Assembly (NCBI RefSeq): GCF_003003795.1
Contig: NZ_PVWK01000017.1
Coordinates: 124,001 to 188,000, forward strand
Length of the DNA stretch: 64,000 nt
Direction of reading: 5' to 3'
From: Stenomitos frigidus ULC18
Lineage (GTDB): Bacteria; Cyanobacteriota; Cyanobacteriia; Leptolyngbyales; Leptolyngbyaceae
Of the stretch, positions 1 to 64,000 are shown one piece after another. Within the stretch, counting starts at the first letter, position 1. Every line of letters begins with the position of its first letter. Made by a program: the position numbers and the translations under genes. The notes below the pieces were generated by a model. That model made no database searches. It saw only the letters and a program-made list of their open reading frames with translations, and was not told the origin of the DNA.

Positions 1-1221
1 CAACTCATTGCCACGCCGCTGTTTCTGCACCTTGCCTGTTGGGTGTTTCATGGTCAAGCAAAGTTTCCGACGAAGCGCACGGAGTTTTACAAGCAAGGGC
101 TAGACCTGTTGTTGGGCAAATGGGATGAAGCGAGAGGTGTTGAACGAGACGACGTCTATCGAGATTTTTTATTGCCCCAAAAGCTCAAGCTGTTGAGCCA
201 GATTGCCGCGACATCGTTTGAGCGGGGACAGTACTTCTTTGAGCAGCGGGTGCTGGAACAATACATCGGCGACTACATGCGAACGCTGACGGATGTACCG
301 ATAGAGCCAGAAGCCCTGCAGCTTGAAAGCGAAGCGGCACTGAAGGCGATCGAAGCGCAGCATGGGCTACTGGTCGAACGGGCGCGCGGGGTGTTTTCCT
401 TCTCGTATCTGGCATTTCAAGAATATTTTACGGCGCGAAACATCGTTGCCAGCTACAACCTGGAGGCCTTTGAGCAGGCATTGGGTGGACTGGTCAGCCA
501 CATCACCGACCCCCACTGGCGCGAAATCTTTTTGCTCACTACTGCCATGCTGCGGAGTGCCGACTCGCTCATGCAGTTGATGAAGCAACAAATTGATGCG
601 CTAGTTGCCAAAGACCCTTACCTGCAGGAGTTTTTAACCTGGGCAAGCCAAGAATCACAGACGACTCCGTCGCCACCCAAGGTTGCAGCCGGGCGAGCCT
701 TTTACCTGGCGCTGGCACGGACACCGTATGTGGCGTCTCAATTTGTCTTAGCCAACACGCTTGATCAGGGGATGTTTCTGGATGCTGCCTTGGATGACCT
801 GTTGTTGGAATGCGCGCTCGAAGACAGCCAGGAGTTTGCTTATACTCATGCCTGTGGGGATGCGCTTAACAATATCCTGGTCATGGTGCTGGATGCTGGC
901 TTTCAAAAATCGCTGCAGCAGCTCAAAGAGAAATTGCCCAGCCCCAACCAAAATCAGCATCAGTTCCAAACCTGGTGGCGCTTGCACCATACGGTATGGA
1001 TCGAACAATTGACCACCACGATCGCCGACTACCGCCACACTCATCATCACTGGACGTTTAGCCCTGAGCAACAGCAAACGCTGCAACGTTATTACGATGC
1101 CAACCAACTGCTGCTGGATTGTTTACGCAGCAACTCCGAGATCACAGCCACGATTCGGCAAGAAATTGAAGCGACGTTGTTGTTGCCACAGAAAGAACTG
1201 GAAGAAAGAGAGTGGGAGTAA
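1..1221 (+). CDS. NACHT NTPase, C-terminal part (5' end outside window)
   Basis: The reading frame is open from base 1, so the gene starts upstream and its P-loop is not visible. What remains is the region after the NTPase core of a cyanobacterial NACHT protein: a helical segment (LLLGKWDEARG, then KLLSQIAATSFERGQYFFEQ) and the motif FSYLAFQEYFTAR, which recurs C-terminal to NACHT modules. The last 200 residues are helical and variable. STAND/NACHT proteins act as signal-dependent switches, often in antiviral or cell-death responses; a role here is inferred. GTG at 43 is only an internal codon. The product ends in a charged tail rich in Glu. Confidence 0.75.
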   Translation, partial: QLIATPLFLHLACWVFHGQAKFPTKRTEFYKQGLDLLLGKWDEARGVERDDVYRDFLLPQKLKLLSQIAATSFERGQYFFEQRVLEQYIGDYMRTLTDVPIEPEALQLESEAALKAIEAQHGLLVERARGVFSFSYLAFQEYFTARNIVASYNLEAFEQALGGLVSHITDPHWREIFLLTTAMLRSADSLMQLMKQQIDALVAKDPYLQEFLTWASQESQTTPSPPKVAAGRAFYLALARTPYVASQFVLANTLDQGMFLDAALDDLLLECALEDSQEFAYTHACGDALNNILVMVLDAGFQKSLQQLKEKLPSPNQNQHQFQTWWRLHHTVWIEQLTTTIADYRHTHHHWTFSPEQQQTLQRYYDANQLLLDCLRSNSEITATIRQEIEATLLLPQKELEEREWE

Positions 1222-1402
1222 AATCAAGCTTTCCTTACTTTTGGGTAAAAAGTCAGCAATGATGCTCATTTCATGCAAATCAAACATCAGTTAAACGCTT
1301 GCGTATACACGATTTCTAACACCGTGTTGCTAAGCTTTAAAGGATAAACGACCTCTAGACATCGTGAAGTCAGTTTATTGATAGAAGAAGCCGTCTAGAA
1401 GG

Positions 1403-1732
1403 ATGTCTTTTCTTAATAAAAAGACGCCCAATTCAAGTAGCAAAAGAAACAAAGCTGTAACCAGTTCCGGCAAAAAAGCGGTGTCATCATCAAATCAACC
1501 TGATTTAACATCTGGATTTAAAGTGTATACATTGATCAATGATCCAAATCCCTTTTCAAAACATTTAATGCCCGATCGCAACCAGCAGCTACTCTTCGAC
1601 ACAACGATCAAACGATCGATGCAAAAGAGGCATTATTGCTTACTTTGTTCAACGGTTTTGCTACGCCACATGCGCGCAGGAGGGCTTTACTGGCGCTGTA
1701 GCCATTGTCATGAAGAAATGCCGATCGTCTAA
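1403..1732 (+). CDS. small zinc-ribbon-like protein, unknown function
   Basis: A 109-residue protein with a basic, Ser/Lys-rich and probably disordered first third. Its C-terminus carries two Cys pairs (CLLC and, 18 residues on, CSHC followed by HEE), the pattern of a zinc ribbon. Such short ribbon proteins are common in cyanobacteria and have no assigned role. The gene stands alone, 180 bp after the NACHT gene, with a weak purine-rich stretch (GAAGGATG) overlapping the start. The zinc-binding idea rests only on the Cys spacing. Confidence 0.6.
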   Translation: MSFLNKKTPNSSSKRNKAVTSSGKKAVSSSNQPDLTSGFKVYTLINDPNPFSKHLMPDRNQQLLFDTTIKRSMQKRHYCLLCSTVLLRHMRAGGLYWRCSHCHEEMPIV

Positions 1733-1867
1733 AACGGTAATGGCCTAACCGTAATGAGAAAAAAGATGACCGCTTTCATCGCCCAAGCCAGTGAGCTTAA
1801 AGTTAACCGAATCGAAAAGCGATGCTGCCCATAGTTAACGATCTTGCATTAGAGGTAACAGGTAACA

Positions 1868-2191
1868 ATGTCACACGGCTTAATCAATTTAACTCTGCCA
1901 ACAGTCATTCAAGAAATTGAGGATGTGTTGGAGGAGTATCCTCACCATCCTTATCATGTAGCATTTTCAATTCATGAATTACGGCAGAAGCTCATTGCTC
2001 ACGTGCTGAGTCATATTCCTAACCATTACACCGTCGAAGGGGTACAAGAATCAACCAGCAACCTTAAGAATCGCCGTCGTACTTCTGTTTTAGCAGAGCG
2101 GTTAAACACGGAAATGATCATCCGAGCCGGTATTCTACATATTCTGCGAGAAAACGCTGATTGGCTGAGTCACAATTTGCCAAAGCTCTAA
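1868..2191 (+). CDS. ComFB-like small protein
   Basis: A 107-residue all-helical protein. The segment EIEDVLEEYP, then AFSIHELRQKLIAHVLSHIPNHYTV resembles the ComFB family (late competence development), in which a conserved helix pair ends in a hydrophobic L..L/P..Y/V stretch. Cyanobacterial ComFB-like proteins are numerous; some bind cyclic dinucleotides or affect pili and motility, but nothing here proves that. A purine-rich AGAGGTAACAGGTAACA precedes ATG. A role in competence or signalling is inference from the family only. Confidence 0.5.
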   Translation: MSHGLINLTLPTVIQEIEDVLEEYPHHPYHVAFSIHELRQKLIAHVLSHIPNHYTVEGVQESTSNLKNRRRTSVLAERLNTEMIIRAGILHILRENADWLSHNLPKL

Positions 2192-2238
2192 AACTCCATA
2201 GAGCTAATACCAATTGCGTATGAATCTGTATAAAACTC

Positions 2239-2269
2239 TAGGTTGGATTGGGTCTAACGAAACCTAACA
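2239..2269. repeat. short dispersed inverted repeat (TAGGTT...AACCTA)
   Basis: TAGGTT and AACCTA flank a short spacer in the 534-bp gap between the ComFB-like gene and the receiver gene. The form (AGGTTGG...CGAAACCTAACA) matches a kind of intergenic repeat seen many times in cyanobacterial genomes. It may fold as a hairpin and act as a weak terminator for the upstream gene. Confidence 0.45.
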
Positions 2270-2340
2270 GAGCGAATGCTGGCATAAAGCCTTTGGCCTG
2301 GTTGACTGAGAAACTCAAAAGAAGCTTGCAGCCTCAGTCT

Positions 2341-2362
2341 CTTCTCCTAGATTTAGGAGAAG
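2341..2362. repeat. perfect hairpin, 9-bp stem, 4-nt loop
   Basis: CTTCTCCTA and TAGGAGAAG are exact inverted repeats around GATT. There is no T-run on either side, so it is not a classical terminator. No open frame in this gap could be recognised as a gene. Confidence 0.4.
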
Positions 2363-2567
2363 GAAGGCTTCAATTCCTTGCCTGCTAACCAGTTTGATGA
2401 AAGGGTGCAAAAAAACAAGGCGTTTTTAAGAGAAACCTTAGTCTTTGTTACGTTTTATATCGTATTCAATCAACTCACGCAGGAGATCAAACACTCATCT
2501 GTCAGAGTAAAAATGTTGAGCTTCTCATGTGATTCATGCAGATAGATCCTCTCCTTATCTGTGGATC

Positions 2568-2603
2568 AACCCGATCGGCTCGCCCCCTTGAGTCGATCGG
2601 GTT
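2568..2603. terminator. strong inverted repeat, possible terminator
   Basis: AACCCGATCG pairs with CGATCGGGTT, and the stem continues through CTC/GAG with one G-U pair, giving about 14 bp around an 8-nt loop. It lies 120 bp before the receiver gene. A T-run is lacking (TTGCTTCATT follows), so termination is only possible; a protein site is an alternative. Confidence 0.4.
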
Positions 2604-2725
2604 GCTTCATTCCACCACGCGCTGATTCAATGATGCTAAGAGGGTATCTTCCGTTGAGCTGTGAACGTTGAAGCTTTTACTGCCCATTCTCGGCTGACTT
2701 GTTAGACAGCATTTGAGGTCTCGAT

Positions 2726-3364
2726 ATGAGCTTCATCAATCAAACAGAATCAAAAGTCAAGACACTTAAAGGTGTACAAGTGCTCGTTGTCGATAACGAT
2801 CGCGATAGCCTTTACCTGTACGAAACTTTGCTTAAAAGCTGTGGCGCAAATGTAATCACAGCAGCATCCGTCAAAGAAGCTATAGATGTTTTGAGTTGGC
2901 TCTTACCCAATATTTTGATCTGCGAGACGCGGTTCCGTGGTGAAAGCCTCAGCACATTAACCACAGAGTTGAACGCTTTGGAAACACACGGAGGCAATCA
3001 CATTCCGACGATCGCCATCACAACGTGGATTACCGATAGCCTTGCCCAAATTATCGAAGCAGGCTTTGAACACTACTTATTGAAACCAGTTGACCTCGGC
3101 CATTTAGTCTCTTTGATCAGAGATCTTGTGGTAAGTAACAAACGTCGCCGCCCTCCCTATGGCTTGGCGCTGAGAATACACCCAAGAAATAAGCGAAAAA
3201 TGATTGCCGTTAGTGGACTAGAGCTCGATCGCCAAACAGTTACCAACGTGGCGACCACCAGTTCCATTTGCCCAAAAGATTCATCGTTGCTGGCACAAGG
3301 ACTGCTCGAATCAGTGTCACATCAATCAACACCGCGAGCGCAGAACCCAACCCCAACGCTTTGA
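2726..3364 (+). CDS. degenerate response-regulator receiver protein
   Basis: Residues 17-135 form a CheY-like receiver domain: acidic pocket VDNDRD (Asp23, Asp25), the beta-4 Thr (AITTW) and the conserved Lys in LLKPVD. The phospho-acceptor position after beta-3, normally Asp in a context such as LLISDIGMP, reads LICETRF with Glu67. The protein therefore probably cannot be phosphorylated normally and may act as a phospho-mimic or pseudo-receiver. No output domain follows; the last 40 residues are low-complexity and are read from the complement of the MMPL gene, which it overlaps tail to tail by 125 bp. That tail may be a result of losing the native stop codon. Confidence 0.75.
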   Translation: MSFINQTESKVKTLKGVQVLVVDNDRDSLYLYETLLKSCGANVITAASVKEAIDVLSWLLPNILICETRFRGESLSTLTTELNALETHGGNHIPTIAITTWITDSLAQIIEAGFEHYLLKPVDLGHLVSLIRDLVVSNKRRRPPYGLALRIHPRNKRKMIAVSGLELDRQTVTNVATTSSICPKDSSLLAQGLLESVSHQSTPRAQNPTPTL

Positions 3365-5579
3365 CAAAAATAATGCGACTGATCACAAATGTGCTGGTGA
3401 CAATAATCATGAGTAGCGCTGCGCTAGTGATGATACCGCCTGTTAGCTTTAAGCCTTGAATCACGCTTTCAGTATTACTGTTGCCTTCATCGTAGGCTTC
3501 TTTAATGCGCGTCAGCATAAAGACTTCGTAGTCCATACTTAAGCCAAACAACACACAAAACAGCACGATCGGTAACAGCAAGTCTAAATAACCAACAGGC
3601 GTAAAGTGTAGCCACTGCTGCAAGTATCCATCTTGAAAAATAAACACCAGCGAACCGAACGAAGCCCCGATCGAAAGAATATTCATCGCGATCGCTTTAA
3701 GCGGCAAAATCACTGAATCCAGCAGCACATAAAGAACGACGAAGGTAATGCCCATCATGATAGCGATCACGATCGGGAAGCGCTGATAAATCGCTTGCAT
3801 CGTGTCTAGTTCCCGTGCAGTCTGACCAGCCACCCAAACTTGCAGTCCGTTTAATTGCCAAGACTGAATGGTTCTCACAAGTGCTTGCGTCTCTGTGCTA
3901 TTTCTAGCAGTGCGACTTTTAACCACAACCAACGTCGATGAGCGACCCGTGATCCAGATTTGCGATGCATCCAACTTCAACGCATCCAAACTATCCGTCG
4001 TTTTCTGCATTGTGGTCGCTTTGTCTGTCGTCTCACTCTTAAACACAATCAAGCCACCGTCACGAGGTGATTTCACCACTGCCGTTAGTTCAGACGGAGC
4101 TGATTGTGAGCTTTGATAAAGCTGCTGATAGCCCGCCAACGATAACGTAGGATTCAGGCTAAACAGACTGGAGACGCGCTCTACCCGTGGATCGGCTTTG
4201 AGCTGCTCGATCGCTTTATAAAGAGAGGCAATATGCAGTTTGGAAAGAATGGTGTCGTTAGATGGTGCGCGGATGAGCACTAGAATGGGGCTAATTTCAC
4301 CCGGTCCAAACGCTTCTGCTAGCACCTCAGCCCCCCGCCGGGCAGCAAAGTCTTTAGGTAAAATATCAGCACTCGTGAGCCCAAAGCGAGCCTGTAGAAA
4401 CGGCGCACTCAACCCAGCCACGATGAGCAAAACGGCAAGGCTGACTGGAATGCTATGCCGAATGACTTTGCGGGCGATCGCTGTCCAATAGTCGCGCCGA
4501 GGAATCGTAACGTGAAGCAAAAAGCGGCGGCGCTTTACACGCTGTCCCAGTAGTGCCAATACAGCAGGCAAAAGCGTGAGGGCAACGAGCACCGACAGCA
4601 GCACCACCAGTGATCCAGCAATGCCCAACGATTGCAGCAACGTAATGGGAAAGAGCATTAGCCCCGTCAACCCAATACAGACCGTTAAACCTGAGAAAAA
4701 GACGGCACGTCCCGCCGTTTCAACCGTACGGGCGATCGCCGTTTCGACTGATCCCGCACTCAACTCTTCTCGAAACCGATTCACGATGAGCAAAGAATAA
4801 TCGATGCCTAACCCCAGTCCCAACATGCTGACCAGGTTGAGCGCAAAGACTGACACACTGAATTGCAGCGCAATCAGGTACAACAGCCCTAAAGTTACTG
4901 ACACCGCAACGACTGCCATCACAACCGGTAGAGTTGCTGCGACCACCGAGCCAAAGATAAGCAAAAGCGCCATGAGAGTCAGTGGCAGCACCAACCATTC
5001 AATGCGACCGAGATCGGCTTGACTAATCTGCTGCACATCGCGGTTGACAACGGGTATACCCGTTAGAAAGCTCTGCCAGTCCGGTAGCGGTTGTTTCGTT
5101 AGAATCTGTTCAATTTGTTCAATGACCGGGAGGATCGCTCTCACTTCAGTCACATTCAGACGAATGACGCTGTACTGTACCTGCCCGTCTGGACTGCGGT
5201 GTTCGGGCTGCTCTGTGGCACTGATGACAGCGCTGACCGTCGGCAACGCTCGAATTTGCTTGAGCAGAGGCTCCAGTTGAGACTCACGACGATCGACCAT
5301 ATGACCAGGCCGTCGTTGAAACACGATCGTCAGCGCATCGGCAGATAGATTTAAATCTTGCTGTAAAAATCGTTCTGCTTGATGAGCGCTCCCCGCTTCG
5401 TACACCGATCCCGTTTCTTGAAGCGTCTGTTCTAGCAGCGGTGTCACGGCAAGACTCAACGCCATCAACACAGCCCAAAACGCGATCGTCAGCTTACGGT
5501 AGCGATAGACCCAACGTCCCAGCGTGTAAAAGCCTGATTGTTTCTCTAAAGGTTTGAAGCACGCTTGCTCTGGTTCCAT
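3240..5579 (-). CDS. MMPL/RND-family membrane transporter
   Basis: A protein of about 779 residues with the MMPL layout: an N-terminal membrane helix, a large extracytoplasmic loop (about 50-190), five or six helices with GLGIDYSLLIVNRFREEL, a second loop (about 400-560) and a second helix bundle with GLSMDYEVFMLTRIKE. The duplicated G-x-x-x-D-Y motifs are the proton-relay signature. It probably exports lipids or hydrophobic compounds by proton antiport at the inner membrane; the substrate is unknown. ATG at 5579 is preferred over the TTG just before it, because that ATG overlaps the stop of a short upstream frame (TGATG), suggesting coupled translation. The 3' end overlaps the convergent receiver gene. 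Confidence 0.85.
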   Translation of the reverse strand: MEPEQACFKPLEKQSGFYTLGRWVYRYRKLTIAFWAVLMALSLAVTPLLEQTLQETGSVYEAGSAHQAERFLQQDLNLSADALTIVFQRRPGHMVDRRESQLEPLLKQIRALPTVSAVISATEQPEHRSPDGQVQYSVIRLNVTEVRAILPVIEQIEQILTKQPLPDWQSFLTGIPVVNRDVQQISQADLGRIEWLVLPLTLMALLLIFGSVVAATLPVVMAVVAVSVTLGLLYLIALQFSVSVFALNLVSMLGLGLGIDYSLLIVNRFREELSAGSVETAIARTVETAGRAVFFSGLTVCIGLTGLMLFPITLLQSLGIAGSLVVLLSVLVALTLLPAVLALLGQRVKRRRFLLHVTIPRRDYWTAIARKVIRHSIPVSLAVLLIVAGLSAPFLQARFGLTSADILPKDFAARRGAEVLAEAFGPGEISPILVLIRAPSNDTILSKLHIASLYKAIEQLKADPRVERVSSLFSLNPTLSLAGYQQLYQSSQSAPSELTAVVKSPRDGGLIVFKSETTDKATTMQKTTDSLDALKLDASQIWITGRSSTLVVVKSRTARNSTETQALVRTIQSWQLNGLQVWVAGQTARELDTMQAIYQRFPIVIAIMMGITFVVLYVLLDSVILPLKAIAMNILSIGASFGSLVFIFQDGYLQQWLHFTPVGYLDLLLPIVLFCVLFGLSMDYEVFMLTRIKEAYDEGNSNTESVIQGLKLTGGIITSAALLMIIVTSTFVISRIIFVKALGLGSALAVLIDVTLIRAVLVPATMNLLGKWNWWSPRW

Positions 5580-5701
5580 CAAGCCCGAATTCTCTCCATC
5601 AAGGTCTCGATCGTGCTGTAGAACATCAGCTCAAAACACTCAGACACAGCCACTTCATAAAGTTTGCCAGGAACGATCTCTACGGGTTGCTCAAGCTTCA
5701 C
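5579..5701 (-). CDS. short ORF coupled to the MMPL gene
   Basis: A 40-codon frame starting at GTG (5701) ends in TGA overlapping the transporter ATG by one base. The peptide (MKLEQPVEIVPGKLYEVAVS...) has mixed hydrophobic/charged composition and contains one Cys. GAGAGG lies about 14 bases before the GTG. It resembles no family I know. It could be a coupled leader, a small partner protein, or the tail of a decayed gene. Confidence 0.35.
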   Translation of the reverse strand: MKLEQPVEIVPGKLYEVAVSECFELMFYSTIETLMERIRA

Positions 5702-5773
5702 TGTAACCTGTCGCTTTAACCTCTCGTGAGGGGATCAGTGCTGTAGAAGGAAGGAGCGGTCAGCGGTCAGCCC

Positions 5774-6412
5774 TTAACACATGACCCGAAACGTCAGATT
5801 TAGACGAGGAGAAACAGCCCGTTTCGTCTTCGGTACTTGATGCTGCCAGTAGTGCTGCGTTGTGCCCTGCATGAGCAAAAAACTACCGGATGTCAGCGCT
5901 AATTTCGCCTTTAACGCCTTCTGGTACTTATGACGCAGCATAAATTGCCGCGTACCACCCAGGCTCAAGGAACCAATGACTGGGTTTTGCCCTAGCTCTG
6001 GCTCGTCATCGCTATGCCAGCCCATGCTGTCGTTGCCATCGCGGTAGAGGTTGAGCAGCACACTGTTGAAGGCAACACCCGCGATCGCGTCCACCGTTGC
6101 CTTAAGATCAATCAAGGTCTCCGTCCAACCTGAAGGCTGCATAGTGATACCAGAATAGGTGTAAGCTTTACCAGGATCACCAACCCAGGCAGTGAGTCTT
6201 GGCTGAGGCAGCGATCGACCGTAGACGGTTATCCAGTCCTGCCGCCAGTCAATCGTTTGCGTTAGCTTAGCTAGCAGGCGATCGCTGTATTGCTCATTGA
6301 AAAGGGAAGGATAGAAAACGATATCTGCATCTGAAAGCTGTAAAGAGCTGTAGAGAGATGTCAAGGATAGCGGCTGACTGGCATCTAACTTGTCGGTTGA
6401 ATCTAGCCACAT
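5774..6412 (-). CDS. AlkB-like 2-oxoglutarate/Fe(II) dioxygenase
   Basis: A 212-residue protein of AlkB/ALKBH2-3 type. Iron ligands are visible as His133-Ser-Asp135 and distal His191 (in WQHQVPK); Arg203 and Arg209 in PRLNLTFR fit the 2-oxoglutarate-binding arginines. The family repairs N1-methyladenine and N3-methylcytosine in DNA or RNA by oxidative demethylation. The DNA-binding lid region (YTYSGITM) precedes the core. It is transcribed alone; the promoter probably lies in the 200-bp gap shared with the divergent EF-G gene. Its length is normal and it looks functional. Confidence 0.88.
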   Translation of the reverse strand: MWLDSTDKLDASQPLSLTSLYSSLQLSDADIVFYPSLFNEQYSDRLLAKLTQTIDWRQDWITVYGRSLPQPRLTAWVGDPGKAYTYSGITMQPSGWTETLIDLKATVDAIAGVAFNSVLLNLYRDGNDSMGWHSDDEPELGQNPVIGSLSLGGTRQFMLRHKYQKALKAKLALTSGSFLLMQGTTQHYWQHQVPKTKRAVSPRLNLTFRVMC

Positions 6413-6626
6413 TTACAGCCGTCTCCTCTACATTTACAGCTCGACAATTTACAATTGTAAATATAGCTATGAGCGTGTAAAAGGATTCCTTACGATTCTA
6501 GCTGGTTGGCTATGTCAACTGGCTGGAGCTTAGCCCGCATTGGCTACGAAGGCAACACCGATTCCCTCTGAATACCGCTTGCAGGTGGTCACCAACGGTT
6601 TGTCGCATTTAATCTAGAGAGCAACT

Positions 6627-8714
6627 ATGAAAGACCTCACTCGTTATCGAAACATCGGCATCTTCGCTCACGTCGATGCCGGTAAAACAACCACAACTGA
6701 AAGAATCCTGAAACTGACAGGTAAGATCCACAAAATTGGTGAGGTTCATGAAGGTGCGGCAACGACAGACTTCATGGAGCAAGAGCAGGAACGTGGTATC
6801 ACGATTCAATCTGCTGCGACAAGCTGCTTCTGGAACGACCACCAGCTGAACATTATCGACACCCCTGGTCACGTTGACTTCACCATTGAGGTGTACCGTT
6901 CCCTTAAGGTACTAGATGGCGGTATTGGTGTGTTCTGTGGCTCTGGCGGCGTTGAGCCCCAATCAGAAACCAACTGGCGCTATGCGAACGATTCTGAAGT
7001 CGCTCGTATTATCTACATCAACAAGCTCGATCGCACCGGGGCTGACTTCTTCCGCGTGGTGAAGCAAGTGGATGACATCCTCGCTGCCAAGCCGCTGGTG
7101 ATGGTGCTGCCGATCGGCGTCGAAGAGCAGTTTTCTGGTGTCGTCGATCTGCTGACCCGCAAAGCCTGGATCTGGGACGACTCTGGCGATCCGATGAACT
7201 ACACGATCCAAGACGTGCCTGCCGACATGGTGGATCAAGTCGAAATCTATCGCGAGCAGTTGATTGAGCTGGCGATCGAGCAAGACGATGAAGTCATGGA
7301 AAAATATCTGGAAGGGGAAGAGCCTGACATCGAGACGCTGAAGCGCTGTATCCGTAAAGGCACCCGCGACCTCGTCTTTTTCCCCACCTACTGTGGCTCG
7401 TCCTTTAAGAATAAGGGCGTGCAGCTCGTGCTGGATGCGGTGGTGGACTATCTGCCCAACCCAATGGAAGTCAAACCCCAACCCGAAGTCGATTTGGAAG
7501 GGAATGAGACAGGCACTTTCGCCATTGTCGATCCAGCGAAGCCACTACGAGCGCTGGCGTTCAAAATTATGGACGATCGCTTTGGTGCGCTGACCTTCAC
7601 GCGTCTGTACTCTGGTACGTTGTCGAAGGGCGACACCATTCTCAACACGTTTACGGGTAAAACCGAGCGCGTGAGCCGTTTGGTGGAAATGCATGCCAAT
7701 TCGCGTGAAGAAATCGACTCCGCACAAGCAGGTGACATCATTGCGATCGTGGGTATGAAGAATGTCCAGACCGGGCATACGCTCTGCGATCCGAAGCATC
7801 CTGCAACGCTAGAACCAATGGTCTTCCCGGAACCTGTGATTTCGATCGCGGTCAAACCAAAGACCAAAGGTGGCGAGGAGAAGATGGGGATCGCACTCAG
7901 CAAGATGGTGCAGGAAGATCCGTCGTTCCACATGATGACGGACGAAGAGAGCGGCGAAACCATTCTTAAAGGGATGGGTGAGCTACACCTGGACATCAAG
8001 GTTGATATCCTCAAGCGGACTCACGGCGTTGAAGTCGAAGTGGGTAAGCCCCAGGTGGCGTATCGCGAGTCCATCACCAAACGACTCGAAGACGGCTACA
8101 TTCACAAGAAGCAGTCGGGTGGTTCGGGTCAATACGCGAAGATCAACTACATCCTGGAGCCGGGTGAACCGGGAAGTGGCTTCCAGTTTGAGTCGAAGGT
8201 CACAGGCGGCAGCGTGCCTAGAGAATACTGGCCTGCGGTAGAGAAAGGGTTTGGCAGCATGATCGACAAAGGTGTCTTGGCGGGGTTCCCTTGCCTGGAC
8301 TTGAAGTTCACCTTGACAGAAGGTGGCTTCCACCCCGTTGACTCGTCAGCCATGGCGTTTGAAATTGCCGCCAAATCTGCGTATCGGCAGTCGGTGCCCA
8401 AAGCTGCACCGCAGTTGCTAGAACCCATCATGAACGTGGACGTGTTCACGCCAGATCATTACATGGGGGATGTCATCGGTGATCTCAACCGTCGCCGGGG
8501 CATGATGAAATCCCAGGAAACGGGTGCAACGGGTGCCCGTATCAAGGCAGATGTGCCGTTGAGCGAAATGTTTGGCTACATTGGTGACCTGCGCACCATG
8601 ACGTCTGGTCGCGGCCAGTTCTCCATGTCTTTTTCACACTACGCGCCTTGCCCCAACAACATCGCGGAAGAAGTGATTAAAGAAGCCAAAGAGAGACAAG
8701 CTGCTGCTTCGTAG
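6627..8714 (+). CDS. fusA: elongation factor G (orphan paralogue)
   Basis: A full-length 695-residue EF-G with G1 AHVDAGKT (14-21), switch II DTPGH (78-82), G4 NKLD (132-135), then domains II-V including the GELHLDI motif of domain III. It is a translational GTPase that drives translocation or ribosome recycling. It is not next to rpsL, rpsG or tuf, so it is probably one of the extra EF-G copies that cyanobacteria carry rather than the str-operon copy. The purine-rich AGAGAGCAACT upstream fits a ribosome site. Which paralogue class it belongs to needs a tree. Confidence 0.9.
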
Positions 8715-8722
8715 CGGTTAGG

Positions 8723-8749
8723 TAGGGGCATGGCAATGCCATGCTCCTA
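8723..8749. terminator. palindromic repeat after fusA
   Basis: TAGGGGCATGGC and GCCATGCTCCTA form a near-perfect inverted repeat 8 bp after the EF-G stop. Palindromes beginning TAGGGGC are a recurrent intergenic form; others in this window lie at 11179 and 14772. It is probably a dispersed REP-like repeat that also serves as a terminator. Confidence 0.55.
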
Positions 8750-8852
8750 ATTGAAGCTAATTTACTTGCCCAAATTACCTGAAGCTTCCTGGTTGGCATA
8801 CCACCAATCAGGAAGTTTATTGTTATGTTGATCGATTGCTATTGTATTGGTT

Positions 8853-9236
8853 ATGGAGTTGAATTCGCTGCCTGCAGAAATTATTCTGAGCCATCCTCGC
8901 ACGACCATTGGTCATCTCTATTTGCCCTGGAATCCCCAACCAGGAGCATATTTGGAAGTCGAGGGTCAAAACTATATGGTGCTAGAACGCAGACATCGTT
9001 ATCAATTGCGATCGGGTCGTTATCAGCTACATAAAATAGCGATCTATGTGCAAAAGTGTGACGCTCTCACAGAAGGTAGTTTATTAGATGGACGCCTGGT
9101 CATTGGCGATCTCACCTGTGTTTACAATGCTCGTTCTGAGTTGCTTCGGTGTGCCGTCAATCCGAGTGGGCCGTGCGATCGGTGTGCGTATTATCAATCG
9201 GTGGGGAGTGGGAAGGATGAAGGGATGAGGGGATGA
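8853..9236 (+). CDS. DUF6464-like cyanobacterial protein
   Basis: A protein of 127 residues from the ATG at 8853 (an upstream in-frame TTG adds two). It has the conserved block LEVEGQNYMVLERRHRYQLRSGRYQLHKIAIYV followed by a CRF-like NARSELLRCAVNP and a Cys pair CDRC near the end. I recall this as a widespread cyanobacterial family of unknown function. The extreme C-terminus (GSGKDEGMRG) is encoded by the start of a repeat tract, so the original stop may have been replaced. Confidence 0.65.
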   Translation: MELNSLPAEIILSHPRTTIGHLYLPWNPQPGAYLEVEGQNYMVLERRHRYQLRSGRYQLHKIAIYVQKCDALTEGSLLDGRLVIGDLTCVYNARSELLRCAVNPSGPCDRCAYYQSVGSGKDEGMRG

Positions 9237-9272
9237 AGGCTAAAGGATGAAGGCTAAAGGATGAAGGCTAAA
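9231..9272 (+). repeat. tandem 14-mer repeat (3 copies)
   Basis: Three exact copies of GGATGAAGGCTAAA run in tandem, followed by CAAAACTCAAAACTC tracts to about 9345. The first unit contains the stop codon of the upstream gene. These are STRR-type tandem repeats of the heptamer class known in filamentous cyanobacteria. Confidence 0.8.
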
Positions 9273-9362
9273 GGATGAGAATCAAAACTCAAAACTCTTA
9301 CTCCTCTCACCTCACTCCTCTCTCTTTCAACTCAAAACTCAAAACTCTCCTTCCCTTCCCTC

Positions 9363-10142
9363 TCACCGAACGATCGCGCTCAACTCCAGCGTCTCTCCAG
9401 GAGCAGGAAGGCGCAGTTGAGTGGGTAAGCCAGAGGCAAGCAGGCGATCGCGGAATTCTTCGACGCTGCCGACGGTTTGAATGAGCTTGGGGAGAATGCC
9501 TTCAGCGCGAATGTCGCCCAATGTCGTGGGCACGAAGAAGTGGGGCTTCAGGGTTTCGACCAGATGCATCGCTTCCGAGGGTCCCATAATGACCTGTCCT
9601 AGCAATGGAATAACCTGACCGATGACCGGCGCGATCGCTACATCAATCTGTCCAGGCTGTTCGATTGGTGCGTTCGTGGGAAACAGATGTGGCTCGTAGT
9701 AGAGGGTTTCGTTGGTGGTGCCATCGCGCAACAGATAGCCATTTTCGACTTGACCAGGCTGAATTTCAGCACCTGGAATCGCCGTGATTGTGAGGGCATC
9801 ACTGAGCGAGAATACTTCCCCGTGAGCGATCGCCGTGACTTGCTGATAGCCCAACTGCCGTACTGTTTTGGCAGCAGTAGGTGAGGCAACTACAGGAATA
9901 GTGTGATCGAGTCGTTCCAGCGTGGGCTTATGACAGTGATCATCGACGCCTTGCGAGATCAGGATGAGGTCGATCGGGGGTAAGGTTTCGGGTGTGAACG
10001 CGATCGGCGTGTTGTGATAAGCCGTAAACAACCAGGGCTGACCATAAAACACCAGCGGATCCACTAGCCAGGGGTCAACCAGAATCGTCCGTCCAGCCAA
10101 GTGAAACAACCAACTGTTCAGGTCAATCCGCGTCAGTCTCAT
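9363..10142 (-). CDS. MBL-fold (UlaG-like) protein with altered metal site
   Basis: A 259-residue protein starting MRLTRIDLNSWLFHLAGRTILVDPWL, the opening of the UlaG-like metallo-beta-lactamase fold. The usual HxHxDH box reads SQGVDDHCHKP: the Asp-His pair is kept but the first two His are missing, as I recall for a cyanobacterial/plant subgroup. Later fold elements (FSLSDALTITAIPG, GPSEAMHLVETLKP) are in place. It is probably a soluble hydrolase-like protein; the substrate and the number of bound metals are unknown. Confidence 0.75.
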   Translation of the reverse strand: MRLTRIDLNSWLFHLAGRTILVDPWLVDPLVFYGQPWLFTAYHNTPIAFTPETLPPIDLILISQGVDDHCHKPTLERLDHTIPVVASPTAAKTVRQLGYQQVTAIAHGEVFSLSDALTITAIPGAEIQPGQVENGYLLRDGTTNETLYYEPHLFPTNAPIEQPGQIDVAIAPVIGQVIPLLGQVIMGPSEAMHLVETLKPHFFVPTTLGDIRAEGILPKLIQTVGSVEEFRDRLLASGLPTQLRLPAPGETLELSAIVR

Positions 10143-10256
10143 GCTTGTAATATTTCTTAAGGTTAGCTTCTATCTTATCAAGGGGGTGGGGGGTGGGGAG
10201 AGTTTTGTTCGCGTAGCGACTCCGTAGCTTTTGCTTCCCGAAGGGTAGGAGTAATT

Positions 10257-10334
10257 TTGAGTTTTGAGTTTTGAGTTTTGAGTTAATAGATTTGGCTGAA
10301 AGCTGATAGCTGATAGCTAATAGCTATTAGCTAA
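10257..10334. repeat. STRR tracts: TTTTGAG and AGCTGAT/AGCTAAT heptamers
   Basis: About four tandem TTTTGAG units (10257-10284) are followed by AGCTGATAGCTGATAGCTAATAGC-type units up to the thiD start. Both are 7-bp periodic. The tract lies where the thiD promoter should be, between divergent genes. Confidence 0.75.
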
Positions 10335-10356
10335 TCAATTGTGGGATGATCACAGG

Positions 10357-11181
10357 ATGAGTATTGCAAAGATTCCAGTAGCAATGACGATCGCGGGGTC
10401 TGACAGTGGCGGAGGGGCAGGCATTCAGGCAGATCTGCGAACGTTTGCGTTTCACAAAGTGCATGGAACCTGTGCCATTACCTGTATCACCGCGCAGAAT
10501 ACGCTGGGTGTCGAGCGAGTGGATGCGTTGCCACCTGAAGCAGTGGTGGCGCAGATGGAGGCCGTCGTGAAAGATATTGGCGTACAGGCAACCAAGACGG
10601 GAATGTTGCTGAATCAGGAAATCATCGCAGCCGTTGCCGCTCAGGTGCAAGCATTACAGCTTGTTAATCTGGTTGTCGATCCAGTGATGGTGTCACGAAC
10701 GGGAGCGCAACTCATTGATGATGATGCGATCGCCACGCTCAAAACCGCGCTTATTCCACACGCAACGGTGCTGACGCCCAACCGCTATGAGGCGCAAATG
10801 CTGAGCAATCTAGAAATTCAAACGCTCGAAGACATGCAAACGGCCGCCCAACGGATTTATCAATTAGGCGCAAAAGCAGTGCTGGTCAAAGGTGGTGGCT
10901 TACAGGGCGATCGTCGCAGTGTGGATGTCTGGTTTGGCGGACAGCAGCTTGAAACGTTGACTGCCGAAACGGTGGACACCAGCAATACACATGGCACGGG
11001 CTGTACTCTATCGGCCGCGATCGCCGCTAATCTTGCGCTGGGGCATGAGCCACTGACAGCGACTCGTCGTGCCAAAGCGTATGTGACCGAGGCGTTAAAG
11101 TATGCGCTGGCGATCGGGCAGGGACAGGGACCGGTCGGACACTTCTTTCCGCTATTGGTCAATAGCCAATGGTCAGCATAG
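10357..11181 (+). CDS. thiD: HMP/HMP-phosphate kinase ThiD
   Basis: A protein of 274 residues from the ATG at 10357; a TTG 18 bp upstream is in frame but less likely. It has the ribokinase-fold signature AMTIAGSDSGGGAGIQADLRTF, the substrate loop TGMLLN, DPVMVSRTG, and the anion-hole motif DTSNTHGTGCTLSAAI with catalytic Asp. It phosphorylates 4-amino-5-hydroxymethyl-2-methylpyrimidine twice for thiamin synthesis in the cytoplasm. It is monocistronic, with no other thi gene beside it and no TPP riboswitch recognised upstream. Confidence 0.93.
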   Translation: MSIAKIPVAMTIAGSDSGGGAGIQADLRTFAFHKVHGTCAITCITAQNTLGVERVDALPPEAVVAQMEAVVKDIGVQATKTGMLLNQEIIAAVAAQVQALQLVNLVVDPVMVSRTGAQLIDDDAIATLKTALIPHATVLTPNRYEAQMLSNLEIQTLEDMQTAAQRIYQLGAKAVLVKGGGLQGDRRSVDVWFGGQQLETLTAETVDTSNTHGTGCTLSAAIAANLALGHEPLTATRRAKAYVTEALKYALAIGQGQGPVGHFFPLLVNSQWSA

Positions 11182-11204
11182 GAGCGTTACGTGTAACGCC
11201 TCTA
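11179..11204. repeat. palindromic repeat overlapping thiD stop
   Basis: TAGGAGCGTTAC and GTAACGCCTCTA are nearly perfect inverted repeats around the end of thiD, between convergent genes. Same general class as the palindrome after fusA. Probable bidirectional terminator or REP-like element. Confidence 0.55.
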
Positions 11205-11621
11205 CTATTCTTGCCAGGTGGATTGCCAGTCAGGGCACTTTTCGCCTTCCCAACCATAGGGATGCATGCCGCAAACCAGCATGGTGCCGCCATACGTTTG
11301 ACCGTGGTAATGGCGGCAACCCACACACGCAGGTCGATCGTTCAAAAACGGTTCGACTGTATGGATCATCGGGTGAGCTGTTTCTTCAACTACAAGCTCC
11401 ATCCCTAAGTAGGCTTCCAAAATGGGATCAATGAGCTCACCGAGGCGTTGCTCAAACTCAATGGCAAACACGGTCTGCATTTGCTCTGCGATTTCTTCTG
11501 AGGCTTCAAAAAATGACTCGACCATTTCGCCAACATCTTTGGCAATGTCAGTGAAAAACTGCTCCACCTCATCAGCCATAACGTCTAGTAGCTCGGAAAA
11601 ATCCTTCGACCAGCTTTCCAT
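11205..11621 (-). CDS. conserved cyanobacterial protein with Cys-box
   Basis: A 138-residue protein. The first 85 residues are acidic and helical (DVMADEVEQFFTDIAKDVGEMVESF), probably a coiled-coil or amphipathic bundle. The C-terminus has a compact Cys motif: CVGCRHYHG, then CGMHPYGWEGEKCPDW. A similar box occurs in the protein at 48738-49001. Four cysteines suggest a metal or redox site, but no function is known to me. It sits beside the phasin-like gene on the same strand and may be cotranscribed with it. Confidence 0.65.
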   Translation of the reverse strand: MESWSKDFSELLDVMADEVEQFFTDIAKDVGEMVESFFEASEEIAEQMQTVFAIEFEQRLGELIDPILEAYLGMELVVEETAHPMIHTVEPFLNDRPACVGCRHYHGQTYGGTMLVCGMHPYGWEGEKCPDWQSTWQE

Positions 11622-11763
11622 ATGCTTTTAGTTGACCCTGTTCACTTGAACGCTTGCAGAGCCACAGATGCAGATGACGTTTGTAAGCTTGCTTAAAGGC
11701 AGCATCGAATCACTGTGACGTCTGTGAGAATGGCTTCAGTATAGCTCACATGCTTGTCTAAGG

Positions 11764-12129
11764 TTAGTCGCGCTTCAGCCGCTTGAGCTCTTCCTGTAGC
11801 GCGATTACCTGCTGCCGCATCTGTTCAGCTTCCGTTGGGGGAGCTTTCACAGGCTCGTCATCATCGGTAATAATTTCGATTCTACGTGGCTCGGTTGGTT
11901 GCGATGATGTGGGAGGCTGCACGGAAGGCTGTTGTGCTTTAGCGACCATATCATCAACGAAGCGACGGGCTTCTTCACTCGTCATCTCGCCGCGTTCAAC
12001 CATTTCGTCTGCCAGTTGCTGGACTTGCGATCGCAGTTCACCCAGCTTCTCCGTTGCCTTTTCGCCTGCGTAGGAGGCAACGCCAATGCCAAGATAAACT
12101 GCCTTCTGAACTAAATCTCCCAAACCCAT
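11764..12129 (-). CDS. phasin-like coiled-coil protein
   Basis: A 121-residue protein: MGLGDLVQKAVYLGIGVASYAGEKATEKLGELRSQVQQLADEMVERGEM resembles the PhaF/PhaI-type phasin-like family common in cyanobacteria. A Pro/Ser-rich linker (80-95) and a final leucine-zipper-like helix (MRQQVIALQEELKRLKR) follow. Phasins coat polyhydroxyalkanoate granules or act as chaperone-like scaffolds; here this is only by resemblance. No pha gene is nearby. It precedes the Cys-box gene on the same strand. Confidence 0.6.
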   Translation of the reverse strand: MGLGDLVQKAVYLGIGVASYAGEKATEKLGELRSQVQQLADEMVERGEMTSEEARRFVDDMVAKAQQPSVQPPTSSQPTEPRRIEIITDDDEPVKAPPTEAEQMRQQVIALQEELKRLKRD

Positions 12130-12320
12130 ACTGTTTCAAGCTCCTGAACGTCTCGATTGTGCGTTAAAGGATGCAGTAAAATAGTCCTGCCTCTGTCCTC
12201 AACGATTCCAGCATAGAAATAAAGCCTGTGGTGTGTCACCGCTTTCGCAGGCGGAAAACCGTACAGAAAAATAAACAATAGTCGGAGCAATGGTAATGAA
12301 GGGCTCATCGCTCTAACAAA

Positions 12321-12417
12321 AGCGACCCGGAGTCCACGCCTATCGCAAGCATCCCGTATTGCTGCTACCTTCCGGTCCTGACAAGATTTGGGCGTTCCGA
12401 TCGCATGGGTCCGGATC
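12321..12417 (-). ncRNA. ffs: signal recognition particle RNA (4.5S type)
   Basis: On the minus strand the core GTCAGGACCGGAAGGTAGCAGC matches the conserved SRP domain IV loop (GGTCAGGTCCGGAAGGAAGCAGC in E. coli). The flanks pair: 5' GATCCGGACCCATGC with 3' GCGTGG-ACTCCGGGTC, as required for the single hairpin of small bacterial SRP RNA. A CTTTTGTT stretch follows the 3' side. The RNA binds Ffh and guides membrane protein targeting. Ends are estimated from the pairing and could be off by a few bases. Confidence 0.9.
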
Positions 12418-12449
12418 ACTTATCAGAATAGCATCATCTGGTGACAGTG

Positions 12450-12580
12450 AGGAGAAGGCTAAAGGCTAAAAGCTGAAGGCTAAAGGCTAAAAGCTGAAGG
12501 CTAAAAGCTAAAGGCTAAAGGCTAAAAGCTGAAGGCTAAAGGCTAAAACTCAAAACTCAAAACTCAAAACTCAAAACACT
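12450..12580. repeat. STRR array of AAGGCTA and AACTCAA heptamers
   Basis: About fifteen heptamers of AAGGCTA/AAAGCTG/AAAGCTA type run without break and are followed by four AACTCAA units. The tract lies between the SRP RNA promoter side and the YciI-like gene. Period-7 arrays of this sort are the STRR elements of filamentous cyanobacteria. Spacers are absent, so it is not a CRISPR. Confidence 0.85.
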
Positions 12581-12589
12581 CCCCACTCC

Positions 12590-12856
12590 CTATTCCACAG
12601 CCACCTTCCATTCGTACAGCTTGTAATGTACGCAGCCGTTTTGGACGAGCGGATCTTGCGCGACGATCGCTTTTGCTTCGTCCATTGAGGCCGCTTGAAA
12701 GAGGAGCATACCGCCGCCGTAGCAGCTCCAGTAGCCCGATTTTGCCTGATGCCCTTTAGCAATTAAGCCCCGCACAAATTCTTTGTGGGCGGGGACGTAT
12801 TGGTCAAAGATGGGTCGATCGACGATTCCTTCTTCAATCTTGACGAACCACGGCAT
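12590..12856 (-). CDS. YciI-family protein
   Basis: An 88-residue protein of the YciI fold (dimeric alpha-beta barrel): MPWFVKIEEG, RPIFDQYVPAHKEFVRGLIAKG, then GGGMLLFQAASMDEAKAIVAQDPLVQNGCV. The His in the PAHKEF helix corresponds to the conserved His of the family. AAAGGA lies at good spacing before the ATG. Members may be enzymes or binding proteins; the role here is unknown. Confidence 0.8.
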   Translation of the reverse strand: MPWFVKIEEGIVDRPIFDQYVPAHKEFVRGLIAKGHQAKSGYWSCYGGGMLLFQAASMDEAKAIVAQDPLVQNGCVHYKLYEWKVAVE

Positions 12857-13042
12857 GAATGGTGTTCCTTTGAATGGACATTGGTGCGAACGAAAGGGGC
12901 CGTCGGACGTTAGACTTTAGGCAGAAAGCTGCTGGACGCGTTTTGCATCGACTGCAAGGACAAAGAGGCGATCGTCCAAAGGCTTCAGTCTCGGTCTAAA
13001 TAGACGCCGATTAAATAGATGTAGGGTATATAGGGTAGCGTT

Positions 13043-13603
13043 TTGGGTGTAGCAAACGGTCGTTTTTTTATTGCTTTGTTACCGTCTCAGGCGATTCAGG
13101 ATGATGCCAACACGGTGAAGCAGGTGTTTGCCGATCGCTACGACAGTCGTGCTGCCCTTAAATCGCCACCTCACATCACCTTACAGCCACCCTTTGAATG
13201 GTCGTTGGACGCGTTGCCTGCCCTCAACGAAAGTCTCAGCGAGTTTGCGACTCAGTCAGCGCCGCTACCGATCGCTCTGTCAGGGTTTGGAGCCTTTCCG
13301 CCGCGTGTCATCTCCATCAATGTGATCAAGACGCCTGATTTGCTGGCGCTACAAGCAGCGTTAATCGCTCACATGGAGCGAGCGTTAGGCATTGTGAATG
13401 CTGAAGCGAAGACGCGATCGTTCGCGCCTCACATGACGGTTGGCTTTCGTGATTTGACTAAGGAAAATTTTAATCTTGCCTGGGCAGAATTCCAGCATCG
13501 TCCCTTACAGCTTGAGTTCACGGCAACTCACCTGACGTTGTTGCAGAACGATGGGCAACGCTGGACAGTGAGCAGCGAATTTCCTTTTTTAGGCATGCAG
13601 TAG
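13043..13603 (+). CDS. 2H phosphoesterase (2'-5' RNA ligase-like)
   Basis: A 186-residue protein with the two HxT motifs of the 2H superfamily: HITLQPPF near residue 50 and HMTVGF near residue 134. These histidines act on 2',3'-cyclic or 2'-5' linked RNA ends. The only usable start is TTG, with AGGG about nine bases before it, and a stop is close upstream in frame. The gene ends inside a 20-bp tandem duplication. The physiological RNA substrate is unknown. Confidence 0.8.
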   Translation: MGVANGRFFIALLPSQAIQDDANTVKQVFADRYDSRAALKSPPHITLQPPFEWSLDALPALNESLSEFATQSAPLPIALSGFGAFPPRVISINVIKTPDLLALQAALIAHMERALGIVNAEAKTRSFAPHMTVGFRDLTKENFNLAWAEFQHRPLQLEFTATHLTLLQNDGQRWTVSSEFPFLGMQ

Positions 13604-13634
13604 GGGTTTGGTATATGCAGTAGGGGTTTGGTAT
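13595..13634 (+). repeat. exact 20-bp tandem duplication at a stop codon
   Basis: ATGCAGTAGGGGTTTGGTAT occurs twice head to tail. The first copy holds the last codons and TAG stop of the 2H gene; the second copy repeats the same Met-Gln-stop in the intergenic gap. Together with the CCCCCTAC that follows it forms GTAGGGG...CCCCCTAC, a hairpin between convergent genes. Confidence 0.8.
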
Positions 13635-13643
13635 GGCCACCCC

Positions 13644-14750
13644 CTACAGGTTCTGTAAATAGCCTTCGATCAACAAATCTGAACCGATCGATCGCCACTC
13701 CATCTGTTCCAACACTAGAGCTTCGGTCATTGCCATGAGTCCCAAGTCGCCAACGGGAGAAGACGCTGTGCTGCCGCCAATGATCTTGGGAGCGATGAAG
13801 GCAAGGACTTTTTGCACGGCTCCATCGGCGATCGCGCGTGCTGCCAATGTTCCACCACATTCCCATAGGACGCTAAGACAACCGCTATCGTACAGGTATT
13901 TCATCACCGCAGCAGGTGTTAAGGGAGTACTTTCAATCACTTCTACTCCCTGCTGCATAAGGGCTTGCTGCACGTCTGATTGTGCCTTTGCTTCGGTAAA
14001 GACGAGCGTGGGTGCGATCGCGGTGTCCCAAAGTTGGGCATCGGTAGGCAGGTCGAGGGATCGGCTCATCACAACCCGTAGTGGCGTGTGTTCTTGACGG
14101 CTGGTGAGAAGCGGATTGTCGCGCCGAACCGTGTTGCCACCCACGATGACGGCATCGCAAGCAGCTCGTAACTGGTGGACTTCCGCGCGAGCTGTAGGCC
14201 CAGTGACCCAGGCACTGTGTCCGGTTGTAGTGGCAATTTTTCCATCCAGCGTCATGGCATATTTCAGGATGCCAAACGGGCGATGATGCAAGATCCGATG
14301 CACAAAGGCTTCGTTTAACTTGCGGCAAGCAGCTTCTTCGATCCCAACTGTGACTGCAATACCCGCCTGCCGTAATCGCGCAATACCACCACCCGCTACT
14401 CTGGGATCGGGATCAACCATCCCGACCACGACTCGCTGCAACCCTGCTGCCACGATCGCTTCTGAGCAAGGTGGGGTGCGTCCATAGTGGTTGCATGGTT
14501 CCAGATTGACGTAGAGTGTAGCATTACGTGCGCGATCGCCCGCCGCTCGGAGTGCAAACACCTCTGCATGGGGTTGCCCGGCTGCGGGATGAAAGCCTTC
14601 CCCGACGATCGCGCCCTCTTGCACAATCACGGAACCCACCAATGGATTCGGCGCAGTACGTCCCAACGCACGTCGCGCTAGATCCAGGCAGCGCTGCATC
14701 ATGGCACGATCGGTGTGGGTGCGATCGTTAATCATTCTGTCATCACTCAC
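13644..14750 (-). CDS. ribD: bifunctional riboflavin enzyme RibD
   Basis: A 368-residue protein. The N-terminal deaminase domain has HAEV and PCNHYGRTPPC (zinc ligands His, Cys, Cys and catalytic Glu); the C-terminal reductase domain has KYAMTLDGKIAT, VIVGGNTVRRDNP and ECGGTLAARA. It catalyses two successive steps of riboflavin synthesis, deamination and then ribose reduction. The frame opens with GTG; ATG five codons later (14735) is the other possible start. Genes around it are unrelated, and no FMN riboswitch was seen. Confidence 0.93.
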   Translation of the reverse strand: MSDDRMINDRTHTDRAMMQRCLDLARRALGRTAPNPLVGSVIVQEGAIVGEGFHPAAGQPHAEVFALRAAGDRARNATLYVNLEPCNHYGRTPPCSEAIVAAGLQRVVVGMVDPDPRVAGGGIARLRQAGIAVTVGIEEAACRKLNEAFVHRILHHRPFGILKYAMTLDGKIATTTGHSAWVTGPTARAEVHQLRAACDAVIVGGNTVRRDNPLLTSRQEHTPLRVVMSRSLDLPTDAQLWDTAIAPTLVFTEAKAQSDVQQALMQQGVEVIESTPLTPAAVMKYLYDSGCLSVLWECGGTLAARAIADGAVQKVLAFIAPKIIGGSTASSPVGDLGLMAMTEALVLEQMEWRSIGSDLLIEGYLQNL

Positions 14751-14771
14751 TCAGGAAGAATCACTTTGGCT

Positions 14772-14844
14772 GTAAGGGCTTAGCATTCGGGCGATGGCTT
14801 TTCGGGCTTTCTAAGCGATCATTTGCCGAATGCTAAGCCCCTAC
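14772..14844. repeat. inverted-repeat intergenic element (about 73 bp)
   Basis: GTAAGGGCTTAGCATTCGG and CCGAATGCTAAGCCCCTAC are inverted repeats about 19 bp long, with one mismatch, enclosing about 35 bp. It lies upstream of ribD and downstream of the AtzF-like gene. The size and terminal repeats fit a small non-autonomous dispersed element. A diverged relative (GGGGCTAAAGGATTAGCATTGAGG) lies at about 16646. Confidence 0.6.
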
Positions 14845-14855
14845 GGATTTTGTTC

Positions 14856-15260
14856 TCATTCTTTGGCAACGGCTGCTTTGTAAGCTGCCCAACCACCGAG
14901 GTCAGAAATGTCAGGCCAACTGTACTTTTCAATCAACTCGCGCGGATAGAGAATGGCTGTCAGCACTTCACCATCTTCCAGCACGACATCACCGGGATAC
15001 ATATTCGGTGGCTCTGTGGCCAGCAGATGCTTGTACTCGGCGATCGTCAGCTCATACACCTCGCCTGGAATGGAGACACCGCCCTCACTGACTTCATAAA
15101 TCGCAGGATGCCACCCATCCGCAGCGGCGTGTAAGCGATAAAGCGATCGCGTTTTTGCTTCCCGAATGAATGTTGCCGACTGAAGATTGCCGTGATCGGG
15201 CTGTCCCCGTAGCGCAGAACCGCAAATAAACACTCGCTTCACACCCGTTGTTTCCGTCAT
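14856..15260 (-). CDS. allophanate hydrolase C-domain/GGCT-like protein
   Basis: A protein of about 134 residues from ATG 15260; ATG 15269 and TTG 15281 are in-frame alternatives. VFICGSALRGQPDHGNL is the YGSALRG-type motif of the gamma-glutamylcyclotransferase-like fold found as the C-terminal domain of allophanate hydrolase; GEVYELTIAEYKHLLATEPP with its acidic residue follows. It is divergent, with about 100 bp of shared promoter, from an M20 amidohydrolase, which suggests a joint role in ureide, carbamoyl or hydantoin nitrogen salvage. Confidence 0.7.
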   Translation of the reverse strand: MTETTGVKRVFICGSALRGQPDHGNLQSATFIREAKTRSLYRLHAAADGWHPAIYEVSEGGVSIPGEVYELTIAEYKHLLATEPPNMYPGDVVLEDGEVLTAILYPRELIEKYSWPDISDLGGWAAYKAAVAKE

Positions 15261-15380
15261 AACGCCCATATTTTTGTACAACCTGAACTACCGATTCCCT
15301 TGAGGTTGTTCTAAGTTTAGGGTGAGCCCGTTGCTTGCTACAAGTTAGAAACACCGCAAATTCAGATCGAAGGGATGCTT

Positions 15381-16628
15381 ATGCCTGTTCTCTCCACACT
15401 CACAGTCAACGGCGATCGCCTGAACCGCACACTGTTTCAACTAGCCGAAATCGGTAAATTGCCAGACGGTGGCGTCAGTCGGGTTGCTTTCACCACGGAT
15501 GATTTACTCGCCCGCCAACAGGTGAAAGCCTGGATGGTGCAGGCAGGGATGACCGTTCGCATTGATGCAGCTGGCAATATTATCGGCAGCTATGCGGGCA
15601 AAAACGATGGAGCAGCTGCTTTAGCGACTGGATCGCACATTGACACGGTGCCTGTAGCGGGTCGCTATGACGGCTGCTTGGGCGTATTGGCAGGCATCGA
15701 GGTGGTGCAAGTACTGCATGAAAGCAACCTGCGACTAGACCACCCGATCGAAGTCATTGTCTTCACTGATGAAGAGCGCTCTGTGCTGGGCTGCAAAGCA
15801 ATGGCGGGTGAAGTGAGGGAGCCATCAGAGTATTACGCTCGTCTCGACGGGACACCTATTCAGGCGTGCCTCGAAAAAATTGGTGGGGATTGGTCGGCGA
15901 TCGCAACCGCTAAACGCGATCGCTCGGATGTCGCGGCCTTTGTGGAACTCCACGTAGAGCAAGGCGGCCTTTTGGAACATCAAGGGATTCCGATCGGCGT
16001 GGTCGATGGCATTGTGGGACAGTACCGCTTTGCAGTCAACGTCATGGGGCGCATGAACCACGCTGGTACCACCCCAATGCACATGCGGAAAGATGCCCTG
16101 GTTGCCGCAGCGCAAATGGTGCTGGCAGTGAACAAAATCGGGGTGGAGATTCCTGGTGAGCAAGTGGCAACGGTGGGTTATCTGCATGTGTCGCCCAACG
16201 CCACAAATACGGTGCCCGGAGCAGTCGATTTTCGGATCGATTTGCGCGATCTGTCGCAATCACACCTGGAGCTGTTAGTCAGCCGCATGAAAGATGAGTT
16301 TGCCGCGATCGCCGCTGCCACCAACACCCACTTCACTCTCCGCGAAACGCTCCATATCCTGCCGACCCTCTCGGCTCCTCATATTAAAGACGTGATCAAA
16401 CACGTCTCTGAACAACTGGACTTGCCCTACAGCTATCTTCCCAGCCGCGCCGGACACGATGCCCAGGAAATTGGACGTTTCACGGATATGGGCATGATTT
16501 TTGTCCCCAGTCAGGGCGGGATTAGTCACTCGGTTGATGAATACACGACACCAGAAGAATGTACTCAAGGCGCAAACGTTTTGCTGAACACCTTCTTACA
16601 GTTAGACAAGATTTATGCGATCGAGTGA
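15381..16628 (+). CDS. M20 Zn-amidohydrolase (hydantoinase/carbamoylase family)
   Basis: A protein of about 415 residues of the AmaB/AllC family: GSHIDTVPVAGRYDGCLGVLAGIEV gives metal ligands His and Asp, then TDEERSVLGCKAMAG, ELHVEQGGLLE and a dimerisation domain with GRMNHAGTTPMHMRKDAL. The distal His is in PSQGGISHSVDEYT. Members cleave N-carbamoyl-L-amino acids, beta-ureidopropionate or allantoate, releasing ammonia and CO2; the sequence alone does not choose. GAAGGG is better spaced for ATG 15381 than for ATG 15375. Confidence 0.85.
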   Translation: MPVLSTLTVNGDRLNRTLFQLAEIGKLPDGGVSRVAFTTDDLLARQQVKAWMVQAGMTVRIDAAGNIIGSYAGKNDGAAALATGSHIDTVPVAGRYDGCLGVLAGIEVVQVLHESNLRLDHPIEVIVFTDEERSVLGCKAMAGEVREPSEYYARLDGTPIQACLEKIGGDWSAIATAKRDRSDVAAFVELHVEQGGLLEHQGIPIGVVDGIVGQYRFAVNVMGRMNHAGTTPMHMRKDALVAAAQMVLAVNKIGVEIPGEQVATVGYLHVSPNATNTVPGAVDFRIDLRDLSQSHLELLVSRMKDEFAAIAAATNTHFTLRETLHILPTLSAPHIKDVIKHVSEQLDLPYSYLPSRAGHDAQEIGRFTDMGMIFVPSQGGISHSVDEYTTPEECTQGANVLLNTFLQLDKIYAIE

Positions 16629-16687
16629 TATGAGGCAATGGAGGTTGGGGCTAAAGGATTAGCATTGAGGTGGGGCTGAGGTTAACA

Positions 16688-16924
16688 ATGTTAAACGTAA
16701 CAATTGATGAAATTCAACGCGATCCCTTGAAGTACTTGCATCAAGTAGAAGCAGGTGAAACGCTTGTTATTGTTAGATCTGGTGAGCCGATCGACGAGCT
16801 TAGACCGATCACCAGTAGTAAACAACAGCGACCATTTGGGTTGTGTGCAGGCGAGTTTACCGTTCCAGAGGATTTTGATGCGCCTTTGCCAGACGAGGTG
16901 CTCAGTGCCTTTGAGGGCAAATGA
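16688..16924 (+). CDS. Phd/YefM-type antitoxin
   Basis: A 78-residue protein starting MLNVTIDEIQRDPLKYLHQVEAGETLVIVRSGEPIDELRPI, the DNA-binding and dimerising half of the Phd/YefM fold. The C-terminal half (GLCAGEFTVPEDFDAPLPDEVL) is the usual toxin-wrapping segment of partners of PIN toxins. GAGG precedes the ATG. The stop overlaps the ATG of a broken vapC, so the antitoxin is now an orphan. The longer frame from 16670 is less likely. Confidence 0.85.
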   Translation: MLNVTIDEIQRDPLKYLHQVEAGETLVIVRSGEPIDELRPITSSKQQRPFGLCAGEFTVPEDFDAPLPDEVLSAFEGK

Positions 16925-16996
16925 GGATTCTAACGGATACGCACATCTTTCTCTGATTCATCACTGGCGATACCCAATTGTCAACCGCTGTTCGGG
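16921..16996 (+). pseudogene. vapC: vapC (PIN toxin) remnant, nonsense and truncated
   Basis: The ATG overlaps the antitoxin stop (ATGA). Translation gives MRILTDTHIFL, then TGA, then FITGDTQLSTAVR, the expected PIN start D-T-H-I-F-L-W-F-I-T with Trp12 changed to a stop. Homology ends exactly at 16996, where the Tn7-like left end (TGTACA) begins. Only about 25 of some 130 codons remain. No 3' half of this gene was found elsewhere in the window. Confidence 0.85.
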
Positions 16997-17202
16997 TGTA
17001 CATCCTCTAGCTATATGTCGCTGATTGCACTCTAATGTCGCATCAGCATAGCGTCACAAAAAGCCTTCTGAGACTGAATTGTAGTCTTTTACCTCATTAC
17101 CTCCACCTAAAAACCTCGTTGCACAATCGATGTCGTTCCCCTAACGATAGCACGATCAATGTTGTTTCTTGAAGTTCAGCTCGTCGCACGATCGATGTCG
17201 TT
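16997..17202 (+). promoter_or_regulatory. transposon left end with putative TnsB sites
   Basis: Three 17-mers share GCACRATCRATGTYGTT: 17121-17137, 17150-17166 and 17186-17202 (spacings 29 and 36 bp). Two weaker sites near the tip, CTATATGTCGCT (17011-17022) and GCACTCTAATGTCGC (17027-17041), share ATGTCG. Such a ladder from the TGTACA tip toward tnsB is how TnsB-family ends are built. The tnsB promoter must lie within the same stretch, so TnsB binding may also repress its own gene. Confidence 0.75.
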
Positions 17203-17238
17203 TATGCTAATCGAAGCACTTTTTAAAGGCTTCAAACA

Positions 17239-19284
17239 ATGATGTCTACCGAAGACGATCGCGAACAGTCAGAAGTCGTTGATGAGCCTTCAGAAACACT
17301 AGCACTTGATGCCAGCAACTTTGTTGCGGATTGTAAACAAACCCTGCTTGAGAATCTAGATAAACATACATCAAGGTTTGCTTTAGCTCAGTGGGTAGCT
17401 AATTCTCCCAATCGCGATATTTTTCTTCAAAGGAAGCAAGAGATCGCCGACACATTGGAGCTTTCCATGCGGCAGGTGGAACGAATTTTAAAGAGTTATC
17501 ACAAAAGTGAATTAAAGGAAACCTCTGGAACTGAGAGATCAGATAAGGGTGAGTACAAAATCTTGCCTTACTGGGTTGACTACATTAGATGGTTCTACGA
17601 TGACAGGATTGAGAAAAGGTTGTCTATATCTCGTGCTGATGTTGTCAGAGAAGTAGAACGACACGCAGAAATTGACCTACAACTTCAGCCAGGTGAATAC
17701 CCGCATCGTGCTTCGGTTTATCGTGTTTTAGCCCCTGTTGTAGCACGTGCGGCTTTACAAAAGAAAATTAGGAACCCCGGTTCAGGTTCATGGTTTTATC
17801 TAAAAACCCGTGATGGCGAATTCATCAAAATTTTCTGTAGCAACCAGGTTATTCAGTGTGATCACACAAAACTAGATATCCTTATTGTTGACAAAGATGG
17901 CAAAGTCTTGGGTCGTCCTTGGCTGACAATTGTAGTGGATAGCTTCTCTAGCTGCGTTTTAGGGTTTTTCCTTGGACTCAAACAACCCGGCACCGAAGAG
18001 GTAGCGCTTGCTCTACGTCATGCAGCTTTACCTAAACATTACCCCGACGACTATGAACTGCTAAGACCTTGGGATGTCAATGGGCTACCGCTCCAGTACT
18101 TTTTCACAGATGGTGGAAAAGACTTGTCGAAAGCAAAGCACATTCAACAGATCGGCAGGAATTTCAACTTTAAGTGCGAGTTACGCTTTAACCCTCCTCA
18201 AGGTGGCATTGTAGAACGCGTTTTTAAGACCATTAATAGTAAAGTGCTTCAGGGGCTTCCAGGCTACACGGGTTCCTGTGTTGAAGATCGCCCAAAACAC
18301 GCCGAAGAAACCGCCTGTCTAACCTGGAGGGATGTTAAGAAAATCTTGACCGGGTTCTTCTGCGATAGCTATAACCACGACAAACATCCTAAGAAAAAGG
18401 GTATGACAAGGTATGAATACTGGTTAGAGGGATTGGGGGGAACCTTACCAGAACCTATTGATGAGCAAGAATTAGATCTTTGCTTGATGAAAGCAGCATA
18501 CCGCTCTGTTCAAGCCCACGGTTCAGTAAATTTTGAAAATGTTACCTACAGGAGCGAAGAGCTTAAAAATCACTTGGGGGAGCGAGTAACGCTGAGATAT
18601 GATCCCGACCATATTCTAAGCCTTCGAGCTTATACCTATGAAGCGGATGAAAAAATGGGAGAGTTAATTGACGATAATGTGAAAGCTCTCAATCTAGAAT
18701 ATCAGGCTCTGACTTTGGATGAATTGAAGCAAATTAATGCAAAGTTGACTGAGGAAGGTAAAGAAATCGATAACTATACGATTCTTCAGGAACTGGGGCG
18801 TAGAACCGAAATGGTTGATGAGGCAATTCAGAACCGAAACGATCGCAGAAGAGCAGCACACAAAGAGGCTCGAAGTGAGCATAAAGATAACTCAACCAAA
18901 CCTGGCAGTCGTAAGACAACTAAGAAAGCTTCAGTCACCCTCCGTGGAAGCGTACCTCCCAGCTTGGCTGAAGCAGAATTAACAGCCCCAAGTGCACCTG
19001 AAGCCGAAGAGAGTGACATTTCCGCTAGCACGCTAGAGCTTTTACAGCTTCCTGATAAGCCTGACGGGACGGTTTTCTATCCTCTTTCCGACGATGGCAG
19101 TGCCGAAATCGTTCAGACAGAAATCGCTCAAGCGTCAGTTGTCGAGCAGAGTTTGGCAGCGATCGTGACTCCTCTAGCTGAAAAAGCTACTACGGAAGCA
19201 GTCATTACGCCTCAAGTCGAATCCCCAAAACAGAAGGAGTGCTACGATTTCATTATTTCAAAACGTTCGCGCCGAAGTCGATAG
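17239..19284 (+). CDS. tnsB: TnsB DDE transposase
   Basis: A 681-residue protein. Helical DNA-binding domains (30-170) are followed by an RNase H-fold catalytic core with Asp208 (IQCDHT), Asp291 (FFTDGGKD) and Glu326 (GGIVERVFK); segments such as GRPWLTIVVDSFSSC and LRHAALPKHY match TnsB of type V-K CASTs closely. After a Mu-type beta-barrel the last 130 residues are Ser/Ala/Glu-rich and disordered, then end in a basic tip (SKRSRRSR); in relatives the tip contacts TnsC. TnsB cleaves the ends and joins strands. It is about 100 residues longer than the V-K reference proteins. Confidence 0.93.
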   Translation: MMSTEDDREQSEVVDEPSETLALDASNFVADCKQTLLENLDKHTSRFALAQWVANSPNRDIFLQRKQEIADTLELSMRQVERILKSYHKSELKETSGTERSDKGEYKILPYWVDYIRWFYDDRIEKRLSISRADVVREVERHAEIDLQLQPGEYPHRASVYRVLAPVVARAALQKKIRNPGSGSWFYLKTRDGEFIKIFCSNQVIQCDHTKLDILIVDKDGKVLGRPWLTIVVDSFSSCVLGFFLGLKQPGTEEVALALRHAALPKHYPDDYELLRPWDVNGLPLQYFFTDGGKDLSKAKHIQQIGRNFNFKCELRFNPPQGGIVERVFKTINSKVLQGLPGYTGSCVEDRPKHAEETACLTWRDVKKILTGFFCDSYNHDKHPKKKGMTRYEYWLEGLGGTLPEPIDEQELDLCLMKAAYRSVQAHGSVNFENVTYRSEELKNHLGERVTLRYDPDHILSLRAYTYEADEKMGELIDDNVKALNLEYQALTLDELKQINAKLTEEGKEIDNYTILQELGRRTEMVDEAIQNRNDRRRAAHKEARSEHKDNSTKPGSRKTTKKASVTLRGSVPPSLAEAELTAPSAPEAEESDISASTLELLQLPDKPDGTVFYPLSDDGSAEIVQTEIAQASVVEQSLAAIVTPLAEKATTEAVITPQVESPKQKECYDFIISKRSRRSR

Positions 19285-19290
19285 AAGCCT

Positions 19291-20175
19291 ATGTTAGAGT
19301 CCAACTTGGTTTCACAGCCTATCGTAGAGATCTTAGCTTCGTTGGCAGACACGAGAGTTAAGGTGTCCGCCTTGGAAAGACTACTCAACAATGGCTATAT
19401 ACCAACAGATGCTGCTGAGTCTGCGATCAATTGGATGGACGAGCGGCGGTTTTTGAAACAATGCGGTCGGCTTGTTGCTCCACGTGGAAGTGGTAAAAGT
19501 CGGCTGTGTGAGGAATATGAAGATCGAGATTTTGACCGCGTTATTCGGGTAAAGGCTCCTACGGGATGTTCTTCTAAGCAAGTTCATAGATTAATCCTTA
19601 AAGCAATGAACCATGCGGCAAAGATCAGGCGGCGTGATGATCCAAGAGCAATGGTAGTCGAGAGTGTGATGCCGTTCGAAATTGAGGTAATCCTTATTGA
19701 TAACGCGCAAAATTTGGCAGTAGAAGCATTCTCTGATCTTAAAGATCTTTACGATGAGAAAAAGGTAACTATCATTTTCTCCGGCACACCTGATTTAGAT
19801 GTTTCGCTGGAGCAAGTTGGGCTGTTGGAAAGTTTCCCTTACTCTTATCCTCTAGGTTCTTTGTCCGAAGCTGATTTTAAGAAAGTTTTGGACACGATCG
19901 AAGCAAAAGCACTGAATCTTCCCTTTGAATCGAAGTTAAGTGAGGGAGAGAAATTTGAGCTCTTAACGACATGCACAGGTAGTTTGATTGGAAGGCTGAT
20001 GAAGCTTCTACCGACAGCAATTTTATATTCTGTTCAAAAAGTTTCAGAGCAGGAGGCGGATCAAACTGAGTCACAGCCTATGTATAAGCTGGATAGCATA
20101 TCTCTTGAAGCGCTTAGAAAGATTGCAGTAGGGTACGGGGTAAAAGTTCCGTTTGGAAAATCTAGTTCAAAGTAA
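19291..20175 (+). CDS. tnsC: TnsC AAA+ transposition regulator
   Basis: A 294-residue protein with Walker A GSGKS (66-70, in VAPRGSGKSRLC), Walker B VILIDNAQNL (Asp137) and the sensor I stretch IIFSGTPDL. TnsC forms ATP-dependent filaments on target DNA and links the target selector to TnsB. It starts 6 bp after tnsB, as in an operon. The length and the compact C-terminus match the small TnsC of V-K elements rather than the long TnsC of classical Tn7. Confidence 0.92.
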   Translation: MLESNLVSQPIVEILASLADTRVKVSALERLLNNGYIPTDAAESAINWMDERRFLKQCGRLVAPRGSGKSRLCEEYEDRDFDRVIRVKAPTGCSSKQVHRLILKAMNHAAKIRRRDDPRAMVVESVMPFEIEVILIDNAQNLAVEAFSDLKDLYDEKKVTIIFSGTPDLDVSLEQVGLLESFPYSYPLGSLSEADFKKVLDTIEAKALNLPFESKLSEGEKFELLTTCTGSLIGRLMKLLPTAILYSVQKVSEQEADQTESQPMYKLDSISLEALRKIAVGYGVKVPFGKSSSK

Positions 20176-20227
20176 ATCCAGAGCGAGCCTTAGACGCTTT
20201 CATAGATGTTTAGTCATTGACAGATGC

Positions 20228-20761
20228 ATGACCAGCAAGCTTAGTAAATACCCCAGATTGCCACCCCTTGAGCCTTACTCAGGCGAAAGCCTACCACATT
20301 ATCTTGGTAGATTTCGACGCCTAAAAAGCACCGGAGCACCCTCTCCAAGTGCGTTGGGACAAATGGTGGGGATTGGTGCGGTTGTGGCTCAATGGGAACA
20401 GGGGTATTTCAACCCTTTTCCAACAGTTGAGCAGCTTTCTACTTTAGGGACAGTCATCGGTTTAGACATGGATACATTAACCCGGATGCTGCAACCAAAA
20501 GGGGTAACGTTAGATTCAAGACCAATTCGTTTATGTGGAGCTTGTTACGCCGAGCACCCTTGTCACCGGATTAAGTGGCAGTTCAAATCCAAATTGAGTC
20601 CAAGGTGCGATCACCACAAGCTCAAACTATTAATGAAATGCCCAGGCTGTGAGCAGCCATTTCCAGTTCCTTCGCTTTGGCTAGAAGGAAAATGCCAAAA
20701 CGCAAAATGCGGCATGCGATACTCAAGAATGGCGAAGCATCAGAAGTCCGTGCTTTATTAA
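20228..20761 (+). CDS. tniQ: TniQ target-selection protein
   Basis: A 177-residue protein from ATG 20228; an in-frame start at 20153 would overlap tnsC. It has EPYSGESLPHYLGRFRR and LGQMVGIGAVVAQWE, followed by zinc-finger segments PIRLCGACYAEHPCHRIKW and CDHHKLKLLMKCPGCEQPF. This order and these motifs are those of the short TniQ of type V-K CASTs, which caps the TnsC filament and bridges it to Cas12k-guide RNA. The partner Cas12k was not found in the window. TGTACA occurs just past the stop but lacks TnsB sites. Confidence 0.92.
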   Translation: MTSKLSKYPRLPPLEPYSGESLPHYLGRFRRLKSTGAPSPSALGQMVGIGAVVAQWEQGYFNPFPTVEQLSTLGTVIGLDMDTLTRMLQPKGVTLDSRPIRLCGACYAEHPCHRIKWQFKSKLSPRCDHHKLKLLMKCPGCEQPFPVPSLWLEGKCQNAKCGMRYSRMAKHQKSVLY

Positions 20762-20858
20762 GGTGTACAAGAATTAATCATTTATTCGCCTATTGTTTAC
20801 AGACATTCAGAAAGCTTTCTTTTCTTAAGAAAGTAAGGAAGATCGCATTCTCTTACCG

Positions 20859-23800
20859 CTACTCTGACTCAACTGCTCCTAAAGCAATTAGTGATGCTTT
20901 TTGTGCTTCTGATAAACCTGTAACGCCTGTGATGTTCATACCTTCATAGGGTCTCGGTGCTATCAGTGTTTTAAGACATTGTCTAGTTTCGATATCCCAT
21001 AATTTAATCGTACCATCTTTACCGCCGCTAGCAATTAGTAGACTATCAGGGCTGAACACGACATTAGAAACCCAATAGGTATGCCCTTTGAAGGTTTCCA
21101 AGCATTGACCTGTATCAACGTCCCATAGCTTAACTGTATAATCATCACTAGCACTTGCCATGAATCTATTATTGGGACTAAGAGCAATACCCAATACCCA
21201 ATCCTGGTGTCCGTGGAATTCCTTGAGTGATTCTCCCGTATTAATATCCAGTAGCTTAATGATCTTGCCTGAAGGAACCAGTAGGGCATTGCCATCATGA
21301 TTGAAAATCAATGAATGAACACGCTTGTATTCTAAGAAAAAAGCAATACATTTATCAGTGTGAAGATTCCAAATTTTTATGCTGCCATCATTACTGCTAC
21401 TTGCCAAAGTTTGACCGTCAAAACTAAAAGTAACTGAAAGAATATTAGAAGTATGACCAGCCAAAGTTTTAAGGTTCTTACCCGTTTCGATATGCCAAAG
21501 ACTCACTGAATAGTCATCACTTTCAAGTGCTAAAATTTTGCTGTCTGGACTGAATGATAGACAGCGAATCTGAGCCGAATTTTCATGTAAAGTTCTTAAA
21601 CGCTGACCTGTATTTGCGTTCCATAATGTTACGACCTGATTACTACTACTCGCTAGAATAGAGCCATCTTGACTAAAAGAAACTTTTCCCCAACCATAGT
21701 CTTCCTGTAAAATTCTGAAGGGTTTCTCGGACGGAACTTCCCAAAGAGCAACAATGCTTCCATGTCTACTTGCTAACATCATATTTTGAGGGTGAAAAGC
21801 GATGGAACTTGCCTGATTATCGTATCCATGCCAAGTTGATAAACATTCTCCCCTGGTGATATCCCATAGTTTTACACTATCGTCCCCCATACTGCTGCTG
21901 GCTAAAGTTTGACTATCGGGACTAAAGGAGATTGAGGTGATAAAGGTTTTGTGTCCACTTAGAACTCGTAAACATCTTAGGGTTCTGAGATCCCAAATTT
22001 TAATGATGCCATCCTCAGAACCACTACTTGCAAGCACTTGCTTATTGGGGCTAAAAACAATTTTGCTGGAATCACTACCATTATTTTGAAGGGTAGACAG
22101 AAGCTGACCTGTTTTGACGTTCCATAGCCTTAATGTGTTATCGGTACTTACGCTAGCGATTAAATCATCGTCTGGGCTAAAAGCAACTGAGCAAACATCC
22201 TTAGTGTGCCCTTCAAAGGTGTGGATTTCTTGTCCTGATTGGATATTCCAAAGTCTTACGGTTGCATCGGCGCTACCGCTAGCAAGCAATTTTCCGCTTG
22301 GGCTGATGGCAACTGACTTCACTACTTTTGTATGTCCTTCTAAAATACATAAGCATTTTTCTGTGCGGACATTCCACACCCTAACTGTATTATCTAAACT
22401 TGCACCAGCTAAAGTTTGATCATGCAAGCAGAGTGTTGCTGAATCATTGAAATATTTCTGACATGAGGCGTTAATCAAGCGACCTTTTTTAAGATCCCAT
22501 AAACAGATCTTTAGATCTTTGCCAACACTAGTGATTGTTTGACCATCAGAACTAAAAGCAATGAATCGAACACGAGATGCGTGTCCCTCAAAGGTAAGAA
22601 TAGGCTGCCCATCAGCCACCTGCCATAGACTAATTTCGCCCATATCATTACCTGCTACCAATATATCTCCGCCAGGATTAAACACAAGAAATCGAATACT
22701 ATGTTGAGTATTAGTAAAGATCGATTTAATTACAACAGAGTGGCTGAAATCAAAATTGTGTAATAGACTGCCTTGCAAATAAGCTTGTCTAATAGTTGTA
22801 TGAGAAAAATTGTAACCTTGCAAATTTAGATCTGAATTACAGAGAATATTAAGGATATTTCCTCCTGCATATCCTGACTGCAATAAGGATTCGTCTTTCA
22901 GGCTTTCAAGAATCTTTTTCATTCTCTCATCGAATGCTTTCTTGCTCTTAAGATTTAGCAGGCTATCTATAATTGGTTTGAGGATTAAACGAAGTTGGGT
23001 ATCTCTGATGTAATCTTTCGACGAAGCTTTAATAAGAGCACACTTGTTGAATAGTGAAATTTTCAGATTATCGATCTCTGCATAGCTTTGTTCTATTAAT
23101 CGTTCTATAACATATTCCATCACTACAGTCTGCTGAGTGAAATTGGTTTTTGTTTTCTCAATCAAAGATCGCCCCACCAATCCTTTCAGTGCCTCCAACA
23201 ATCTGGGCTTAGTGACAGGTGGAACAATATCTTCCTGCAATTCCTGAACAGAGACAGGTTCGCGGTTGATTGCAAGCCAGTACATGACGGACTGTTCCAA
23301 CTCTGACAACCGATCGAAGTGCTGGTCTAACAGGTCGCGAACGCCTTCAAAGGCGATCGTTTCCTGGTTTAGAAACTCGGCAATATCGCCATCAAACAGT
23401 TCTTGAATCGTGGTGGCGACCAGCTTCAGTGCCAAGGGATTGCCTGCACAACGGTGAATCAGTTCGTCTCGCTCGTCGTTGGTCTCGGATAGGTGCAGTC
23501 CCTTAGCTCTCAGAATTTCTTGCCCGTCTGTGTTCTCGACTCCCCGCAGTGGCAGCGATCGCACCATTAACGCCTCGCCCTCCATTGCTGATAATTCTCT
23601 GGGCTTCTCTCGGCTAGTGACAATCAGACAACTCTGATGGGATGCTTCGCCCACACGCTTCAGTAGTTCACCATAGCCTTCATAGCCTTCACGGTAAACG
23701 CCTGCCTGTCCTTCTTGAAGAATGGATTCCGCATTATCGAGGATGAGGAGACAGCGATGCGATCGCAGGTACTCCACCAGTTTGGTGATCCGCCCACCTA

Positions 23801-24398
23801 GTGACGCTGGTAAATCAGACTCGGTCTCCTGTTGATTGGAGAGGAATTGAATCAGGTTGGTCAGGATTTCTTTCAGCGGTGGCGCTTCCCGCAGCGATCG
23901 CCACACCACATAGTCAAACTCACCTTGAATTTGCTCTCCCAGCCTTGCAGCCAGACTGGTCTTGCCGATGCCACCCATACCCAGCAGAGCGATTAAACGG
24001 CAACGATCGAAAACAACCCATTGTGCGAGGGTTTCCAATTCGGCGGTGCGTCCGTAGAAGATGGAAACGTCAACGGCTTCGCCCCAATCAATACGAGTTT
24101 CTCTAGCTGGTCTTTTCTCACTTGTGGGTATGGGCTTGCCGTAATCGTCCTGAGTTAGTTCCAGACTGAAGGCGTTGAAAAAGCGTTCCAGCGTGCGACG
24201 GTCAACCCCTTCTTCACCGTCCAGGACTTTGGCAACCGTGCCTGCATCCAGCTTGGTGCGATCGCTTAGTGCCTCGATCGTTAGCTTCTCGCCAAAGTTG
24301 TCCTCTTCCTGCCTGGTTTGAATGGCATCCTGGAGTTTCTGCCGTCCCGCGGCAGTGAGTACAACACCACGTCTGCGTCTGGGCTGTCCTGAAGTCAT
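20859..24398 (-). CDS. STAND protein: HTH, NB-ARC, WD40 repeats
   Basis: A 1179-residue protein. Residues 1-85 form a helix-turn-helix-like domain ([13 protein letters not shown] ... [36 protein letters not shown]). An NB-ARC NTPase follows with Walker A GMGGIGKT (140-147), Walker [10 protein letters not shown] and GNPLALKL. A helical arm with pentapeptide-like stretches leads to about 14 WD40 blades (from about 610). WD40 blades usually sense a ligand and NB-ARC oligomerises; the HTH resembles that of the protein at 25959-28283. It follows tniQ tail to tail and may be transposon cargo. Defence is inferred, not shown. Confidence 0.88.
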
Positions 24399-24426
24399 GG
24401 CTACTCTGCAGTAAAAGATTCGGGTT

Positions 24427-24452
24427 GCCGAAGTTAAAACCCGACTTTCGGG
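24427..24452. promoter_or_regulatory. candidate operator upstream of HTH-STAND gene 1
   Basis: CCGAAGTTAA and ACCCGACTTT lie together 29-54 bp upstream of the STAND start. The same two words occur upstream of the second HTH-STAND gene (28322-28359). CCCGACTTTCGGG also contains a short palindrome. Shared upstream words next to genes with similar N-terminal HTH domains suggest self-regulation. Confidence 0.4.
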
Positions 24453-24663
24453 AAGATAAGCGGGTTTTTCCGATTTTAAGTGGATTCAACTGCGGGTGGG
24501 GTTAAATTCTTCGATCGCTGAAAAGCAGATGGGCAGTTTGGTGAGGTTGTATGCCAGGAGAAAAGCTTAATTTCGACGCTAACGACTGGTTTTTCCCTGG
24601 TTGAGAAAGGCTTGAAATCGCACACTAAGTGCATCAAACCGAAACAACAAGGGAGTTCCGACA

Positions 24664-24990
24664 ATGAGCCTGACAGTTACACCAGAGACCATTGAGTTTT
24701 TTGCTCAAGCTGCGATCGGTCAAGTTGAGCAGCCCATTACTTTGCACCAACGGGGACGAGTCCGCTTTATGGCGACCACCTGGTTTGCCCGTTTTTACCA
24801 GCCCAATGCTCAAACGCAGGCGTTAGCAGGTACGCACGTGAAGGTGATTGGTAGAGAAGGGCTGACGCTGCTTGTGGTAGCTGTTGGCGATGACCAGCAT
24901 CAATTGCAGATGCCTGTTGCACGTCCTGAAAGCCATCAGTTGGGTTTGTTGGGCTTGCTTCAACAGGTGAATGCCTGGTTTGCCGCTTGA
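24664..24990 (+). CDS. NfeD-like OB-fold small protein
   Basis: A 108-residue protein. GRVRFMATTWFARFYQPNAQTQALAGTHVKVIGREGLTLLVVAV has the five-strand OB pattern of the NfeD C-terminal domain, in which a G-x-V/A start and V-K-V-x-G/E-x-x-L-x-V end are typical. No membrane segment is present, unlike full NfeD. AAGGGAG precedes ATG. It is followed 24 bp later by a small membrane protein, so the pair may be a split NfeD-like membrane unit. The function is not known. Confidence 0.55.
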   Translation: MSLTVTPETIEFFAQAAIGQVEQPITLHQRGRVRFMATTWFARFYQPNAQTQALAGTHVKVIGREGLTLLVVAVGDDQHQLQMPVARPESHQLGLLGLLQQVNAWFAA

Positions 24991-25014
24991 TCAAGTTAGT
25001 AGAGGAAAAGCATC

Positions 25015-25245
25015 ATGCACCGACCAAAGCAGCACGGCTGGTTGCTGAGAGTTGCCAGCAAAGTGCTTAAAACCTTTCTGCTCAGTCTCTTTGGGTTGCT
25101 TGTCTCGCTCCTGCTGGCAGGCATTCTGGAATGGTTGCCACTTATTAATCTGTTACTGAATCTGCTGGAACAGAGTTTGCCGAAAGCCATTGCCCTGGTG
25201 CTCTGCCTTGTCGGTGTGGCGGTGGTGCTGGAATCCCTTCGGTAG
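25015..25245 (+). CDS. small two-helix membrane protein
   Basis: A 76-residue protein with a basic N-terminus and two hydrophobic stretches (about 20-40 and 57-74, ending ALVLCLVGVAVVLESLR). GAGGAAA is well placed before the ATG. It is probably an inner-membrane protein cotranscribed with the OB-fold protein upstream. I do not recognise the family. Confidence 0.55.
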   Translation: MHRPKQHGWLLRVASKVLKTFLLSLFGLLVSLLLAGILEWLPLINLLLNLLEQSLPKAIALVLCLVGVAVVLESLR

Positions 25246-25284
25246 AAGTTTCTCAGTCGTTCATGCAATATCTTGGCACGAGAA

Positions 25285-25686
25285 TCACTCCCAGCCTTCC
25301 AGGCTCAGTCCCGCAACACGAGCAAACTCCTGGGTATTGTGCGTGACTAGCGTCAGGTTATTTGCAAGCGAGATCGCGGCGATCAAAACATCATGTGGTC
25401 CAATGGATGTACCGGATGCTGTCAGTTGAAAGCGAATGTGTCCAGCAAGCAGCGCTGCTTGATCATCAAGCGGTAGGCTAGAGAATTGGTTGAAAAGCCT
25501 TCCCAGAGTCGCTAGGTTTTGCTCCCGCATTGAACTTCTGTAGGCTCCATCGTAAAGTTCCGCTTTAACAACGCTACAGAGACGAATGGCTTCTGGCTGA
25601 AGCCTCGCCAGTCTGCGAGGCACGGGAGCATTGCGATCATCATTCAGCAACCGAATACAGGTATTGGTGTCCAGAAGATAGGTCAC
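25285..25686 (-). CDS. vapC: VapC PIN-domain toxin
   Basis: A 133-residue protein with the PIN core: MTYLLDTNTCIRLL (first Asp), VVKAELYDGA (Glu), GPHDVLIAAISLANNLTLVTHNTQEFARVAGLSLEGW (third and fourth acidic residues). PIN toxins cut RNA, often tRNA or rRNA. Its start overlaps the antitoxin stop by 4 bp. It is unrelated in detail to the ruined vapC at 16921. It looks intact. Confidence 0.9.
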   Translation of the reverse strand: MTYLLDTNTCIRLLNDDRNAPVPRRLARLQPEAIRLCSVVKAELYDGAYRSSMREQNLATLGRLFNQFSSLPLDDQAALLAGHIRFQLTASGTSIGPHDVLIAAISLANNLTLVTHNTQEFARVAGLSLEGWE

Positions 25687-25934
25687 TTTAAGTTTTCCCG
25701 CACCTCATACTCTCCTTGTTCAGGGCGCACAAGTGGCTCACCTGCCCAGTTTCCGATCACTTCTTCAAAGAAACCAGGCAGCCAGCCTGTATACGCTGGT
25801 GTTTCCACTTTGGGTTGAACCACAGGCTGAACAATCACCATCACTTCTAGCTCAGCATCAGTAATCCCTACAGGCATCTGCAAATTGAGAATCCCATCTG
25901 CGCCAACATGAGAACGTAACGTAACGCTTTTCAT
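25683..25934 (-). CDS. VapB-like antitoxin
   Basis: An 83-residue acidic protein. The first 40 residues (VTLRSHVGADGILNLQMPVGITDAELEVMVIVQP) are of the short beta-rich type often found upstream of VapC in cyanobacteria, and the rest (GWLPGFFEEVIGNWAGEPLVRPEQGEYEVRENL) would wrap the toxin. The call rests largely on the 4-bp overlap with vapC. It probably represses its own promoter, which would lie in the gap after the STAND-TPR gene. Confidence 0.8.
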   Translation of the reverse strand: MKSVTLRSHVGADGILNLQMPVGITDAELEVMVIVQPVVQPKVETPAYTGWLPGFFEEVIGNWAGEPLVRPEQGEYEVRENLK

Positions 25935-25958
25935 CTCTAAAGCTCCATTTTCAATGTT

Positions 25959-28283
25959 TCATTGTGAACTTTGCATTGACTTCCGCACTCTCTCCACCTG
26001 CTTTGGTGCTTCCATTTCACTGAACAGCCGAATCGCTTTCTGAAAGTTTTCATCACTTTCCTTATTTGCTTGCATTGCTTGGTAAGTTAATCCAAATTGA
26101 TAGTGAGCTTCAGCCAATTCAGGCTTAGCTCCAACAAATTCCAGAATTCTGATTGCTTGAGAGAGATACAGTAAAACTATTTCAAATTCTTGCGACTCTC
26201 GATGAATTTCTGCTAACCCAGCTAGTGCCTTTGCTTTAACATGACTAAAATATGTAGTCTGTTCTGTAAGCGTTATAGCTTGATGATAAACTTCAGATGC
26301 TTTTTTGAAATTCTTTACGTTTTTGTATGCTAATCCCAAGAATATCGCTCCATAGCTAAGATTCCATATGTCGAATTCCTGCGTTTGATCTGACAACAAG
26401 AAATGAGCCTTATCAGCAAAGAATATTGCTTCGTTTTCCCTACCAGAGCAAGAGTGAAGAAAAGCCAGAACACTACACTCATAAAGAGGTCTGTTGTTTT
26501 CCTTGTCTTCAAGAAGCTTTTTTGTAATTTTTTCTGCTTCTTCAAGTTCCCAGAGTAGGATTTTACAAAGACTGATATTCATAAGAGAAATTTTGTAAAG
26601 CATTCGCAACTTAGAGTCTATTTCAGATCTACCTGTATCTGTATCTAAACCACTTAGACAAACCTTAGCTATATCACCTGATTTCTCACTACATTGAATA
26701 GCTTCTTTTGTATTACCAGTTAGCAAATATGCACTAGATAGGATTCTATAAAGGTTGCTTAAACAGTAGCTAGGCGAAATGTAACTCACAATCCGTTTGA
26801 TTTCAAAAATCAATGCTTGCCACACACCAAATTTGATGAGCGAACTGCCGAGGCTTTGAATTTTTTGGGATCTATTGCTATATCTTCCGAAAGCAACGAC
26901 ATTGCCTGCTTTTTCATAGTCACAAATATCTAGGTAGTGGAAGTAAGCCTCAAAAGCTCTTAGTGCATCTTTAGCGGTGTCAACGACCGCAATACTATTT
27001 GTCCAAAACTCTGCTGCCTTATGATTCCCTACCTCCCAATCTTCACTTACTCTTAATCGTGTAATCGATTCTTCTCTTACTGCCGGATGCAGCCAAAAAA
27101 ATCCGTCTTCAAAATCAATTAGCGATCGATCCTGCAAAGATTTAATCACGCGTCGACGACGATGCTCTGGTACATCCCATAGTAGGCAAAATAGTCCTTC
27201 AATCGGTACACTTGGCACATCTTGATAGCGATAACAGCCCATCCGGCAAAGTAACTTGTAAGCATCGGGTTCATGTCGTTGCAACCGATCGAACTGCTTC
27301 GCAACTAAATCTTCCAGATCTCGTTCAATAAATAAATCGTCTTGATTTGCCCGCCAGTAGGCTTCAACATCACCAGAAAAATCCTCTAAAACCACGCCGC
27401 TGATGATATCCATCGCTTTGGCGTTCCCACCATACGCATCGTGCAAAGTAGCCAAAGCAGGAGTATCTGTATTGATGCTGCGACTCTGAAAAAATTGTGA
27501 CCAGGCTTGGACATCTAAACTTCTCAATGAATAATGCTGCACGGTGACATCGGCTTCTCGCAGGCGTTCTCGACTAGTAATTAAGGTGATTGACTGCACA
27601 GTTGGATCACTCAACACTCGCAGCAGTTCCACATAACGACGATGCGCTTCAATGAATTTACCTGCTGAATCTAACGCGGGTTCCAGGTTGTCAATCAAAA
27701 TACCGATGCGTTCCGCTTGCAGTTTGCGCTTGAGTCGATCGAGCGACACCAAAAACTCCCGTCCTGGTTCTTCACCCAGTTGCCGCAGCTTCTCTTCTAG
27801 CAGTCCTTCAATGGAAGCAATATCCTTCGTTTCCTTCGCAATGGGAAACTCTAGAAAAGAGCCAAACGACTGCTGGAGATACTTTCGTGCCAGTGTGGTT
27901 TTCCCAACGCCACCCCGCGCCTGAATTACAATGACCTTGGCATTCCGGCTAACCAGCGTGTCTAAGTCAGCGATCGCTTCATCCCGTCCGACAAAATTAG
28001 GATCAGCCGTGGTGGTGGCTTGGGCTGCTGGGATGTGGTCGCTCTCCGCCAGCACCAATCCAAAAGATTCAAAGCAGCGGGCGATCGTCCGTTTGTCGGA
28101 GCCTTTGCAATCCAGGACATTCTTCACCGTCTCTGGGTCGAGTCCAGTCAACTCACCCAGGCGCTCCAGCGTGTACTTGAAGCCTGCATTCGCCTCTACT
28201 TCATGCGATCGTATTTGCTCCCGCAGCTTTTTGAGTCCACTGGCAGTCAGGATGCGCGCACGATTTCGCTTAGGTGAACTCAT
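25959..28283 (-). CDS. STAND protein: HTH, NB-ARC, TPR
   Basis: A 774-residue protein. The N-terminus (RARILTASGLKKLREQIRS ... LERLGELTGLDPETVKNVLDCKGSDKRTIARCFESFGL) is the same HTH-like domain as in the WD40 protein at 20859-24398. The NTPase has GGVGKTTLAR (about 124-133) and LVSLDRLKRKLQAERIGILIDNLEP as Walker B. From about 440 onward helical TPR-like repeats continue to the end (for example KASEVYHQAITLTEQ, ENFQKAIRLFSEME). Such proteins work as inducible switches in defence or regulation. The small VapBC operon lies directly downstream on the same strand. Confidence 0.85.
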   Translation of the reverse strand: MSSPKRNRARILTASGLKKLREQIRSHEVEANAGFKYTLERLGELTGLDPETVKNVLDCKGSDKRTIARCFESFGLVLAESDHIPAAQATTTADPNFVGRDEAIADLDTLVSRNAKVIVIQARGGVGKTTLARKYLQQSFGSFLEFPIAKETKDIASIEGLLEEKLRQLGEEPGREFLVSLDRLKRKLQAERIGILIDNLEPALDSAGKFIEAHRRYVELLRVLSDPTVQSITLITSRERLREADVTVQHYSLRSLDVQAWSQFFQSRSINTDTPALATLHDAYGGNAKAMDIISGVVLEDFSGDVEAYWRANQDDLFIERDLEDLVAKQFDRLQRHEPDAYKLLCRMGCYRYQDVPSVPIEGLFCLLWDVPEHRRRRVIKSLQDRSLIDFEDGFFWLHPAVREESITRLRVSEDWEVGNHKAAEFWTNSIAVVDTAKDALRAFEAYFHYLDICDYEKAGNVVAFGRYSNRSQKIQSLGSSLIKFGVWQALIFEIKRIVSYISPSYCLSNLYRILSSAYLLTGNTKEAIQCSEKSGDIAKVCLSGLDTDTGRSEIDSKLRMLYKISLMNISLCKILLWELEEAEKITKKLLEDKENNRPLYECSVLAFLHSCSGRENEAIFFADKAHFLLSDQTQEFDIWNLSYGAIFLGLAYKNVKNFKKASEVYHQAITLTEQTTYFSHVKAKALAGLAEIHRESQEFEIVLLYLSQAIRILEFVGAKPELAEAHYQFGLTYQAMQANKESDENFQKAIRLFSEMEAPKQVERVRKSMQSSQ

Positions 28284-28321
28284 GGCTGAAGCAAGATTGT
28301 CTGGGTAATGCTATTGTGACC

Positions 28322-28359
28322 GACTTTCCCGAAGTTAAGGTGAATGACCCGACTTTAAG
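28322..28359. promoter_or_regulatory. candidate operator upstream of HTH-STAND gene 2
   Basis: CGACTTT, CCCGAAGTTAA and ACCCGACTTTAAG lie 39-76 bp upstream of the start codon. They match words in front of the first HTH-STAND gene. Around 63950, at the window edge, ATGACCGGGGATTAAAACC resembles them loosely. The rest of the gap to 28531 shows no other feature I could name. Confidence 0.4.
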
Positions 28360-28531
28360 ATTGAAACGGGGTCTGACGGGTTAGAGGACAATCGCCCAAA
28401 GCCCTTTAGAGAAAGGGGTTTGTGTTTGGAAAGAAAACAATTAAGGTCATCCTTAACCACCGGAGATTCCCTGGAGAACCATCGCTAAATACTAGAGGAT
28501 TGGTACATCAGTTCCTTTAGGAGTCTTACAG

Positions 28532-28729
28532 ATGGCTACCTCCGTTCAGACCCCAACCCTCCCACCGCAAGCTTGCCTACCATCCTCCAATCAGATCGCC
28601 CTTGCACCCAATCAAAGCACATTGCCTGTTGCTCCTACACCTTCCCAATTAGCAGGTGGCGATGTGGTCAATCTTTTGATCGCGATCGCGGTGCTGGTGA
28701 AAGTCGTCCTGGGTAAGTCCAAACAGTAG
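28532..28729 (+). CDS. small Pro-rich protein with C-terminal membrane helix
   Basis: A 65-residue protein. The first 42 residues are Pro/Ala/Ser-rich and disordered; VVNLLIAIAVLVKVVLG is a single membrane helix, followed by a basic tail KSKQ. AGGAG sits at good distance before ATG. I know no family. Its position ahead of a transglutaminase-like membrane protein may reflect cotranscription, although about 200 bp separate them. Confidence 0.5.
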   Translation: MATSVQTPTLPPQACLPSSNQIALAPNQSTLPVAPTPSQLAGGDVVNLLIAIAVLVKVVLGKSKQ

Positions 28730-28926
28730 TTGTCGGGTTCTATGGTTCGTTCATCAGACTATTAACCAGATGCGGATCACTGTGAATCAGAAACCGCTCA
28801 CCCTGTTGCTGTATCTACTAAAAATCTGGTCTGTAGCAACTCTCCGCACCTCTGTCCGTCTCAATCATTCAACCATCGTCCCCAGCCTGGGCATCCTTGA
28901 CTTAGATCAACCTTCTTCCAGGGCTT

Positions 28927-30396
28927 ATGCGCTTCCTCCTCCTTGACCTCCCAGCCCGATTACTGAAAGGACTGCTGATTCTGTTGGTCTTCCTCACGCC
29001 TGTCTTGGGTGTATGGTTAGCCTCCTCGCTGGTCGCATATACGAATGGTCCTACCTGGCTGGCAGTCGGCTCTGGAGTGCTCTTGTTTCCCCTGCTCCCG
29101 ATCGCCTGGGATCTGCGGGGTCGAAAGCGCCGTCAGCACAAACCACAAATCCTGACTTGGGGCGATCGCGTCATCCTGCGAACCCTGCTGCTCAACCTGC
29201 TTTTCCTCACCTGCCTGCTAGCACTGCGTCCCCAAACCTCTTTTCTGGCGCTTTCCACACGGGGAGACTGGATGTTGGAGGGTCAGCGAGGACCTCAAGT
29301 GGAATGGGTTCGGCGATCGCTCTTCCAACTGGCGAATGAGCTGGAGTGGCTGTATCTGGCAGTCCATCAGAACCCTTACAAGCAGTACGCAGACACCAAC
29401 ACGATTCGCCCGGCACCCCAACCCACAGCGCCACCGTCCACTCAACCCACACCGCACACTGAACCTGCGCCTCAAGCTCAGAAAACACCGCCACCCACGC
29501 CAACAAACCCAACCGCCCAGCCTGCCACATTGTGGACTACGAACGCTGCTCTCCATCCGGCGGTTGCGAACATGCCAGCCAGTGTGGAAACCAGTATTGC
29601 TGCCGTCGCTCAGTACCTCGCCCAGCAGGAGCACGATCCCTTCCTCCGGGTGAAGGCACTCCATGATTATGTCGCCGATCGCATTGCCTATGATGCCCCT
29701 GCCTTCTTTGGACAGGCTCCCCGTCCACCCCAGGATGCCGAAACCGTTTTCCGTACTCGCAAAGCGGTGTGTGCTGGCTATGCCAAACTGCTCGAAGCTC
29801 TGGGACAGGCGATCGGGGAAGAAATTGTGTATGTCGTGGGCGATTCCCGCAGTCAGAGCAGCGACCTGAATGGTGGCAGTCATGCCTGGAATGCCGCCAA
29901 GCTTGCAGGCAACTGGTACTTAATTGATGCGACCTGGGATAGCGGGTATGTGAATGGCTCCAGTTTTACGAAGCAGTATGGCACCAGCTACCTATTTACG
30001 CCGCCCGCAGTCATGGTCGTCAGCCATTTCCCAGACGATGCCGCCTGGCAACTTTTGCCGCAACCGCTGTCGAGGGGCGACTTTTTCCGGCAACCGATGC
30101 TGCGTCCTGGTTTCTTCGCGCAAGGCTTGAAGTTGCTGTCACCGACCCGCTCGCAAACGGATGTGCAGGGCAACGCGGTGATTCAACTGGAGAATCCCCG
30201 ACAGCGTTGGTTGATGGCAAGCTACAGTGCCAAGGGTAGCCAGCAAGCTGAACACTGTGTGGAGCAGACGAGCCAGGGCACTCAATTATCTTGCCCCCTG
30301 CCGGGTACGGGCACCTACGAGGTGCAACTTTTCACGGGGGACCAGCAGTATGGGCACTACGAGTCTGTCGGGCAACTGGAATTCAACAAAGGGTAA
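28927..30396 (+). CDS. membrane-anchored transglutaminase-like protein
   Basis: A 489-residue protein with three hydrophobic stretches in the first 110 residues and a Pro/Thr/Gln-rich linker (about 155-200), then a transglutaminase core: catalytic Cys in RKAVCAGYAKLLEALG, His in GGSHAWNAAKLAGNWYLIDATWDSGY, and Asp in DATWD. This kyphoscoliosis-peptidase-like layout suggests a protease or crosslinking enzyme acting outside the membrane. A beta-rich C-terminal domain ends EVQLFTGDQQYGHYESVGQLEF. The substrate is unknown. Confidence 0.8.
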   Translation: MRFLLLDLPARLLKGLLILLVFLTPVLGVWLASSLVAYTNGPTWLAVGSGVLLFPLLPIAWDLRGRKRRQHKPQILTWGDRVILRTLLLNLLFLTCLLALRPQTSFLALSTRGDWMLEGQRGPQVEWVRRSLFQLANELEWLYLAVHQNPYKQYADTNTIRPAPQPTAPPSTQPTPHTEPAPQAQKTPPPTPTNPTAQPATLWTTNAALHPAVANMPASVETSIAAVAQYLAQQEHDPFLRVKALHDYVADRIAYDAPAFFGQAPRPPQDAETVFRTRKAVCAGYAKLLEALGQAIGEEIVYVVGDSRSQSSDLNGGSHAWNAAKLAGNWYLIDATWDSGYVNGSSFTKQYGTSYLFTPPAVMVVSHFPDDAAWQLLPQPLSRGDFFRQPMLRPGFFAQGLKLLSPTRSQTDVQGNAVIQLENPRQRWLMASYSAKGSQQAEHCVEQTSQGTQLSCPLPGTGTYEVQLFTGDQQYGHYESVGQLEFNKG

Positions 30397-30502
30397 GACT
30401 CAAGGCAGCGCGGCTGGGAGTGCTTGCCTGACCACTGTGAAGCTGATTCCTGAGCGGATGCTGCGCCTCAAGGCTGTTGGAGCGAGCCGCCCATGCTGAC
30501 GT

Positions 30503-33364
30503 TCAATAGCACCAGGCATGCGAGAAGGCAGTATAAGACATTTGTTGAGCGCAGTACCACAATAATTTATGGCACTCGTGCCGTTGCGTTGCCACTTGGT
30601 GGGCAGTGGAGGCATTTGCCTCGACAACTAACACGCTTAGTTGAGAGACAAGCTTTGCCAGTTGAGGCTCCAGGACGACTGCCTTTAAGTCTTCCACGAC
30701 TCGTTTGTAAAGAGTGGGCGTCTCTTTGGCTAAGAGCAGTTGCAGCAAGCCGTCGATCGCTTGCGGATGACCCGGTTGGAGCGTTGCCAACCGATAGGCA
30801 AGCCGCCGTTGATGAGCGGCATCGGTCGCAGTGGCTAAACGGTGTTCTAAGGTTGTGATGAGGTGGTCTAAGTCTTGACTTGGCGCTGCCTTCAGTCGCT
30901 TGCGACTTGTCTTTGCTAGCGGCTTTTGCATGGAGGCAAGGACAGCCATAGCCAGTGCATGGGCTGGGTCAAGGGTGAGCAAATTTTCGGCGGTTCGTAG
31001 TCGCAGCGTGGCATTGGTCGTAGATTGAATGATTTGTTCCAGCGTGGCGATCGCTTTTGGATGTCCGGCATTCATTTTTCCCAAGCTGTAAGCGGCGCGG
31101 CGACGAACGTTGCCTTGTTGGGTTGAGGCTAAAAGCTGCTCAAGGGACTGAATGAAGACAGAATGATCTGGAGCAATTTTGCCCAGGCTCTCAAGTACCT
31201 GCAAACGGAGCGTCTCGTTCTGGAGTGTGTCGCTGAGTTGGGTAAGGGCAGCGATCGCAAGAGGGTTGCCTGGATCGAGCGTTTTACCCAAAGTATAGGC
31301 AGACTGCCAACGGGCAAAAGGGTTTTCTGTAATTTGAATAAACTGTTCCAGAGCAGCAATCGCTAGTGTGCGATCAGTTTGCAGCAACGCAACTCTGGCT
31401 CCTTCACAGACGGAAGGAGGAAAGACTCCAAAGCGCCATTGAAGCAGTTGAGACAGAATTGATTGGGCATGAATGGATTGAGGGAACTCTGCCAACCCTG
31501 CCGCCGCCAGGAAGTAAGCTCGATGGGAATAAAAACCGCCACAGCGATCATCAAACGTGATGAGTGCCTGGATGAAGGCTTCTTTATCGGCGATAGCAAT
31601 ATCCATCCTGCCGAACCAGAGGAGAATGACCTCCCGCCAATGCGGGTTGAAGACAGGATAAGCATGAGCCGGGTCGAAGAAGAAGTGCCAATCGGCAAGG
31701 GACTGTGCGGCAAAATACTCCTGAAACGTCGGGTGATAAAAGGCATACACCTTTTCGCCTGTGTTTGTTGAAAGACCGACCTGATTGAGCCAACCCAGTT
31801 GCAATGCCAAAGACATTAACTCTAGTGATTGTGCGAAGGCAGTTTGAGCAAACGTATGGGACAGCCGGAAGCGGGTTTCGGGTTGCAAAAGTGCCTGCAA
31901 TGCCACCTGTCCGAGTGCCTCATTTAATTGCTGCCGTTGAGTCAGTGTGGTGGGAAAGCGGTCTTGTTTCCAGTCATAAATGGTTTCAACAAATTGCTGA
32001 TAAAGGAGCGCTTTTGTCTGGGGGAGAGTGCCTTGAGTCAACGACCAGGTGCGGCAGAGCAGGGCTAACCGGAGCGGATTTTTGACGGTCGCGCTGATCC
32101 GCTTGCGCTTCGGATCGTCCAAGGCTTGTCGCAGACGATCGCCCAGTGATGGGTTGTCCTGAAACCAGCGATCAATGAACTGCCCTACCTGATCCTCGCG
32201 ACCGCCATTCCCAATGCTGAAACTGAGATTGCCGTAGGTGGTAAAGGCGGCGAGAGCATTTTTCCCGCCATCCCACACATTGGAACGGCACGTCAGCACC
32301 ACATGAGCATCGGCAAGCCAGCCCCGCAATTGACGGGAAAGGCTGGTTAGAGCGGTGGCGGCATCGAGCGCCATTTCGTCGATCGCATCCAGCAATAACC
32401 AGACGCGCCCCTGTTGAAACTGTTCTGCGAAGGCTTCCTGAAGCTCTGGAGCAACACTCAGCTTCCGGGTTGCCTGCTTTAGCCAATCGTGCAGAAGGTA
32501 GTGTTCCAGGGTTGCCCCTTGCAGATCTGCCAGTGACACCCAGATCGGTAACGACTGTTGCTCCAGTAACCAGGTCGCGATTTTTTGCAGCAGGGTGGTC
32601 TTACCGGCTCCCGGTTCACCGACGATCGCCACTCGTTGCTGTCCTGCCGCTTGCAGACGCTCGAAGAACGCCTCTAGTGAAAGGGGGCTTTCAGCATCCT
32701 CGGCTTCGTCAAGTTGCGGATCGGCGCTCGATGAATCATGACGGCTCTCTCGCCGTTTGCGCTCTACCAAACCCAATGGTAGATAGAGTTGCTGCACATC
32801 GAAAGCGATGCCATCCGCTACCGTCAACGGGTTAAGCGTCAGTTGTCCATACTGTTGTGCTTCTAAACTCTCACGGCAAAGCTGCCACCAGAAGTCCTGC
32901 CCATCTACTCCCGAATCTTCTGACTCTATGGGTGCCTCGCCTGTCACCTGCTTAGACTTCTGAGGGCGACGGTGCTCCCATGCCTGCTCGAATTGACGCA
33001 GGTTAGCAGCGCGATCGCTCCGCTTGTGCCACAGATTGAGGGTAAAGTGCCAAACCTCCGATCCACCCTTGTTGGGACGATTATCGTCGAGGATCGCCAG
33101 GAAATCCTCAAACCGTCGCAAGGCTTCTTTAATCTGTCCGCCACTCAAAGGAGTGTTTGCTAGTTTGGTCAGTGCTTCCAGGAACCGGACTTTCGTTCGC
33201 ACCACCAAACGTTGCTCGCTTTGCCAGTAGGTCTGCATCTGCGATCGCAAGGCATCCAGCGCAACCTCATCACAGTCCAACTCGTCATTGGCGTAGTCGA
33301 GTAGAACGGTGAAGAGGTGGAGCGATCGCTTTTTCGCTTCCGGTCCGTAACTGGGTCGTGCCAT
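30503..33364 (-). CDS. NACHT NTPase with HEAT-like repeats
   Basis: A 953-residue protein. The N-terminal 130 residues are helical with the motif EVWHFTLNLWHKRSDRAANLRQFEQAW, which I have no name for. The NACHT core has GEPGAGKTTLLQKIATWLL near residue 250, RVWLLLDAIDEMALD as Walker B, and TCRSNVWDGG. FYHPTFQEYFAAQ closes the NTPase module. From about 600, HEAT-like repeats such as RRRAAYSLGKMNAGHPKAIATLEQ recur. It is divergent from rtcB with a 233-bp shared gap. Sensing is probably by the repeats. Confidence 0.85.
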   Translation of the reverse strand: MARPSYGPEAKKRSLHLFTVLLDYANDELDCDEVALDALRSQMQTYWQSEQRLVVRTKVRFLEALTKLANTPLSGGQIKEALRRFEDFLAILDDNRPNKGGSEVWHFTLNLWHKRSDRAANLRQFEQAWEHRRPQKSKQVTGEAPIESEDSGVDGQDFWWQLCRESLEAQQYGQLTLNPLTVADGIAFDVQQLYLPLGLVERKRRESRHDSSSADPQLDEAEDAESPLSLEAFFERLQAAGQQRVAIVGEPGAGKTTLLQKIATWLLEQQSLPIWVSLADLQGATLEHYLLHDWLKQATRKLSVAPELQEAFAEQFQQGRVWLLLDAIDEMALDAATALTSLSRQLRGWLADAHVVLTCRSNVWDGGKNALAAFTTYGNLSFSIGNGGREDQVGQFIDRWFQDNPSLGDRLRQALDDPKRKRISATVKNPLRLALLCRTWSLTQGTLPQTKALLYQQFVETIYDWKQDRFPTTLTQRQQLNEALGQVALQALLQPETRFRLSHTFAQTAFAQSLELMSLALQLGWLNQVGLSTNTGEKVYAFYHPTFQEYFAAQSLADWHFFFDPAHAYPVFNPHWREVILLWFGRMDIAIADKEAFIQALITFDDRCGGFYSHRAYFLAAAGLAEFPQSIHAQSILSQLLQWRFGVFPPSVCEGARVALLQTDRTLAIAALEQFIQITENPFARWQSAYTLGKTLDPGNPLAIAALTQLSDTLQNETLRLQVLESLGKIAPDHSVFIQSLEQLLASTQQGNVRRRAAYSLGKMNAGHPKAIATLEQIIQSTTNATLRLRTAENLLTLDPAHALAMAVLASMQKPLAKTSRKRLKAAPSQDLDHLITTLEHRLATATDAAHQRRLAYRLATLQPGHPQAIDGLLQLLLAKETPTLYKRVVEDLKAVVLEPQLAKLVSQLSVLVVEANASTAHQVATQRHECHKLLWYCAQQMSYTAFSHAWCY

Positions 33365-33526
33365 CGGTAAAGAAGTCGATGCTGTAAGAGGAATTTCGAG
33401 ACAAATGGAGAATGCCTCACGGTTCTAACTCACATTTTCCCCTAGAAGCGAGGGGAATACCCCCGGTTAAGACATTCCCCCATCCCTAAAATGCCTGTGG
33501 AGAAAGTGCTTCAGCCGTTTTGGTGC

Positions 33527-33544
33527 TCATTCGCCTGGGGGAAG
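33527..33544. promoter_or_regulatory. repeated leader element, copy 1 (before rtcB)
   Basis: CTCATTCGCCTGGGGGAAG lies 54 bp before the rtcB start and is repeated, with one indel and one change, before the first Y RNA (34879-34897). Each copy is followed within 70 bp by the start of an expressed unit, so a shared promoter or operator element is possible. Confidence 0.4.
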
Positions 33545-33597
33545 TTGCCCTACCTATGCTTGAGACATCAAACAAAGGAAATGAAGGACACGAAACC

Positions 33598-34779
33598 ATG
33601 CCTTACGAACAGTTAGACCTCTCCACCCCCAAGCCTGTGCTCTCCTGGGCAAACCATACCTTGGGTCAAGACGAAACCAAAATGGCGAAGAACGTAGCGT
33701 CCCTGCCCTTTGTCTTCAAGCATGTTGCCTTAATGCCCGATGTCCACCTGGGTAAAGGGGCTTTGGTGGGTTCCGTTGTCGCGACCAAGGCAGCGATCGT
33801 TCCGGCTGCGGTCGGTGTGGATATTGGTTGCGGGATGGCTGCCATCAAAACGCCCTTCATGGCTGACCAGTTGGAAGGAAAGCTGCAACAAATCCGTCAG
33901 GACATTGAAGCACTGATTCCGGTTGGCTTCCACGAGAACGAGGCAGCGGATACGCAAGTGCTGCACTGGCAAGGTTGGCAGGACTTTAAGCATCTCCACA
34001 CTGGTGTACAACACTTGGAAGCGAAAGCAACCAAGCAGATGGGATCGTTGGGTGGTGGCAACCACTTCATCGAAGTCTGTGTGGATGAGCAAGATCAGGT
34101 CTGGCTCATGCTGCATTCGGGTTCGCGCCATATCGGCAACGTGTTGGCACAACGCCACATTGAAACCGCTAAGGAGTTGGCAAAGTTGGCGGGTGAAAAG
34201 TTACCCGATCCAGACCTGGCGCATTTTGTGCAGGGAACTCCAGAGTTTGAGGCGTACTGGCGTGATCTGCAATGGGCACAAAACTATGCTCGTGTGAACC
34301 GGGAGGTAATGATGGCGCGATCCAAGCGAGTGCTGGCAAAGCATTTGGCAAACGGTCAACCTTTCACCCCTTGCCTGAGCGTCAACTGCCACCACAACTA
34401 CGCGGAGCGAGAAGTGCATTTCGGCGAGGAAGTGTATGTGACTCGTAAGGGCGCAGTCCGGGCACAGCAGGATGACTACGGCATTATTCCAGGCTCAATG
34501 GGCGCTAAGTCCTACATCGTGAAGGGTAAGGGCAAAGCGGACAGCTATTGCTCCTGCTCCCACGGAGCGGGACGGTTGATGTCCCGGAATAAGGCAAAGC
34601 TCAACTTCACCCTGGAAGACTTAATCCAGCAAACGCAAGGGGTTGAGTGCCGTAAGGATGAAGGCGTGTTAGATGAAATCCCTGGAGCTTATAAGCCGAT
34701 CGACCAAGTCATGGCAAACCAGTCTGACCTGGTAGAGGTAGTGGCAACCTTGAAGCAACTTGTTTGTGTGAAGGGTTAA
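33598..34779 (+). CDS. rtcB: RNA-splicing ligase RtcB
   Basis: A protein of 393 residues from ATG 33598 (GAAGGA upstream); the frame could be extended to 33520 but that part is not conserved. Metal-site residues are visible: PDVHLGKGA, VGVDIGCGMAA, GGNHFIEV and HSGSRHIGN; the guanylylated histidine is in SCSHGAGR. The enzyme joins 2',3'-cyclic phosphate or 3'-phosphate ends to 5'-OH ends, healing cut tRNA or rRNA. It lies upstream of two Y RNAs and rsr, the arrangement known from other bacteria in which RtcB and Ro act in RNA repair or turnover. Confidence 0.93.
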   Translation: MPYEQLDLSTPKPVLSWANHTLGQDETKMAKNVASLPFVFKHVALMPDVHLGKGALVGSVVATKAAIVPAAVGVDIGCGMAAIKTPFMADQLEGKLQQIRQDIEALIPVGFHENEAADTQVLHWQGWQDFKHLHTGVQHLEAKATKQMGSLGGGNHFIEVCVDEQDQVWLMLHSGSRHIGNVLAQRHIETAKELAKLAGEKLPDPDLAHFVQGTPEFEAYWRDLQWAQNYARVNREVMMARSKRVLAKHLANGQPFTPCLSVNCHHNYAEREVHFGEEVYVTRKGAVRAQQDDYGIIPGSMGAKSYIVKGKGKADSYCSCSHGAGRLMSRNKAKLNFTLEDLIQQTQGVECRKDEGVLDEIPGAYKPIDQVMANQSDLVEVVATLKQLVCVKG

Positions 34780-34798
34780 GGGTGGAACGGCAGCCAAA

Positions 34799-34839
34799 AA
34801 GCTAGGGGCATCCCCCAGGTCTTGAACCGCCCCTAGCTT
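34799..34839 (+). terminator. hairpin after rtcB
   Basis: AAGCTAGGGGC and GCCCCTAGCTT are exact inverted repeats (11 bp) with a 19-nt loop, 20 bp after the rtcB stop. A T-run is lacking (CTCAACT follows). It may end rtcB transcription or mark a processing point before the Y RNAs. Confidence 0.5.
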
Positions 34840-34878
34840 CTCAACTCCAGTCATGGCAGGCTCTCCAACGACTCAGGC

Positions 34879-34897
34879 TCAATTTGCCTGGGGGAAG
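34879..34897. promoter_or_regulatory. repeated leader element, copy 2 (before Y RNA 1)
   Basis: CTCAATTTGCCTGGGGGAAG repeats the element found before rtcB. The Y RNA begins about 83 bp later. The gap from 34840 to 34979 shows no open frame that I can support. Confidence 0.4.
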
Positions 34898-34979
34898 ATG
34901 AACTGACTATTCTGGATGCATTAAAGGGAAAGGAGACGAGAGAACACGCCTCACCTCCTACCCCCCAACTTTCAACCAT

Positions 34980-35107
34980 GTGGCGGCTAGCTCAACAGTA
35001 GAGTGCCAACCATTGCCCGAAAGGGACGCAGATTAAGGGTTATCGCTTTGGACGACTCCCCCCTTAATCGCCGGAGATGCGGGTGCAATGCCCGCGCCGC
35101 TACACCA
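34980..35107 (+). ncRNA. Y RNA (YrlA-like), copy 1, tRNA mimic
   Basis: 5' GTGGCGGC pairs with 3' GCCGCTAC as an acceptor-like stem (one G-U pair), followed by ACCA. TAGCTCAACAGTAGAGT is a D-arm-like hairpin and GCGGG TGCAATG CCCGC a T-arm-like hairpin. In place of a normal anticodon arm is a long insert with CCCGAAAGGG and the 9-bp stem GATTAAGGG/CCCTTAATC. Lying directly between rtcB and the Ro gene, this fits bacterial Y RNAs of the YrlA type, whose effector module imitates tRNA. At about 124 nt plus ACCA it is too long for an ordinary tRNA. Ends are inferred from pairing. Confidence 0.8.
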
Positions 35108-35112
35108 AACAC

Positions 35113-35234
35113 TGGCAGGTAGTTTAACAGTAGAACGCCTAAAACATCCTTGTTCACTCCTTGCCCGCAAGGGACGACGAATGAGGGTTATCGCCTTCTA
35201 AGCGGGTGATGTGGGTGCAACTCCCACCCTGCCA
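35113..35234 (+). ncRNA. Y RNA (YrlA-like), copy 2, tRNA mimic
   Basis: TGGCAGG pairs with CCTGCCA. The D-arm-like part is TAGTTTAACAGTAGAACGCC and the T-arm-like hairpin GTGGG TGCAACT CCCAC. The insert shares GCCCGCAAGGGACG and GGGTTATCGC with copy 1 (GCCCGAAAGGGACG, GGGTTATCGC), which are the likely Ro-binding or structural elements. Only 5 bp separate the copies, so both probably come from one transcript that also includes rsr, whose start is 36 bp further. No ACCA follows this copy. Confidence 0.8.
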
Positions 35235-35270
35235 ATTGACATACATTGCCCTCACGGGCTGGAGGTTGTG

Positions 35271-36875
35271 ATGAGTTACAAGTTTTTTGTGCAGAAAAAG
35301 TCTCAAACGCCGCAGAGCCAACCCATACCTGGACGTGAAGCCGAAATGATCCAGGGGCGTTCGGGTGGCTGGATGTTCAAGGCAGATCTCTGGCATGTCT
35401 TGCGTCGTTGCTTACTGATTGGCACCGCTCAAAGCACCTACTACGCCGATAAGCACGAGTTAACAGATGACTTTGTTGCCGTGCTGCAACAGGCGATCGC
35501 GCTCAACCCCGATCGGGTCGCTTCCGAAATTCTGTATGCCAGCGATGGACGGGCAATTAACAATAGTGCGCCTTTATTGGCGTTAGTGTTGCTGTCGATG
35601 GGTGAGACGATGGAAGCAAAGCACGCGTTTCAAGCCATCTTTCCTCAAGTCGTACGAACGGGCAGCCATTTCTACGAATGGTTGAGCTACACCAAAGCCA
35701 TGCGCGGGTTTGGCAAGCTTATTCGTGAAGCGGGTCAGTCCTGGTTGTCAAATCCGGATGTGAAAGGGCTGGCATATCAACTGTTGAAATATCAGCAGCG
35801 CCAAGGCTTCTCTCACCGGGATGGATTGCGGCTGTTTCACGTTAAACCGCTCACAGAAGATCATAACCAGTTGTTTCAGTGGGTGATGCAAGGTTGGGAA
35901 AACCTGCCGCAGGAAATCCCTTCGGAGGCGCTGGCTCAAATCTGGTGGTACGAGTGGTTGAAGCGAAATCCTGAAAAGACCCATGAGGCGATCGCCAAAG
36001 GGCGGTTAACCCATGAGATGGCAGCACCCGTGGGCAAAATGGATCAACGGGCATGGCAACTGTTGTTCAATGAGATGCCGATCGGAGCCTTGCTGCGAAA
36101 CTTGGGTTCGTTGACGCAGCTGGGCGTCTTAACGGCAGACAACCGGGACAACCTGAAGCGGGTGGCTAAGGTGCTAAACAGTGCCGAGCACTTGCGGAAG
36201 GGACGCATTCACCCGATCGATGTCCTGAAGGCACTCAAGACCTATCAGTCAGGTGGTCAGTTGGGACGCAGCCAGAAAACCTGGCAACCTGTTCCCCGCA
36301 TCGTGGCGATTTTGGAGCAAGCGCTGGCACTCTCCTTTGATGTCGTGCCGCCGACAGGCAAGGTGTTTCTGCACGCGATCGATGTTTCCGGTTCCATGTC
36401 GTATTACAGCGTGAGTGCCATCGGGCTGACCTGCTGCGAAATTGCGACCACGATGGCACTGGCAACAGCGAAAGCGGAAAAACACTATGTCATCCGAGGC
36501 TTTGCGACTGATTTCCGTGACCTGAAAATTACGGCGCGCGATTCCTTCAGTGAAGCGATCGCCAAGGCAAGCAACCAGAACTTCGGTGGCACCGATGCGT
36601 CTGTTGCCTATGACTGGGCAATGAAGCATAAGTTCAAGGCAGACGTGTTCTGCTTCTGGACGGACTGCGAAAGTTGGACAGGGCGCAAGCACCCCAGCCA
36701 GGCGTTGGCAGAGTATCGCCGCAAGGTGAATCCGCAGGCGAAGGCGGTCTATGTGACGCTGGCTCCCAGCCAGATCTCGCTCGTTGATCCGCAGGATGCC
36801 CTGTCCTGGGATGTGGCTGGCTTCGATCCGGGCACACCACGTCTGATCCAGATGTTGGCGGCAGGAGAGCTTTGA
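35271..36875 (+). CDS. rsr: Ro60 orthologue (TROVE and vWA domains)
   Basis: A protein of 534 residues. GGAGGTTGTG directly precedes ATG 35271; the longer frame to 35211 would run into the Y RNA. The first 340 residues form the TROVE HEAT-repeat ring (GRSGGWMFKADLWHVLRRCLLIGT ... LLRNLGSLTQLGVL), which binds single-stranded RNA ends. The C-terminal vWA domain has the metal site DVSGSM with GGTDAS and WTDCESW. Ro proteins bind Y RNAs and misfolded RNA, and in bacteria can gate RNA to PNPase. The gene follows two Y RNAs and rtcB, which supports the call strongly. Confidence 0.95.
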   Translation: MSYKFFVQKKSQTPQSQPIPGREAEMIQGRSGGWMFKADLWHVLRRCLLIGTAQSTYYADKHELTDDFVAVLQQAIALNPDRVASEILYASDGRAINNSAPLLALVLLSMGETMEAKHAFQAIFPQVVRTGSHFYEWLSYTKAMRGFGKLIREAGQSWLSNPDVKGLAYQLLKYQQRQGFSHRDGLRLFHVKPLTEDHNQLFQWVMQGWENLPQEIPSEALAQIWWYEWLKRNPEKTHEAIAKGRLTHEMAAPVGKMDQRAWQLLFNEMPIGALLRNLGSLTQLGVLTADNRDNLKRVAKVLNSAEHLRKGRIHPIDVLKALKTYQSGGQLGRSQKTWQPVPRIVAILEQALALSFDVVPPTGKVFLHAIDVSGSMSYYSVSAIGLTCCEIATTMALATAKAEKHYVIRGFATDFRDLKITARDSFSEAIAKASNQNFGGTDASVAYDWAMKHKFKADVFCFWTDCESWTGRKHPSQALAEYRRKVNPQAKAVYVTLAPSQISLVDPQDALSWDVAGFDPGTPRLIQMLAAGEL

Positions 36876-36876
36876 T

Positions 36877-36952
36877 CCACCTGCCTGCGGTAAAAACCCT
36901 AATCCATTGGCAGGTACTCCTATCAGTACCTTCCAATGGGTGAGGCAGGTGT
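36877..36952 (+). terminator. nested two-stem structure after rsr
   Basis: An outer stem CACCTGCCT/AGGCAGGTG (36878-36886, 36943-36951) encloses an inner stem CCATTGG-CAGGTACT / AGTACC-TTCCAATGG (36904-36939). There is no T-run on the plus side. It separates rsr from a convergent integrase gene and may be a terminator or a processed RNA end. Confidence 0.5.
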
Positions 36953-36974
36953 CGCTTCGCTGGCTTGACAGCGG

Positions 36975-37946
36975 TTAAGTCGGTAGTTGTCCACTGGCTT
37001 TGAGAAAGGCTTGCTTCGCCGCCACTTTGTTTTTGCGGTTGGTATACCGTCTAAAACTGCGCGGATCACGATGGCGGGTTAATTCCATTGCCAGCGTCGG
37101 GTCCATCGCATACTCGACGATTAACCGGGTCGCAAAGGTATGCCTGCCCCGATGGGCATGCAGGTCAATCCCAGTGGCGGCTGCCAGTTGATCCATGACC
37201 TGGCGAATACCAGAATAGCCCAAGCGCTGTCCCCGATTGCGGGGTGAGCACGACACAAACAAGGGTTGATCAGGCGCTAATGCCTGTCCTTCTTGTGCCT
37301 CTCGCCAGCGCAGGTACGCCTCTAAAACCGCCTTGCCTTCCATAGTGAGCGGCACTTCACCTGTACTATCGTGCTTCGCTTGCCGGATCACCAACTCACC
37401 CCCAACACAGTCCCCCACATTGAGGTTGGAGGCTTCCTCTGCTCTGAGTCCATGCAGCAAGACCGTCCACAGTGCCCGATCGCGCTCCTGCCAACGCCGC
37501 TGTTCGATCGCCTGATAAATCCGCTCGACCTCTTCCGCCTCCAAATCTTGCGACTGTGGCTCCGGCACATGCTCCTGCTGGATCTCAGTCGTGGGGTCGG
37601 CACTCACGTAGTCCGAACGCACTAACCACTTAAAGAATGACTTTAAGGTTTGCAGAGTACGGTTGACTGAGTTCGGTGCTAAGCCTCTCTCGTCGAGCAA
37701 AGACTGCTTGAACTGCGCTACCTGCCGCCGCGTTACCTGATTCCAGGTGGTGTCCGTCCAGGTCATAAACAGGTTCAAATCCCGTTGATACGCTTTACGG
37801 CTCTTGGGCTGGAGCGATCGCGCCTGCAAAAATTCCTGCACCCGCAATGCCCTCAGACTTAGTGGCTGGCTGGGTGCCTCAGCCATTTGAGGGGATACTG
37901 GCTTCAAGGGCACCAGCACTGGGGTCATTAAAGGGCGTTTCGGCAT
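36975..37946 (-). CDS. tyrosine recombinase/integrase
   Basis: A 323-residue protein: a SAM-like N-terminal domain (about 35-115) and a catalytic domain with Arg168 (LLHGLRAEEASNL), Lys191, His265 and Arg268 (HRGRHTFATRL), His292 and nucleophile Tyr301 (SFRRYTNRK). All active-site residues are present. It resembles XerC/D-type recombinases used by mobile elements. An 11-7-11 bp palindrome 133 bp upstream could be its core site. Element boundaries were not identified. Confidence 0.9.
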   Translation of the reverse strand: MPKRPLMTPVLVPLKPVSPQMAEAPSQPLSLRALRVQEFLQARSLQPKSRKAYQRDLNLFMTWTDTTWNQVTRRQVAQFKQSLLDERGLAPNSVNRTLQTLKSFFKWLVRSDYVSADPTTEIQQEHVPEPQSQDLEAEEVERIYQAIEQRRWQERDRALWTVLLHGLRAEEASNLNVGDCVGGELVIRQAKHDSTGEVPLTMEGKAVLEAYLRWREAQEGQALAPDQPLFVSCSPRNRGQRLGYSGIRQVMDQLAAATGIDLHAHRGRHTFATRLIVEYAMDPTLAMELTRHRDPRSFRRYTNRKNKVAAKQAFLKASGQLPT

Positions 37947-38078
37947 GGGAGCGATCGTCGGTTGTCAGGGATGCAGGCAAGACCCGGCTTTTTGAACCGC
38001 AGTCACTAGCCATCTCCACGATGGCACAAAGGTTTCCAAGCTTTCAAGCTAAGTACTTATGCTTATCAGCTCATTTCA

Positions 38079-38107
38079 ATAGCAGATATGAGACTAATAT
38101 CTGCTAT
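38079..38107. other. candidate recombinase core site (11-7-11 inverted repeat)
   Basis: ATAGCAGATAT, spacer GAGACTA, ATATCTGCTAT. Exact 11-bp arms with a 7-bp spacer are the form of a tyrosine-recombinase crossover site, and it lies just upstream of the recombinase gene. No second copy was seen in this window. The rest of the gap, 38108-38433, holds no gene that I can support. Confidence 0.45.
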
Positions 38108-38433
38108 GGGACAGGTATGGGACAACAATGAGAAAAAGCTCCAAAAACAGAACATGGCTGTGGTGCCTGCTCACTCTTTAGTCGTTGTGGAGTTGGGACA
38201 ACAGCGTTCGACCCGGTGCGAGCGCTGCCTGCTGCGTCAGGGTCAAGCAAGGTAGACAGCAGCGCTACTGCGTGTAGTCAGGTTGATCCTCCCCCTGGCA
38301 AGGTCTCACCAGCTTGGCCGCCTCTACGGCTTGCCTGGTGCTCGCCCGCTAACACTCCAGTCCGGTTAACCGCTCACCACACAACCCTCTCGTTCTCGCC
38401 TGTCGGTCGCTCCGGGTGCGCCAGCGATCGGTG

Positions 38434-40257
38434 CTACCGTTGCGGCTGTTGCAACACCTGATAGACAAAGCGGAGCCTGGTTTCCTGATCACGAAGGTTC
38501 TGCTCGTTATGGCCCATGACGTGACCCGCGTCAAACCAATGCACGTCGATCGCCTTGCCCAGTGACCGCAGTTTGGCCTCATACACCTGCATCTGCCTCG
38601 CCGGACAGCGCGTGTCATGGCGTCCTTGAATGACCAGGATGGGGGCCGTGACCTGCTCCGCGTAAGTGATGGGTGAGGCAGCCCGATGTGCCTCTGGCTT
38701 CTCTTGGGGAGTGCCACCAAACAAGCTGCGCTGAGTCCCACGCATCGTTTCTGCCTGGTCTTCATACATCAGAAACCAGTCGGCAATCGCCACGTCTGCC
38801 ATCCCGCCTGCCCACAGGTCAGGATACTTCCCTAACGTTTGTAAGGTCAGGTAGCCGCCATAGGAACCACCCGTCAGGAAGATCGCGTCTGTCTGGGCCA
38901 GCCCCTGAGCGACCAACCAGTGACGGGCAGCGACCAGGTCCTCCACCTCCAGATGACCGAGTTGCCCCCAGATCGCCCGCTCAAACTCGCGCCCAAAAGT
39001 GGTGGAACCACGGTAGTTGACCGACAACCAGGCAAAGCCGTGGTCGAGCCACACCTGGCAACCAGGCGCAAAGACTTCGGTCGTGACACTGGTCGGGCCA
39101 CCGTGAGCATGCAGGATGGTCGGAAACGGTGGCTCACTATCAGGCAAGGCTAACCAGGCTTGAATGGCCACACCATCCAGGGACGGGAAGGTCACCGAGC
39201 GCCACGGGCGACCGGGCGGTGCCGACCCTGCCGCTAAGACCGTCCGGGTCTCCTGTGTCTTGGGCTGTAGCGCCAGCAAGTGGAACGGTTGGTCGGCGTT
39301 GCTGAATGTCACCAGTACTTCGCCACTGGCTGTGAATTGTCCACTACCAAAGGTACCTTGCGGCTGGTGGAGAGGCTGTGCCTGTTGGGTGACGAAGGAG
39401 TAGGTCAAGAGGCGGTAGCAGGCTTGCTGCACCGCACAGAGCAAGAGCTGTGACCCATCGGCAGACCAGTCCCAGACATCAAGTTCACCGGGCACATCCG
39501 CCAGCGGTAGCTCGACCACTGCGCCGCTCGCGGGCTGCCAAAGCACGGGACGGTTGAACCCAGAGCGATCACTGGTGACCAGCAAGCGTTGATCACCAGC
39601 AAGTGGCGAGAACCCGATCGGGCTAAAGCTGGTATCGTCTTCGTACAACTCGCAGATGAGTTTGCCACTCGCCGTCTCCCAGGCCAGCAAGCTAAACGCC
39701 CGCGTGCCCGTGCGTTCTGTGGTCGCCACAACAACCACGGTGCCATCGGCAGAGAACGTGAGACCACCACACAAGGCAGGTGAGCGCCACAAGAGCCGGG
39801 GTGGTGCCAGCTGATCGTCACTTGTTTGATCCAGGAGATAGAGTTGAAACCCGGTCGCATCAGCGGCGATCAGTCCGAGCAGGCGACCAGACCGCGCTTC
39901 GCTCAAGCTGGTGGAGGCATACGGCGGTAAGGTGGGCGTGAGGTCCTGTGGCTTACCACCGGCAAACGGGACGCGCACATAATGACCCAGTTCATTCCCT
40001 TGCTGATCCTCCAGATAAAAGACATAGCGACCATTGGCAGCGATCTGCCCCCGGCTTTTGCCCTCCGGGTGCGTCGTCAGTTGTCTCAGCTGCTGGGTGG
40101 CCACCGACCAGGCATAAAGTTGATTGACACCGGATGCGTTGGTGCAGACCAACCCTCGTTGCGGCTCCGCAGCGGCAAGTTGTGCCCAGAGGATTTTGGG
40201 GGTACGGAAGCGCTGCTTCCAGAGCGCCTCGTCGCTGAAGTCAGGTGGTTTGAGCAT
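38434..40257 (-). CDS. S9 family peptidase (prolyl oligopeptidase type)
   Basis: A 607-residue protein. An N-terminal beta-propeller (WD/TolB-like repeats, e.g. ANGRYVFYLEDQQGNELGHYVRVPF) is followed by an alpha/beta hydrolase domain: nucleophile Ser in GGSYGGYL, Asp in GRHDTRCP and His in AGHVMG. It probably cleaves short peptides or acyl-peptides in the cytoplasm; no signal peptide is visible. The gene is GC-rich and poor in HIP1 sites compared with its neighbours, which may reflect transfer. Confidence 0.9.
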   Translation of the reverse strand: MLKPPDFSDEALWKQRFRTPKILWAQLAAAEPQRGLVCTNASGVNQLYAWSVATQQLRQLTTHPEGKSRGQIAANGRYVFYLEDQQGNELGHYVRVPFAGGKPQDLTPTLPPYASTSLSEARSGRLLGLIAADATGFQLYLLDQTSDDQLAPPRLLWRSPALCGGLTFSADGTVVVVATTERTGTRAFSLLAWETASGKLICELYEDDTSFSPIGFSPLAGDQRLLVTSDRSGFNRPVLWQPASGAVVELPLADVPGELDVWDWSADGSQLLLCAVQQACYRLLTYSFVTQQAQPLHQPQGTFGSGQFTASGEVLVTFSNADQPFHLLALQPKTQETRTVLAAGSAPPGRPWRSVTFPSLDGVAIQAWLALPDSEPPFPTILHAHGGPTSVTTEVFAPGCQVWLDHGFAWLSVNYRGSTTFGREFERAIWGQLGHLEVEDLVAARHWLVAQGLAQTDAIFLTGGSYGGYLTLQTLGKYPDLWAGGMADVAIADWFLMYEDQAETMRGTQRSLFGGTPQEKPEAHRAASPITYAEQVTAPILVIQGRHDTRCPARQMQVYEAKLRSLGKAIDVHWFDAGHVMGHNEQNLRDQETRLRFVYQVLQQPQR

Positions 40258-40966
40258 GTGGTGGCACCGAAACTGCCCAAATTGTATGCCAGTGACGATC
40301 GCCGTTATGTGGAATTCACGTCATAGAAAAGTTACTGTCACTACGTTTCAGGAAAGCCCTCTCCAACGTAAACTCCAAGAATGGTAGTTTTATATTGTCT
40401 GAAGATTCGGCAATGACCAGTTTTTGTCAGCCAAAAGCCCAAATCGCACTGCTGATTGCGAGCGATACTTTAATTGTTGAGTAATTCACTGAGAACGGAG
40501 CTAAGTGGTAAGCACTCTTTGAAGTGAGCTATATCTAGAACGTCACCAAATCAAGTGTCTACCCTTATACTGTTTGTCCGTAGCATAGCGCAACCAGTTT
40601 TGCTTCTACCGCCGCTCACAGACACATTAGCGTGGGGGAATTTGACTTGGTTTGTGTTCAGCACTGCCGCCTCTAACCCCAGCTCCACAAGCGTTGCTGT
40701 TGCTGCATGGTAGTAGCAGCCTTGCAGTGGCAATGTGCGGCAATGACTACTCCTTTGTCAGTACAGCCTCGTCCATTGACAGCGATCGCCCTTTGACCTC
40801 GAAACGTATAGTGCATTGTTACAAGGAGCCAGGTTTTGGGCTGTCGTTTTGAGTGCAAGGCAACCGCATTTGCTTGAGAGCCGGGTCCCTAATACTGTTT
40901 TTCTAAACATCGGTTATTCTGCGTGTAGCAAAGCATCATCCCTACTTTCTACTCGGACAACTTCTC
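40258..40966. other. 709-bp stretch without a supported gene
   Basis: Only short frames on both strands occur (up to about 66 codons) and none resembles a family I know. The minus strand between 40550 and 40860 reads in changing frames with several stops and may be a decayed gene. No promoter or repeat stands out. Confidence 0.4.
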
Positions 40967-42913
40967 ATGAAAGCCAGCGAAGTCCTCAACCGCTATGCCA
41001 ACGGAGAACGAGATTTTCGCCGCGTTAACCTCCGAGGGCAATCCTTCAAAGGGCAAGACCTGTCTGGGGCAGACTTCACGGAAGCCGACATTCGTGGGGC
41101 AAATTTCACCAATGCTGTTTTGAAGGGAACCAACTTTACTAGAGCGATAGCAGGACTACACTCTTACTGGTTGCCTACTGCTTCGATATTAGTAATTTCA
41201 CTCTGCATATCTATCATCTTTGGCTCTATCTTTACAACTTCACTTACTCTCATTGTTTTGGTTGCAGTCGTGATTTCTGCTGCTTCCTGCAGGCTCCATA
41301 ATCCTCAACTTAAAACTCTTATTTCGGTAGCTACGATAACCGTTAGTTTAATTAGCTTGTTATCGGCTTCTCTATCTCTAACAATTCATGGTCTTATAAT
41401 TGGCTTGCCATCTAAAAATGTTTTGATTTCTAGCTCCTTGGGTTTATTCTTAGGAATCTTAGGAATTTTATATGTATTAATTAAAGGTTCTCAAGCAGGT
41501 ATTATACCTTCTGCCACTGGCCAGTTTAAAGTAGGTTTTTTACGGTTGTCCTCTGCTTTGACGCGTGAGGTTTTCAAGTTCAGTATTATTCTTACTGGAG
41601 GCACAGGCTTTCAAGGATCTGATTTAACAGATGCTCAATTCATATACTCAAACCTAAGACACGCAGATTTGTATAGAGCAAATCTGTCTCGAGCTTGCTG
41701 GGTGAATGCAAGAAATCTAAATTGGTCGAGACTCGGATATACGATTCTTGTTGATCCAGAAGTAAGAAAATTGCTTGTGACAGGAGACGGTAGCGGGGAG
41801 AGTTATAGTGGCAAGAATTTCAAAGAAGCAAACTTGTCAAAAGCGGATCTAACAAATGCTAATTTGACTGAAGCAGATTTAAGTGGTGCAATATTGGACA
41901 GTGCTTGTCTGAAAGAAGCAAACTTGACAAAGGTACAGGTTTTAGGAGCAAATTTCTATCAAGCAACCCTCACCGGAGCTTGTCTGGAAGGCTGGAACAT
42001 TGACAGCACCACCAAGTTAGAGGATGTCGATTGTCAGTACGTCTATCTCCTCCGCGACCGACAAGAACGTCGTCCAAGCAGCGGCGACTTTGCTCCCGGC
42101 GAGTTCACCAAACTGTTTCAGGAAGCGCTCAACACAGTTGACCTTATCTTCCGCAACGGTGTGGACTGGAAAGCCTTCATTGCTGCCTTCAAAACGCTGC
42201 AGGTAGACAATGACGGGACAGAACTGACGGTCCAGAGCATTGAAAACAAGGGCGATGGTGTAGTGGTCGTCAAGGTGAGCGTTCCAGAGGAAGCTGACAA
42301 AGCTAAGCTCCATAGCGAGTTCAATCAAAGCTACGACTTGGCACTCAAAGCACTGGAAGCGAAATATCATGCCGAATTGAAAGCCAAAGACGAGCAAATC
42401 ACCATATACCGTGAGAAAAGCGCCGACATGACAGAAATTCTGCGCCTCCTTGCTAACCGACCCGTTACCGTTGAAGTAAACGCCAGCGCCGAGAGTAAAG
42501 CTATGAGCGACAGTACAGACAAAAGCCAGAGTGTGAATATTGGTGGCAACGTTACCGGATCGACTATTAACCTGGGTGAGATCAGTGGCAGTGTATCGAA
42601 CGTCATCAATCAGTTGCCCGGTGCGCCTGACCCCACACAACCCGGCATCAAAGAACTGCTCGTGGAACTGCAAGCAGTGATTGAAGGCGACTCAGCACTC
42701 TCCACTGAAGACAAAGCCGATGCGCTGGAGCAGGTGAAAGTGTTCGCAGAGCTTGGTCAGAACCCTCAGCAGCCAGAGAAAGAGGGGTTGGGCAGAAAGG
42801 CGGTAAAGATTTTGAAGGGGACGATCGCGGCTCTCCCTGACACTGCCAAACTTGCTGAAGCGGTCAGTAAACTGCTGCCATTGATTACGAAAGCACTGGG
42901 ACTACCTTTTTAG
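40967..42913 (+). CDS. membrane pentapeptide-repeat protein with coiled-coil tail
   Basis: A 648-residue protein. Pentapeptide repeats (NLRGQSFKGQDLSGADFTEADIRGANF) are interrupted by four or five membrane helices (about 67-180), and repeats return (about 210-345, e.g. NLSKADLTNANLTEADLSGA). A soluble part with a long coiled coil (about 440-490) follows, then a beta-like segment SVNIGGNVTGSTINLGEISG and a helical end. Such fused pentapeptide/tail proteins are found in cyanobacteria beside conflict genes; the role is unknown. The tail may be a protein-interaction module. Confidence 0.75.
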   Translation: MKASEVLNRYANGERDFRRVNLRGQSFKGQDLSGADFTEADIRGANFTNAVLKGTNFTRAIAGLHSYWLPTASILVISLCISIIFGSIFTTSLTLIVLVAVVISAASCRLHNPQLKTLISVATITVSLISLLSASLSLTIHGLIIGLPSKNVLISSSLGLFLGILGILYVLIKGSQAGIIPSATGQFKVGFLRLSSALTREVFKFSIILTGGTGFQGSDLTDAQFIYSNLRHADLYRANLSRACWVNARNLNWSRLGYTILVDPEVRKLLVTGDGSGESYSGKNFKEANLSKADLTNANLTEADLSGAILDSACLKEANLTKVQVLGANFYQATLTGACLEGWNIDSTTKLEDVDCQYVYLLRDRQERRPSSGDFAPGEFTKLFQEALNTVDLIFRNGVDWKAFIAAFKTLQVDNDGTELTVQSIENKGDGVVVVKVSVPEEADKAKLHSEFNQSYDLALKALEAKYHAELKAKDEQITIYREKSADMTEILRLLANRPVTVEVNASAESKAMSDSTDKSQSVNIGGNVTGSTINLGEISGSVSNVINQLPGAPDPTQPGIKELLVELQAVIEGDSALSTEDKADALEQVKVFAELGQNPQQPEKEGLGRKAVKILKGTIAALPDTAKLAEAVSKLLPLITKALGLPF

Positions 42914-43074
42914 TAATCACCCGAATCACGGACAATACAGAACAAGGTTTTGAGCCGCTAATTTTGACCTTACATGAGCCGGAAACGCTATATCGTTCCC
43001 ATGTGTTTGCCTTTATCACTTTGATATCCTCAGCGTGCGATCACGTCTGAATAAGACCGGAAGGTTCGTACCAC

Positions 43075-43683
43075 TTAAATCAAGTTGCTAAGCTCAGCGT
43101 CTATCCCTATCAAATCAAACTGCTGACAAAGTACCTGGAAGTTTAACTCAACGATATTTGAGCGCTTTTCATAATTCACAACCGAGTAGCCATCGACATT
43201 CAATAGTCGTTGCAGCTTGGTGAGTTGATCGCGCAAGGACGTAACTGAACAATGCAGGTCTTTTGCCAGAGTGGACAAAGCAACCTTGTAACTCTGAAGC
43301 TCGATCGCCCTGAGTATCTGGATCAAGTCATTATCGGATAGCGCTGTTCGCCCAACTCGTTTTTTCTGTGCTTGGTAAATCGGTGAAGCTAAAAGGGCTG
43401 TGATCCACTCTGAGCATTGCTGTGCAGGCACTGCGCTAAACAAAGGACCATAATCAGGTTGTTTCAGGCTTAACGGCGGCATTGGTAGCAAGGGTGCTTC
43501 ACCGCTTTGGCTGACGCTATCCTCCCACCAACTGGGAAGGTCTGCGGGCGCTTCATCCCAATGCTCTGGCAAAGACGGTGTAGAGCTTCGCCTCTCAGAT
43601 GTTTGAGCAGCAAGGATCGTAAGCCTGAGGAGAACCTTTAGCCGCAAAGCATCGACTTTGTTGGACTTCGATACAGGGAACAA
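43075..43683 (-). pseudogene. PglZ-like (BREX) C-terminal fragment
   Basis: A 202-codon frame whose only start is TTG. The last 110 residues (ASPIYQAQKKRVGR ... KLQRLLNVDGYSVVNYEKRSNIVELNFQVLCQQFDL) resemble, from memory, the winged-helix C-terminus of BREX type 2 PglZ proteins, which are several times longer. The frame is open back to the stop of the DUF262 gene. No other BREX gene lies in the window, so this is probably a relic. It might instead be a small expressed protein of that domain. Confidence 0.4.
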
Positions 43684-43707
43684 TCGTCCAGCCGATTTCC
43701 TCAGCGT

Positions 43708-43742
43708 CCTCGAGAAGACGGTCTTGGACGGTCTTCTCGAGG
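43708..43742 (-). terminator. 12-bp inverted repeat after DUF262 gene
   Basis: CCTCGAGAAGAC and GTCTTCTCGAGG are exact inverted repeats with an 11-nt loop, just past the stop of the DUF262 gene on the minus strand. No T-run follows. A terminator or a boundary scar is possible. Confidence 0.5.
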
Positions 43743-43752
43743 TTTGGGCTTG

Positions 43753-45555
43753 TTACACCTCGCTATAGAGTTCCGATGGACTCAATTGCCGACCGTGTAT
43801 TAACTTATTCACTGCTGCCATAACCAGGTCAGCCCGTTTGCGTAGGAAGGCGTCAAAATCCTGCTTAAGCTTAACGGTCTTTTCTTCGTCAGAGAGACCT
43901 TCATAGCCACCATTCGCCAGTTCTGAGATGGGGATTAGATGCGCTTGAAGACGTTCCTGCACGATCGCTTCAGAAGTCCACATATAGCGATCCTTGAGAT
44001 ATTTCAGAGGATCTTTGCGCCCGATGGTGAGATTAGTGTTGTCTTTGATCAGTGCACAGTTTAGAGCTAGGAAGCTGGGAATCCCCGCTTCTTTGAGCAG
44101 CGCATCGGGGTAGACATGATGATAATGGCGATTTTCAATCGTTCTAGAATCTAACCGCTCTCCGGTAGCGAAATCTAAGGCTCCCAGACGACAGAGTACG
44201 GCGAGAACGCCTCGACCTCGAATAGTGGCACGCTTGGGCCATTCAGCAGTGAGAATTTCTTCCACTTCGACCAGACTATGGTTGGCAAAGATAGGGACAT
44301 CATTAATGCTGTAAGGGGTGGTGTCTTCTTTAGTTCGATTGGTAATGATCTTTTTGAGGGCGTTAAAGTCAGCAAAGGCATGGGTGGGTGCTGAGTTTTC
44401 GTAGCGATCGGTAAAAAAGGCACGCCAGAGATATTGCTTTAGCAGCAGTTCATCGCGACCGCGTTTATCGCCTGCATCAGGAATATTGGCATAGAGAGAG
44501 GCAATCACAGCCAGCACAGCATTAGTGGGTAGACGCTGAGCGTCGTAAATGCCCTCGTTATTGAGAAATTCTGCCATGCGGTCGAGACCACGCTCCAGAG
44601 TATCCCAGTCTTCTACCATGCGCTTTTTATCCATATTCCAGGCACCCTTCTGGTTAGGGAGATCGCCCTGAAGCAAGGCGGCAGTGGTGAGAATCAGGTC
44701 AGAGAGGGGAGCATAGCGCGCGATGTGTGGATGGCGTTGGTGGAGTTCGGTCTCCAAATCATGGAGCGACCGTTCCATGACACTTTCCACTTCAGCAACG
44801 ATGATGTCGTAGGTAGACAAGGGCTTGCTGTTGGTATTCATGTTGATGAATACGTTTAAGGCGACGGCTTTGTCGGTATGGGCTGGAAGCGCTAGATAGG
44901 GCAGGTTATAGTTGGCAACGATCGCCCGCAAGTCTTTAATCTGGTCACTAACCCGTTGTCGCAACTCAAAATACCGTTGGAGTTCATCCATGCCGGAGTC
45001 TGCCGATGGCTTGGGTAGAGCTTTGTTCAGCCAATCATCGATGTCACTTTGAATGTCTTCGGGACGTAAAAGGTGAGTGGGGATAAGACCCCGCTGTAAG
45101 CACTTATCGGGTTTATCGCACCAGAGAGGAAAGCGTTCGCCAGTGCGTTGCTTAATGTAGCGTCCCTTCCAATGAACGCTCAGGTCACGGGACTTATCCT
45201 CGTTGTAGTTATCAAACGCCTGGACGTAGATGAAATAGGTTGTCCAGGTGTAGTTATTGTGGAGTGCTCGCCAGAGGGCTGTAAGTCTTTGCTGTCCATC
45301 TAGCAGATGCTCATAAACTTTGTTGGGGGTTTCTGGAGCGGTTTTGAGATAGCGCGAGATAAACTGCTCTGCTTCACCGACTTCAAGGATGAGGGTAATG
45401 CCGAGGGGAAGGTTTTGGATAACGGTTTGGATAAGGCTGGCAATCCGGTGCTGATCCCAGGCCTCAAATCGCTGAAAGCGTGGTAGTTTGATCTCGCCTC
45501 GCTGAACTTTACCGTACCAGTCCCGAATATTGCGATTACGAGCTTCCACTATCAT
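43753..45555 (-). CDS. DUF262 (GmrS-like) protein with HNH-like C-terminus
   Basis: A 600-residue protein. The N-terminal DUF262/ParB-like NTPase domain shows LPRFQRFEAWDQHRIASLI and LLDGQQRLTALWRAL, the DGQQR signature. The C-terminal region with RTIENRHYHHVYPDALL and NLTIGRKDP fits a DUF1524-type HNH nuclease. Related GmrSD-type proteins restrict modified phage DNA. It stands just downstream of a TIGR04255 cassette on the same strand, about 100 bp apart. Restriction activity is inferred from the family. Confidence 0.85.
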   Translation of the reverse strand: MIVEARNRNIRDWYGKVQRGEIKLPRFQRFEAWDQHRIASLIQTVIQNLPLGITLILEVGEAEQFISRYLKTAPETPNKVYEHLLDGQQRLTALWRALHNNYTWTTYFIYVQAFDNYNEDKSRDLSVHWKGRYIKQRTGERFPLWCDKPDKCLQRGLIPTHLLRPEDIQSDIDDWLNKALPKPSADSGMDELQRYFELRQRVSDQIKDLRAIVANYNLPYLALPAHTDKAVALNVFINMNTNSKPLSTYDIIVAEVESVMERSLHDLETELHQRHPHIARYAPLSDLILTTAALLQGDLPNQKGAWNMDKKRMVEDWDTLERGLDRMAEFLNNEGIYDAQRLPTNAVLAVIASLYANIPDAGDKRGRDELLLKQYLWRAFFTDRYENSAPTHAFADFNALKKIITNRTKEDTTPYSINDVPIFANHSLVEVEEILTAEWPKRATIRGRGVLAVLCRLGALDFATGERLDSRTIENRHYHHVYPDALLKEAGIPSFLALNCALIKDNTNLTIGRKDPLKYLKDRYMWTSEAIVQERLQAHLIPISELANGGYEGLSDEEKTVKLKQDFDAFLRKRADLVMAAVNKLIHGRQLSPSELYSEV

Positions 45556-45654
45556 TTCCTCAGCTATGGTTGCGATGTACTACTTTTTGGAGAAGCTGTC
45601 TGACGCTCCAAATTAGCAGCGTTGCACTCTCCAGATAAATTAGCTTTCCCCGTT

Positions 45655-46080
45655 TTACTCTCCAAGTGAGGAAGGTGTCGATGGGGGAGGGATGAGTTTA
45701 GTAGCAGATGCGGCAAGCTTGAGGGCGATCGCTTTCTGATCTTCTTTTGCAGTCGGCCACCCTTCAATGTCGGCGTGATTGGGGTTATCAGAAAAGGGTT
45801 GGCCTGTCACTCGCAGGGAGTCCATCAGGCAATCGCTGGTCAGAATATCCGATCGACCGTAAAGGGTTCTTTGTTGTTGAGTCGCTACGTTAACCCCTGC
45901 CTGCCAAATTTCTGCTTCCGTTGCATCGCGATGGCGGGTGACGGACAGCTCTTGATAGGGATGTGGGATGAATAGGTTCGGCTTTACGGTGCGATCACTC
46001 CGAAAATGACCGCTTTGCATCACGTAGCGTGCAAGTAACTCAGTTTCCTCAACCGGGGGAATATTTGCTGGATCAAGCAT
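45655..46080 (-). CDS. third gene of TIGR04255 cassette, unknown function
   Basis: A 141-residue protein: LARYVMQSGHFRSDRTVKPNLFIPHPYQELSVTRHRDATEAEIWQAGVNVA, LYGRSDI and NPNHADIEGWP are conserved blocks I recall from hypothetical proteins scattered among bacteria. The middle has several His and Arg that could be catalytic. It follows the 154-residue gene by 6 bp, so the two are one operon. No function is known. Confidence 0.6.
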   Translation of the reverse strand: MLDPANIPPVEETELLARYVMQSGHFRSDRTVKPNLFIPHPYQELSVTRHRDATEAEIWQAGVNVATQQQRTLYGRSDILTSDCLMDSLRVTGQPFSDNPNHADIEGWPTAKEDQKAIALKLAASATKLIPPPSTPSSLGE

Positions 46081-46086
46081 GAACCC

Positions 46087-46551
46087 TTAATTCTTGGCTA
46101 GAGCGACTTCTTGAATTAAGCTGAGCAGCCGTTTAGGAATTTCCCCTAGAAATGGCTCTGAGCCGCGTGGATCACTGTTTCCTAGAAGAGCGGCGTAATA
46201 GAGTTTACCGTCGGGACTAACGCTGATTGAGATTGTCCAGTGGGAATCGCGATACCAGTCCAAAGTCAAGTGACCATCTGGTTCTGCCCCTACAGATGGT
46301 AAAGGGAAGCCCAAAGGCAGCGCCTGAATCACAGCATAGGCATAATTCCGGGTTGATTCTTGCACGGGATAGGCATCATAACCATCCCAGTTAGGGGTTC
46401 TACACTCTGCCCAAATCGCTGCCAGCTCGTCAATCGCGAGTTGCTTGCTAAAAGCAGCGGTGTGGGCGAAGTACTGCTGATTGACTCGACTGATTTGGTC
46501 GATGTAGACAGCCGTAGAACTAAAGCCTCTGGGCAGAATGGCTGTGGTCAT
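46087..46551 (-). CDS. second gene of TIGR04255 cassette, unknown function
   Basis: A 154-residue protein. The central block ECRTPNWDGYDAYPVQESTRNYAYAVIQALP, then GFPLPSVGAEPDGHLTLDWYRD is a pattern seen in small hypothetical proteins next to TIGR04255 genes. Its start overlaps the stop of the upstream gene by 4 bp (ATGA), which implies coupling. No motif reveals a function. Confidence 0.6.
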   Translation of the reverse strand: MTTAILPRGFSSTAVYIDQISRVNQQYFAHTAAFSKQLAIDELAAIWAECRTPNWDGYDAYPVQESTRNYAYAVIQALPLGFPLPSVGAEPDGHLTLDWYRDSHWTISISVSPDGKLYYAALLGNSDPRGSEPFLGEIPKRLLSLIQEVALAKN

Positions 46552-47336
46552 GGTGTGGCTCCAAAGCGTTCAAGGGCGTGTTGGGTGATGCAGCTAAAGA
46601 AGACCTTATTTTTAAGCCAGCGCATTTCCTGGAGTCGTTCGGCTAAGGTGTCCTGATCTAATTGAAGCAACTCCTGAGTGAAAACGTCGATATCGACAAT
46701 TAAGGCTCGTCCAGCAGTTGGGTCTGCGCCAGCAGGTTGAATAGTTCTGACCCAGTTGATGGCGTAGGGATACCCAGGAACAGGGTAGGTGTCCTGATGG
46801 AAGAAAGACTCGGTTGTGAGTTCTAGCCCTAGTGGGGGTGCAGGGATGGTGTTGAGATACTGGGAAGGCTGTTCGCCATGATCCAGGGGAATGCGGTTGA
46901 TATAGCGCACCCCTAATCGCTGAATGACGGTCGGCTCTGCTAACTCCAGGAAAATGTGCCAAAACCGGAAGGCTTCGGTTTGAAAGCTTACCCATTCTTC
47001 GTAGGGTTCCAATCGGCTGAAAGCAACGCCGTTGACGGTGAACTGTACAACATGGTGATTCTGCTCATCCTGGAGGCGAAAACCACTCCACTGTATCTGC
47101 TGGAAGAACTCGGAAGACCCATCGGGTGTCCCTGTAGCACCAATTTGGACATCTTGCTGAGTTTGAAGGATGGGATAGTCGGGTAAACGCCGGGTCAGTT
47201 CTGCTTGAAGGGTCTCAAGTTCCAGCTTCTTGCCTGCATGAGCCTGCCAGTGAATCACCGCCTCAATGCTAGGGGCGGCTTTCAGACGAGGAAATTCCTC
47301 ATTGAGGTTGAGGCTGAACTTGGGCAGCGGACTCAT
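46548..47336 (-). CDS. TIGR04255 family protein
   Basis: A protein of 262 residues from ATG 47336 (an in-frame TTG adds four residues). LKAAPSIEAVIHWQA, GFRLQDEQNHHVVQFTVNGVAFSRLEPYEEWVSF, RLGVRYINRIPL and KNKVFFSCITQHALERFG are the hallmarks of the sporadically distributed TIGR04255 family. It heads a compact three-gene operon. The family has no established function. Its scattered occurrence and a 4-bp overlap with the next gene suggest an accessory system. Confidence 0.75.
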   Translation of the reverse strand: MSPLPKFSLNLNEEFPRLKAAPSIEAVIHWQAHAGKKLELETLQAELTRRLPDYPILQTQQDVQIGATGTPDGSSEFFQQIQWSGFRLQDEQNHHVVQFTVNGVAFSRLEPYEEWVSFQTEAFRFWHIFLELAEPTVIQRLGVRYINRIPLDHGEQPSQYLNTIPAPPLGLELTTESFFHQDTYPVPGYPYAINWVRTIQPAGADPTAGRALIVDIDVFTQELLQLDQDTLAERLQEMRWLKNKVFFSCITQHALERFGATP

Positions 47337-47723
47337 GATAGTTAGCAAGGGTTCTGAGTGTGGATTATATCTGTCAGCCTAATCCCTGGATAGAGCCTTG
47401 CGTGTCGAGTAGAACAGAAAACGAAAATATAGCATGTTAGGCAATTCTCATAAGGGTTAAGTCTCTTCTTGAAAACGCTGGCTACGATAGACAATCGCAC
47501 CTGCCGTCTACTACACAGGAACGCCCCGCCCATAAGCCCAAGCTTTCACCAGAGCATTGAAGGCCGTAGAAGCGGGGGAATAACCCCTGAGCCAGCTTGA
47601 CCGTATCGCGCGACAGCATCTAGAAGGAGCGAACTCAACGCTGTGCTGCTGCCGTGTCTGACGCCTTGTGTCGCCACAGCCGTCTAGCGATCGGTAAACG
47701 AGCTGTTAGTGCCAGAGCCACAG

Positions 47724-47749
47724 GTGCATGGCAACAAGCTGCCATGCAC
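47724..47749. terminator. 10-bp hairpin in a 458-bp gap
   Basis: GTGCATGGCA/TGCCATGCAC with a 6-nt loop; CTAGCGCCCTTTTTTAG follows on the plus side, so it could end plus-strand transcription. Apart from this the stretch 47337-47794 holds no supported gene. Confidence 0.5.
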
Positions 47750-47794
47750 TCTAGCGCCCTTTTTTAGCCCCAGTCGACCGCCGCTTGTCCTGGG

Positions 47795-48442
47795 TCAAAG
47801 CGGGGTGGCGTCCTTGTGTGCCCCACCCCGCTTTACGCGCTTGCCACTCCCTGGGCTGCTGGCGTTGACGGCGAACCCCACGCCAGCTGTGAGATTGGCG
47901 TTAGACGCGACACGTTGGAGCAAGGTGTCATGCTGCCACCAGTAGGAAACGATGACCGCCTCCTGCCAGCCCTCCCCGCGCTCATCCAGGGCAGCGTCTT
48001 GGAGCGCCGCCCTTAAATAGACACCACACGGACAAGTGGCGGTATGGTCAGCGGCATCATGGATGAACACCTCATCCGCACGCCACTGCTCCCCCAGCGC
48101 CAGTAAGGGAGCCACAACGGTGTCCTGCTTGGCAGCCAAAACATACAAAGCGTTGGCTGGGTAAGGCGCACAACGCGTACCCCTGGTCGCGGGCGTGGCA
48201 CGCTCGGTTGCCATTGCTAGCAGGGTCTCGATGATCCCCTGCAAACCCCAGGTGTCCTGCGCCGCACCCTCGTTGGCAGCGGCGAAGCAAAAGCTGCTCC
48301 ACAACTGCCGCTGCTGCTGGAGATCCCGGATGATCGCGGGTCCATCAAAGGTATGGAAGCGTTGCTGCCAGACCAAAGCGGCGCACAGGTCTTGGGGGCT
48401 ACAGTCTTGGGCTAGCTGTTCGATTTTCGCTACATCCAGCAT
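47795..48442 (-). CDS. unknown protein with CPC motif
   Basis: A 215-residue protein: a helical N-terminus (KIEQLAQDCSPQDLCAALVWQQRFHTFDGPAIIRDL), LYVLAAKQDTVVAPLLALGEQWRADEVFIHDAADHTATCPCGVYL in the middle, and a Gly/Ser-rich basic end. I do not recognise the family. The CPCG and nearby His may form a metal site. The last codons lie inside a 12-bp stem (AAAGCGGGGTGG/CCACCCCGCTTT, 47797-47834), so the terminator and the coding end overlap. It is the last gene of a GC-rich minus-strand run. Confidence 0.55.
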   Translation of the reverse strand: MLDVAKIEQLAQDCSPQDLCAALVWQQRFHTFDGPAIIRDLQQQRQLWSSFCFAAANEGAAQDTWGLQGIIETLLAMATERATPATRGTRCAPYPANALYVLAAKQDTVVAPLLALGEQWRADEVFIHDAADHTATCPCGVYLRAALQDAALDERGEGWQEAVIVSYWWQHDTLLQRVASNANLTAGVGFAVNASSPGSGKRVKRGGAHKDATPL

Positions 48443-48679
48443 GGTTATTCCTCACTTTTGAGCGCTGTTTGTTGGACTCACATCGCTGCACGCACCACTT
48501 GAAGGCGTGGCAGTCTCCTGCCACACTACCCCCCGCCGCCTTCACTCAACATAGGTCGTTGCTAAACATGGCTCCAGTCACAGCCAGGACGAAACGGTTG
48601 TCCCTCCGCCCATGCCCCTTCGCCGTTGACTGCCGCCGGACAAGCGATGATGATCACCAGGGGCAACTCCTTAAAGCTG

Positions 48680-48710
48680 CCGGTGCAGTCAGGGCAGCTG
48701 ACTGCACCGG
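48680..48710 (-). terminator. 13-bp perfect hairpin
   Basis: CCGGTGCAGTCAG and CTGACTGCACCGG, exact, with a 5-nt loop; on the minus strand CAGCTTTAAGG follows. It lies just downstream of the Cys-box gene and probably ends its transcript. The rest of 48443-48737 holds a second small hairpin (GTGGCAGTCTCCTGCCAC, about 48506-48523) and no gene. Confidence 0.6.
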
Positions 48711-48737
48711 GTAGAGTTGTGGGGTGTAGAACGGTCT

Positions 48738-49001
48738 TTAGACGGCAGCACCCTCACTGGTGCCCGCTGGTGTCCCTGGCGGTTGAGTCCCCTCGCCAGG
48801 GTGAGCGTCGGTCGTCAGATCCTCTCCCATAAACCAAGCCAGCTGCAGAAACTGCTGCCAGCTGGGGTCTTCCCGAAAATCTGCACAAACTTCTCCCTGG
48901 GCTCCATACGGCTGCACCGCACACAGGAGGTAGGATTCACTCCCATAATAGAGACAGCTATCGCACGCGGGTAGTTTGCGAAACGGCTGGGCACGACTCA
49001 T
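48738..49001 (-). CDS. small Cys-box protein
   Basis: A protein of 87 residues from ATG 49001, chosen because AAGGAGGACAGGT directly precedes it; the frame is open further up to 49133. PACDSCLYYGSESYLLCAVQPYGAQGEVCADFRED has the same C-x2-C...C-x2-P-Y-G...C layout as the C-terminus of the protein at 11205-11621. The tail is Pro/Gly/Thr-rich. Four Cys suggest a metal site; the role is unknown. Confidence 0.65.
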   Translation of the reverse strand: MSRAQPFRKLPACDSCLYYGSESYLLCAVQPYGAQGEVCADFREDPSWQQFLQLAWFMGEDLTTDAHPGEGTQPPGTPAGTSEGAAV

Positions 49002-49129
49002 ACCTGTCCTCCTTAAACGGTATCGCGATCGCCATCTCTCACCACTGGCACTCACGCCACGCCGTTGCCGAGACTGACCGCTAGTGACCCGCCGGGTGTA
49101 AACTGCTCTGCAAATGCACGCGCTTTGAC

Positions 49130-49810
49130 TCACGGTGCCACCACCAACGGAACATACAAGTCACGGGCCAACAGCTCAAAACTGGTACCCGCTTGCAGCA
49201 CTTGTGCCGGGGACAAGCCCTCCAGAAAGGTGATCAGGCTGCCATCGGATTCCACAATACACGTCAGTCCCTGTACCGTGACTTCCCAGGGAAAGTGCAG
49301 CCCGCGCACGGCATAGTCGCGTTGGAGCACCTCGCGCTGGAGACCACAGGGTTGCAGTGGCTCAGCCAGCAACCCCTCGGGGATGGCGTGAATGCCCAGC
49401 GGCGTGACGCCGAACGGCACGGGTGCTGTGTCTACGATGGTGCGAGCGCGGAACACTTCACTTTCGGTTTGCACGAGTCGCCAGCTCAACTCGGTCATGG
49501 CTTGAGCCACCTCATGCTGCGAACGGTAAATGCGCTCAAAGTAGGGCGCAAGATCACAGGGCAAGCCAGTGGTGCCGACCTGTGCTTGCAACAACTGGTG
49601 CGTCGTCTGCACCGCCTGGTGCAAGAGGTGGCCTTGCAGCGCCTCGACCGCCGTAGTCTGAGCAAAGGATCGCATCACTTGCTTGACGAGTTCAGTCAGC
49701 GCCAGTTGCAACACCAGGTTGCTGTCATGCGGTGCCTCAGCCTGGGCCAGCAACAACTGCACGACCTGTTGCAGGATGAACACCTGGTCGGCGAGCACGG
49801 GTACCATCAT
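49130..49810 (-). CDS. unknown helical protein in GC-rich operon
   Basis: A 226-residue protein, mostly helical and Gln/Leu-rich in the first half (VFILQQVVQLLLAQAE ... QTTHQLLQAQVG), then a beta-rich second half (VTVQGLTCIVESDGSLITFLEG). It begins with two ATG codons, and the start overlaps the previous gene's stop by 4 bp. I do not recognise it. Tight coupling suggests that it works with the 225-residue protein upstream. Confidence 0.5.
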   Translation of the reverse strand: MMVPVLADQVFILQQVVQLLLAQAEAPHDSNLVLQLALTELVKQVMRSFAQTTAVEALQGHLLHQAVQTTHQLLQAQVGTTGLPCDLAPYFERIYRSQHEVAQAMTELSWRLVQTESEVFRARTIVDTAPVPFGVTPLGIHAIPEGLLAEPLQPCGLQREVLQRDYAVRGLHFPWEVTVQGLTCIVESDGSLITFLEGLSPAQVLQAGTSFELLARDLYVPLVVAP

Positions 49811-50484
49811 GCGGCCACCCGGACTTCAGCCAGCGCACAGTGCCACTGCTCGTGGCTCAGCAGCGTGATGCCGACTAGCAATCCCAGGATGGGCTGGGTG
49901 CTGTGGTGGAGCGTGTTGGCGGCGAGCACTAAGGGGAGGAAGCGCGGCAAGGCACGGTCCACCAATCGCTGACTAGCCTCGACCGTCTGCTCGGCTGTTG
50001 CTTGGACTGCGCCCAGGTACAGCGTCTGGGTGGTGGGGTTGACACAGACCACATGCGGGGCAGCAGCCACGGGTCTGGCTAACAGTCGTCCCTGGTACAA
50101 GTACTGCAGCAGCAAGCCCAGGCAGGCTTCGCCCAGGGCGTCGATCGCGCCACGCGGCGGGCTGATCGGTTGCTGCTCCGTGTGCGAGAAGAAACGGGGT
50201 TGGTAGCCGGGTAAGAGAAAGAGACCGTAGCGTTGGTAAGCAAACCATTGCGCGACCTCCTCTAACGGGTAGCTGGCGGCTTGCACCGAGTAACGACGCA
50301 CCAGGGCACGCATCGTGTGGGGGTGCACCGACCAACCGGGCAGGGGTGTGTACGGAACGGCTAACTGCTCCAGGCGGGTCAGCAGTGCGGATGACAGAGC
50401 GGCACGGCTAGCGACAGCCTGAGCCAGCGCACCCGTGATGGGGTCAATGGTGAGGCAGCGTTTTTCGAGGGAAATTTCAATCAC
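49807..50484 (-). CDS. unknown protein in GC-rich operon
   Basis: A 225-residue protein. Segments EEVAQWFAYQRYGLFLLPGYQPRFFSHTEQQPI and HVVCVNPTTQTLYLGAVQATAEQTVEASQRLVD suggest an alpha/beta domain; no catalytic motif is obvious. It lies 69 bp after the HTH gene, preceded by the palindrome CCTATCACGGTGATAGG, and is coupled to the 226-residue gene by a 4-bp overlap. Confidence 0.5.
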   Translation of the reverse strand: MIEISLEKRCLTIDPITGALAQAVASRAALSSALLTRLEQLAVPYTPLPGWSVHPHTMRALVRRYSVQAASYPLEEVAQWFAYQRYGLFLLPGYQPRFFSHTEQQPISPPRGAIDALGEACLGLLLQYLYQGRLLARPVAAAPHVVCVNPTTQTLYLGAVQATAEQTVEASQRLVDRALPRFLPLVLAANTLHHSTQPILGLLVGITLLSHEQWHCALAEVRVAA

Positions 50485-50549
50485 GCAGGCTTTGATGGAG
50501 TGCAGGGTGCTCTCACCATAGAACAGCCCTTTGAGGAAGGGAAATGGTT

Positions 50550-50566
50550 CCTATCACGGTGATAGG
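50550..50566. promoter_or_regulatory. operator-like palindrome
   Basis: CCTATCAC G GTGATAGG, exact 8-bp arms with a 1-bp centre, overlaps the stop region of the HTH gene and lies 66 bp before the next start. Its size and position fit an operator for the HTH protein encoded just upstream. Confidence 0.4.
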
Positions 50567-50868
50567 ACTTTGCCGTTCGGGTTTGCGGGGCAGAGTCTTC
50601 GCCGCAAGCGCAGGGGGATGCGTTCGTACTCTTCCCAGAGGAAATGCATCTCTGCCAGTTTGCGGCGCTGGCGGGCGTCCGCCAACCGCCTGGTTTTGCC
50701 CTGGGCGAACCAGCGATCGACGGTCGGTTCGCTGACGCCACAGATTTGCGCGATCTGAGCGTGTGTGACACCCCAACGGGCGTAGAACGCTTGCGGGGTC
50801 ATCCCCAGACGGCAGCCGGAGTAGAGTTGGAGCAGCCTGATCTCGCGTGGTCCCAACTCTTGTGTCAT
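50554..50868 (-). CDS. HTH DNA-binding protein (cyanobacterial plasmid type)
   Basis: A protein of 104 residues from ATG 50868, which overlaps the preceding stop. LYSGCRLGMTPQAFYARWGVTHAQIAQICGVSEPTVDRWFAQGKTRR is a clear helix-turn-helix, with WEEYERIPLRLRRRLCP after it. I recall similar proteins on cyanobacterial plasmids with the same G-M-T-P-x-x-F-Y motif. It is probably a regulator of its own operon. Its start is coupled to the 98-residue gene upstream by ATGA. Confidence 0.7.
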   Translation of the reverse strand: MTQELGPREIRLLQLYSGCRLGMTPQAFYARWGVTHAQIAQICGVSEPTVDRWFAQGKTRRLADARQRRKLAEMHFLWEEYERIPLRLRRRLCPANPNGKVLSP

Positions 50869-51161
50869 GCGGGTTGCTCCGTGCTCGGCGCTGTCACAGC
50901 CACCAGCATTTCCAGGTCGTCCTCCCACGCCAGGTCGGAACACGTCCAGGTCGAGCCAGGGGACTGAGGATCAAGCCAGATGGTGTAGCGCCAGCTCCAG
51001 GCTTGCAGGTGTTCCGCAGGCGCGAACTGGAGTCCAGTGATGGTGCCGAATGCTTCGGCAGGCAGGGGGATAAACCGGACGCGATCGCCCAGGTGAAACT
51101 TAGGCAGAGTAGAGGTTTGTGGAAATTCTTCTGGAAGGGCAAGGAAGGGTTCAGGAGGCAT
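50865..51161 (-). CDS. small beta-rich protein upstream of HTH gene
   Basis: A protein of 98 residues from ATG 51161; the longer frame to 51485 overlaps an opposite-strand gene and is unlikely. FHLGDRVRFIPLPAEAFGTITGLQFAPAEHLQAWSWRYTIWLDPQSP looks like a small SH3-like barrel. I recall this kind of protein next to the same HTH family. Its function is unknown. It is the first gene of the operon running down to 47795. Confidence 0.55.
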   Translation of the reverse strand: MPPEPFLALPEEFPQTSTLPKFHLGDRVRFIPLPAEAFGTITGLQFAPAEHLQAWSWRYTIWLDPQSPGSTWTCSDLAWEDDLEMLVAVTAPSTEQPA

Positions 51162-51300
51162 ATACCTATAAGAAGCTGCGCCAAAACATATCGCCAATAC
51201 TACGGCACGATCACTCAATCGCACAAGCGCAATTTCGCACAAATGAGATCTCGTTAAATTGCCGTGTAACAATTGACCCCGAACTAAAACGGAAAGTTCT

Positions 51301-51474
51301 ATGGCAAAGGAGATCAGGGAGATTCGAGGTAGAGTGCCGAAAGACTTGAAAATTGCGTTTGAGGTTGCCTGCGTGCGAATGGAACTGACCCAGGCAGTAG
51401 CACTGGAAGAAGCAATCAAGGATTGGCTGCTTAAAAAGGGTTTCCCTACCAGCGATGACGGTAAGCAGCGATAA
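51301..51474 (+). CDS. ribbon-helix-helix (CopG-like) protein
   Basis: A 57-residue protein: ATG AGG-like basic start, then IRGRVPKDLKIAFEVACVRMELTQAVALEEAIKDWLLKKG. A short strand with R-V-P, then two helices, is the RHH fold of CopG/plasmid-partition regulators. It is divergent from the 98-residue gene, so both share a 140-bp control region. The stretch 51475-51826 shows no gene. Confidence 0.6.
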   Translation: MAKEIREIRGRVPKDLKIAFEVACVRMELTQAVALEEAIKDWLLKKGFPTSDDGKQR

Positions 51475-51826
51475 AGGGTGAGCACTTGTCGTGATGTTCA
51501 CACACCTTGCTTGATGCTGATCCCTGCCACATTACTGCTGAGGCAGTCATCTCCAGGCTCTTGCAGCATATACAGCTAGAAAACTTCAGGTAGCCGCGTT
51601 GCCGCTTCTTCCTGACTATAGCTACTAATAGTGTGAAAGAGAGGCAGAAAACACTAAATCTGTATATTATTGTTGATTACAATGCTGGCCTTAAAGCGCT
51701 TCAAGGTTTTTTGTTGCTTCTATCCGAACAGGCTGATACAAATGATCTATTTCCTGTTGCTTCTGCCAACTGAATTTCGGTTTATAGCACGGTAGAGAAA
51801 ACACCATTCAGTCAAGTTAAACGTTA

Positions 51827-53716
51827 ATGACAGCTAAACCTTCCACTAAGCGCAAGCCGCAATGGATTTTTGATCCGGTGCCGCCATCCGGTCAGTTCAC
51901 AGGGGGTATCCCTTCTGCCTATGTCTTTAAGCCTGAACTGGATACCTTTGTGCGGGAAGTGTTGCAGAACAGTCTGGATGCCAGAAAAGCGGCAAGCCAG
52001 ACACCCACTGAGGTGAAATTCACCTTCAGGCAATTGCAGGGAGACGACAGGACGCGCTTTCTCAACACGATCGACTGGGAGTATCTGCAAACGCATTTGC
52101 AGGCGGTGGCAGAAGGTCATACCGCTATGTCTACTTTGCTAGCGAACACGATCTCCGACCTAAACAGCACCCCCCTGACCATTCTGAGAATTGATGACTC
52201 TAGTACGGAGGGGCTGACAGGAGATGAAGATACCCCCGGTACGAACTTCAGCAGCCTCTGTCGCAATATTCTCGACACAACCAAAGATGCACCCAGTAAG
52301 GGCGGCAGCTACGGTCTTGGTAAAGCCTTGCTCTGGCAGTTCTCCACCTTATCGACTGTGCTGTTTTCCTCGCGTCTTGAGGGAGAAGCGCCTCAGCAAT
52401 TTCGCTTTTTTGCCCGCACAGAGCTACCTTCCCATGAAACAGAGCAGGCACGATGGAATGGCTCCGGCTGGTATGGACTGCCGGAAACTGTCCGCAATGG
52501 TAAGCGGGCTGTCTCAATCTGGGATGAAGTTGCCGAGAAGATCACACGATCGATTTACCTGTACCGCCCTGTGCAGTTGGGGACCGGAACGTCCATTATG
52601 GTAGTTGGCTTTCACGAGCCTGCTCAGGAAGAAGCCCGTCCCCTCGCAGCGATCGCTCAAGAGATCCTGCACTCGGCTGCTCAATGGTTCTGGTATTGCA
52701 TGATTTCGGCTACCCCTTCACTCAGGGTAGTAGCAGAAGTCTACGAAGGGCATGAATTGAGCTTCCGGGGTGAAGCGATTCCGGGTAAAGAACTGGAACC
52801 GTTTATTCAGACTGTGCTGGCTGACACAACGGTTGCTAAAGCCTTTCATCGAGGCGAGGTGGCAGAAAAGGAACTGACCTTCAAAATTCCCGCTAAGAAG
52901 TCAGGCGAAGCCCCCGAAGTTGAAGCCGCCCTGAATTTCCGCTTGAGCCGGGGCGAGGATGACTCAGAGGACGCACTCTGGGGTAATCGCATTGCCTTGA
53001 TCCGTGGATCGGGCATGGTGGTCGAGTATCGTTCTCCTGGCAAAAAACTGTCCGGTATACCTTTCTGCGGGGTGCTGCGGGCTGGCAATGCCAGAGGCTT
53101 TGCTGAAGCCGATGACGCGCTGGAAATGTTTTTGAAAGACGCTGAGCCACCGTCTCACGATCAGTGGAAGGCAACGGAACGACTTCAGGAGGAGTACAGG
53201 AAAGGTTCCAAAAGCCGCCTCGATAAACTCTGGAAAGATCTGGATGAAGCGGTGGTCGAACTGTGTGGTCAGGAAATGCGCCCGGATGCTGAAGCGCCAG
53301 AAGCCCTTGCCCGTCTATTCAGGAAAGATGCGATCCAGAGTGGTAAGACGCTCAGGCAGGATGATCAGAAGCTCCAGGTATCGTGTTTAGAGGCTTTCTT
53401 TACCGAGGGTGTCTGGCGGTTTTCTGGGCGGGTCACGCAGCCAGGGACGTTGAAGAAACCCTGGAGTTTCTCGTTGCTGGTGCGGCTCGACAGTGAAACG
53501 GGGGAGGGTGAAAAACTGCTGATTGATCATTTGCGGACAACCGGAGCCGCTTCAGTACAGATCAAAGCGGAACTGGCAGAGTGTGTCGTCCAGCCATCCA
53601 GTCAGGAAATTGTCTTTGAAGGTGAAACAAAACCTGTACATGGCAATAGCCGGATGCCAGATTTGCAGCGTACTCGTGTACGCCTTGAGGTTCAACCGGG
53701 CAGAGGAGGTCGCTGA
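51827..53716 (+). CDS. GHKL (MORC/Hsp90-like) ATPase
   Basis: A 629-residue protein. Bergerat-fold motifs: FVREVLQNSLDAR (Glu44, Asn48), ILRIDDSSTEGL and GGSYGLGKALLW (lid); the region TGTSIMVVGF completes the domain. A transducer-like middle (about 260-420) and a beta-rich C-terminus follow. MORC/MutL-like ATPases are known in operons with C5 methyltransferases, where they may power DNA surveillance or restriction. Its stop overlaps the next start (TGATG), the first link in a five-gene operon. Confidence 0.85.
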   Translation: MTAKPSTKRKPQWIFDPVPPSGQFTGGIPSAYVFKPELDTFVREVLQNSLDARKAASQTPTEVKFTFRQLQGDDRTRFLNTIDWEYLQTHLQAVAEGHTAMSTLLANTISDLNSTPLTILRIDDSSTEGLTGDEDTPGTNFSSLCRNILDTTKDAPSKGGSYGLGKALLWQFSTLSTVLFSSRLEGEAPQQFRFFARTELPSHETEQARWNGSGWYGLPETVRNGKRAVSIWDEVAEKITRSIYLYRPVQLGTGTSIMVVGFHEPAQEEARPLAAIAQEILHSAAQWFWYCMISATPSLRVVAEVYEGHELSFRGEAIPGKELEPFIQTVLADTTVAKAFHRGEVAEKELTFKIPAKKSGEAPEVEAALNFRLSRGEDDSEDALWGNRIALIRGSGMVVEYRSPGKKLSGIPFCGVLRAGNARGFAEADDALEMFLKDAEPPSHDQWKATERLQEEYRKGSKSRLDKLWKDLDEAVVELCGQEMRPDAEAPEALARLFRKDAIQSGKTLRQDDQKLQVSCLEAFFTEGVWRFSGRVTQPGTLKKPWSFSLLVRLDSETGEGEKLLIDHLRTTGAASVQIKAELAECVVQPSSQEIVFEGETKPVHGNSRMPDLQRTRVRLEVQPGRGGR

Positions 53717-54681
53717 TGCCTGCTGAAAGCTTTTATCCTTACCGTACCGGGGCTGAAATGGTGCTGCTGCATCTGGATCTACCTGAGCGTGAAGAGCACC
53801 AGGCGAGTGACGAGAGCCTGCCAGTTTACCGTTGCAGCAGTGCGGAAATTCAGCTTCGGGCAGCCGCGATCGTCCCTGATGCGGTCTGGGAGAAAGTTTT
53901 TGATGCATCTGAGCGAACTCATCCGCCTGCCAAGCTCTGGCTGGTGGCACAAAGTATGGAATCACGCTCCAGACAGGCGTTTGAGCTTAAGGGGGATGGA
54001 CAGGTCTTTGAGGCTTTGATCCGCCTGAATACTGATGATTGGGCAGGCAAAGCAGAATTTCAGGCAGTGCTTGCCAGAACAACAGCCAGGGATGCATCGC
54101 CATCAGGCTATGCATCCGATGTGGGAGCGCGGCTGGCATGGTCTAAAGCCCATCTGGCACTGTTCAGGGAACCCCCGGTGCCGCAGCGCGACAGGCTAAA
54201 AATTCAGTGGAAGAAGTTTGAGGGTAGTCAAAAGTCGCAACTGTTTGCCCTTGATCACTCGGAGCCGCAACCAAAACTCTGGCTCAACTCTGAGGTTGAG
54301 GGCTTGTATGATGTGCTGAACAGTCGGGCAGTGCGAGGCTGGAATCCGGCGATCGCAGAGAACACCAGCTACCTGATCGCCCATCAGGTCTGGACATCAT
54401 TGCTGGCAACCGCTATCAGTCATCTGGCAGAAACGGGAGACTCTGATAGCCTGCCTGATCTGGCTGAGTTGCTGGAATGGGAGCGCTTGGTGCTGGAAGA
54501 CTGGATTGAGTCTCTCTTTCCAGACAGGCAAAGGGATGCGGCTTTCGATCTGTTGCTGGACTCCGTGCGTCAGCACTACTTTAGGGAAGAATTGCTGGTG
54601 CAACGGATTCCAGAAGCGATTCAGGAGAAGCTCAACACATACAGGGGTTTTGAGCATCTGTTGAAGGAGGCAGGCAGATAA
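53716..54681 (+). CDS. unknown protein of the GHKL-methyltransferase operon
   Basis: A 321-residue protein. A beta-rich N-terminal half (MVLLHLDLPEREEHQ, AEIQLRAAAIVPD, FELKGDGQVFEALIRLNTDDW) and a helical C-terminal half (LPDLAELLEWERLVLEDWIESLFPDRQRDAAFDLLLDSVRQHYF). No nuclease or helicase motif was found. Start-stop overlap with the ATPase indicates a stoichiometric partner. I do not know the family. Confidence 0.6.
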   Translation: MPAESFYPYRTGAEMVLLHLDLPEREEHQASDESLPVYRCSSAEIQLRAAAIVPDAVWEKVFDASERTHPPAKLWLVAQSMESRSRQAFELKGDGQVFEALIRLNTDDWAGKAEFQAVLARTTARDASPSGYASDVGARLAWSKAHLALFREPPVPQRDRLKIQWKKFEGSQKSQLFALDHSEPQPKLWLNSEVEGLYDVLNSRAVRGWNPAIAENTSYLIAHQVWTSLLATAISHLAETGDSDSLPDLAELLEWERLVLEDWIESLFPDRQRDAAFDLLLDSVRQHYFREELLVQRIPEAIQEKLNTYRGFEHLLKEAGR

Positions 54682-54682
54682 C

Positions 54683-55384
54683 ATGGCTCAGTCATTACGA
54701 CGCTTCACTGTACCCGTGACCCGCCCCTGGCTTTACCGATTGCTGGAGAACCCGGACTCAATGCTGACAGAGCCAGTTGATGGTCAGGCAACCCTTAAAG
54801 AGGTGAAGCGTACCGTCAATCGGTTGATCAAAAAATGTGGGAGTGAACCGCTACCTGCCAATCAGCGATCGGCGTGGGATCGAGAACTCGTCAAGCCGCT
54901 TTACGAAGCCCTCAACAGACTACCGCGTAGAACTCTGGTGGATATGCGTTTCTGGCACTGGCTCTGTACTACGCCCCTGCAAGATTTTGTCTGGTATCGC
55001 TGGCATGGGCAGATTCCTGCTGATCCCCGCAGCGTTTTGAATCAGAGTCAGGCACTGATCGGTCGGTTTACGGGCACTCCCTCCCTGAATGGCTTCAGCC
55101 GGAATGCCTTGACTCGCCTTTACTGGTGTGCGGCGACTCTGTATACCGAAGAGGAAGGCTTCTATTGGGTAGAACTGGCTCTGCAAAATCAGGATCTCTA
55201 TCAGGCTATCTTTGAGCGTCAGTTCAGCCTCTATCCACCAGCCGTGCGAGCGTGTTTGAGGGAACTGAAGGATAAGTCAGAGTCAGAACGCCGCGAGGCG
55301 ACCAAACGCCTGAACCACCATCTGACCACGATCGTTCTGGAGACCTTGACTGAAGATGATATCCGCAAGGTGTTAACTCTCTAA
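54683..55384 (+). CDS. unknown helical protein of the GHKL-methyltransferase operon
   Basis: A 233-residue protein, mainly helical: KEVKRTVNRLIKKC, DMRFWHWLCTTPLQDFVWYRWHG, ALTRLYWCAATLY and LVL-rich helices near the end. It begins 1 bp after the previous stop, with AAGGAGG at 54664 giving a strong ribosome site. It may be a DUF6339-type protein, but that recollection is uncertain. No catalytic motif is evident. Confidence 0.6.
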   Translation: MAQSLRRFTVPVTRPWLYRLLENPDSMLTEPVDGQATLKEVKRTVNRLIKKCGSEPLPANQRSAWDRELVKPLYEALNRLPRRTLVDMRFWHWLCTTPLQDFVWYRWHGQIPADPRSVLNQSQALIGRFTGTPSLNGFSRNALTRLYWCAATLYTEEEGFYWVELALQNQDLYQAIFERQFSLYPPAVRACLRELKDKSESERREATKRLNHHLTTIVLETLTEDDIRKVLTL

Positions 55385-55436
55385 CCCTAAATTTCACATC
55401 CCCACGACCTGTAGCTTTATTGCTGTCTGAATACAC

Positions 55437-57338
55437 ATGAGTAAGCCCGCTGTTCCCTTTTCAACCGGAGAAAACGTTACTCTCGCACCACACTACCGTT
55501 CCTGCGACCTGGAACAGCTTCGTGCCTATGCTCAAAAGGCACAGAAAGCGAAGAAGCCTTTAGCAATCGACCTGTTTTGTGGTGCTGGGGGGTTAAGTCT
55601 TGGCTTGCAGGAGGCAGGGTTTAACGTGATTTTGGGTGTAGACAGTTATCAACAGGCGGCGGAAACGCATAAAGCCCACTTTGGCGGAGTTTCTCTCTGT
55701 GAGGATCTCTCCAAGCCAGAGGTGATTGATGCCATTGGTGAGGCGTTAAAGGGCATAGCGATCGCGCTGGTTGCAGGTGGTCCGCCCTGTCAGCCCTTTT
55801 CACAGGCAGGGAAAAGCAAGATTCGGCATCTGGTCCAAGAAGGGGCACGGCATCAGGATGATGAGCGCCGGGAACTGTGGCAGTCGTTTGTGGCAGTTGT
55901 CGAGAGAATCAAACCCCAGGCGGTGCTGGTAGAGAATGTGCCTGATATGGCGCTGGGCGATGATGCGATCGTGCTCCGTCAGTTAGTTGCGGCACTGGAG
56001 GCTTTAAACTACGACGTGCATACCCGCATTCTGGCGGCATGGCAGTATGACATTCCTCAATTTCGCCAGCGGCTGTTTCTGGTAGGGGTACGATCGGGTA
56101 CCGCGTTCAAATTTCCCGAACCAGTCAGGGACACAAAGCCGAAACTGCGGGATGCCATCGCCGACCTGCCTGTCGTTGAGGCAGGCGCTAAGAAACTTGT
56201 CATACCGTATCAGGAACCAGAAAAGCTCAGCCGCTTTCAGAAATGGTGTCGTAGAGGCGTTGCCGCAGAGGAGCAAAACAAGCTCTACGACCACATTGTG
56301 CGTGCGGTTCGGGAGGATGATTTGGAGGCGTTTCGGCTGATGGATCATCAGACTCGTTACTCTGATTTGCCTGAAGCACTGAAACGCTATCGGGATGACA
56401 TCTTTGACGATAAATATAAGCGACTGGGCTGGGATGAACCATCCAGAAGCATTACTGCCCATCTGGCACGGGATGGCTACTGGTACATCCACCCGGAACA
56501 GCATCGCTGTCTGACCATTCGGGAGGCTGCCCGCATTCAAAGTTTTCCAGACTGGTATCGCTTTTGTGGGCATCCCAGCCATGCTTACCGTCAGATTGGT
56601 GGCGCAGTCCCGCCCTTGCTTGGCAAATATCTTGGCAAAGCGATCCTTGAGGCGACCAGCAGTTATGACTCATCAACCCGGTACGTTTCCACCGCTGCCT
56701 TGTCTACAACACTGAAACACTGGCTGGAGCAGGAACCGGAGCAAAACCTGGTGGCTCCCTGGCGACGCAGCACAGACCTGTGGCAAATTCTTCTGGGTAT
56801 TACGCTATTTGAGAAACTGCCCGATCGTCAGGTCAGGCTAATCTGGTCTACTTTCAGGGGGCGCTGGGCGGATGCAAAAGGCTTCTTGAAGGATACGCAC
56901 AGGGAAGCGGCGATCCGGGCAATGCGACAGAGCAAGCTTCTGCCGACTATCACGGCTGTTGCCAGGAGCCTGAGCAAAAAGAATGCGCTCGATAATCTGG
57001 AGCTTCCAGAGGTGGGAGAAAACCAGTTGGAAATGGCGCTGGCGCTGGCAGACCTGAGCCATCAGCGTCCCATCTTTGCGCCCATTTATCGGGTGGCGGA
57101 GCGGGTTTTCGGGGCTGAGGATGAGAGAAGCTCGATCGGGCATGAGCAATTAATGGTTGCCAGACTGGTCGGTGTCGATCAGGGTGGTCGTGCTTATGCT
57201 GGTGTGCTGGAAGTAGCAGACCAGTTCTGTAAGCCTGGTGTGCCAGAGTGTACTCGCTGTCCCCTGAATAAAGTGTGCTTCACCGCGAGCAAAACTTATC
57301 AGCCAGTCTCCTCACAAGAGTTGATACCCACTGGTTAA
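55437..57338 (+). CDS. C5-cytosine DNA methyltransferase fused to EndoIII-like tail
   Basis: A 633-residue protein. Residues 40-415 are a Dcm-type methyltransferase: FCGAGG (47-52), GGPPCQPFSQAG with catalytic Cys118, VLVENVPDM, QFRQRLFLVG and GGAVPPLLGKYLGKAI. The remaining 215 residues are helical and end CKPGVPECTRCPLNKVC, the C-x6-C-x2-C-x5-C iron-sulphur motif of endonuclease III. It methylates a short site (unknown) to give 5-methylcytosine; the tail may read mismatched or modified bases. It sits in the GHKL operon upstream of a separate glycosylase. Confidence 0.9.
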   Translation: MSKPAVPFSTGENVTLAPHYRSCDLEQLRAYAQKAQKAKKPLAIDLFCGAGGLSLGLQEAGFNVILGVDSYQQAAETHKAHFGGVSLCEDLSKPEVIDAIGEALKGIAIALVAGGPPCQPFSQAGKSKIRHLVQEGARHQDDERRELWQSFVAVVERIKPQAVLVENVPDMALGDDAIVLRQLVAALEALNYDVHTRILAAWQYDIPQFRQRLFLVGVRSGTAFKFPEPVRDTKPKLRDAIADLPVVEAGAKKLVIPYQEPEKLSRFQKWCRRGVAAEEQNKLYDHIVRAVREDDLEAFRLMDHQTRYSDLPEALKRYRDDIFDDKYKRLGWDEPSRSITAHLARDGYWYIHPEQHRCLTIREAARIQSFPDWYRFCGHPSHAYRQIGGAVPPLLGKYLGKAILEATSSYDSSTRYVSTAALSTTLKHWLEQEPEQNLVAPWRRSTDLWQILLGITLFEKLPDRQVRLIWSTFRGRWADAKGFLKDTHREAAIRAMRQSKLLPTITAVARSLSKKNALDNLELPEVGENQLEMALALADLSHQRPIFAPIYRVAERVFGAEDERSSIGHEQLMVARLVGVDQGGRAYAGVLEVADQFCKPGVPECTRCPLNKVCFTASKTYQPVSSQELIPTG

Positions 57339-57389
57339 GATTTTGGTTAAGCTGCAAAGAGCAATCTGTTTTGTTCCAGTCCTTGCTGC

Positions 57390-58163
57390 ATGACTGAAGT
57401 CGCTCCTACAGACCGAAAGCAACCTGCTATCGTAACCGACGGCGAACATAGCGTGGATGCGATAGCGTTCCGTAAGGCTTTGATCATCTGGGGCAAGGAG
57501 AACTTCAGAGCTTTCCCCTGGCGGTTTACCAGCGATCCTTATCGCATCCTGATGGCTGAGGTCATGCTTCACCGGACACAGGCATTACAGGTTGTGCCTG
57601 TGTATGAGCGTTTTTTGGAACGTTACCCTGATCTCCCTGCACTTGCTACAGCTACAGAAGAAGATTTACATGGAATGCTTTACTCACTGGGCTTGAAGTG
57701 GAGAGTCAAACTGATTTACGAGATGGTGGCTGCGCTGATGCAGCGTTTTGATGGCAAGCTCCCTTCTGATCGAGCAGACTTGCTCAGCCTGCCCGGAGTC
57801 AGTGATTATATCGCCAGTGCAGTTTGTTGCTTTGCCTGGAAACAGCCACAGGCTCTGATCGATACCAACACAGTGCGTATTGTGGCAAGAGTGTTTAACC
57901 TGAAAATTACGGACTCTTTGCGACGTAATCGCCGCTTCAAGGCTTTGCTTGAAACACTGGCCGATTCTATACAACCAGCAACTTACAACTATGCGTTGCT
58001 GGATTTAGCGAATAAAGTTTGCCTCAAGGTTCGGGAGCCAGATTGCCCAAAATGTCCTTTGTTGGAGCATTGTCATTATGGGGCGAACAAGTTACGAGTT
58101 GCCCCAAAAATCTCCACAAACTCATTCCCTGTATTTGAAACTGTCAGCGAGTGTAAAGCATAA
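57390..58163 (+). CDS. Mig-type T/U:G mismatch DNA glycosylase
   Basis: A 257-residue HhH-GPD glycosylase. FPWR (42-45), the helix-hairpin-helix LPGVSDYIASAVCCFAW and catalytic Asp158 (LIDTNTVRI) are present. The residue that is catalytic Lys in EndoIII and Ser in MutY is Tyr140 here, as in Mig.Mth, which removes T from T:G pairs made by deamination of 5-methylcytosine. An FeS cluster motif (C-x7-C-x2-C-x5-C) ends the domain. Its place behind a C5 methyltransferase fits a Vsr-like repair duty. A restriction role is also conceivable. Confidence 0.85.
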   Translation: MTEVAPTDRKQPAIVTDGEHSVDAIAFRKALIIWGKENFRAFPWRFTSDPYRILMAEVMLHRTQALQVVPVYERFLERYPDLPALATATEEDLHGMLYSLGLKWRVKLIYEMVAALMQRFDGKLPSDRADLLSLPGVSDYIASAVCCFAWKQPQALIDTNTVRIVARVFNLKITDSLRRNRRFKALLETLADSIQPATYNYALLDLANKVCLKVREPDCPKCPLLEHCHYGANKLRVAPKISTNSFPVFETVSECKA

Positions 58164-58369
58164 CAAGAATCTGAATTACATGGGTCTTCAACAAGCTTTT
58201 CTAACGCAGATCGTGCCTCCCTCTCAAATTCAAAGCAAGTAGCCGCTCAGACATCTGGAGATCAACCTGATACAGATCCCTCATACACATCCCTGAATCC
58301 AATATTCCATCCTCTCTAGATTTTCGTATAACGGTTCCAGAAAATTATCCAATGGTTTAAGAATCTGTT

Positions 58370-61300
58370 ATGGAATCCTCCTCTATACATCGCCTGTCTC
58401 CTATCTCTTTTGATGAAGTTATTCACAAATTGACCGAGGATTTTACAGGATGCGAAGATATATTTAATGCGATCGACCGCTGGCTAGAATGCCAAAATGA
58501 GCGCTTTTTCATCTTGGTTGGTAAACCAGGGGCTGGGAAAAGTGCAGTTGCTGCCTATCTTACGAAAATTCGCCCCGATATAGTAGCTCATCACTTCTGC
58601 ATTGCACGTCGCAATAATACCATTGACCCCAATTCTGTGCTTCTATCTTTAGCCGCCCAATTGGTTGAAAATCTTCCAGGATATGCAGAAGCTCTAGTTA
58701 ATACAATTACACCTCTGCATCTTTCGGTTAGTGTTTCAATTGATATTGAGATAATACGAGACAGCCAAGTTAGGGGTGTCATTATCGAACATCTACACAC
58801 CAATAATCCTGGCGAAGCCTTGGATATTATTCTACACCGTCCCATCTTAGCAATATCAAGCCAGATTCAAGAACCTATACTTATACTACTGGATGCTTTA
58901 GATGAAGCGATAGCATTCAGTAGTAATGACAATCTTGTGAGACTGTTAGCTAGCGCAAATGATTTATCATCTTATGTCCGATTTCTGTGTACAACTCGCT
59001 CCGAACAGAGGGTATGGAGTTATCTAGACATTTCTAAAATTTATAGATACGATCTAAAAAATCAATCAAGTACTATTTATAGATACATCAATTCAAGACT
59101 TTCAAGAAACGCTCTCCAAATAAAAATTCAAAATCTTCAAAACACTCGCGAAATATTTACAAATGAATTGCTGGAAAAATCTCAAGATAATTTTCTCTAT
59201 GTCAAATTGCTTTTAGATGAGATTGAAAGCGACCGATATTCTATAAATGAGTTAGCTTCTCTGCCCTCTGGATTAAACAAAATATATAGTGAATTTATCA
59301 ATCGTTCCTTAGAAGGAGTATCAAGGAACTATTCTAAATTAATTCTAGGAATTCTAGCAGTTGCCAGAGAACCACTTAGTCAGCAACAAATATCTCAATT
59401 TACAGGTGTTGAACTTGAAGATGTTGGAGAGCAGATTAGAGTAATTCGCCAATTTTTTGATGTTTTTGATTCTGGACTGGAAGAAAAATACACTTTATTC
59501 CATCAATCTTTTCGGGACTATTTGATAGATAGTAAGAATAAACCAGATTTCTGGTGTGATCCAACTAGGCAACACCAACGAATCGTTAATTTTTATTGGT
59601 CTGACAAAAAAGTATGGAGTCAGGAACATGCTAGTGATAGGTATCTTTGGAACTATTTACCTTACCATTTGAGTCAAGCTACTCAGGATGAGCAGCTACG
59701 GTCTCTACTTCTCAACTTTGAATGGCTCCAAGCAAAACTTAACGCTACCAATATTCATCGTCTGATTGCAGACTATGATCTACTTTCAAACGATCAAGAT
59801 TTGGTTTTAGTGCAACAGGCTCTTCGTCTATCAATTGGTGTCATTGAACAAGATAGCCGCCAACTTGCCAGTCAGTTGCTAGGACGGCTTATAACTTTTC
59901 CAACAAAAGATATTCAGCTTTTAATAGAACAAATTGCCGAGCGTCAAACAGCTTTTCCTTGGTTTCGCTGTTTAACGGCAAGCTTGACACCACCGGGGGG
60001 GGCTTTGGTAGGCACTTGCTGCGGTCATAACAGTTATGTGAGTTCTATAGCCTGGATTCCAAGGCAGCGACAGATGGTTTCTGCATCACGAGATTACACT
60101 CTACGACTATGGAATGTTGACTCTACTCAATGTTTACGAGTACTGAAAGGGCACGAGAATTGGATTAGAGGAGTAGTGGTTACTTCCAGTGGTGATTATG
60201 CTATTTCAGTCTCAGATGATGCAACTGTTAAGCAGTGGGACTTGAAATCTGGTGAATCTCAGAACATTCTGGAGGCTCACAATGGTGATGTTACAGCAAT
60301 AGCAACAGGACTAGATAATGATCAGGTTGTTGTTGCTTTAAGTAACCATGAAGTTGGAATTTGGCAGGCAGACAGTCAACAGTATGGTGTGTGCTTTCAA
60401 ATACCAGATAGGGTAATTACTGCAATTACAGTTTTGCAGAATCAGCGACAAATCATTTTGGTTTTAGATGACTGTACATTTCAATTATGGGATTTACTCT
60501 CTAAGAAACATCAGCGTACTTTCAAAAAAGAGCATAATGGCTCAATTACTGCTGTAGCCTTTATTCCCAATGAAAATCGAGTAATTTCCGCTTCCTATGA
60601 CTTGACACTGAAAGTATGGAATTTAGAGAACGGTAAGGTTGAACAAACCCTGCAAGGTCATTTTCAGCCAGTTAGTTCTGTTGTCATAATGCTTGATGGC
60701 AAACGGGCAATCTCTAGTTCTCGCGATCGCACACTTAGAGTATGGGATCTAAGTACAGGGGAATGCTTGTCTACATTTTTAGCACATCAAGACTGGATCA
60801 ACTGTGTGACGTTAGTCCCTGATGGCTGCAAGGTTGTCTCTGCATCAGATGATGGAACCTTAAAAGTCTGGGACTTAGAACATACCCAGCAACTGCTTCC
60901 CATACATCACAATAATCAGATTAATGACTTGGCTTTGACACCAAACGGTAGCCGATTAGTTTCTGCTTCACGAGATAAGACACTCAAAGCTTGGAATATG
61001 AAAACTGAGCAACTTGAACATACATTTCAAGGTCATGAAGCACAAGTCATGGCTGTAGCTGTGATATCTGACCATCAAGCAATTTCAGCTTCGGCTGACA
61101 AAACGTTGAAAGTTTGGGACCTTAACACAGGAAGTTGTTTGTGCACTTTCAAGGGACATTCTAGTCCGATAAATGGTGTAGCTGTATTTCGGGACGGAAG
61201 AACAGCAATTTCTGCGTCACTTGATAAGACACTCAGACTTTGGGATATAGCCACAGGTAAATGTCAACGAATTTTTGAGGGTCATGAAGGTTCAGTCACG

Positions 61301-61771
61301 ACAGTAAAAGTTTTACCAGATCAAAATCAGGTGATTTCTGCTTCAGCTGATGGAATGCTAAGAATCTGGAATATCCACACAGGAGAATGCCAGCTTTTGA
61401 AAAAAAGCCATAGTGCTCCAGTAACCAGTGTTGCAGTTACTCCAGATGGAATGTGGGTAGTATCTGCTTCAGCTGATAGAGCGGTAAAACTTTGGAACCT
61501 AGAGATTGGGTCGTGCGAACTCACACTGGGCAATCATGAAGCCTGGATACATTCTGTTGTGCTTACTTCAGACGGGCATTGGGCAGTGTCTGCTTCAGAA
61601 GATAAGACGCTAAAGCTATGGGATTTAAGACAAAGGGAATGTGCAGCGAGCTTTACTGGAGAGAGTAAGTTTAGAAGCTGTGCCATTCTTGCGGATACCC
61701 AAACTATTTTTGCTGGAAATGACGCTGGTCAAGTACATACTTTCGAAATACTAAATTCTGAAAATGGCTGA
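58370..61771 (+). CDS. NACHT-WD40 STAND protein
   Basis: A 1133-residue protein. The P-loop GKPGAGKS is at 51-58, Walker B ILILLDALDEA near 175, and FHQSFRDYLID near 385. From about 545 around 13 WD40 repeats follow (for example ISASYDLTLKVWNLENGKVEQTLQGH). No N-terminal effector domain precedes the P-loop, so an effector may be supplied in trans. Base composition is AT-richer than the operon before it. A nucleoside phosphorylase-like gene lies close downstream on the other strand. A sensor/switch role is inferred. Confidence 0.85.
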   Translation: MESSSIHRLSPISFDEVIHKLTEDFTGCEDIFNAIDRWLECQNERFFILVGKPGAGKSAVAAYLTKIRPDIVAHHFCIARRNNTIDPNSVLLSLAAQLVENLPGYAEALVNTITPLHLSVSVSIDIEIIRDSQVRGVIIEHLHTNNPGEALDIILHRPILAISSQIQEPILILLDALDEAIAFSSNDNLVRLLASANDLSSYVRFLCTTRSEQRVWSYLDISKIYRYDLKNQSSTIYRYINSRLSRNALQIKIQNLQNTREIFTNELLEKSQDNFLYVKLLLDEIESDRYSINELASLPSGLNKIYSEFINRSLEGVSRNYSKLILGILAVAREPLSQQQISQFTGVELEDVGEQIRVIRQFFDVFDSGLEEKYTLFHQSFRDYLIDSKNKPDFWCDPTRQHQRIVNFYWSDKKVWSQEHASDRYLWNYLPYHLSQATQDEQLRSLLLNFEWLQAKLNATNIHRLIADYDLLSNDQDLVLVQQALRLSIGVIEQDSRQLASQLLGRLITFPTKDIQLLIEQIAERQTAFPWFRCLTASLTPPGGALVGTCCGHNSYVSSIAWIPRQRQMVSASRDYTLRLWNVDSTQCLRVLKGHENWIRGVVVTSSGDYAISVSDDATVKQWDLKSGESQNILEAHNGDVTAIATGLDNDQVVVALSNHEVGIWQADSQQYGVCFQIPDRVITAITVLQNQRQIILVLDDCTFQLWDLLSKKHQRTFKKEHNGSITAVAFIPNENRVISASYDLTLKVWNLENGKVEQTLQGHFQPVSSVVIMLDGKRAISSSRDRTLRVWDLSTGECLSTFLAHQDWINCVTLVPDGCKVVSASDDGTLKVWDLEHTQQLLPIHHNNQINDLALTPNGSRLVSASRDKTLKAWNMKTEQLEHTFQGHEAQVMAVAVISDHQAISASADKTLKVWDLNTGSCLCTFKGHSSPINGVAVFRDGRTAISASLDKTLRLWDIATGKCQRIFEGHEGSVTTVKVLPDQNQVISASADGMLRIWNIHTGECQLLKKSHSAPVTSVAVTPDGMWVVSASADRAVKLWNLEIGSCELTLGNHEAWIHSVVLTSDGHWAVSASEDKTLKLWDLRQRECAASFTGESKFRSCAILADTQTIFAGNDAGQVHTFEILNSENG

Positions 61772-62038
61772 TTATGTCTTGCAAGTGTAGATTTCAGAAT
61801 CGCCAATTGACTGGTACTCCAATAGGTTCTGAACAGACATACCTAACCCGAAAATATTTTTTGCTCAATTTCTGGTTATGTATATAATTCAATAGAGAGA
61901 AATGTTTTTGTATAGCGCATTTTGTCTTCATAGTTTTTTGTAGAAATTTGTGTTGATAAATCTTTCGCTAAAAAATTATAGAATTAAACTTATAGTTCTC
62001 ATGATAAAAGCGCTTCAATTTCATTGGCGAGTGCTGAT

Positions 62039-62773
62039 ATGAATCTTCTTTTGCCTAATCAGGTTCGCAGATGTGGTTTTTCAATTATCTATTTACTACC
62101 CATAGTGTGTGGATTGCTTTTGGTAGAACCAGTCAAAAGTGCTCCATATTTAGAGTCTGGTGATAGTGGAGGAAGTGTAATTGAACTTCAGAAAGCTCTA
62201 TCTCAGAAAGGTTTTTATACCGGTTCGCTGGATGGATATTATGGTGAAGAGACTAAACAAGCTGTTATTAAGTTTCAGCAGGTAAATCATTTATCTCTAG
62301 ACGGTATTGCCGGGGGACAAACACAGTCGGTGCTTCAAGGTGGGTTGTCCCTTGCACCTCAGACTGTTGCTGCTCAAGCATTTAGCCAAGCAGGTGCTGG
62401 ATCTCCCGGAAGTATTTTTGCAGGTCTCAGTACCAGCGAAATTCTGGGTTTAATTACTTTTTCTGGAGTGATTGCATCAGTTGCCTTTCAATCAGGTGCA
62501 TCTAGAAAAGTCGGGAACCTGCCGTTCAAGCAACGATTTGAGCTTTGTTTCAGGGAGAGACATCTTGCAGATCTGGGGCTTTTCGATATAGATACACCAA
62601 AGCCTGAAATTGCATTGATTCACGAGAAAACTAAACTTTCAGCCAACAGCGCTACATCAACTGGCAACATCTCCATCACTGATCCTGCCCCTCCAAAAGG
62701 GGAGTATACTTATGTTGTTGAAGGTATATATAACGGTGAGAAGGTTACTCGAAAAGGAACATTTAAACTTTAG
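62039..62773 (+). CDS. peptidoglycan-binding-domain membrane protein
   Basis: A protein of 244 residues from ATG 62039 (an in-frame TTG lies five codons upstream). Hydrophobic segment GFSIIYLLPIVCGLLLVEPVKSAP is a signal peptide or anchor. SGGSVIELQKALSQKGFYTGSLDGYYGEETKQAVIKFQQVNHLSLDGIAG is a PG_binding_1 domain. A second membrane helix (about 145-160) and a short beta-like end (YTYVVEGIYNGEKVTRKGTF) follow. It may tether a membrane effector to the cell wall. The function is unknown. Confidence 0.75.
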   Translation: MNLLLPNQVRRCGFSIIYLLPIVCGLLLVEPVKSAPYLESGDSGGSVIELQKALSQKGFYTGSLDGYYGEETKQAVIKFQQVNHLSLDGIAGGQTQSVLQGGLSLAPQTVAAQAFSQAGAGSPGSIFAGLSTSEILGLITFSGVIASVAFQSGASRKVGNLPFKQRFELCFRERHLADLGLFDIDTPKPEIALIHEKTKLSANSATSTGNISITDPAPPKGEYTYVVEGIYNGEKVTRKGTFKL

Positions 62774-62784
62774 GATCGAGTAAC

Positions 62785-63753
62785 TCAGATTTCATGATTT
62801 GGAGTGTTACTTTGTAATCTGATCCCAACAATCTTTGAGCTTTTCACTGTTTCTGTTTTTTGTCCAACCTTCATGCTCCCTGATTGGGAATTATCAGCGT
62901 CGATTCCTACTACATCTGAATTTTCCAAAGTTCCGAATTCCATTTGCACTTCAGCGTTTATAGGTTCTTGCTGTGGATTATTCATATTAGAGGATAAATC
63001 TGATAATTGAAACTTTCCTAGTATTTCGAAAGCGAATGCGCTGGCATAATAAGAAGCCTTTTCCTGGCGAATCTGTTCTGATTCCAGAGAATCGTCATTC
63101 TTGCCTTCGATTAAGTCAGAAACTCCTCGAATCACGATCGCCTTCATCTCAGGATAAGCAAACACTGCACTCAAGAAGCCAAATCCTTCCATCTCAACTG
63201 CTATCGCATCGTTATAACGCGCCCTGATGAAGTTAAAAACATCTGATTCTTTCGAGGCAACCACCTTCTCCCCAGCAGCAATAGGACCTACAAACACACG
63301 GGGTTGTGAAGCTGGACTGCTGCTAGATAGCCGCCTTAACCACTCGCCTTTTCTTGCCTCTGCTCTAGCACGCGCCACTAATGCATGAGCCGATTGCCCT
63401 AACGCAGGGCGGGTGAAGAATTGTTTGTTTATCTTACCGGACTCATAACTATAAACTTGTGTCGCTGCCACCACATCTCCGATCGCAACGTCTTTGATGC
63501 CTCCCGCGATGCCCACAAAGAAAAGGATGTCCGGTTTGAAATAGGTGATCGCCCTTTCCGCTTCGATGGCGGCTCCCGCATTACCTGCTCCTACCTCGGC
63601 AATCCCGACTTCCCACACCTGCTCATTTTCGACGAATTTTCCTCGCTCGTAAATAGTTCCTTGAGGATGCATCTCCTCCTGAAGATCAATCAGATGGGCA
63701 CGAACCGCTTGGTATTCGACAGGAAGGGCGGTGAGAATAACGGCACGGGGCAT
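62785..63753 (-). CDS. nucleoside phosphorylase-like (PNP/UDP) protein with beta tail
   Basis: A 322-residue protein. Residues 1-240 have the MTA/SAH nucleosidase-like fold: AVILTALPVEYQAV, FFVGIAGGIKDVAIGDVV, GEKVVASKE, AVEMEGFGFLSA and IRGVSDL (catalytic Asp). The last 80 residues carry short strand-like repeats (MEFGTLENSDVVGIDADNSQSGSMKVGQKTE). This phosphorylase domain is a recurring effector in STAND-based conflict systems, where it may destroy nucleotides. Its end lies just 11 bp from the convergent gene. Confidence 0.8.
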   Translation of the reverse strand: MPRAVILTALPVEYQAVRAHLIDLQEEMHPQGTIYERGKFVENEQVWEVGIAEVGAGNAGAAIEAERAITYFKPDILFFVGIAGGIKDVAIGDVVAATQVYSYESGKINKQFFTRPALGQSAHALVARARAEARKGEWLRRLSSSSPASQPRVFVGPIAAGEKVVASKESDVFNFIRARYNDAIAVEMEGFGFLSAVFAYPEMKAIVIRGVSDLIEGKNDDSLESEQIRQEKASYYASAFAFEILGKFQLSDLSSNMNNPQQEPINAEVQMEFGTLENSDVVGIDADNSQSGSMKVGQKTETVKSSKIVGIRLQSNTPNHEI

Positions 63754-64000
63754 AGTTTTTCGTGATGGCTCTTTTTTCTTATTTTGACTTTTTTATCCGC
63801 GATCGCCCAGATTTCGATCGCTGCATCGGAATTTCCTGAGACCTGTTGCCTTTCAACAGAAAAATCTCTGAAAGCCTTACACCGTATACTCGACTTTAGT
63901 CATTTACGAGCTTGCTGGGTTGCAGCAGCATCAGGGTTTCATGGAATGACCGGGGATTAAAACCGGACTACCCATTTGAGGCACTCCGGCTTAACTCTAA
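63754..64000. other. window edge, upstream of phosphorylase gene
   Basis: No gene is visible in these 247 bp. Near 63945, ATGACCGGGGATTAAAACCGGACT loosely repeats the words seen before the two HTH-STAND genes, so another such gene could start beyond the edge. The promoter of the phosphorylase gene should lie between 63754 and 63850. Confidence 0.35.

What the first reader, a model, noticed from the sequence alone, without database searches (positions are those of the whole stretch)
51827..58163. Five-gene operon: GHKL ATPase, two unknowns, C5 methyltransferase-EndoIII fusion, Mig-type glycosylase
Seen: four tightly spaced or overlapping genes plus the glycosylase on one strand. Known: MORC/MutL-like ATPases occur with C5 methyltransferases in restriction-like loci, and Mig.Mth glycosylase is encoded beside a C5 methyltransferase. 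Inference: a modification system whose effector is an ATPase complex of the two unknown proteins, with base excision instead of a nuclease. No classical restriction endonuclease or helicase is visible, so this could be an undescribed defence type.
Basis: partly seen in the sequence, partly recalled or inferred. Interest (0 to 1): 0.85.

Follow-up and report, generated by a model that had tools for sequence, protein, structure and literature searches.

The report
Methylation-linked MORC-type defence operon
A cyanobacterium carries a five-gene cluster that probably marks its own DNA with methyl groups and uses a DNA-handling ATPase with two little-known partners against unmarked DNA, while the fifth gene most likely repairs mutations that the marking causes; the three-gene core is widespread, already catalogued as a candidate defence system, and how it works is unknown.

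Summary
The five genes are real and lie where stated. The core (GHKL ATPase A, unknown B, DUF6339 protein C) is a conserved triad in cyanobacteria, actinobacteria, haloarchaea, Chloroflexota and others, nearly always beside a C5 methyltransferase. It is not undescribed: A carries the ExxxH signature published for paraMORC2 (Iyer et al. 2008), and A and C match PADLOC's candidate system PDC-M33. The window belongs to a separate clade (type 1) whose B the PADLOC model misses. The standalone glycosylase has the key residues of the T:G enzyme Mig.MthI at six of seven sites; in relatives its place is taken by Vsr (37 loci against 17, never both) and many loci have neither, so it is most likely a 5-methylcytosine repair accessory. 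The 'EndoIII' domain fused to the methyltransferase has lost its catalytic residues in all 12 homologues. Models of B (Ig-like sandwich plus helices) and C (all-helical) show no recognised nuclease fold, though absence is not proven. Best reading: an R-M-like system with a paraMORC2 ATPase complex as restriction part, a standalone version of a module elsewhere combined with DISARM or Mza genes. New variant of a known kind.

The parts
51827..53716 (+). A: GHKL ATPase of the paraMORC2 type (629 aa)
   Evidence: GHKL motifs E44/N48/D51, D124, G160xxGxGK166, G254-T255 and ExxxH E440/H444 conserved in relatives; published MORC-proper motif absent in 106/106; PADLOC PDC-M33A E 2e-32
53716..54681 (+). 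B: unknown 321-aa protein, Ig-like beta-sandwich (about 10-153) plus helical C-terminal part
   Evidence: AlphaFold2 model pLDDT 90; best VIA Z 8.2 over 106 residues, rmsd 3.9, to Ig-like sandwiches, a middling score; no Pfam match; position between A and C kept in relatives
54683..55384 (+). C: DUF6339 protein, all-helical (233 aa)
   Evidence: PF19866 E 1e-35; PDC-M33C E 7e-20; model pLDDT 95, best Foldseek E 1.2
55437..56673 (+). M, N-terminal part: C5-cytosine DNA methyltransferase
   Evidence: PF00145 E 2e-57; motifs FCGAGG, GGPPC, ENV, QFRQR, QIGGAVP intact
56674..57338 (+). M, C-terminal part: degenerate MutY/Mig-like domain, predicted catalytically dead, Fe-S cysteines kept
   Evidence: catalytic Tyr/Lys and Asp positions replaced in 12/12 fused homologues; fused domains one clade 100/100 on a long stem
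57390..58163 (+). G: Mig-like T:G mismatch DNA glycosylase (257 aa), probable repair accessory
   Evidence: Mig.MthI-type residues at F27, E42, R47, A50, Y126, D144 (Tyr at the L187 position); own MutY and EndoIII as controls differ; reference residues from PMC2714593

Best explanation
A restriction-modification-like defence locus. Inferred steps: M methylates cytosine C5 at its target motif in host DNA. A, B and C form a complex in which the paraMORC2 GHKL ATPase dimerises on DNA as an ATP-gated clamp, with B (Ig-like sandwich plus helices) and C (helical) as recognition and scaffold parts; the complex acts on DNA that lacks the mark, by an unknown final step (clamping or blocking, a nuclease from elsewhere, or an unrecognised nuclease). 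G is not the effector: it removes thymine from T:G mismatches that arise when 5-methylcytosine deaminates, as Vsr does in sister loci. The dead glycosylase domain fused to M probably serves only in DNA binding or positioning. Shown here by computation: gene order, conservation, intact ATPase and methyltransferase motifs, the Mig-like residues, the dead domain, and exchange of Mig for Vsr between loci. Not shown: defence activity, complex formation, methylation motif, fate of the target DNA.
For: A-B-C kept together across phyla and a C5 methyltransferase within 6 kb in 64/74 loci. GHKL motifs nearly invariant, so the ATPase is under selection. ExxxH in 106/106 and the published MORC motif in 0/106, fitting the paraMORC2 description; that paper reports paraMORC families in R-M operons with cytosine methylases and Vsr. 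Glycosylase residues and controls; Vsr 37, solo Mig 17, both 0; glycosylase next to the C5 methyltransferase also in haloarchaea and a Chloroflexota MAG. A relative (L029, 76% A identity, with homologous upstream DNA) keeps A, has a cut B and has lost C, M and G, so A without its methyltransferase is tolerated. DISARM or Mza genes next to many triads point to defence. Eukaryotic MORC2 works as an ATP-dependent DNA clamp and compactor (PMC12216690), a precedent for the clamp step.
Against: No phage or plasmid assay of this triad was found. A few triads (L034, L035, L052, L091) have no recognised methyltransferase within about 9 kb. The missing nuclease may only be unrecognised: fold searches cannot exclude a divergent one. 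Many loci sit among DISARM or Mza genes, so the triad may not act alone. The Mig/Vsr exclusion is confounded with taxonomy (Mig in haloarchaea, this cyanobacterium and one Chloroflexota MAG). G differs from Mig.MthI at the L187 position (Tyr).
Confidence: 0.62

Rival explanations
1. The triad is an accessory module, not a system of its own: it supplies an ATPase platform for Mza- or DISARM-type machinery, and in this genome borrows the Z1 helicase and DUF4420 PD-(D/E)XK-family protein of the Mza-like operon 21.5 kb downstream.
For: Triads lie near DISARM genes in 37 of 78 long loci and near Mza genes in 10 more. On S. elongatus pIITB6 a DUF4420 gene overlaps the type-2 A gene. The own contig carries GHKL-Z1-DUF4420-AIPR at C80:203654-211054.
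Against: The Mza-like operon here has its own GHKL ATPase with the true MORC motif GFYVYRNERLL, so it looks complete. In 21 of 78 long loci no scored DISARM, Mza or helicase partner is near, and none was scored in the nearest relatives L030-L032 either. No MZB/DUF1998 (DrmB) match in this genome.
Confidence: 0.22
2. One reading: base excision is the effector; the ATPase complex and the glycosylase (solo and/or fused) excise bases from foreign DNA.
For: A glycosylase is encoded in the operon, and MutL-type ATPases act with strand-nicking repair enzymes (Vsr, MutH) in known pathways.
Against: The fused domain lacks its catalytic residues in all homologues. The solo glycosylase is absent from most triads and its place is held by Vsr in 37 loci, while 38 of 92 have neither (some of these loci are short). 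Unmethylated invading DNA offers no T:G mismatch as substrate (established knowledge of the enzyme family).
Confidence: 0.06
3. The triad is not defensive: it is a chromosome-organising or regulatory complex that reads or controls the cytosine methylation laid by M.
For: MORC relatives in eukaryotes compact DNA and suppress transcription; no nuclease fold was recognised; A is fused to sigma-70-like and HTH domains in Streptomyces.
Against: Patchy distribution across phyla and on plasmids, location next to DISARM, Mza, Vsr and GmrSD-type genes and decay in a close relative suit a mobile defence locus better than a housekeeping role.
Confidence: 0.1

Closest known systems
PADLOC candidate system PDC-M33 (A, B, C)
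   Same: same three-gene order; A matches PDC-M33A (2e-32) and C matches PDC-M33C (7e-20)
   Different: the window's B is missed by the PDC-M33B model (2 of 58 relatives match, best 0.003), whereas type-2 loci match all three strongly; A forms a separate type-1 clade (97% SH-aLRT); PDC-M33 itself is an unvalidated candidate
paraMORC2 GHKL ATPases in R-M operons (Iyer, Abhiman and Aravind 2008, PMC2292703)
   Same: GHKL motifs, ExxxH signature, cyanobacteria and Gram-positives, neighbours such as cytosine methylases, Vsr and (in some loci) Z1 helicase and a PD-(D/E)XK-family protein
Mig.MthI T:G glycosylase beside a C5 methyltransferase
   Same: key residues at 6 of 7 checked sites and adjacency to a C5 methyltransferase
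   Different: Tyr at the L187 position; sits in a five-gene locus with an ATPase triad; activity untested
Mza (GHKL, Z1 helicase, DUF4420, AIPR)
   Same: MORC-related ATPase in a defence locus; Mza genes are often beside the triad
   Different: the Mza-like ATPase on this contig has the true MORC motif; the window operon lacks Z1, DUF4420 and AIPR
DISARM
   Same: multi-gene and methyltransferase-linked; M's best PADLOC hit is DrmMII; DISARM genes flank many type-1 triads
   Different: no DrmA/DrmB/DrmC-like gene was scored in the window from 40 kb on, and there is no MZB/DUF1998 match in the own genome

Membership tests
paraMORC2 GHKL family | intact GHKL ATP-binding motifs | tested here: met
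   conserved in 94 type-1 and 12 type-2 A proteins with few exceptions
[quoted passage not shown]
   E440 and H444 in 106/106; the S5 fold itself was not modelled
paraMORC2 GHKL family | sequence grouping with the paraMORC2 proteins of the 2008 paper | not tested
   those sequences are in a figure and were not available here
MORC proper | GhXhhpXXRhl motif | tested here: not met
   0 of 106 A proteins; the Mza-like GHKL of the same contig has it
PADLOC PDC-M33 | A model | tested here: met
   E 2.1e-32
PADLOC PDC-M33 | C model | tested here: met
   E 7.4e-20
PADLOC PDC-M33 | B model | tested here: not met
   no match for the window's B; 2 of 58 relatives at about 0.003; type-2 B proteins match at 4.5e-37 and 4.2e-50
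PADLOC PDC-M33 | A-B-C gene order | tested here: met
   window and relatives
Mig-type T:G glycosylase | E42, A50, Y126, D144 (Mig.MthI numbering) | tested here: met
   present in P0005; own MutY has V and Q at the A50 and L187 sites, own EndoIII genes have Lys at the Y126 site
Mig-type T:G glycosylase | L187 | tested here: not met
   Tyr in P0005, His in L030, Leu in the haloarchaeal homologues
Mig-type T:G glycosylase | thymine excision from T:G | not testable with these tools
   needs an enzyme assay
EndoIII (fused domain of M) | catalytic Lys and Asp | tested here: not met
   absent in 12 of 12 fused homologues
classical type II R-M | C5 methyltransferase with intact catalytic motifs | tested here: met
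   motifs present; activity not tested
classical type II R-M | cognate restriction endonuclease | tested here: inconclusive
   no nuclease family match; B and C folds gave no clear match; a divergent nuclease is not excluded
Mza | Z1 helicase, DUF4420 and AIPR in the operon | tested here: not met
   these are in a separate operon 21.5 kb away with its own GHKL gene
DISARM | DrmB (DUF1998/MZB) | tested here: not met
   no MZB match in the own genome

The most novel reading that the evidence does not exclude
A nuclease-free restriction system: a MORC-related ATPase complex (A-B-C) clamps and condenses DNA that lacks the host's 5-methylcytosine mark and so silences it without cutting it, a bacterial counterpart of eukaryotic MORC silencing.
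Probability: 0.18. Interest if true: 0.88.

Novelty: new variant of a known kind. Interest (0 to 1): 0.56.

Why it matters
If the model holds, one compact locus ties a MORC-type ATPase to cytosine methylation without a visible nuclease, which would make the old question of what prokaryotic MORC relatives do in R-M loci directly testable. Exchange of Vsr and Mig in otherwise similar loci would show two unrelated enzymes used for the same need, repair of 5-methylcytosine deamination. The window's type-1 branch is also partly missed by a current defence-finding library (its B protein), so such loci may be undercounted, and the same triad recurs beside DISARM and Mza genes.

Tried and rejected
Nuclease in B or C: profile searches of the PDB gave nothing; Foldseek had no match with E below 0.001 for either; VIA gave Z 8.2 (106 residues, rmsd 3.9) to Ig-like sandwiches for B and Z 5.4 (64 residues, rmsd 3.2) for C, both in the range of common arrangements. 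No PD-(D/E)XK match appeared in these lists, which does not exclude one. Viral carriage: 27 pattern matches in IMG/VR, none confirmed. A second C5 methyltransferase with a nearby glycosylase in the own genome (contig C160) looked like another Mig pair, but the glycosylase is an ordinary EndoIII with the catalytic Lys, 2.7 kb away with other genes between. Literature: no paper mentions DUF6339 or PDC-M33. Glycosylase as effector: rejected, see rivals.
Full report
OBSERVATION. The five ORFs stand exactly as described on the + strand. A and B overlap by 1 nt, B and C are 1 nt apart, and M and G follow after 52 and 51 nt. Pfam assigns C to DUF6339, M to the C5 DNA methylases and G to the HhH-GPD glycosylases; A and B have no Pfam match. 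The arrangement is conserved well beyond chance. A profile-based scan of one genome for each of about 85,000 species found 228 relatives of A (76 distinct loci kept), in cyanobacteria, actinobacteria, haloarchaea, Chloroflexota, Planctomycetota, Myxococcota and Gemmatimonadota, and none confirmed in viral contigs; plasmid copies exist in haloarchaea, Synechococcus, Deinococcus and lactic acid bacteria. Downstream of A, C is present in 99 of 100 usable copies; B is present in 88 by the type-1 profile and replaced by a diverged B-sized protein in the remaining 12. A C5 methyltransferase is within 6 kb in 64 of 74, against two in the whole own genome.

WHAT A IS. The GHKL motifs are nearly invariant and ExxxH (E440, H444) is present in 106 of 106 A proteins, while the published MORC-proper motif GhXhhpXXRhl occurs in none. 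Iyer, Abhiman and Aravind (PMC2292703) define paraMORC2 by that ExxxH and report paraMORC families in R-M operons with cytosine methylases, Vsr, an SFII helicase and an RE-fold protein. In the tree of A the loci form two groups, type 1 (with the window) and type 2, split by a branch with 97% SH-aLRT support. Type-2 loci match PADLOC's candidate system PDC-M33 with all three proteins; the window matches A (2e-32) and C (7e-20) but not B. So this is a sister branch of a catalogued candidate, not an unknown type; no paper naming it or DUF6339 was found.

THE GLYCOSYLASE. Against the residues reported for Mig.MthI and MutY (PMC2714593), G has F, E, R, A, Y and D at the F27, E42, R47, A50, Y126 and D144 positions and Tyr at L187. 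The own genome's MutY has V and Q at the A50 and L187 sites, and its EndoIII genes have the catalytic Lys, so the test discriminates. All solo homologues keep the Y and D. Across 92 loci, Vsr is present in 37, a solo Mig-like glycosylase in 17, both in none, neither in 38 (Fisher p 7e-5 on the longer loci, but taxonomy confounds it, since most Mig loci are haloarchaeal). In haloarchaea and in a Dehalococcoidia MAG (L030, the nearest relative of the window with all five genes; A 43%) the glycosylase also lies beside the methyltransferase. The plain reading is repair of T:G mismatches from 5-methylcytosine deamination, with Vsr and Mig as alternatives. Because many triads have neither, it cannot be the general effector.

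THE FUSED DOMAIN. The C-terminal part of M is related to MutY/Mig, but the catalytic Tyr/Lys and Asp positions are replaced in all 12 fused homologues, all cyanobacterial; the Fe-S cysteines remain in the window and are lost in Prochlorococcus. The fused domains form one clade (100/100) on a very long stem, as expected after loss of constraint on the active site. The methyltransferase motifs themselves are intact.

B AND C. Models are confident (B pLDDT 90, C pLDDT 95). B has an Ig-like beta-sandwich (about 10-153) and a helical C-terminal part; C is all-helical. Fold searches gave no strong match. Neither looks like a known nuclease, but B's C-terminal part was barely tested and a divergent nuclease is not excluded.

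CONTEXT. With profiles built from neighbours whose identity PADLOC gave (DrmA 1e-90, DrmB 3e-76, DrmC 8e-64, MzaC 8e-64, MzaD 1e-5), 37 of 78 long loci carry DISARM genes near the triad, 10 carry Mza genes, 9 a conserved unknown haloarchaeal pair, 1 a helicase pair, and 21 none of these. The window is in the last group. Its contig does carry a separate Mza-like operon (GHKL with MORC motif, Z1, DUF4420, AIPR) 21.5 kb downstream, and a GmrSD_N protein lies 6 kb upstream: a defence island. A relative, L029, shares 76% of A and upstream DNA but has a truncated B and no C, M or G, so A without the methyltransferase is tolerated.

MECHANISM. Committed reading (confidence 0.62): M marks host DNA; A-B-C acts on DNA without the mark, A as ATP-gated clamp; G repairs deamination damage. 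Shown: anatomy and conservation. Inferred: complex formation, clamp action, discrimination by methylation, and defence itself. MORC2's ATP-dependent clamping and compaction in vitro (PMC12216690) is the precedent for the clamp step; whether the triad cuts, recruits a nuclease or only blocks DNA is open. The strongest rival is that the triad is an accessory of Mza or DISARM (0.22).

VERDICT. Observation confirmed; interpretation partly supported. New variant (type 1, Mig-bearing, standalone) of a known candidate kind.

Noticed in passing
L060 7204-10890, L075, L076, L084, L085, L089, L095, L097, L098: In nine Streptomyces loci the A ATPase has a long N-terminal extension; in L060 it holds sigma-70 regions 2, 3 and 4 and an HTH. 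In other actinobacteria A carries a shorter extension, an HTH in the one scanned (L069).
   Followed up: partly
own contig C80:203654-211054 (L119 5655-13055): Complete-looking Mza-like operon: GHKL with MORC motif, Z1, DUF4420, AIPR, 21.5 kb downstream of the glycosylase.
   Followed up: partly
window 43753-45555 (-): GmrSD_N (DUF262) protein of 600 aa, a possible type IV-like restriction part.
   Followed up: no
window 58370-61771 (+) and 62785-63753 (-): STAND-type NTPase with many WD40 repeats, and a PNP_UDP_1 phosphorylase-family protein whose N-terminal sequence recurs in a 1624-aa ORF beyond the window.
   Followed up: no
L029 8979-11675: Decayed copy in Cyanobacteria bacterium FACHB-471: A intact, B cut, C, M and G absent, with homologous upstream DNA.
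   Followed up: partly
L021, L022, L023, L024, L025, L054, L062, L090; S. elongatus pIITB6 (L017, L116): Picocyanobacterial islands and one plasmid carry a type-1 and a type-2 triad side by side; on pIITB6 a DUF4420 gene overlaps the type-2 A.
   Followed up: partly
L018 6747-6977, L022 8388-8615, L025 14501-14722, L026 3930-4151, L027 13074-13292: Conserved 72-76-aa protein directly upstream of type-2 A genes; no Pfam or PADLOC match in the one tested, L027.
   Followed up: no
haloarchaeal loci, e.g. L040 6557-7333 and 7330-8850: Two conserved unknown proteins (about 258 and 508 aa) next to type-1 triads in 16 and 12 loci, without Pfam or PADLOC match in the copies tested.
   Followed up: no
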